A stretch of 26,455 nucleotides of DNA from a virus. Position numbers and translations under genes: made by a program. The stretch lies in IMG/VR virus record IMGVR_UViG_3300017989_005011, positions 1 to 26,455 of that record; one strand, given 5' to 3'. The stretch's first letter is position 1; each line of letters starts with the position of its first letter. Under the pieces are notes generated by a model. It was not told the origin of the DNA. It saw nothing but the letters and a program-made list of their open reading frames with translations, and did not search any database. Of the stretch, positions 1 through 26,455 are shown piece after piece.

Positions 1-105
1 CAGGTGCTGGTTGAGGTTGGACAGGTGCTGGTTGAGGTTGGACAGGTGCTGGTTGAGGTTGGACAGGTGCTGGTTGAGGTTGGACAGGTGCTGGTTGAGG
101 TTGTC
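1..105 (-). repeat. 21-base tandem repeat encoding QPQPAPV heptads
   Basis: Five consecutive 21-base copies, nearly identical (only the last two bases of the copy ending at 105 differ). They continue to the window edge, so the true copy number is unknown. In the frame of the SSB-like gene each copy encodes Gln-Pro-Gln-Pro-Ala-Pro-Val, a likely extended flexible linker. The unit length is a multiple of three, so copy-number changes by slippage would keep the frame. Confidence 0.93.
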
Positions 106-823
106 TAAACGATATCGGAGTCTCTCCTGCAGACTGCGTAGGCGAAGTAGTCTCAGGTTCATCTGCAAAAAGAGCCTGATGGAACGCAGCAGGATCAGGT
201 TTGTCTTGCTCAGCAAAGAGGTCCAGATTTAGATTGTTCAGGAGCTCCAACTCTTCAGGGGTAAGCGGAGAGGGCTGGATCCTACGCTGACCGGCTTCGG
301 CCACAGAATCAAAATCAATACTGTCTCTAGAAGAACTTTGGTGTGCTCTAGTCTGTGCCCTATCAATAATGATATCACAACCTGTTTCTGGATCAGTAAA
401 ATCATACTTCCACACACTAGCTAAGCCTGCCAATTCTCGTAAAAGAGTTTGGGATATCTCTAATACTCTAACGGAGAGATTACCCATAGCATCGGTAGGC
501 TCTGATCGATCAATGCAATACATAATCGCACGAATCTTTGCGGAGGCTTGTTTGGCTCCCTCAGTGTCTCCTGCAGCACCTAACTGCTGCGCCAATAAAC
601 AACCAGGACAATCTACTGTCTCCAAACACAAAGGTGCTCGAGTAAAACCGGACCCACTAACAATCCAATTCTGAAGAAAATGTCTCTTAACAATACGGAA
701 ACCGCTCTCGTCGTCGGGTGCGCAGAGTATCCGAAACTTGTTTTTGCCGGCCTTAAGGAATGCCTTTAACGTGAACTCGGTAACTACTGCATTGACCGCC
801 TGACCAAAAGTTTCTAAATTCAT
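1..823 (-). CDS. gp32-like single-stranded DNA-binding protein, 3' end cut by window edge
   Basis: I translated this by hand from ATG 823; it stays open for about 274 codons to the window edge, so its C-terminus is missing. The N-terminal domain has an FRIL-x-AP strand, then His48, Cys66, Cys72 and Cys75 (pattern H...C-x5-C-x2-C), which matches the zinc-binding arrangement of T4 gp32-type SSBs. A later W-K-Y-D-F-T-D-P-E-T-G-C-D-I segment (residues 138-151) resembles the conserved W..D..D...G.DI strand of phage gp32-like proteins. After residue ~170 it becomes acidic and then enters a proline-rich heptad repeat (QPQPAPV). Its start overlaps the upstream stop by one base (TGATG), with GGAG seven bases before the ATG. 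Known role of the family: coating ssDNA at replication forks. The neighbours (polymerase, possible UvsY-like protein) fit. The family call is by eye only. Confidence 0.62.
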   Translation of the reverse strand, partial: MNLETFGQAVNAVVTEFTLKAFLKAGKNKFRILCAPDDESGFRIVKRHFLQNWIVSGSGFTRAPLCLETVDCPGCLLAQQLGAAGDTEGAKQASAKIRAIMYCIDRSEPTDAMGNLSVRVLEISQTLLRELAGLASVWKYDFTDPETGCDIIIDRAQTRAHQSSSRDSIDFDSVAEAGQRRIQPSPLTPEELELLNNLNLDLFAEQDKPDPAAFHQALFADEPETTSPTQSAGETPISFRQPQPAPVQPQPAPVQPQPAPVQPQPAPVQPQPAP

Positions 824-1377
824 CACATTTCTCCATTACTTTGAAACTTACCAGGTTGCTTAAAACTACAAGGTAGCCCATTGCTACCTGTACTGGCAGG
901 GGTAGACATACCTCCTGCCATATCCATCTCCCTGCGATAATGAGCCCCTAATTGAACACAAGCATCGTGCTTCATTTGAAAAGCACTCAAGATTTGCTTT
1001 AGGAGGCTAACATCTCGCTGGGACAAAAGTATTGCATGGTTGCGCTCTTTATACTCAGGACATAGTGATACGGCAGACTCTATATCCTTTATAGTAGCAC
1101 GTTTTCCTTGTCCTGAAGCAGCCTCGGCCTGAATGACATATTGCTCGTTGTACCAAATTTCATAATCCAACCTTAACATATTAAGTTCGGCAGAAGCTTG
1201 TTCATATACAACACTCCACCAAGAATAACTAGAAGGTAAAGTGGCCATGTGCTCGGTTAGTGTATCTTGGTTTGGAGGCGTTAGTTCTATTCCAATAGAG
1301 TCAGCCCCTTCAATGGCAGAGGCCATCATATCAGATAACATTTTACGTCTGGTAGCTTCTAGCTGAGTTAAAGTCAT
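823..1377 (-). CDS. helical protein, possible UvsY-like recombination mediator
   Basis: A 184-residue protein with ATG 1377 behind a strong AGGAGGAG ribosome binding site. It appears mostly helical: an N-terminal helix (1-25), a Trp/Tyr-rich segment (about 52-80, YSWWSVVYEQA then LRLDYEIWYNEQY), a Lys/Glu-rich middle, and a long C-terminal helix (about 116-150, with RDVSLLKQ and AHYRREMDMA). The last 30 residues look disordered. Size, Y..W helix pattern and C-terminal helix resemble phage UvsY proteins, which load recombinase on SSB-coated DNA. Location between the polymerase and a gp32-like SSB fits that role, since T4 UvsY works with gp32. There is no decisive motif, so this is a context-weighted guess; it could simply be an unrelated helical phage protein. 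Confidence 0.42.
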   Translation of the reverse strand: MTLTQLEATRRKMLSDMMASAIEGADSIGIELTPPNQDTLTEHMATLPSSYSWWSVVYEQASAELNMLRLDYEIWYNEQYVIQAEAASGQGKRATIKDIESAVSLCPEYKERNHAILLSQRDVSLLKQILSAFQMKHDACVQLGAHYRREMDMAGGMSTPASTGSNGLPCSFKQPGKFQSNGEM

Positions 1378-1389
1378 TTCTCCTCCTGG

Positions 1390-4300
1390 CTACTTCCAAT
1401 AATCAAGAATTTCTATATCTGCTTTCAAAGGTACGTTGAACCAAGGCATAGGTCTTAATAATTCGGTTTGCATTATATCAAAACATTCCTCTACTTCTTC
1501 CTCAGGGCTTTCTACTGTAATAGAGTCATGTACTTGTAGAACTGGTTCAGAACGCATACCTTTTGCCCATAAACTTCTTGCAATACGCAACAGTGCAGAA
1601 TTAGTAAGATCTGCGGCCAATGACTGTATAGGAAAGTTAATAGCTTGACGCAGTGCTTCCTCTCGTAACATCCTATCACTACTATGAATATTAGCCAACC
1701 TGCGCCTTCTACCAGTAGCCGTTACTAGCACTTCACCCGCTTCGGCCTTTGCAAGAATCTCGTTACGCCATGCAGCTGCTACAGGAAATCTCGCAAATAA
1801 TCTATCTATGAAATCTTGTGCATCTTCTACAGAAAAGCCAAACTCCTCTGCTAGACTAGCAGCTCCTCTACCATACATAATACCAAACACACAATTATGA
1901 TTTACAAAGAAGGGGCTGCTAAAGGTGTGATCCTCTGTAGTTAGATCGTATACTTGTTGAGTACCTCCGTCCTCTACTCTGACAATCAGTTCATAATGAT
2001 GATCCCCATGATACAACTTACTTATAAAATCTCGGTCTACCTCAGTTAGTAAAGGGGCGAATGAGTGAAGAGCTGTTAAATCAGTTCTGGATGTAATATT
2101 CTTATCCAACAACTGCCTCAGTGCAGAAGCAACACCTTTGGACACGCTAGTAAAATCTAACCTAGCAAAAAAGTTTTGCAGATAGGGAACAAAATCCCAT
2201 TCCCTCTTGTTATCACATAAAATAGCTTCAGGTAATAGGGGAAGTATGACTAATTCATGAGATTCCATGAGTTTAACATCTCGATCATAAAAGAACAAAG
2301 ATGTAGTGTTGTCATTATTTTCTACTACTCCAGGATAAATACCCCAATTAGACAACACAGCAACTAATGAGGATATGATGTTTACTTCAGCACAAACAAG
2401 GAGTGTGTACCCCCACCCAGGGATTCTATCTAAAGATGCAGATGCTAGTGTAGATATGCATGCCTTAACAGCAATCTCGTCCATCTGTAACAGTGGACAA
2501 CTCATAATTCTCAAACGTCTGTCTTCTTTTGAACGTACTTGTACTGTAAAACCTAGATATTCTAGTAGATATAGGTCGCACTCGAATGAGGAGCCGTTTG
2601 GTTCCTTTACAATATCGGCCTGCACTCCCTGTAAGAAATGGCGCTGTCCTTTAGGAACAAAAACGCGAATGTGCTCCCCTGATTCATCTATCCTACCAAA
2701 GCCTAAAATCAAACCTGCTAATCTTGCTTGTTCTACAGATAGTATAGACTGTTTAGGCCACTGTACAAAAGGAGGTCTAAATAACCAATCTCCCTCTTCT
2801 AACTCCTCAACCTTTTTCCAATAAACACCTAGTGGAGTAAAAACTTGTACAGCATGATCTGGAGTAGCACAAAAGGAATAACCATTGAGAGTGGTAATCC
2901 TCTTTGTGTCTTTATATCCTCCATAGTAAGTATGAGTTACTCTAGTAAGACCTTGATCACCCTGCACATATAAATCTTCGTCTAGTTCAAGAAATTCTCC
3001 TTCTTTTTCCGCAAAGGGTAGGGTACCTATAGGTACTATACCTTCTGAAGTGTATATGAGAGTATCAGACGTTACACAAGCTTTAGCTCTTACTCTCATC
3101 TCAGATGCTTCTTTGATACTACCTGAAGGCCAGTCGTCACTTTTCTCTAATTCTAATCTGTGCATGAATTCTTCACGTTCGTTTTCCAAACCATAAACAG
3201 CTATGGCAATCTCTGCGTGAATATCCTCTTCTACTAAAAGTTTGATAAGCTCTTGGTCTCCACTATAAGCAGCCCACGCTCTTACCTCAGCTTGACCATA
3301 ATCTGAGTACAAAAACTTATGACCTTTTGCAGGGACAAAGAATGCTCTTATACCTCCCTTACGTGGTGTATTCTGTAAGTTAGGCCCTCTAGAAGAAAAG
3401 CGACCGGTAACGGTACCATGCTGTAGATAATCAGTGTGTACCAAATGGTTAGCATCTGCCTTCTTCTTGAGACCTACACAATAAGTACTATCTCTCTTGT
3501 GTAGTCGTCGGTACTCTAATAGTAGATCAAACACTGGGTGTTTAGTTCGTTGTTGTAACTTCCTCAAAACCTTTTCATCAGTGGAAGGATTTCCTGCACT
3601 ACTATAACGAACAGGCTTCAAGTCTAACCAATCAAACAAAAAGGCACTCAACTGTTTAGGAGAGCCTACCTTTATAGGAGGAGATGCCTTAAGCGCCATT
3701 TCCCATTTAGTAATACGTTCTTCCCAATGTTTTATGGTCCTATTATACAAGGCTTCTGTGTTAGGGGAAGCATTATTTCTCGCCACTGCATCTTGGTGAT
3801 GTAGTGCATCTATATCACCTGACGCTACTAACCGTGCCTGATTCTGTTTAATCTGTTCTATACGTTGCTTAGCTTCTTCCATATCAGGTAATATACGTGC
3901 CTTATACTGTTGAAACGCTTCTCCTGCTATTTCATTAACTTCATTAACTATACTTTGAATCTGCATGGATAGGTCTTGATGCATTTTATCCAAAGCGTCT
4001 ATATCTACATGTACTCCCTTGCGCTCCATTCTAGCCAATACATCAATCAACGGTACTATCTGTCTTTGATATATGGAAAGTAAGTCTTGCTCTTCTAACA
4101 ATCTTATAAACACGTCATACAACTGACGAGTAGCATCAGCATCACTACACGCATAAGGGGCAAGAATTTCAAAAAAAGGTAAAGCTCCGTAGTTCTTATC
4201 TTCCACAGGAATCTTGAGTTTCTTAACCTTGGCAAACTCTTCTCTAAGTTCTGCATCATAGTCACCAAAACCTAGATATCTGCGGGCAAGAGACTCTAGA

Positions 4301-5277
4301 TCGTGAGGAGAGTTTTCGTCCAATAAATGATGAGCTAGCATGGTATCGAAGGTTACACCATCTAAATCAATATCCAGAGACCAAAGGGCCTTTATGTCGT
4401 ATTTGGCATTTTGAAGAACCTTAGGATAACTACTATCCTCCAAGTACTCCTTAACCAATGGATACACTAAAGACCATTCAGAATCAGACCAATAGGGAAA
4501 ACCTTCTTGTGATATAGGAAAAAACCAAGACTTACCTAACACACTACTACCAGTAATGCACAAAACTTGAAAGTTAGGTATAAAGGTGTCCGTAGAAGTA
4601 GTTTCTGTATCTATAGCAGTTATCTGTCCAGATTTGAACTCTTCAATCATCTGACGTACATCTGTCACAGTTCTTGCTACTATATAGTCAGTCTTTGGCG
4701 CTGTTTGAGTAGCAGTGTAATTAGAATCAATATATACCTTCAGCATGGTCAGAGCTTGCTCTGTGGCTTCTTGTAGATGAGGTTGTCGTAATACATAGGA
4801 GGGATGATAGATAGGTAATACCTTACAACCTAAAGAAGGCAGATCAGTCATTAAACCTTGTTTGCTTGTAATACCTTGAGAACTTATTTTCCCCTTAGCA
4901 TACAACGCATACAAAGCTACATTACCCATAGGAACAATAACCTTACGAGGATATTTCTTGATGAGCTTCATTAGAAAAAGTTCGCGGCAGGTTAATAGAT
5001 CTGTTTCTGTTGGCTTCTTTTTGTTATCAGGTCCTCCCCAACATCGAGCAGCATTGGTTACTAAAATGTCTTTAGTATCTAAGCCTGCATTATCTAGCAT
5101 CTCCCAAAATTTAGCACCCGCAGGACCTAAAAAAGCTCTTCCTTGTTGCTGTTCAACTGCTCCAGGGCTTTCTCCTATAAAAACTATAGGGGCATCTTCC
5201 TCACCTACATTATCAATCTCGTTAGTTCTGGCATCAAAGAAGGAACACTGCTGACAACTTTTATGGCCTGAAGACAT
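1390..5277 (-). CDS. polA: family 4 uracil-DNA glycosylase fused to family A DNA polymerase, interrupted by an intein
   Basis: A 1295-residue precursor (about 900 after splicing). Residues 1-185 are a family 4-type UDG: GESPG (35-39), HPS (158-160), and four Cys (C8, C11, C79, C97) spaced like the Fe-S ligands of that family. Residues ~195-390 are a 3'-5' exonuclease with all expected acids: D213/E215, N290/D294 and Y375-x3-D379. The polymerase domain follows: TGR-FSS (~625-629), motif A DYGQAEVR (659-666), motif B R728...K732, resuming at C1129 with F1131 and Y1135-G, and motif C QVHDS (H1250-D1251-S1252). An intein (residues 734-1128) splits motif B. Oddities: motif C reads HDS, not HDE, and motif A has Ala where Ile is usual. 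ATG 5277 directly abuts the upstream stop, with AGGGAG as ribosome binding site. A UDG-like domain on a phage polymerase is known from SPO1. It should be the phage replicative polymerase. Confidence 0.95.
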   Translation of the reverse strand: MSSGHKSCQQCSFFDARTNEIDNVGEEDAPIVFIGESPGAVEQQQGRAFLGPAGAKFWEMLDNAGLDTKDILVTNAARCWGGPDNKKKPTETDLLTCRELFLMKLIKKYPRKVIVPMGNVALYALYAKGKISSQGITSKQGLMTDLPSLGCKVLPIYHPSYVLRQPHLQEATEQALTMLKVYIDSNYTATQTAPKTDYIVARTVTDVRQMIEEFKSGQITAIDTETTSTDTFIPNFQVLCITGSSVLGKSWFFPISQEGFPYWSDSEWSLVYPLVKEYLEDSSYPKVLQNAKYDIKALWSLDIDLDGVTFDTMLAHHLLDENSPHDLESLARRYLGFGDYDAELREEFAKVKKLKIPVEDKNYGALPFFEILAPYACSDADATRQLYDVFIRLLEEQDLLSIYQRQIVPLIDVLARMERKGVHVDIDALDKMHQDLSMQIQSIVNEVNEIAGEAFQQYKARILPDMEEAKQRIEQIKQNQARLVASGDIDALHHQDAVARNNASPNTEALYNRTIKHWEERITKWEMALKASPPIKVGSPKQLSAFLFDWLDLKPVRYSSAGNPSTDEKVLRKLQQRTKHPVFDLLLEYRRLHKRDSTYCVGLKKKADANHLVHTDYLQHGTVTGRFSSRGPNLQNTPRKGGIRAFFVPAKGHKFLYSDYGQAEVRAWAAYSGDQELIKLLVEEDIHAEIAIAVYGLENEREEFMHRLELEKSDDWPSGSIKEASEMRVRAKACVTSDTLIYTSEGIVPIGTLPFAEKEGEFLELDEDLYVQGDQGLTRVTHTYYGGYKDTKRITTLNGYSFCATPDHAVQVFTPLGVYWKKVEELEEGDWLFRPPFVQWPKQSILSVEQARLAGLILGFGRIDESGEHIRVFVPKGQRHFLQGVQADIVKEPNGSSFECDLYLLEYLGFTVQVRSKEDRRLRIMSCPLLQMDEIAVKACISTLASASLDRIPGWGYTLLVCAEVNIISSLVAVLSNWGIYPGVVENNDNTTSLFFYDRDVKLMESHELVILPLLPEAILCDNKREWDFVPYLQNFFARLDFTSVSKGVASALRQLLDKNITSRTDLTALHSFAPLLTEVDRDFISKLYHGDHHYELIVRVEDGGTQQVYDLTTEDHTFSSPFFVNHNCVFGIMYGRGAASLAEEFGFSVEDAQDFIDRLFARFPVAAAWRNEILAKAEAGEVLVTATGRRRRLANIHSSDRMLREEALRQAINFPIQSLAADLTNSALLRIARSLWAKGMRSEPVLQVHDSITVESPEEEVEECFDIMQTELLRPMPWFNVPLKADIEILDYWK
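1894..3078 (-). mobile_element. intein in polymerase motif B, with eroded LAGLIDADG-like region
   Basis: A 395-codon in-frame insertion. Its first residue is Cys734 (block A, C-V-T-S-D-T-L-I-Y). Block B has TPDH at intein residues 72-75 (the T-x-x-H motif). Block F/G reads YDLTTEDHTFSSPFFVNHN, ending in His-Asn, and the next extein residue is Cys1129. All residues needed for class 1 protein splicing are present. The middle 200 residues exceed mini-intein size and contain LAGLILGFG (intein 120-128), a LAGLIDADG-like helix in which the usual catalytic Asp position holds Phe. A second possible half motif lies near SLDRIPGWGYTLLVC but is weak. I infer a splicing-competent intein whose homing endonuclease has decayed. 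Removing it joins ...RAKA to CVFGIMYG, restoring the polymerase O-helix. Confidence 0.93.
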
Positions 5278-5490
5278 CTACTCTCCCTCTTTCCTGTACA
5301 ACTGCTGTGCCCTTTGATGCTTTCTAATTTGTATAGCTCTTTCCTGTTCCTCTGCTTCCTTTTTAGTAGGATGCCTACCCAATAAGCTATTTCCGTCTTT
5401 AGTAAAAAGACAATACAGTTGTTCCGATCTAGGACGTGTAGGATCGATATCTTTCTCTTGGCACCTACGAATAATAGCAGTGCGCTGCAT
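5278..5490 (-). CDS. small 70-residue phage protein, function unknown
   Basis: I start this at ATG 5490, which has AAGGAG seven bases upstream (5498-5503). A longer reading from GTG 5538 would place an inverted repeat inside the coding region and has no good ribosome binding site. The protein is basic and has an LYCLFTKDGNSLLGRHPTKKEAEEQERAIQ segment, whose order (strand, DG turn, L-G, then T-K-x-E-A helix) resembles small domains of about 30-40 residues often seen in phage and bacterial proteins with no known function. It ends in a charged helix. Its TAG stop directly abuts the polymerase ATG, so the two are probably translationally coupled. Confidence 0.7.
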   Translation of the reverse strand: MQRTAIIRRCQEKDIDPTRPRSEQLYCLFTKDGNSLLGRHPTKKEAEEQERAIQIRKHQRAQQLYRKEGE

Positions 5491-5513
5491 ATAATCTCTC
5501 CTTAGTCTAGTTG

Positions 5514-5553
5514 AATACGGGTTGGCATCTAATAGCACATGTCAACCCGTATT
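5514..5553 (-). repeat. 11-base perfect inverted repeat upstream of the 70-residue gene
   Basis: Arms 5514-5524 and 5543-5553 are perfect complements (on the minus strand AATACGGGTTG ... CAACCCGTATT) around an 18-base loop. The structure sits between the stop at 5574 and the ATG at 5490. No T-run follows it on the minus strand, so it is not a canonical terminator. A TATAAT (5551-5556) overlaps the promoter-proximal arm, but no good -35 lies 17 bases upstream. It could be an mRNA hairpin in read-through transcripts or an operator over a weak start site. Confidence 0.8.
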
Positions 5554-5563
5554 ATATAGGATA

Positions 5564-5573
5564 GTAACGTTAC
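5564..5573. repeat. 10-base perfect palindrome GTAACGTTAC
   Basis: A perfect palindrome directly after the TAG stop of the Pro-Glu repeat gene and about 10 bases from the 11-base inverted repeat. It could be a protein-binding site; it is too short to count as a terminator. Confidence 0.45.
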
Positions 5574-6278
5574 CTAAGTAGTTGTAGGGTCAGCTTCCTC
5601 CTTAACTTCCTCCTTAACTTCCTCCTTAACTTCCTCCTTCGCTACCTTCTTCGCTGCCTTTTCCTCTGCCTTCTGCTTATTTCGCTTTGCAGCATTATCT
5701 GGATGATAATAGCTACTTTCAGGTAGTGCACCTTTATTTTTGAGATGCTGAATACGAATGGATACAGTTTGCATTTCCTTATCCATAGCCGTAGCAATTT
5801 CTCTTGCAGTGCACCCTTCTTCTAGTAGCCTCAAAAGCTCTGGATCCTTGTAGGACAAGTGCTTGCGGGGATCATCAGTTCGAGATTTTGCAGGTTGTTT
5901 TGGTTGTTTCTTCGGCTTTGGAGTTTCCTCAGGTTCTGGAGTTTCCGCAGGTTCTGGAGTTTCCTCAGGTTCTGGAGTTTCCTCAGGTTCTGGAGTTTCC
6001 TCAGGTTCTGGAGTTTCCTCAGGTTCTGGAGTTTCCTCAGGTTCTGTAGTTTCCTCAGGTTCTGGAGTTTCTGCTCCTGCCCCACAAGGAATTTCATTCC
6101 CTTCAGAATCAATTTCGACAATGAATTCAAATTTCCCAGGAACGGTAACATTATTGCCAGTAGCCGCAGAAATGCAAACTACTTTGTCCCCCTCAAACTC
6201 CTTAACGGTTACTACTCGCTGGGTCGATGTCTTGTAGGTTTTTCCTACTTCTGCGTCCTTAGCTTGCATACTCATCAT
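5574..6278 (-). CDS. unknown protein with Pro-Glu repeat linker and C-terminal helix-turn-helix-like domain
   Basis: A 234-residue protein in four parts. Residues 1-60 form a small beta-type module (AEVGKTY...VTVPGKFEFIVE) similar to the start of the gene just upstream. Residues 71-120 are an acidic PEPEET repeat. Residues ~145-183 (DPELLRLLEEGCTAREIATAMDKEMQ and on) look like a helix-turn-helix with an EG-CTAREIA turn, as in small DNA-binding domains. Residues 191-234 are Lys/Glu/Ala rich with three KEEV copies. The gene overlaps its upstream neighbour by 20 bases and has AAAGGA before the ATG. The likely picture is two folded ends tethered by a stiff acidic linker, possibly bridging DNA and a partner. 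The specific function is not recognised. Confidence 0.72.
   Translation of the reverse strand: MMSMQAKDAEVGKTYKTSTQRVVTVKEFEGDKVVCISAATGNNVTVPGKFEFIVEIDSEGNEIPCGAGAETPEPEETTEPEETPEPEETPEPEETPEPEETPEPEETPEPAETPEPEETPKPKKQPKQPAKSRTDDPRKHLSYKDPELLRLLEEGCTAREIATAMDKEMQTVSIRIQHLKNKGALPESSYYHPDNAAKRNKQKAEEKAAKKVAKEEVKEEVKEEVKEEADPTTT
5594..5641 (-). repeat. 12-base tandem repeat encoding KEEV
   Basis: Four tandem copies of CTTCCTCCTTAA (the last one ends differently). They encode the Lys-Glu-Glu-Val stretch near the C-terminus of the Pro-Glu repeat protein. Confidence 0.85.
5920..6063 (-). repeat. 18-base tandem repeat encoding PEPEET linker
   Basis: Eight 18-base copies of GGAGTTTCCTCAGGTTCT with single-base differences (GCAGG in the second copy, GTAGT in the eighth); a ninth copy breaks off after 6064. 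Each encodes a six-residue Pro-Glu unit. It also creates open frames on the other strand and in the other frames, which are artefacts. Confidence 0.92.
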
Positions 6279-6723
6279 TTGTTCCTTTCACCTTTGATTG
6301 TTCAATGAACTCTTCTATTCTTACTGCTAGTTTTTGTACCTTGAGAAACTGAAAAAAAGCATAACAGGCTTGATCTCTCAACTCTTCTATTATCATAGTT
6401 GGTAGATCATTTCTCTTATATCCGTAAGGCCCGTACTCTTTGAGACCCAAGGTCAACCCGTCATGCATCAAACGAATGAATTCTGTAAACTCTTCCTCAT
6501 AAGGAAGAGGCATGGCCTCCAGAGAGTACTCAAATTCCCGCACAAAGCTGAGAGTAGGCGGGACTACTACAATTCCTCCTTTCTCATCTCGACAGAAAAT
6601 ATAATTATCGGTAGGATTACTATCGCACAACACGACTAGCTTTCGTCCATCCTCAGTTATGTAACCCTTTCCTTTTTCTGCCTCTGCTGCCTTTACTACA
6701 CTTATCTCTGTGCTTTTACTCAT
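6259..6723 (-). CDS. unknown 154-residue protein, possible MazG-like helical domain
   Basis: Two parts are visible. Residues ~15-65 form a short beta-type module (EKGKGYITEDGRKLVV ... GIVVVPPTLSFV) that resembles the start of the next gene. Residues ~75-145 are helical with EEEFTEF, a YGPYGYKRND stretch, then EELRDQACYAFFQFLKV. The acid spacing (E-E-x2-E-like and E-x2-D) and the YG...EEL.D..YA..L layout recall all-alpha NTP pyrophosphatases of the MazG type, which many phages encode to clean nucleotide pools. The resemblance is loose and I would not rely on it. The ATG at 6723 lacks a strong ribosome binding site but follows an extended -10 promoter. Confidence 0.6.
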   Translation of the reverse strand: MSKSTEISVVKAAEAEKGKGYITEDGRKLVVLCDSNPTDNYIFCRDEKGGIVVVPPTLSFVREFEYSLEAMPLPYEEEFTEFIRLMHDGLTLGLKEYGPYGYKRNDLPTMIIEELRDQACYAFFQFLKVQKLAVRIEEFIEQSKVKGTNDEYAS

Positions 6724-6749
6724 ATCTTTTCTCTTCGTTTGATATCTTA

Positions 6750-6758
6750 ATTATATCA
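6750..6758 (-). promoter_or_regulatory. extended -10 promoter (TGATATAAT)
   Basis: On the minus strand the site reads TGATATAAT, a perfect extended -10, 27 bases before ATG 6723. The -35 position (TAGAGG) is poor, as is common for extended -10 promoters. It would drive the 154- and 234-residue genes and perhaps those beyond. Confidence 0.5.
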
Positions 6759-6786
6759 TATTTTTCGAAACACCTCTAGGATATTT

Positions 6787-7677
6787 CTATAAGGTACGAT
6801 ACATCTCGGGTAAGGCAATCAACCTAGATATATCATCACTGTCCTTTATGATGGGCAGCTTAACAAGCTCAGATGTAGGTATATCAGCAGGATCATTTCC
6901 TTTAGGTAGGAGTTTAAGCCAGGTAGTGAACAGAGGAGCTAGTTGAGCGTAAGCATCTCTCATAGCTCTAACTCCCGCCTTATCGGCATCGTACATCATC
7001 ACTACAATTTTAACCCCTCTTCTATATAGGAGATTTATCTGAGATCTATACAGATGTGAACCAAAAGAACCTACTAGATTGTCAAAGCCGTTTACTACTT
7101 GCCACAATACATCTTTTGTACCTTCTACAAGATACACAGGTAGTTGTGGATAAATATAATCTATATTATACAGATACGAAGCTAGAGTAACAGTAGAAGG
7201 TACAGGCAAGGTCTTAACATCAGACCTACCACTAAAATCTCTAGCCTCGTGAGCCACTACCTCTCCATCCACTTCAATAGGTATCAAGTGTCTCCCAGCC
7301 AGATTCCCTCTCTTACAAAATAGTATACCTCTGCGCCGAAATAAGGGATTATCTGAATCCACTAAATTAGAGGTATCAGGCATTTCAATAACTTTAGGAG
7401 GAGTGGAAGTAACTATAGAAATTCCAGTATTATCTTTAATCCACTGGATTGCTTCCCTGTAGGAGTAAATGTGGGAATGCACTCTAAGAACCAGGGAGGG
7501 GAGATCTCCTTTTTCTCTACAACCATAACAACGCCAAAGCCCACTAGTTCTATTTATAGACCAACTAGGCTTAGTTTCAGCATGAAAAGGGCAAATAGCC
7601 TTAATCTCACTAGCACCTGACTTGATTCTCTTTAATCCTAAACGGACAAGGAGTGACTCCGTTACGGGTATTTTCAT
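6787..7677 (-). CDS. dnaG: DnaG-type DNA primase
   Basis: I place the start at ATG 7677 (296 residues); a TTG three codons earlier is possible but has no better site. It has a CHC2 zinc-binding domain: C32-x2-H35 ... C53-x2-C56, counted from the upstream TTG, with the usual WRCYGCREKGD ribbon. The Toprim core follows: LVEGTKDVLW (catalytic Glu) and VVMMYDADKAG (the D-x-D acids), with GSFGSHL between. At about 300 residues it is half the length of cellular DnaG and lacks the helicase-binding C-terminal domain, like other phage primases. It makes RNA primers for lagging-strand synthesis. It lies downstream of the DnaB-type helicase and has its own promoter. Confidence 0.93.
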   Translation of the reverse strand: MKIPVTESLLVRLGLKRIKSGASEIKAICPFHAETKPSWSINRTSGLWRCYGCREKGDLPSLVLRVHSHIYSYREAIQWIKDNTGISIVTSTPPKVIEMPDTSNLVDSDNPLFRRRGILFCKRGNLAGRHLIPIEVDGEVVAHEARDFSGRSDVKTLPVPSTVTLASYLYNIDYIYPQLPVYLVEGTKDVLWQVVNGFDNLVGSFGSHLYRSQINLLYRRGVKIVVMMYDADKAGVRAMRDAYAQLAPLFTTWLKLLPKGNDPADIPTSELVKLPIIKDSDDISRLIALPEMYRTL

Positions 7678-7705
7678 AGTTGACAATCCACGTTTTCAAT
7701 GTCAT

Positions 7706-7734
7706 ATTATAAAGGAAATTGAAAGAAAAGTCGA
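7706..7734 (-). promoter_or_regulatory. sigma-70-like promoter for the primase
   Basis: On the minus strand: TCGACT (7729-7734), 17 bases, then TATAAT (7706-7711). The -10 is perfect and the -35 matches four of six consensus bases. Its core and flank (GACTTTT-CTTT) closely resemble the promoter at 14088-14116, which supports both. Confidence 0.68.
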
Positions 7735-7745
7735 AAAGAAAATAA

Positions 7746-9062
7746 TTAAATAGCCCCAAGCAATCTAGAAGTGTCCAGCGTAGCGCGAGTGTAATCAGGA
7801 AGTACTTTTTCAGTAACAAACGCCCGACCGTCTCGTTGCTTCAATAAAGCTGTATCCAGTTCTTTAGTATCAGGATAATAAGTCATACCTAATACAGTAT
7901 CTGCGACATGAACCACCTGCATAGAATAACCCATATCGTCCAAATCCATTTCGCCCTTGCGATAGCTAGTGGTCTTTTTCTGTGCTGCTGTCCACAAACC
8001 TACATTAAAGCGTCCTGCAACGGCTTTTAATCCACGGGAGATGTTACCTAGTTGCTGTGACTCGTTATATGCCTGTGATCTAGAACCTTGAGTCATCATA
8101 TTCAAATAATCTACTATAACAATGCGAGGCTTAAACCCTTGTACAATACAATTATCAATCTCGGAAGCTACTGTATCAGGAGAGCAATAAGGAATAAAAC
8201 TGACAAATAGTCTACCCCCTTTAGGGGACACTTCCTTGGATAAATGTTCTAAAGTTTTCTTCCATTGAGCATACTCCTCCGCTGTTAGAGTAGCTAGCTT
8301 GAATTGATCAGTCCTAACCTGACTAGTTCGAGCATCCAAGCGGCGCTCCCATTGCATCTTCTTCATTTCAATAGTAATGACTAATACGACATTACCTGTA
8401 ACATAACCAGTGCGAGCTATCTCAGATAGTGCCATAGACTTACCCGCACTAGATTCGCCGAAGACTACACAAAATTCTCCAGGCCAAGTACCTCCTGTGT
8501 GCTGATCTACTACGTTAATACCAGTAGGTACTCCTTGATAATCTTCAGGATGCTCTATCATGTGTTGAATATGCTCTTCGCGTTCTGCAACGTCTGCTAA
8601 AAATTCTCCTCTATCCACTCCTTCAGAGTGTCGTTCATCGTTAATCTTTATAGAGGCTTCGTATATCATCTCTTGTGCATCTTGAAAGTGACCCTGTGCA
8701 AATAACTCCTGAGCCGCTTCATAAGCATCTGTTATTTGTCTGGAATGCTTATAGGTGTGTAATGTATCTACTACAAAACCAGGTTCAACCAATACAGGCA
8801 GATTTTCTAAATTCTGCCATAGCTCTTGAAACATATCCACTTCATTAGTTCGATTTTGCTGTGTAAGATAAGCAGCTACTACATCCCAAACAATACGTTC
8901 ACCATAATTACCATGATAGCTAAGTGCTAACCTTGTTACCTCTTTTAGCATTTCGTTATATACTAGATCTTCACTCAACCTATCACCTAATGCATAGATT
9001 TTATCTAATTGTATCAGGGCCGCCACGTACTTCTGTTCTAGTTTAGGATCTGAATAGATCAT
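7746..9062 (-). CDS. dnaB: DnaB-type replicative DNA helicase
   Basis: I choose ATG 9062 (438 residues) because AAAGGA (9072-9077) lies nine bases upstream; ATG 9071 and an upstream ATG at 9146 that overlaps the previous gene are less likely. The N-terminal ~150 residues are helical (VAALIQLDKIYAL ... VDTLHTYKHSRQITDAYEAA). The RecA-like core has Walker A GESSAGKS (Lys208 from ATG 9062), a conserved Glu in ITIEMKKMQWERRL (DnaB motif 1a area), Walker B RIVIVDYLNMM, and GNISRGLKAVAGRFNVGLWTAAQ as motif H3, with a C-terminal K-x-RDGRAF segment. It should form a hexamer that unwinds DNA at the fork. The gene directly upstream is a probable loader, which suits this pairing. Confidence 0.95.
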   Translation of the reverse strand: MIYSDPKLEQKYVAALIQLDKIYALGDRLSEDLVYNEMLKEVTRLALSYHGNYGERIVWDVVAAYLTQQNRTNEVDMFQELWQNLENLPVLVEPGFVVDTLHTYKHSRQITDAYEAAQELFAQGHFQDAQEMIYEASIKINDERHSEGVDRGEFLADVAEREEHIQHMIEHPEDYQGVPTGINVVDQHTGGTWPGEFCVVFGESSAGKSMALSEIARTGYVTGNVVLVITIEMKKMQWERRLDARTSQVRTDQFKLATLTAEEYAQWKKTLEHLSKEVSPKGGRLFVSFIPYCSPDTVASEIDNCIVQGFKPRIVIVDYLNMMTQGSRSQAYNESQQLGNISRGLKAVAGRFNVGLWTAAQKKTTSYRKGEMDLDDMGYSMQVVHVADTVLGMTYYPDTKELDTALLKQRDGRAFVTEKVLPDYTRATLDTSRLLGAI

Positions 9063-9099
9063 TATGTACATTCCTTTACTTTGCCGTTGGCCAAGTAAA

Positions 9100-9105
9100 A
9101 TTATA
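9100..9105 (-). promoter_or_regulatory. isolated -10-like TATAAT before the helicase gene
   Basis: A perfect TATAAT in the 61-base gap before ATG 9062. The hexamer 17 bases upstream (TTTAGC) is a poor -35, so this may be a weak promoter or chance. Confidence 0.25.
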
Positions 9106-9123
9106 CAATCTAGAAGTTTCAGG

Positions 9124-9834
9124 CTAAAAATCGAATACCACCTCATTCTCGGACATCTTAGCCACTATAGGATTAACTGATCGAGGGTCCTGCGTTAGTG
9201 TAGGTAAAGAAGGATGATCTGCAGTACCTATAACACCTAAAATAGTAGTTCTAAACATAATCCCTGTTCTACCTGCTAGTAATCCCAATAATGCTTGAGT
9301 GCCTGCGGTGGCTGGTACTTGTATTGGTATATCCATAATCACCAGCGCTTCCAGAGAGAATAGCCAATCTAACTCTCCTCGTACTTCATAATCATTACGG
9401 CCTCTTTCTACCAGGTATAGCAGTTCAGCAAAGTCTATGTAGTAAGTAGGATATCCCTCTTCCAAAATACGTTTGGCAAGAATGGCCAAAGGCTTGACCT
9501 TTTCGACAGATCCTATTAGAGTTAAACCTATCCCAGAACGAATTAGGTCGGTCATGTTACTATGCAAGTAATTATGCGCATGAGAAGAAAGACCTTCCTG
9601 AGCTCCTACAGGTAATCGCCAATGTACGTTAGGAATGTTTGCTCTGGCATACGAGTAATACTTAGCACGAGGTTCTTCATAATATTCGTCTATGGACGTT
9701 TTCTGTGTAACATATCTTGCCCATAAAACACTCTTCTCCTTATCGTCCGCCATCAAAAAAGGAGATATTTTAGGAGAAAAAATACCCTGCTCTCGTAAAG
9801 CGGCCAGGGTTTCTACGGAAGTTATATCATTCAT
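9124..9834 (-). CDS. DnaC/DnaI-like helicase loader with degenerate ATPase site
   Basis: A 236-residue protein. The middle follows the DnaC layout: GIGLTLIGS (101-109, strand and P-loop position), AKRILEEGYPTYYIDFAELLYLVERG, then LEALVIMDIP (161-170, Walker B position with Asp168), and a late strand TTILGVIGTADH where DnaC has its TSN segment. The P-loop reads GSVEKVKP, with no G-K-T/S, so classical ATP binding is lost. The N-terminal ~90 residues may bind the helicase or DNA. It starts by ATGA overlap with the upstream stop, with GAGGAG eight bases ahead, and lies just upstream of the DnaB-type gene, which is the main contextual support. Function is inferred from layout; I could not search databases. 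Confidence 0.6.
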   Translation of the reverse strand: MNDITSVETLAALREQGIFSPKISPFLMADDKEKSVLWARYVTQKTSIDEYYEEPRAKYYSYARANIPNVHWRLPVGAQEGLSSHAHNYLHSNMTDLIRSGIGLTLIGSVEKVKPLAILAKRILEEGYPTYYIDFAELLYLVERGRNDYEVRGELDWLFSLEALVIMDIPIQVPATAGTQALLGLLAGRTGIMFRTTILGVIGTADHPSLPTLTQDPRSVNPIVAKMSENEVVFDF

Positions 9835-11585
9835 TTATTAAGCTCCTCTATAGCATCAGAAGTTAAACAGCTAGCAAAGAACTTAGATATATCTACATCT
9901 GAAATGCGCCCCTCTAGTTGCATGCGACGTATATATCTGACTGCTTTAACTGTTAATTGCCCTGTATCACTAACTAAAGAAGGATCATTGATACCTGTAA
10001 ATTCTTGAAACAATTGCAGAATAGAAGATAAATGAGTGCTTAAATTGCTCTTAGCATTATACAAAAACCCTCTTAACTGGGTTAGGAAAGTATCAGGTGC
10101 GCTCTCAGTAGATACAGATACTCCTACTAGCGACATAGAACCTTTGAACCTATCAAGAAATACAGTGGATGCTATAGCATAGATAGGTAGAGATCTCTGT
10201 GACAATACAAAAGCGATAAAAGCGTCTACAGTGTGTGCGTTTATAATTCCAGACTTTAACAACTTCAAAAAAATAGGATCTTTCTTGTTTAGGGTAGGAT
10301 ACCTCTCTTTCAATGCCGTATATATTTTAAGCAGTATAGGATAATTAGTTTTCCATAGCTTGAAGTTCTCCAAAAACCAATCTCGAGTATAAGTATTCAA
10401 AGTGCGCGTCTTGATATTAGGCAACTCACTAGCAAAGGTTACAAATTCTGATATAGAAGAGGAGGTATCGTCAATAACATCTAATACCTTCATAAGAAAC
10501 TGTTTTCGTGCAGCTTGTCTACCCTTTTTTGGCCAAGGCATGAATGCCTTAGAAAAGGACTGTTTAGAAACTCCTACATAATAAATAGGACCTAATATCT
10601 CGTAAAAGGCATTCCATAAAGTTACAACCCTGTCGGCTACTGTCGCTGCATACACTTTAGGTAGTTCTATAGACTCCGAATACTGATAAATAGGAGCGGA
10701 GGAGGGTCGGTACAATTCAACTACTTCTTCGGCATGCACATAACCTTGCATAACTACTCTAGGACCTAACAAGAAGGGTCTATTCCTATACAATATCACA
10801 TAATTCTGATACTCTAATACTGTTCTTTCAGGATACAGTAAGGCTTGAGGTAATACCAGGGAACGCTCTCCTCCATATAAAGAAACACAGGCATCTTCCA
10901 AAAAGGCTTCCAGAGATTCTAAATAGTAACGAAGACCTCGGACTAGTCTATAACTAGGACCGAAGCCTACAGGGTGCCCGTCTACTGTATAGATAGGATC
11001 ACAAAACAAGCTGCGTTGTACTTGTAACTCGGTTTCTTCCATGGTCTTGATAGGAGGAATATGCCATAGGGCTTGGAGGGATACGGTTACATCTTGCGTG
11101 GGATGTCTTTCTACAGAAAAAAAGCCTTTGCTCTCTCCTTCGGTTAACAATGTAGTTATCTTAGAAAAGCTGTCTCCTATCTTGAAAGCAAAGGGCTTAG
11201 GGTTGATAATGACCTGATAGTCTTCCGACCATAAACCAAAATCCGATCCTGCTTTAATGGAGAACAGACATAGTAAAAAATAGGCCATATCAAGACTACC
11301 TAGTATTCTAATGGAAAAGATAGGATATTCAAAATGTAGGCCTTCTATACTGTGCAGTTCCCTAGAGAATATAGGCTGCTTTCTTTCTCCATAGGTTACC
11401 GATACATATCCTTTTTGTTGTAGACCTCGCAGGTATTTTCGAACTACTTGCTCGCAACGCATTAGCCTAAAACTTATTTCTTGCAGATTCATAGGACTAT
11501 CTAGAATAGCTAGTAGTACAATCTCAGGTGTACTAACTTCTGCATTGAAAATACCTACAGGTAGGGTGGCTTTTTTATCTATCAT
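9831..11585 (-). CDS. unknown 584-residue protein with N-terminal winged-helix-like domain
   Basis: Not recognised as any named family. Residues ~21-70 (PEIVLLAILDS, then LQEISFRLMRCEQVVRKYLRGLQQKGYVSVTYGERKQPIFSR) look like a winged helix with the basic wing. The rest is a long mixed alpha/beta body with no catalytic motif that I can point to, including a basic KKGRQAARKQFLMK stretch and a helical C-terminal third. ATG 11585 lies three bases after the HTH gene stop, without a strong ribosome binding site, so it is likely coupled. It lies between an XRE-type HTH protein and the helicase loader inside a replication operon. An origin-binding or replication-initiation role is plausible from place alone, but this is a guess. 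Confidence 0.75.
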   Translation of the reverse strand: MIDKKATLPVGIFNAEVSTPEIVLLAILDSPMNLQEISFRLMRCEQVVRKYLRGLQQKGYVSVTYGERKQPIFSRELHSIEGLHFEYPIFSIRILGSLDMAYFLLCLFSIKAGSDFGLWSEDYQVIINPKPFAFKIGDSFSKITTLLTEGESKGFFSVERHPTQDVTVSLQALWHIPPIKTMEETELQVQRSLFCDPIYTVDGHPVGFGPSYRLVRGLRYYLESLEAFLEDACVSLYGGERSLVLPQALLYPERTVLEYQNYVILYRNRPFLLGPRVVMQGYVHAEEVVELYRPSSAPIYQYSESIELPKVYAATVADRVVTLWNAFYEILGPIYYVGVSKQSFSKAFMPWPKKGRQAARKQFLMKVLDVIDDTSSSISEFVTFASELPNIKTRTLNTYTRDWFLENFKLWKTNYPILLKIYTALKERYPTLNKKDPIFLKLLKSGIINAHTVDAFIAFVLSQRSLPIYAIASTVFLDRFKGSMSLVGVSVSTESAPDTFLTQLRGFLYNAKSNLSTHLSSILQLFQEFTGINDPSLVSDTGQLTVKAVRYIRRMQLEGRISDVDISKFFASCLTSDAIEELNK

Positions 11586-11588
11586 AAC

Positions 11589-11867
11589 TTAACGATTCTC
11601 TGAAAAAGCCGATATCTGTTCAGTAGCAGTCTGATGTAATCCCGCGGAAACCTTGGCAACATACTCATCTTGTTGTGAGGATAGTGAAAAAACATCTAAA
11701 CCTAGATCTCCTAATGCCTGTTTTACTACTTCAGGTAAAGACATCAATCCTCGTTCAATCCTAGAAACTGTAGGTTGGTTAGTTCTCAATAGCATAGCTA
11801 ACTGAAACTGTGATAGCCTATCGCCCTTACCCAGTTCTGTTCTTAATTTATTCAGTGGAGACTCCAT
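11589..11867 (-). CDS. XRE-type helix-turn-helix protein
   Basis: A 92-residue protein with a helix-turn-helix at about residues 17-45: L-S-Q-F-Q-L-A-M-L-L-R-T-N-Q-P-T-V-S-R-I-E-R-G, the Cro/CI-type pattern (Q..LA......  .VSR.E.G). The remaining C-terminal ~40 residues have no recognised fold. AGGAAGG lies seven bases before ATG 11867. It may be a transcriptional regulator of this operon or of another phase, or a DNA-binding partner for the 584-residue protein just downstream. It lacks an obvious effector domain. Confidence 0.85.
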   Translation of the reverse strand: MESPLNKLRTELGKGDRLSQFQLAMLLRTNQPTVSRIERGLMSLPEVVKQALGDLGLDVFSLSSQQDEYVAKVSAGLHQTATEQISAFSENR

Positions 11868-11885
11868 AATACTGCCTTCCTTTCA

Positions 11886-12671
11886 TTACTTCCAAGGTAT
11901 ACTTCCCAAACGAATAGCTTCCTGCATAAGATCGGCCTTATGAGATCCTTTTGCAAAACTAGCAGGTACTGGTTCTTCTTCTCTGAACTCTTCTAAAGGT
12001 ACATCTCTGTGCAATGTTACTAATTCTTTGGAAACGCCAAATAAGGGATCATCATACTCTAAATCCACGCCGAATTTTTTTACCAGGGCTGTTCCTTTCT
12101 TGATACCTATTCCAGCTACACCAGGTATATTATCACTTCTATCTCCCTGTAGGGCTTGTACTACTAACCATTCTTCAGGAGTAACACCATACTCCTTAAC
12201 AAAATCAATCACCGTGAATGGTTTTCCTTTGAGATCCCTTAACATATCCACTTGAGAACCTAGCAACTGAAACAAATCCTTGTCATTGCCTACTATCAAG
12301 GCGGGTAGATTATCTTGATTGCTTATCCAAGTGGCTATGACATCGTCAGCCTCCCAACCCTGCGACCTATACAAAGTAATATTCTCAAGTTGACAATACC
12401 ATCTAAACCTTTGCATCTGTTCCTGTATTAAGACTCTTTGTTCTTCCGTTAAAGAGCCTGCTCTATTCTTCTTGTATTCAGAATACATACTTGTTCGTTC
12501 AGTATACCCAGCGTCCGCAGCAGCTACCCATTTACGAGCCATAGGTCTGAGATGAGATATCCTACGCATTAAAAGAGGTACGCCATGTTCCCTTGATCCA
12601 AAAACAAACCTGTATACAAGTCCTAGATCAATGATGGCAGTTTCATACAACAATTCCGCATTCTTCTGCAT
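11886..12671 (-). CDS. 5'-3' exonuclease (PolI N-terminal / FEN-like)
   Basis: I start at ATG 12671 (261 residues): GGAAG lies seven bases upstream, while the longer reading begins at TTG 12692 and overlaps the helicase gene more. Family motifs in order: AIIDLGLVY (first metal Asp), Y-K-K-N-R, EADDVIATW (acid cluster), VGNDKDLFQLL, and QGDRSDNIPGVAGIGIKKGTALVKKFG (acids plus helix-hairpin-helix). These match the standalone form of the PolI 5' exonuclease domain, which the polymerase here lacks. It should remove RNA primers and flaps. It overlaps the SF2 helicase by 29 bases, indicating coupled translation. Confidence 0.95.
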   Translation of the reverse strand: MQKNAELLYETAIIDLGLVYRFVFGSREHGVPLLMRRISHLRPMARKWVAAADAGYTERTSMYSEYKKNRAGSLTEEQRVLIQEQMQRFRWYCQLENITLYRSQGWEADDVIATWISNQDNLPALIVGNDKDLFQLLGSQVDMLRDLKGKPFTVIDFVKEYGVTPEEWLVVQALQGDRSDNIPGVAGIGIKKGTALVKKFGVDLEYDDPLFGVSKELVTLHRDVPLEEFREEEPVPASFAKGSHKADLMQEAIRLGSIPWK

Positions 12672-14058
12672 ATATCCACTTCCTATCCTCAAACTGATTG
12701 ATCGCTATAGGTGACTTATCTACATAATCATAAATAATTGCATCTGTTTTTCCTGAAGCAGGTCGCATAACCCTACCGGCTGCCTGGGATACCATTCTAG
12801 GATTGCGGGTAGGAGTTACTAGATGAAGTCTGCTTAGATGAGGAATATCCAATCCTTCCTCTGCAATACTTGTTGCAAAAATACTTCGTAGCTTCCTATC
12901 ATAAATGGATTGAATAATTTCTCTTCTTTTTTTCTTAGGTACACTACTAGTTAACACTTCAGCACTCGCACCTGGATATTCATACACTAGTGCATCATAC
13001 AAAGTAGTACAATGACTCTTGCGACCAGAAATAATCAAGCTGTATTGATCATCTAGTTCAGGTATTAACTGCTGTAAAACTTGAGCATTTCTACGTACAT
13101 CCACTATGGTACTTCGCATCAAGGTGGCATAATCAGGTTTTCTCTTATCATTCAAAAATTCTCCATAAAAACCTGTATCCCTGATTACTAGATTAGGCAA
13201 CAATATATAACCTTCCTCAGCCAACTCTTCTCTAGAAACATGAATCAATTGAGGTCCAAAAGCCCAAAACATGGCCTTAGTCAGACCATCATAACGTCTA
13301 GGAGTAGCAGTAAGTCCTATCCTATAACGACAAGGAAACTTAGCTACTACCGCTGCAAAGGTGTTGGCAGGTGCATGATGCGCTTCGTCTAATACCAATA
13401 CTCCGGTAGAGTCTATAAGTTCCTGAGGAATCTCACGCATTAGAGATTGAATAGTAGCCACCGTGATTTTCTTACCTACAGTACATTTACCCCCACCTAT
13501 TACTCCAATATCTCCTTCTTGTATATCAGTAAAGAAATCCTTTATCCTACTTACTGCTTGATCTACCAATTCATTTACATGGGTTAGCCATATAGCACGT
13601 CTACCTATGGCACTAAGTATTCCTAAACCCATCACCGTCTTTCCTGAGCCAGGTGGCGAGACTAAAATACCTCCTCTTTCACTATCCATAGTACTAGCTA
13701 TAGCCTCTTCTTGATAGTATCTAAGAGAAAAGTTGTGATGTAGTTGTACAGTGTCGCCTTCGTTAGTCCAATCTTCTAATTCCAAAGAATAAGAATTGGA
13801 CAAAAGAGTACCATCTAGCAGGTTATCTGCTCCTCTAGGAATTTTCAAACAATGACCAACTTCGGGAAGAATTACGGACTGATAGAAATTTAGGTGGGAA
13901 GGGACTCCCCAAGCAGCTTTATCCATACGAGCAAGATTCACAGCTTTAGGGTTAGGCAATCGTAACTGAACCATGAGCTCTTGTATCACTTCTTGAGGTA
14001 GTCCCTCCACAGGTACATAGATATCACTGTGAGTATACGCCTTTACAGGTATGCTCAT
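12643..14058 (-). CDS. SF2 DNA helicase (UvsW/RAD25-like)
   Basis: A 471-residue DExH helicase. Motifs: Q-like RYYQEEA (113-119), Walker A PPGSGKT (135-141), LTH-VNEL (Ia region), DEAH (224-227), GLTATP (motif III area, 248-253), then in the second RecA domain SIAEEGLD (V) and SQAAGRVMRP (VI). The N-terminal ~110 residues lack a named motif and may be a DNA-binding domain. Architecture and size resemble T4 UvsW and related recombination/replication-restart helicases, though the specific role is not provable here. ATG 14058 has AGGGAGG upstream and is served by the best promoter in the window. It begins the replication operon. Confidence 0.93.
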   Translation of the reverse strand: MSIPVKAYTHSDIYVPVEGLPQEVIQELMVQLRLPNPKAVNLARMDKAAWGVPSHLNFYQSVILPEVGHCLKIPRGADNLLDGTLLSNSYSLELEDWTNEGDTVQLHHNFSLRYYQEEAIASTMDSERGGILVSPPGSGKTVMGLGILSAIGRRAIWLTHVNELVDQAVSRIKDFFTDIQEGDIGVIGGGKCTVGKKITVATIQSLMREIPQELIDSTGVLVLDEAHHAPANTFAAVVAKFPCRYRIGLTATPRRYDGLTKAMFWAFGPQLIHVSREELAEEGYILLPNLVIRDTGFYGEFLNDKRKPDYATLMRSTIVDVRRNAQVLQQLIPELDDQYSLIISGRKSHCTTLYDALVYEYPGASAEVLTSSVPKKKRREIIQSIYDRKLRSIFATSIAEEGLDIPHLSRLHLVTPTRNPRMVSQAAGRVMRPASGKTDAIIYDYVDKSPIAINQFEDRKWIYAEECGIVV

Positions 14059-14087
14059 TACTACCTCCCTAAAAAATTTATATTATT

Positions 14088-14116
14088 ATTATAACTAATT
14101 TCAAAGAAAAAGTCAA
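14088..14116 (-). promoter_or_regulatory. near-consensus sigma-70-like promoter for the replication operon
   Basis: On the minus strand: TTGACT (14111-14116), exactly 17 bases, then TATAAT (14088-14093), about 30 bases before ATG 14058. Ten of 12 hexamer bases plus ideal spacing make it the strongest promoter here. It suggests that the host RNA polymerase can start the replication genes. Confidence 0.87.
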
Positions 14117-14151
14117 GTTAAAGGGGGGTATAATAGTGAAAGGGCAGCAAC

Positions 14152-14799
14152 CTAACCAATATGCTGTCTTAGTATACTCCACAGTCCATAGTGTTTCACT
14201 TTATTTCTCAAATTCTTCAAAGCACGTTCGGTACTATTCCAAGCAGACTCCACTCTGTTCATCTGGCATATATCGGCTATTTCTTTATAAGTGTGGTCAC
14301 GATCAAAAGGAGCAAGTCCAAATCTTAAACGTAAAAGGAATCTGTCAGAAACTTCTAAATCAGCCAGTAGTATTTCTAATTGAAAACTTACATCTATCTC
14401 AGGCACATCTATATCATAAAAAGAATCACATGCATTGGCCTCTTCATAAGCCAATAAATCAACTAGGTCAGAAGAGAAAACCTGAGTACCTTCACGTCTA
14501 GAGGGTTTGCCTAATAACCAAACATCTCTGGCTCTAGCTAGTATCCAATAATGAGCATAAGAGCTAAACTTGGCACCATTACTTTTTTCTAATGCCCAAC
14601 GACTAGCAGCTTCAGTAATGCCGGCCAAGGCAGCGGCTTTCCACTCACTACGATTATAGCCATTTGCAAATATGGCCACATACTTATCGGCCAACCACAA
14701 ATGCTCAGAGATGAGAATATCGAAGGGATTGAGAGTGTAATCATAGTTCAAAGAGCGGGAAATGTTAGACATAGTAATTGTAATAAATCCTTCACACAT
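14152..14799 (-). CDS. sigma-70-like RNA polymerase sigma factor
   Basis: A 215-residue protein with two separated sigma regions. Region 2 spans about 30-92: AALAGITEAASRWALEKSNGAKFSSYAHYWILARARD, where FSSYAHYWI is the hallmark. Region 4 spans about 151-202: SDRFLLRLRFGL ... TYKEIADICQMNRVESAWNSTERALKNLRNKV, with the helix-turn-helix. Region 3 appears reduced. The start is uncertain: ATG 14799 has no clear ribosome binding site; ATG 14772 (nine codons later) has GAAGGA 15 bases upstream. It overlaps the lysin gene by eight bases. A phage sigma beside a lysin suggests control of late genes. Its target promoters were not identified. Confidence 0.88.
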   Translation of the reverse strand: MCEGFITITMSNISRSLNYDYTLNPFDILISEHLWLADKYVAIFANGYNRSEWKAAALAGITEAASRWALEKSNGAKFSSYAHYWILARARDVWLLGKPSRREGTQVFSSDLVDLLAYEEANACDSFYDIDVPEIDVSFQLEILLADLEVSDRFLLRLRFGLAPFDRDHTYKEIADICQMNRVESAWNSTERALKNLRNKVKHYGLWSILRQHIG

Positions 14800-15310
14800 C
14801 TATAGCTTGGGCTATTTTCCATAACAAAGGTAGTAACATTTCTGGAGTGTTCAACATACGATTATCATTTTCGTTAGAAACAAAACCTAATTCTACCAAC
14901 ACCGCAGGCGCCTTCGTCTTGGCTAGCACATAAAAATTTCTTCTCTCAACTCTGCGCATAGTAATTATACCAGACTTCTCAACTACAGCACCTATAGCTT
15001 CTGCTTGAGACTTTCCTGCAGAAAAGTAGAATACCTCAAATCCATGGGCTTGAGGAGAAACTGAACCGTTACAATGAATGGAAAGAAACAAATCAGGTTG
15101 TATAGTATGTTCTAGGGCTACCCTGGCCTGTAAATGAATGGTAGTATCGCCAGCTATAATTCCACGAGTATAATGTACCTCATGACCTTGTGTGATTAAA
15201 TAGCCACCCAAAAATAAAGAGGAGAACAAGTTTATGGTCTTTTCTGGAACGGTAATACCAGGAGCGCCACTATCAATACCCCCATGCCCTGGATCTAATA
15301 AGATTTTCAT
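14792..15310 (-). CDS. N-acetylmuramoyl-L-alanine amidase (Amidase_3), likely lysin
   Basis: A 172-residue zinc amidase that cuts the bond between muramic acid and the peptide stem. Zinc ligands are His9 (LDPGHGG), Glu23 (PEKTIN) and His79 (SIHCN); the catalytic Glu is E140 (VELGF). The conserved L..R (61-63) and RR-NFYVL segments are also present. It is catalytic domain only: no signal peptide, no cell-wall binding domain, shorter than many lysins. GAGGTG precedes ATG 15310. The overlap with the sigma gene indicates joint expression. It could be a lysin acting at the end of infection, or a virion-associated hydrolase. No holin gene is visible in the window. Confidence 0.95.
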   Translation of the reverse strand: MKILLDPGHGGIDSGAPGITVPEKTINLFSSLFLGGYLITQGHEVHYTRGIIAGDTTIHLQARVALEHTIQPDLFLSIHCNGSVSPQAHGFEVFYFSAGKSQAEAIGAVVEKSGIITMRRVERRNFYVLAKTKAPAVLVELGFVSNENDNRMLNTPEMLLPLLWKIAQAIDV

Positions 15311-15371
15311 AAAATCACCTCATATCTCAATAGAATAAAGCAATCAAATTCTCACAAAAACATAGCTAGAT

Positions 15372-15424
15372 GCGAAGGTACTGGCGCTAGCTGAGGAATT
15401 TATCAGCTTCAAAAGTACCTTCGC
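15372..15424 (-). repeat. two-tier hairpin between the tail-protein and amidase genes
   Basis: Outer arms 15372-15382 and 15414-15424 are perfect 11-base complements (GCGAAGGTACT / AGTACCTTCGC). The 31-base loop holds a second 6-base inverted repeat, AGCTGA (15389-15394) and TCAGCT (15403-15408). The outer arms begin 14 bases after the tail gene stop and end 62 bases before the amidase start. A five-T run (15356-15360) lies 11 bases beyond the stem on the minus strand, too far for a canonical terminator. Confidence 0.85.
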
Positions 15425-15437
15425 GTAGAGAGCAAAT

Positions 15438-17504
15438 TTAGATGCCTAGAAGTCGAGGATTGAACCTGTTAGAGATATCTACTCTAGTCTTACCTACAGC
15501 TACCCACTTGAAGGTAAGATCAACACTTCCCTGATTCGTTATAGTAAAGTTTTGGTAATTGTTATTCAACTCGGCAATCCATATAGCGGAGTTGTTAACA
15601 GATACCGACACACCACTAACATCCACACCTGCTCCCGTACCACCTGGTGCTAAAACAGTGCCAAGGCCTGTAGGAGTAGAATCCACAGTATCATTTTCAT
15701 AAGTAAGTAGCATAACCCCGACACCATGAATATACACCTGAAGTAAAGGAGTTTCGGCAAACATGTTCAAGCCATCAGAGGTTCCTCCTTCTCCATAATT
15801 TCCAGTATCAAAGTCATCTGTGAGATAGATAATATCAGAAGTGTCACCAGCAGCTACAGTAACGTCACCTGTCATATAAGCCAAGGGTGCAGGAAAGTAA
15901 TTATTACCATGAGTGTTATACACCCTGGCCCAATGAGCCATAGCCAGAGGTCCCCAGTTTCTCAAATCTACTATAGTAGAAACAGATCCACCAGACACGG
16001 TAATCTTGGCTAAAGCTAGTCGATAGTATTGTGAAGGAAAAGAACTACTAAAGTTGATTACACATTGAGAACGAGTGGTGACGTTAGTGCCACCCGACCA
16101 CCAACGTTGTGCATAAATGTAATAGGTACCATCGGCCTCTCCTGAGAAATCTACATCCACCGATCCGCCTAAAATACTACGAATAACCCAGCCACCTATA
16201 AAGGCATAATCTCCTGCAGCAAAACCTGCTATATTTACTGCGGTGGCTCCAGATGCAGAAGGTTGAAATGTAGTAGATAGCCCTCCCGCAGGGGTGTATA
16301 TAAAGTTAGCATGCGCCTGCCACATATGAAACTCTAAAGCATCATCCATCTCTGAATAGAATTTATCACTCTCCACGGTAAAATTACCGTCACCAAAAAG
16401 AGCAAATTCTCTAACCCTACCAGTACCAAAGTATCTACGGTCCTTGGCTACTTCTTTAGAAGTACTAGTAAGCGTACTAGGAAAGAGGGAGGGATCGTCT
16501 TGTGTTAAAGTTTGCGTTGTAGCATCCCAATAAACAGAACACACAATGAAAGACTGATTAGCTACAGTAAAAGAATCTGTACGAACAAAATCTCCATCAC
16601 TGCTGATGTACAAATAGTAAATACCTGCGGCAGGTAGATCAGTAAAAGACACTGACACATTACCTATCTCAGTTAGAAACTCACCTCCAACAGCTAAACC
16701 ATCCCCTGCACTAAATACAGTCTCTTCCAAAGAAACCAACTTATTAGTGTTATCTACTACAGGACGTAGATAATCAGAGGAGGTAGAGGCACGCACAATA
16801 CCATTATCATGGTACCTATTTTGATGAGAAACAACCAAGGAGTTAGTACCTGTTACTGTAGCAGATGCTAAAGGTCTATCATCCGATACTATTAACAAAG
16901 AAGTACCGCTCCAAGATAGAGTAGCTAACTGTATCCAGCCTTCTCCTAATTGAGAAGCAGGAGTTTGTGATACGTCAAACTGGTAAGATTCGTAGGTTTT
17001 TGATTGAATGATTTGACCATTGCTAGGAGAGACGATAGGGCTGTACTGTCCTTCAACATAGTTAATAGATACATACCAAGTGCCTGATGCATCCGTACCA
17101 TCAAAAACTTTGATGTTTGTTCTCGACGGTCTATTAGCAATAGCAAAGTCTTCTGCTATGTTCTCTTCCGGCATATCAATATTGTCGAAATTAGAACCTG
17201 CTGCTGCAGCATTGACAGGAACGTCTGAAGGATCATCAGGTACCCATAATCTACGAGAGGTGTCCCTGTAACTATCATAGGCCACTCCTCCCCATACATT
17301 AACGGAGGTGGCAGGAGAGCCAGTCAAGTATACCTTGAGTGGATTGTCTTCATTACCTGCGGAAGTGCCTGAGTTCTCTATAATACCCTTAGAGGATAAT
17401 ATATCGTAGCGTGTTTGACCTATAGCTTTACACTTGGAATCTTCTGTAAAGTTCAAATCACCTGCGGTAGGGATGGTAGCATTTTCATAGGTAGTCTGCT
17501 TCAC
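15438..17504 (-). CDS. large beta-rich virion protein, probably tail or fibre component
   Basis: A 688-residue protein rich in Ser, Thr, Gly, Asn and aromatic residues, with alternating short strands and no catalytic motif or membrane segment. Three modules share a pattern of G-x-(Y/W)-Y-(I/V) followed by a strand and then a D-x-R/D-D-P turn: about 141-211 (GTWYVSI, SLLIVSDDRPL), 303-345 (AGIYYLYI, TLTQDDPSLF), and 459-518 (GTYYIYAQ, STIVDLRNWG). This style is common in phage tail fibre and baseplate proteins, where such strands form intertwined trimers. GAGAGGAG lies before ATG 17504. It follows the glycan cassette and precedes the lysin. The exact part of the virion is unknown. Confidence 0.8.
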   Translation of the reverse strand: MKQTTYENATIPTAGDLNFTEDSKCKAIGQTRYDILSSKGIIENSGTSAGNEDNPLKVYLTGSPATSVNVWGGVAYDSYRDTSRRLWVPDDPSDVPVNAAAAGSNFDNIDMPEENIAEDFAIANRPSRTNIKVFDGTDASGTWYVSINYVEGQYSPIVSPSNGQIIQSKTYESYQFDVSQTPASQLGEGWIQLATLSWSGTSLLIVSDDRPLASATVTGTNSLVVSHQNRYHDNGIVRASTSSDYLRPVVDNTNKLVSLEETVFSAGDGLAVGGEFLTEIGNVSVSFTDLPAAGIYYLYISSDGDFVRTDSFTVANQSFIVCSVYWDATTQTLTQDDPSLFPSTLTSTSKEVAKDRRYFGTGRVREFALFGDGNFTVESDKFYSEMDDALEFHMWQAHANFIYTPAGGLSTTFQPSASGATAVNIAGFAAGDYAFIGGWVIRSILGGSVDVDFSGEADGTYYIYAQRWWSGGTNVTTRSQCVINFSSSFPSQYYRLALAKITVSGGSVSTIVDLRNWGPLAMAHWARVYNTHGNNYFPAPLAYMTGDVTVAAGDTSDIIYLTDDFDTGNYGEGGTSDGLNMFAETPLLQVYIHGVGVMLLTYENDTVDSTPTGLGTVLAPGGTGAGVDVSGVSVSVNNSAIWIAELNNNYQNFTITNQGSVDLTFKWVAVGKTRVDISNRFNPRLLGI

Positions 17505-17528
17505 AACGTTCTCCTCTCAAAACATTGA

Positions 17529-17542
17529 TATATTATAATATA
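17529..17542. promoter_or_regulatory. 14-base AT-only palindrome containing TATAAT, possible promoter
   Basis: TATATTATAATATA is a perfect palindrome in the gap before the virion gene. Read on the minus strand it holds TATAAT (17532-17537). No recognisable -35 lies 17 bases upstream. It could be a phage-specific late promoter or a chance AT run. Confidence 0.35.
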
Positions 17543-17552
17543 AACGGTTTAG

Positions 17553-18536
17553 CTACTGTCGTCGAGCTTCTCGAAGATTCCTAGCTTCTACGACACAAGC
17601 CACTATGTGCCTGGCTGCTTCTTTCCAAGTAGGCAAATAGTGGGTAGGGTACTTGGCTCGCTCCCTATAAGAGGTAGGATCATTACAAATACTAGTCATA
17701 AGGTAAATGAGTGATTCAGTACTAGGCAGTCTGAGAGCGCCTATATAAGAAGGGTTGATGTCTCCTCTGCAAATGTAGTTATCTGACATCTCTACAAAAG
17801 AGAGAGGGAAAGAACCTAAATGCTCGGCCACTGCAGCAGTACAACTACTAATAATAGGAATAGAAAGATGAATAGCAGTATACAAAGTATGACTGAAATC
17901 ATTTTCTAGGGGAAGGTGAACTAGGCAATTGGCTAGCATCAATACTTTGTCCCTGTTCTGAGAAGATAACCACATAAGATTGGGAGAAGAGTATTTATCA
18001 CGTAAACGTAAGAACTCGTCAGAAAATAGAGATAGCTCATTATGTACAATAAGTCTAGTTGACTTTGAATTAGCAAAAGTCTTAGTAAAGGCATCTACGA
18101 CTATCTCAGCACCGTGTAATCCATCCATAGGTGATGAAAAGACAAAAGTGAAAGGGCCAGAACTAGGTATACGTTCAAGAGCGGGTTCGCCAGAGCCAAA
18201 AGGAATAACGAAGTGAGGCACTTTAGTATTACTTTCCAAAAAGGTAAGGGCAGCAGTATGAGTAGGTAAGGCAATACAATCCACCTGAGCGCATTTAGTT
18301 CTAACCTGTTCGGCAGGTATACGTACGTTATCACAAATACCTACAACGGTGAGAGTATCAGGTATAACTTCCCATGTTTCCATATCCCCTAGCAATACCT
18401 GATCTACTAAAGAAGGAGTATCTGTGTTGTATTGAGTAGGTATTCTTAAGTCCATGAAAGCTTGCAGCAGATGCTCTGTATAATACTCCCATAAAGAGCC
18501 ACCAGTATTACGTAGCAAAATAGTAAAGCGATTCAC
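17553..18536 (-). CDS. GT-B fold glycosyltransferase, short GT4-like
   Basis: A 327-residue protein. The N-terminal half (VVGICDNVRIP ... HFVIPFGSGEPALERI) resembles a GT-B acceptor domain with the domain-linking F-G-S-G-x-P loop. The C-terminal half has FTFVFSSPMDGLHGAEIVVDAF (donor domain start), VHLPLEND, and a terminal AIHLSIPIISSCTAAVAEHLGS segment where GT4 enzymes select the sugar nucleotide. The classical E-x7-E is not obvious. Start is GTG 18536, overlapping the upstream TGA by four bases, with GGAGGG ahead. Donor and acceptor are unknown. It is the last enzyme before the virion gene. Confidence 0.78.
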   Translation of the reverse strand: MNRFTILLRNTGGSLWEYYTEHLLQAFMDLRIPTQYNTDTPSLVDQVLLGDMETWEVIPDTLTVVGICDNVRIPAEQVRTKCAQVDCIALPTHTAALTFLESNTKVPHFVIPFGSGEPALERIPSSGPFTFVFSSPMDGLHGAEIVVDAFTKTFANSKSTRLIVHNELSLFSDEFLRLRDKYSSPNLMWLSSQNRDKVLMLANCLVHLPLENDFSHTLYTAIHLSIPIISSCTAAVAEHLGSFPLSFVEMSDNYICRGDINPSYIGALRLPSTESLIYLMTSICNDPTSYRERAKYPTHYLPTWKEAARHIVACVVEARNLREARRQ

Positions 18537-19561
18537 AAAGACCCTCCGCCCGGTAACACTAAAGACTCTACAATAGAGCCAACACTAAAGTCGCGCATAC
18601 ATACAGCATCTAATCGAGCAGGACAAAACAGATACCAATCAGGAGTAGAAAAATAGCAAGGATGACATTCCCTTTTTGTAACCATGTTAGTATGTAGAGG
18701 GTAGGCCAAGAAATTAGGATCAGTAGGACCAAAAAGAACTGTAGCTGACTTATTGACACACGCAGCCAAATGAGCCAGGCCACCCTCCACTAACAACAAA
18801 CTATGGGCTCCTAAAAGAATAGGAACTAGTTCAGGTATAGTAGTTTGACCTATAAGATCCAAAGTACCAGGTATATCCAAAGAAGGAGTACCTCTAGCTC
18901 CTACTTCTACTACTGTATAACCTAGTGTAAATAAATTCATAGTAACTGCTACTAGAGTACTTCTAGGTATAGATTTAGTCAACTTAGGAGATTGTAACTG
19001 TGTATCAGTACCCGACGCAATTACGATATAAGGAATAGGCAAGCATGTGGCTACTCTATAATCTTGTAGTTCAATAGGTATAAGCAGTTGCATATCTATA
19101 TTAGAACTCAAAATGCCGAGAGAAGCAGCCATAACATCTTTCAAGTGTCCCAGCTCAGCTAACTGAATACAACAGTTAGGGTGAGATTCAAAATGATCGC
19201 GCCACTGACTACACCACACAGGATCTTGATCACTAGATAAAAAGGAATATTCACCTGAAGCTATTATCTTACCCACATACTTGAGAATCACAAATATATC
19301 ATAGCTATGTGTAACACTTTTTAAGTAATCCCCTCCTCCCAAGGACAGCTCTTTCTCCAACTCAACGTCTACCAAAACATTATCTATAAAAGGAACCATC
19401 CTTAAAAAGTCCAGGCTGCTGTGCTGCCCTAATATAAAATCAGTAGATATATCTTCAGAAATGTACAAAGTACGTAAGTGTTCCAAAAACATACGTACTA
19501 CGTTAAGTTGAATAAGGTGATCTCCTAAACCACCTTGAACATATACACCTAATGTAACCAC
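18533..19561 (-). CDS. GT9 (heptosyltransferase-family) glycosyltransferase
   Basis: A 342-residue protein starting at GTG 19561. Motifs: QGGLGDHLIQL (9-19, the GxGD loop), VVEVGARGTPSLD-, then LLVEGGLAHLAACVNKSATVLFGPTDPNF, where GT9 proteins hold the donor-binding loop. After it comes a Cys-rich tail, RECHPCYFSTPDWYLFCPARLDAVCM, similar to the C-x2-C...C...CM tail of LPS heptosyltransferases. Family members move heptose or other sugars from nucleotide donors. It lacks a membrane segment. A phage copy is more likely to act on a virion or surface glycan than on inner LPS core; that is inference. Confidence 0.88.
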   Translation of the reverse strand: MVTLGVYVQGGLGDHLIQLNVVRMFLEHLRTLYISEDISTDFILGQHSSLDFLRMVPFIDNVLVDVELEKELSLGGGDYLKSVTHSYDIFVILKYVGKIIASGEYSFLSSDQDPVWCSQWRDHFESHPNCCIQLAELGHLKDVMAASLGILSSNIDMQLLIPIELQDYRVATCLPIPYIVIASGTDTQLQSPKLTKSIPRSTLVAVTMNLFTLGYTVVEVGARGTPSLDIPGTLDLIGQTTIPELVPILLGAHSLLLVEGGLAHLAACVNKSATVLFGPTDPNFLAYPLHTNMVTKRECHPCYFSTPDWYLFCPARLDAVCMRDFSVGSIVESLVLPGGGSL

Positions 19562-19563
19562 AG

Positions 19564-20937
19564 TTAGTCTCTCTTAGAAGCTAGATTAGTGTTAAACAAA
19601 CGATCGTCGTAAATATGCTGCTTCCACTTCTTATATACAAAGGAGTACAGAGCATTGGGTGGCTGCTTAACTAACAAAGGTAAGTGCTTGCGAATAAAAG
19701 GAAAATAGGCGGCGAGGGAAAACAGCTTTTGCAGGTTCTCTATTTCTCTTCTCTCGGGATTAGATACCTTTAGGGAGGTGAAAAAGTTATCCTCAATATC
19801 TGCAGGATCCCCAGTAAACAACCCCAAAGCAACAGATTCGTCTCCTAAAGGAGTGCCAGGATAGGGTTGAAATAGTGACGCCCAAGCAAGATCAGGCTTG
19901 CATGCTATATTAAGATCCAAAGTTTTTAATGCGGTCTCAAGTGTATCACCCGGAAAACCTAAAACGTTCTCCACGCGTAATCTAAAACCTGCTGCGCGTA
20001 GCATTTCGGCTCCCTCAAGTATCTTATAGTCGGATACATTACGTTTAAGTATATTTCTACGTAATTCCTGATCTCCTGACTCTACAGCAAAGGTAACCCC
20101 ATGTACACAAGCTTTTTGAAAGAAAGGAATAACCCATGGACGAACCATCTCCACCCTTAGCTGTATATGTAAAGGTTTGTGCACCTCCTGACCATACCTA
20201 GTACAAAACTCCTTAACCCACTCCTTCTCCCACAGAGGAAAAATATCATCTTGGAAATACAAAAGATCGAACCCGTAGGAGCTGTCTAATTCTAATATTT
20301 CAGTCATAACACTATCTACAGGGCGTAGTCGTACAGGATAACCCAACTCATCACGATAATTAGGTGCATAACAATAAGTGCAATTCATTAAACAACCCCA
20401 GCTAGCCATAATACTACGAATAGGGTTGTTCTTATTTTTGTGTGCCCCATAAACAATGGATCTGTCAGGCAAAGGTAGTTGACTGACATCCACAGGAGGT
20501 CTTAAAGGATTGTTGTGAAGTATTAAGTTATCTGAATCATACCAGGATAGATTAGCAATATCTAGTACGTTCACATTTGAAGATAAACTATCTACTATCT
20601 CTACAATAGCATCAAAGCCTTCTCCTGCGACAGTATAATCTACTCCTTCTTGCATAACAAACTGAGGGAAAAAAGTACAATGAGGTCCACCAAAAATAGA
20701 AAGAGCAGAGGTGTACTTGCGTAGTTCCAGATTGAGCTCTTGATAATACCTATGTTCTCCAGTAACCACGCTATAAGCCAATACATCAGGTTTCCATGTT
20801 TTTATATAAGATACAGCATCTTGTACATCAGGTCGTACTAAGGATACCTCATGACCTGCATCTTTGAGACAGGCAGATAAATAAGCTATACCCAGTGGCT
20901 CTATAATAAAATCCTTGACTACAAACAATACCCGCAC
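19564..20937 (-). CDS. B12-binding-domain radical SAM enzyme
   Basis: A 457-residue protein starting at GTG 20937 (GGAGG seven bases upstream). The N-terminal domain (1-120: VLFVVKDFIIEPLGIAYLSACLKDAGHEV ... SIFGGPHCTFF) matches the cobalamin-binding fold of BchE/methyltransferase-type radical SAM proteins, without D-x-H-x2-G, as is usual in that class. The radical SAM core has C182-x3-C186-x2-C189 (GCLMNCTYC), then LYFQDDIFPL, and a late VENVLGFPGDT. Known relatives methylate or rearrange unreactive carbon or phosphorus atoms. Within this sugar cassette it may alter a sugar or a lipid carrier; the substrate cannot be told. Confidence 0.92.
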   Translation of the reverse strand: MRVLFVVKDFIIEPLGIAYLSACLKDAGHEVSLVRPDVQDAVSYIKTWKPDVLAYSVVTGEHRYYQELNLELRKYTSALSIFGGPHCTFFPQFVMQEGVDYTVAGEGFDAIVEIVDSLSSNVNVLDIANLSWYDSDNLILHNNPLRPPVDVSQLPLPDRSIVYGAHKNKNNPIRSIMASWGCLMNCTYCYAPNYRDELGYPVRLRPVDSVMTEILELDSSYGFDLLYFQDDIFPLWEKEWVKEFCTRYGQEVHKPLHIQLRVEMVRPWVIPFFQKACVHGVTFAVESGDQELRRNILKRNVSDYKILEGAEMLRAAGFRLRVENVLGFPGDTLETALKTLDLNIACKPDLAWASLFQPYPGTPLGDESVALGLFTGDPADIEDNFFTSLKVSNPERREIENLQKLFSLAAYFPFIRKHLPLLVKQPPNALYSFVYKKWKQHIYDDRLFNTNLASKRD

Positions 20938-20989
20938 AGCATATCCTCCACAACTACACTAAAAGATATTAAGTCTAGTTACTAAAAGA

Positions 20990-22243
20990 TCACTCTACTC
21001 GATGACCAACAACGGTTATCTCATAAGTCTCATCCTTCGTTACTGAGTCTACAGACAACCCTACCTTAGTAAAGAAGGTACGTAGGGAAAGTTCGTCAAA
21101 TGCAGCGCGATGCATCTGTAAAGGGTCTTCCAAATGATTATACAAAAACCATTGAAAGAGACGCCAATCACGCTCAGGAAAATCCCATAGAACGGACCTG
21201 TCTTTCTCGTATCTCTCCGCAACGACTTCAAAGTCAGGTACTCGCACAGTCAGACTACCGCCAATACGAAGTACTCGAGCAAGCTCTTGGAACAGTTCAA
21301 GAGTGTGAGAGAAGTGTACATGTTCTACTACATCGGTGGCTACTATATCGGCAAAGACCTCATCATGAAAGGGTAGATGTAGAATATCTCCTACTACATC
21401 CAAATGAGGCATAAAATGCTTATCCATGAGCAAAGAATTGGTTCTAGGAAATTCACCGCAACCTGCATCCAGTTTAGAATAATCAGTAGGCGTAGAAGGT
21501 TGAAGAAATGCTGCGGCTAACGTATAGTCACAAACTTTATGATCTATAGTATAATCATAACCGCCTACAAAACAAAGATCTGAAGCAGCTACTGCCGAAA
21601 GTAAATCGGTCTCACTTATAGTATGCCCTTCATAATTATAGAGAGAGTACTGTTTATTAAAAACAGGATCAGTAGTGTTGCTATCAATAGCAGTATCATT
21701 AAAATCGAAGGTAACGCCCAAGATACCCTTAGATCTAAGACACTGACTCATGCTGAATAAAAAAGTAGCGTACTCACTTTCTGCAATATGCTCTAATACG
21801 CTTACGTTAAGCACCACATCAAAACGGTTTACTAATCTCTCTGTAATAGATGAGTGCTCCTGACAAAAAGCAGGGTTTGTTATCTGAGTAATATCTACCT
21901 CTAGATGGGGAATACTACTACCCATCTCTGTTCGAAATACTTCTAATTCATGTGCAAAATCTAAGTCACAGGTAACTACCTCATGTCCTAGTTCCTCTAA
22001 CAAGAAAGGTAGTAAAGAAAGGCCACAACCTACATCTAATACACGCTTCTTGGAACCAGATAATAAACCTGTATGCCATAAAAGCCAACCACACTCCCAA
22101 TCCCTATATGCAGGCAAAATGAAATGAATGCCTCTTGGTCGTAAAGATTCGGCCTTTTCTGTAAGTGTCCTAAGCCTACTCTGTACTTCTATCATCTCTA
22201 AGAATTGATAATGGTCAAAAGAGAAAGTAGTGTTAGTTAACAT
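20990..22243 (-). CDS. tandem class I methyltransferase (two SAM domains)
   Basis: I choose ATG 22243: GAGGTG ends five bases before it, whereas GTG 22249 overlaps the upstream stop and is too close to the site. Domain 1 has RVLDVGCG (69-76, counted from the GTG), DLDFAHELE and NVSVLEHIAESEY. Domain 2 has KLDAGCGE (259-266), VVGDILHLPFHDEVFADIVATDVVEHV and GGSLTVRVPDFEVV. Both keep the SAM-binding loop G-C-G. Two complete methyltransferase domains in one chain may act on two positions of one sugar or on two substrates. It overlaps or abuts the GT9 gene upstream, so both belong to the cassette. Confidence 0.9.
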   Translation of the reverse strand: MLTNTTFSFDHYQFLEMIEVQSRLRTLTEKAESLRPRGIHFILPAYRDWECGWLLWHTGLLSGSKKRVLDVGCGLSLLPFLLEELGHEVVTCDLDFAHELEVFRTEMGSSIPHLEVDITQITNPAFCQEHSSITERLVNRFDVVLNVSVLEHIAESEYATFLFSMSQCLRSKGILGVTFDFNDTAIDSNTTDPVFNKQYSLYNYEGHTISETDLLSAVAASDLCFVGGYDYTIDHKVCDYTLAAAFLQPSTPTDYSKLDAGCGEFPRTNSLLMDKHFMPHLDVVGDILHLPFHDEVFADIVATDVVEHVHFSHTLELFQELARVLRIGGSLTVRVPDFEVVAERYEKDRSVLWDFPERDWRLFQWFLYNHLEDPLQMHRAAFDELSLRTFFTKVGLSVDSVTKDETYEITVVGHRVE

Positions 22244-22245
22244 AG

Positions 22246-23010
22246 TCACACCTCAACAGACAAAAACTCAGAAACTCTCCTACCAAAGGTATTCAAACTG
22301 TCTAAATTATCGTTATACGCGTAGAGCATACGCTCATTGTAAAAAGGGTTTGCATAGATAACAGAAGGAATAGAAAAAGAGGCAGCTACGTGCATAGGTC
22401 CACTATTAACTCCTACAAATAGAGAGGACATACTTAATAATGCAAAAAGCTCCCTCACTCCTAAAGTACGAAAGGTTTGCAGTGCTCCGGGTATTTCGGG
22501 TACTAGCAAGGTAGGATACCTGTAGTAAGGCTGATCTACCTGTACTAAAACATAACTATCCGATGAAAAAGAGGTGAACACCTTAGGGTCGGTGCGAGTA
22601 GGATCGCCTATGTGAACTACTACTATAGGCTTATCTGTGTTTAATACTCGTAGGGCGTCCTGGCGCTCTTTCTCTGTTACATACAGTTCTCCTCTGATAT
22701 CAGAAGAAGGTAGGTCTATATCAAACCATCGACAAAGGGCATCTATGTAATGACCTTCTGAAGACCCTTCATCGTTTAGATTGCCGCTACCTATAGATAC
22801 TCCAGCGACATGAGGGTTGTTATCAAATACTTCAGGATGAGTCGGCACTCTGGCTACAATGTTTTCGGTAGGGTATCTTCTATGAAGCTCTCCAATTAGG
22901 CGAGTGACCAAAATCACATCGCCCAAACCGATTGCACGACCTTGCCAATGAGTGCCTACCTCTATATGATTATTCTCATGTCTACACTGCGCCAGTCTAT
23001 CAGCAAGCAT
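22246..23010 (-). CDS. short GT9-like glycosyltransferase
   Basis: A 254-residue protein, shorter than the usual 330-350. RAIGLGDVILVTRLIGELHRRYP (25-47) carries the family's G-x-G-D loop and first helix. MSSLFVGVNSGPMHVAASFSIPSVIYANPF is the GT9 donor-site region (here NSGPMH). The middle is compact, and a Cys-rich tail like that of the second GT9 is absent. It starts at ATG 23010 with a weak ribosome binding site. Probably an active sugar transferase; the shortness could mean a loss of part of the acceptor domain. Donor and acceptor are unknown. Confidence 0.8.
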   Translation of the reverse strand: MLADRLAQCRHENNHIEVGTHWQGRAIGLGDVILVTRLIGELHRRYPTENIVARVPTHPEVFDNNPHVAGVSIGSGNLNDEGSSEGHYIDALCRWFDIDLPSSDIRGELYVTEKERQDALRVLNTDKPIVVVHIGDPTRTDPKVFTSFSSDSYVLVQVDQPYYRYPTLLVPEIPGALQTFRTLGVRELFALLSMSSLFVGVNSGPMHVAASFSIPSVIYANPFYNERMLYAYNDNLDSLNTFGRRVSEFLSVEV

Positions 23011-23022
23011 GGATTCTTTTTC

Positions 23023-24042
23023 CTATCTAGAAGGGCCATTATGTAGAGCAAACTCTCTTATCTCTTCGTAAAAGCTAATCCAATCTTCTTCAGTCATATT
23101 CCTAAATTCATGCACCCAGGAAGACATAATAGAGGGATGTGATAAAGAAGTAGGAACGTCTACCAAATAAGGCCTACCATGATCCATAATAGCCTGAGTA
23201 TCCATAATAGCTTCAAACGAGGGAAACTGTGCATTTGGATAAATAGCAAACCTGCCTGCCCAACTATCTAGCTCACCAAATAGCAAGCGGTACTGATGAC
23301 TATCAAAAGTGTGTTGCTGTAAATGTTTTCTACGCTGACTGGCTCTGCTATAATGGTACAGGGTAGGATGATATTGTATATACTCTAAATACAAACGCTC
23401 TCTCCTTGCTCTCTCCTCCTCGCTCTCAATAGGATTTTCAAAGGCGGTTAGCAATTCACTATCAGAAGGATCCAACCAACTCATAGGTTCTGCAGTAAAA
23501 GATTTGCCTGTACGAGTATCTACATAATCATAGTGAGGTCCATTAGAACAGATATGACCCGTTCTAGGATTAGTAAACTGACACTCTAAAGGGACATCTA
23601 CAGATAGGTAAGGTAAATTAAGGTGAATGGCATGATATCTAGTTCGTAACTGATACATGTCCAAACTCCAAAAGTCCACGCGAGGAAGTACTATCTTAGC
23701 TCTAGAATTACTTGACAACTGAGAAATTATTTGAGACCATCCAGAGTAATCCTTTTCATGAATTACTTCATCTATATCAATACCCCAGCATAGATCGGTA
23801 GTGACAAGCTCCCTGGCCTCTCTCTTTAGATCGCTATCCGCAGTACCCGTATCATAAGGATACTCTCTACGATAAAGCCTTAGGCCTGGAATCGCCTGTA
23901 ACAATTCATAAGTGCCGTCACTAGAAGCGGCATCAATAATAATAACCTCATCACAAACGGCCAACATAGAATGAATACACTGAACAAATGGAAGTCTCAC
24001 TGTAAGACAATTATGAGTATACCCGTAAGCAGTAATAGCCAT
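23023..24042 (-). CDS. GT2-like glycosyltransferase with DID motif
   Basis: I choose ATG 24042, giving a TGATG overlap with the upstream stop and GGGGA ahead of it; ATG 24054 (four codons earlier) is also possible. The N-terminal half is a GT-A fold: VRLPFVQCIHSMLAVCDEVIIIDAASSDGTYELL, then LCWGIDIDEVIHE with D93-I-D95 (counted from 24054) as the metal and nucleotide-sugar site. The C-terminal half (LPRVDFWS, HICSNGPHYDY, RARRERLYLEYIQYHPTLYHYSRASQRRK) is not a named domain and may bind the acceptor. It is one of two adjacent GT2-like genes. Confidence 0.86.
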   Translation of the reverse strand: MAITAYGYTHNCLTVRLPFVQCIHSMLAVCDEVIIIDAASSDGTYELLQAIPGLRLYRREYPYDTGTADSDLKREARELVTTDLCWGIDIDEVIHEKDYSGWSQIISQLSSNSRAKIVLPRVDFWSLDMYQLRTRYHAIHLNLPYLSVDVPLECQFTNPRTGHICSNGPHYDYVDTRTGKSFTAEPMSWLDPSDSELLTAFENPIESEEERARRERLYLEYIQYHPTLYHYSRASQRRKHLQQHTFDSHQYRLLFGELDSWAGRFAIYPNAQFPSFEAIMDTQAIMDHGRPYLVDVPTSLSHPSIMSSWVHEFRNMTEEDWISFYEEIREFALHNGPSR

Positions 24043-24812
24043 CAATTTCCCCATTTCGTCTTCAAATATTCGGAAGCTTCCGCCTTCATTTCTTCTGAGT
24101 ATCTAGGTCTGGCATGGGTCATATGAAATATCTTGAGATCCTTGCAACATACAGAAGGTAGTGATGCAAGAACGCAAGTGTTAGAAAAGTCTACGTCATC
24201 TAAAGGCCACCCAGGTAATCTAGCATCCCATAAGTCATGTCGCATAAAAAGCTCTCTAGCTATAGAGTGACCAGTAGTTCCAAAATGATTAAGGGTCTTG
24301 AGAGGCTTACTAGAAGTACACCAATGAAAATTAGGAGGAAGTACTTCTGGGTGTACTTCTATAAAATGATCTACTTCAGAAGGGGTAAGGTCGGATAGGT
24401 CTTCATAAAAGCCGCCAGGACCTCCGGAAGTACTAGCAAGCCAAGGTAGCACTACTGTGTTAGGTACAGAGGTATGGACTAAATCTACCAATTTAAGAAA
24501 ATCGGTTCTAACTAGCACGTCCTGATCTAACCATACTACTATATCACCCAAGGCCATAGCAGCACCACATTTACGTGCACTAGTAACCGGACGAACATCT
24601 CCCTCCACTAAGTCACGCCAAACATAGGAAATAGGAGCGAAGCGTGTGCAGATCTCTCGTATGTCACAATCAGCTTCTTCAGGAGTATCGTCCACCACTA
24701 TAATCTCATAGTCTTCAAAAGTATTGGCACGAAGCATTCGAAGAGTAAGGCTTAATTCTTTTGCGCGATCGTAAGTAGGTATTACTACAGAGATTCTAGG
24801 AAAAGCATCCAT
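24042..24812 (-). CDS. GT2 family glycosyltransferase
   Basis: A 256-residue GT-A enzyme. ISVVIPTYDRAKELSLTLRML (7-27) is the classic GT2 opening, YEIIVVDDTP (35-44) the first acid pair, and VVWLDQDVL (92-100) gives D96-Q-D98 as the DxD-type site. HFGTTGHSIARELFMRHDLWDARLPGWPLDDVDFSNT in the C-terminal part matches the galactosyltransferase-type acceptor segment (with W..DD.D). No membrane helix is visible, so it is likely soluble. It starts at ATG 24812 two codons after the upstream stop. Its sugar cannot be assigned. Confidence 0.92.
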   Translation of the reverse strand: MDAFPRISVVIPTYDRAKELSLTLRMLRANTFEDYEIIVVDDTPEEADCDIREICTRFAPISYVWRDLVEGDVRPVTSARKCGAAMALGDIVVWLDQDVLVRTDFLKLVDLVHTSVPNTVVLPWLASTSGGPGGFYEDLSDLTPSEVDHFIEVHPEVLPPNFHWCTSSKPLKTLNHFGTTGHSIARELFMRHDLWDARLPGWPLDDVDFSNTCVLASLPSVCCKDLKIFHMTHARPRYSEEMKAEASEYLKTKWGN

Positions 24813-24816
24813 AACC

Positions 24817-26455
24817 TCACCAATCTAACTTCTTGAGTCTTCTAATAATATCCAAATAGAATGTCCACTCATACAAAATATCATCCCAAGTAAAAAATTG
24901 AAAGGCCCTTTGTCTAGCTTGCTTTTGCATAAGGGCCAGTTCATCTCTGTTAGTAGTCAATCTAGCACATAATTGTTCTACTACTGTATCCTGAAATGCT
25001 TGAGTACTTGGATGTGTAGGAATAACTAATCCAGTATATCCATGCACTACTGTTTCAGACAATGCTCCTATATCGTGAGTAACTATCATACAGCCAGCAG
25101 CTTGACATTCTAAAGCGGAAAGGCAAAAAAGTTCGTTGTAATCACAAGGAAAAAGCATTGCGTCAGATTCTTGTTGTAGAGCCAACAATTTAGAACGTTC
25201 TACTCTACCATAAAAAAGTACTCCCGGTAGTTTCTCTAAAGCTAATTTTTCTGACGTGTTTCCTGCATCCGATAAACCCCACAAAGTCTTATCACAGGTA
25301 ACTACTAGAGTAGCATCAGGCACTCTCTCTTTAATCCGAGGAAAAATATCTATCAAGTATTTAAGGCCTCTGTCTGGCTGAGAACAATAAATAAGCTGAT
25401 TAGGTACTTTAGGTCGTATACCTTGATATTCCTCAGGATCAAATCCGAGATTTATAACTTTTACTTTTTCGCGAGGAAGGTGCATTTCTGTTACTAAATA
25501 ATTTGCATGAAAATCACTAATAGCAAAGATTAAATCATATCCTCCTACTATATCTACAATACTACTATGAGGATATTGATCACAAGACCACCATATCTTA
25601 ATATCAGCATCTATAGTTTCAGGAGGTAGTAATTCTCTAAACATTATACCGATATCGTAATGGTCAGATAAATCAGGACCAGTATCTACCTCGACTCCAC
25701 GATGTATCATAGCCTCTCTTGCAAGACATAATGATAGTTCAGAGCCCCCTCCTCCATCTCTTACATTGTAGTTACCCGTGGTGTATATTCCAACGGACCT
25801 ACCCTCCCAGCCACTGCCTCGTCTATAAAACATAGATTCCCGTATAGCTTTTGGTTGAGTTTGATCTACGTGCATTACTTGTTGACTATCTAGTTTCCAT
25901 GCATCTCTTAAATGGGCATCTACATAAAGCTGTGGACGGCTTTGGGCATCCTCGTTATCTTCCCTATCTATAAACTTTTTTATTCGGGGATATTGATGTC
26001 TGTAAGGGAGCAAGAACCCATAGTGAAAAGTTTGTACGTTAGTAAACCATCGACCTCTGGTGGCTACATGAATAGGAGTTCCATTGCATATAGGAGTAAC
26101 TGATAAGTCAACAAAGGTATAACCAGGTAAATCTCTCCACAACCTTATAGGAGGAGGTACATACCTAATATGAGAAGTATCTCTAACAAAATACAAGTTG
26201 TCCCATCTCATATAATCACAACCATCGTCATACTTACAAGCGGATACTACTTTAGATATTTGACGGGGATCATAAATCTCATCAGCGTCTACTTTCCATA
26301 TCCATTCGCCTGTACATTGCTCGAAGGCAAAATTATGCTGAACTATATCCCAATTATCTGTAGAGGCGGCATTTCCAAAACTACCCTCAAAATATTTGAT
26401 CTTAGAAGAATCAAAAGAATCTATAACGGTCTTGGTTAGATCAGTAGAGGGGCCC
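24817..26455 (-). CDS. GT2-GT4 fusion glycosyltransferase, 5' end cut by window edge
   Basis: The frame stays open to the window edge: the ATG at 26211 is internal, since 81 further codons read upstream without a stop. That upstream part has a GT2 signature, AFEQCTGEWIWKVDADEIYDP (DADE at 26278-26289). The C-terminal ~330 residues are a GT-B GT4 domain: GSELSLCLAREAM, a linker around KVKVINLGFDPEEY, LLYCSQPDRGLKYLIDIFP-type donor entry, and E-L-F-C-L-S-A-L-E, the E-x7-E motif. I see one protein with two transferase domains of different folds, suggesting two successive sugar additions. The N-terminus is missing. Confidence 0.9.
   Translation of the reverse strand, partial: GPSTDLTKTVIDSFDSSKIKYFEGSFGNAASTDNWDIVQHNFAFEQCTGEWIWKVDADEIYDPRQISKVVSACKYDDGCDYMRWDNLYFVRDTSHIRYVPPPIRLWRDLPGYTFVDLSVTPICNGTPIHVATRGRWFTNVQTFHYGFLLPYRHQYPRIKKFIDREDNEDAQSRPQLYVDAHLRDAWKLDSQQVMHVDQTQPKAIRESMFYRRGSGWEGRSVGIYTTGNYNVRDGGGGSELSLCLAREAMIHRGVEVDTGPDLSDHYDIGIMFRELLPPETIDADIKIWWSCDQYPHSSIVDIVGGYDLIFAISDFHANYLVTEMHLPREKVKVINLGFDPEEYQGIRPKVPNQLIYCSQPDRGLKYLIDIFPRIKERVPDATLVVTCDKTLWGLSDAGNTSEKLALEKLPGVLFYGRVERSKLLALQQESDAMLFPCDYNELFCLSALECQAAGCMIVTHDIGALSETVVHGYTGLVIPTHPSTQAFQDTVVEQLCARLTTNRDELALMQKQARQRAFQFFTWDDILYEWTFYLDIIRRLKKLDW

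Follow-up and report, generated by a model that had tools for sequence, protein, structure and literature searches.

The polymerase gene of the virus behind IMG/VR record IMGVR_UViG_3300017989_005011 raises the question of whether a large segment lying in its catalytic motif B is an intein and, if so, what this position would mean for the enzyme. The stretch analyzed, here called the window, comprises 26,455 nucleotides (positions 1 to 26,455 of that record). It harbors on its minus strand, where all features of this gene given below are located, an ORF (1390–5277) encoding a family A DNA polymerase precursor of 1295 aa with a UDG family 4-like, a 3'-5' exonuclease, and a polymerase part. Pfam domains were detected for UDG (E 1.9e-24), DNA_pol_A_exo1 (E 6e-20), and DNA_pol_A (PF00476, E 1.4e-84), the last match being split in two by residues 734–1128. 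At the N-terminus, the phage polymerase thus carries a fused family 4-type UDG domain. A second contig, IMGVR_UViG_3300029258_003867, revealed 99.9% DNA identity to window positions 1–6760 over 6.8 kb, with zero mismatches and one gap; the ORF is intact there too, and its protein is 100% identical.

The splitting segment, residues 734–1128 of the precursor (395 aa; 1894–3078), is stop-free in frame from 3078 down to 1894. The sequence-only reading had taken it for an intein, and this identity is corroborated by Pfam Intein_splicing (PF14890, E 8e-11) and NCBIfam TIGR01445 (intein_Nterm, E 4.7e-8, aligned from intein residue 1); since both models pass their curated cut-offs, the match is not due to chance. 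All four signatures named in that reading were found again, namely Cys1 as block A nucleophile (3076–3078), the block B motif T-x-x-H as T72-P-D-H75 (2854–2865), His394-Asn395 at the C-terminal end in block G (1894–1899), and a Cys at the +1 position (precursor Cys1129; 1891–1893). The in-frame junctions could be read from the DNA (..AGAGCTAAAGCT/TGTGTAACG.. to ..GTAAATCATAAT/TGTGTGTTTGGT..) and from the corresponding peptides R-A-K-A/C-V-T-S-D-T and V-N-H-N/C-V-F-G, so that the limits 1894 and 3078 are exact to the base. Together with the matches to the splicing models and the continuous exteins, these residues are those of a class 1 intein, as which the segment can be regarded as confirmed, splicing itself being predicted. 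An AlphaFold model based on a two-row alignment reached a mean pLDDT of 34, and the Hint fold is therefore predicted from the sequence only.

In regard to the insertion site, the N-extein (residues 1–733; 3079–5277) ends with R728-V-R-A-K732-A733, the first half of motif B, and the C-extein (residues 1129–1295 plus stop codon; 1390–1893) starts with the second half, C-V-F-G-I-M-Y-G. Joining both in silico by deletion of the intein led to an intact polymerase of 900 aa displaying the family A motifs D-Y-G-Q-A-E-V-R, R-x3-K-x7-Y-G, and V-H-D-S. The joined exteins aligned with the E. coli Klenow fragment without a gap over the junction (E about 1e-65, AKAC-VFG over AKAI-NFG), and the same gap-free alignment was obtained against the Klenow and Taq structures and against four intein-free phage polymerases. 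Thus, the insertion point separates the equivalents of E. coli Ala759 and Ile760, the latter being the counterpart of the +1 Cys, one residue past Lys758 and before Phe762; this is the numbering of E. coli Pol I, and it is consistent with the chain positions in the Klenow alignment. This point lies inside R-x3-K-x7-Y-G, i.e., in the O-helix. The earlier placement within motif B (R-x3-K-x3-F) therefore holds after extein joining, Klenow alignment, and comparison with phage homologs, and, since 395 residues are placed inside the O-helix, the unspliced precursor can soundly be predicted to be incapable of polymerization.

Could the segment nevertheless belong to the mature enzyme? As a normal inserted domain it would be expected to be in frame and uninterrupted, which it is, but this reading retains next to no probability in view of two intein models exceeding their cut-offs with correct boundaries, an intein anatomy that contradicts it, and the absence of the segment from relatives and solved structures, apart from the fact that such a domain would break the catalytic O-helix. 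A splicing-defective intein, which would leave the polymerase gene dead or make it work otherwise, e.g., by fragment complementation or with the help of a host polymerase, would be in line with the already degenerate endonuclease part described below and with splicing being a prediction from the sequence. This explanation appears very unlikely, though, as every splicing residue is preserved, the second contig carries an identical open frame, and the window and its overlapping contig, both of them fragments, yielded neither a further family A polymerase nor any polymerase of family B or C.

Very probably, then, the segment is a class 1 intein predicted to excise itself post-translationally from the phage family A polymerase. 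According to established intein chemistry, Cys1 would attack its own N-terminal bond, the chain would then be transferred to Cys+1, and cyclization of Asn395 would free the 395-aa intein. Residues 1–733 would thereby be joined to residues 1129–1295, rebuilding the O-helix as R-VRA-K-ACV-F and forming a UDG/exonuclease/polymerase of 900 aa from a precursor presumably unable to bind the incoming nucleotide. That replication depends on splicing, as suggested earlier, is a reasonable assumption based on the sole polymerase detected in two fragmentary records.

The intein itself would be a formerly mobile element whose LAGLIDADG endonuclease has since decayed. The profile alignment extends to intein residue 134 and places a remnant of block C, LAGLILGFG (2695–2721), opposite IAGLYLGDG, so that the acidic residue of intact inteins (..LGDG) is exchanged for Phe. 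A second LAGLIDADG motif was not aligned in the window intein, which thus does not possess two such motifs with catalytic acidic residues, and no endonuclease domain was matched by Pfam; LAGLIDADG_3 was found in the intein of another viral polymerase discussed below (L022, E 2e-9) and, intact, in that of Bacillus phage Eldridge. Based on the replaced acidic residue, the missing second motif, and the lack of a Pfam match, the endonuclease is probably inactive. The intein may have been kept because exact loss is rare and inexact loss destroys the polymerase.

A profile search of viral contigs resulted in 80 loci with related polymerases. Motif B was uninterrupted in most of them, the others being variants overlooked by the strict pattern, and none of the uninterrupted sequences sampled carried an insert at the boundary used in the window. 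At the +1 position, these intein-free motifs had Val, Ile, Thr, Leu, or other residues, never Cys; as one motif B search pattern admitted Val or Cys at this position, the missing Cys is meaningful, and the excess of Val is in part made by the pattern. All three polymerases found with an intein at the boundary of the window, as described in the following, have Cys at +1, matching the requirement of the chemistry. An intein-free close relative (>40% identity) was not found in the viral contigs, where the nearest polymerases were about 30–38% identical; the search there for close relatives of the window and L022 polymerases returned self-copies only and no near empty allele.

C-junctions at the same site were sought with a DNA pattern encoding HN/(C/S)-x-F-G-h-x-Y-G, and two unrelated viral polymerases were recovered with an intein at exactly the boundary of the window, namely IMGVR_UViG_3300004774_000004 (L022) and IMGVR_UViG_2546826722_000003 (G002). 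Their junctions are R-KAA-K-V/C..HN/C-N-F-G (in three 100% identical contigs) and R-KHA-K-G/C..HN/C-N-F-G, respectively, and in all three polymerases the junction lies six residues from the motif B Arg (R+6). The L022 intein shares the R-x3-K-x/C-x-F boundary, HN, and Cys+1 with that of the window but, unlike the latter, has an intact-looking LAGLIDADG endonuclease. The G002 intein, likewise with the same boundary, HN, and Cys+1, differs in being related to that of phage APSE-1 and in having a second ORF in another frame. This ORF of 262 aa (in locus L066) overlaps the intein and is HNH-like by eye, with no Pfam match; in APSE-1, an ORF annotated as HNH endonuclease also overlaps the intein region. 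Further patterns yielded no polymerase: an N-junction pattern (R-x3-K-A-C-x-x-G-D-T) had six viral matches, the C-junction pattern had 34 matches in bacterial and archaeal genomes whose reading frames were inspected, and the C-junction pattern with Thr or Ser (TCN) at +1 matched no polymerase either.

A different kind of interruption was seen in IMGVR_UViG_3300027851_000017 (L024/L067), where polA is split at the same motif B codons, the first part ending with ..K-A-I and the second resuming with ..T-F-G. Between the two parts, a group I intron model matched with 31 bits versus a gathering threshold of 50 (E 1.4e-5); none of the three sequences searched (window, L022, and L024) had an intron passing the Rfam gathering threshold. 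The most economical joint, in which the 5' exon ends with T and the intron with G, falls inside the adjoining codon, two bases from the intein boundary; this interruption is probably a group I intron with its joint placed on these grounds. The putative intron contains a nuclease-like ORF. Locus L142 was rejected as a motif B split, as its motif B is intact and the interruption is located elsewhere.

The inteins sharing this boundary do not seem to share one origin. The G002 intein is nearest to that of APSE-1 (blastp E 1e-18), which occupies a different site in the polymerase gene, and in a tree from an alignment of only 127 columns this pair was supported with 97/97. A single clade of the window, L022, and G002 inteins was rejected (p-AU 9.7e-5); a tree with window and L022 as the sole pair was not rejected (p 0.153), with a very long branch for L022. 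The rejection of the three-intein clade and the pairing of G002 with APSE-1 thus support the view that this motif B boundary was entered on two or more separate occasions. With the same or nearby boundaries occupied by unrelated inteins and a probable intron, motif B is, judged from these predicted elements, a recurrent target of mobile splicing elements. Repeated landing on its codons may be explained by DNA conservation among phages, together with the lethality of harmful deletions there.

Three more in-frame intein-like inserts were identified in IMGVR_UViG_3300029258_003867 (L149:1772–3295, L149:8768–12052, and L150:3442–5997). They concern RecA (GVMYG/CFHGDSG..NVHN/SPETTPGG; Hint E 8.6e-4, under the cut-off), a class II ribonucleotide reductase (NP/CIAEGT..VVHN/CSEAV; Intein_splicing E 2.5e-9), and a terminase-like ORF (MDES/CLAPKT..IVHN/SAFTSDG; E 7e-23), whose name (TerL) derives from sequence features read by eye, since there was no Pfam terminase match. 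Splicing might also be conditional, so that the polymerase intein, perhaps together with these other inserts, would act as a post-translational switch keeping the polymerase off until conditions are suitable and responding, e.g., to redox state or temperature via Cys1 and Cys+1. The chemistry of these two residues is redox-sensitive in principle, the insertion site would render the precursor inactive, and RecA, class II ribonucleotide reductase, and TerL are enzymes of DNA metabolism and packaging. However, phage inteins favor catalytic sites of DNA-metabolism genes (PMC5050341; PMC2814812), and ordinary selfish inteins would predict the same distribution over conserved sites of such genes. 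As no sensing element is visible in the sequence either, we consider a switch unlikely. Decidedly improbable as a whole is the wider proposal that motif B is a hot spot with independent arrivals of unrelated inteins, and probably also of a group I intron, at one codon or very close to it, and that, in addition, the four inteins of polymerase, RecA, ribonucleotide reductase, and terminase jointly gate DNA synthesis and packaging post-translationally; the joint gating is speculation.

Apart from the inserts, the phage genome displayed several other features. In the overlapping contig, a LAGLIDADG_2 endonuclease is fused in frame with a 6-pyruvoyl tetrahydropterin synthase (QueD-like) domain (L149:12078–13937), followed by a second PTPS ORF; QueC and a radical SAM protein are encoded nearby. 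Tandem repeats in the window (1–105 and 5574–6278) code for PQPAPVQ-like and PEPEETPEPEET stretches; the repeat at 1–105 is part of an ORF that runs on into the overlapping contig (L149:636–1724). An unusual block for a phage (window 17553–26211) consists of a run of glycosyltransferase genes with genes for a methyltransferase and a B12-binding radical SAM protein.

Returning to the class 1 intein of the polymerase, its value lies in an insertion boundary mapped exactly in a textbook catalytic helix, one apparently entered by two or more unrelated lineages of inteins and, two bases off, by a probable intron. The question of what draws mobile splicing elements to catalytic codons can thereby be tested in a gene for which many structures are available, and a polymerase active only upon splicing would suggest itself as a switchable DNA polymerase.

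Among known systems, motif B is also interrupted in isolate phages. With the G002 intein as query, 28 phage records were matched, among which motif B inteins were located at R-x3-K-x4-A/(C/S)-G-(Y/F)-G, four residues beyond the boundary of the window, in Gardnerella phage vB_Gva_AB1, Streptococcus phages PhiSdyV1524, Javan113, and Javan422, Ruminococcus phage NatCom_29429, EBPR siphovirus 2, and Vibrio phage 97.13. These seven carry a class 1 motif B intein like that of the window, but in a different polymerase clade and at the +4 site; such genes are annotated as DNA polymerase, as hypothetical protein, or not at all. PHROG family 5995 (DNA polymerase, 236 positions) starts at precursor residue 1130 (about nt 1890), one past the +1 Cys, a start which hints that polymerase halves broken at motif B might be common in phages. 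As to whether the exact site was known, which the sequence-only reading had left open, the boundary is occupied in L022 and G002 and a neighboring one in the isolate phages, but no paper describing it was found: an intein at Ala759/Ile760 of a family A polymerase is not described in the literature searched, subscription journals and InBase being outside its scope, and we make no claim to a first report.

Other polymerase inteins lie outside motif B. In APSE-1 P45, cited for a listed bacteriophage DNA polymerase I intein (PMC549080), and in Caulobacter phage GB2A, the intein is inserted at the Q-helix motif (/C-E-N-(I/V)-x-Q) instead, and that of Shewanella phage SFCi1 lies near this site. The inteins of Bacillus phages Eldridge and fHSPT3 have an N-terminal splicing region similar to that of the window (E about 1e-10) but are inserted before T-(S/T)-R-L-(A/S), in the region of E. 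coli Thr666; in the Eldridge paper, the polymerase is described as free of introns and frameshifts, and an intein is not mentioned (PMC4841150). A further polymerase intein (L106:3432–7151) follows T-G-R-L and precedes S-C-K-S-P-N-L-Q-N, near the SPO1 intron site, which was placed between Asn675 and Leu676 (PMC2814812). Altogether, the predicted inteins of phage family A polymerases occupy at least six boundaries in three catalytic regions. Group I introns in the same gene (SPO1, Bastille, and Pf-WMP3; phiL7; phi-I and W31) likewise use conserved sites but splice at the RNA level, and the published ones, at E. coli positions 674, 676, and 881 (PMC3428280), are none of them in motif B. The intein of the window is thus a new example of its kind, and not an unprecedented one, since unrelated phages already have inteins there or close by.
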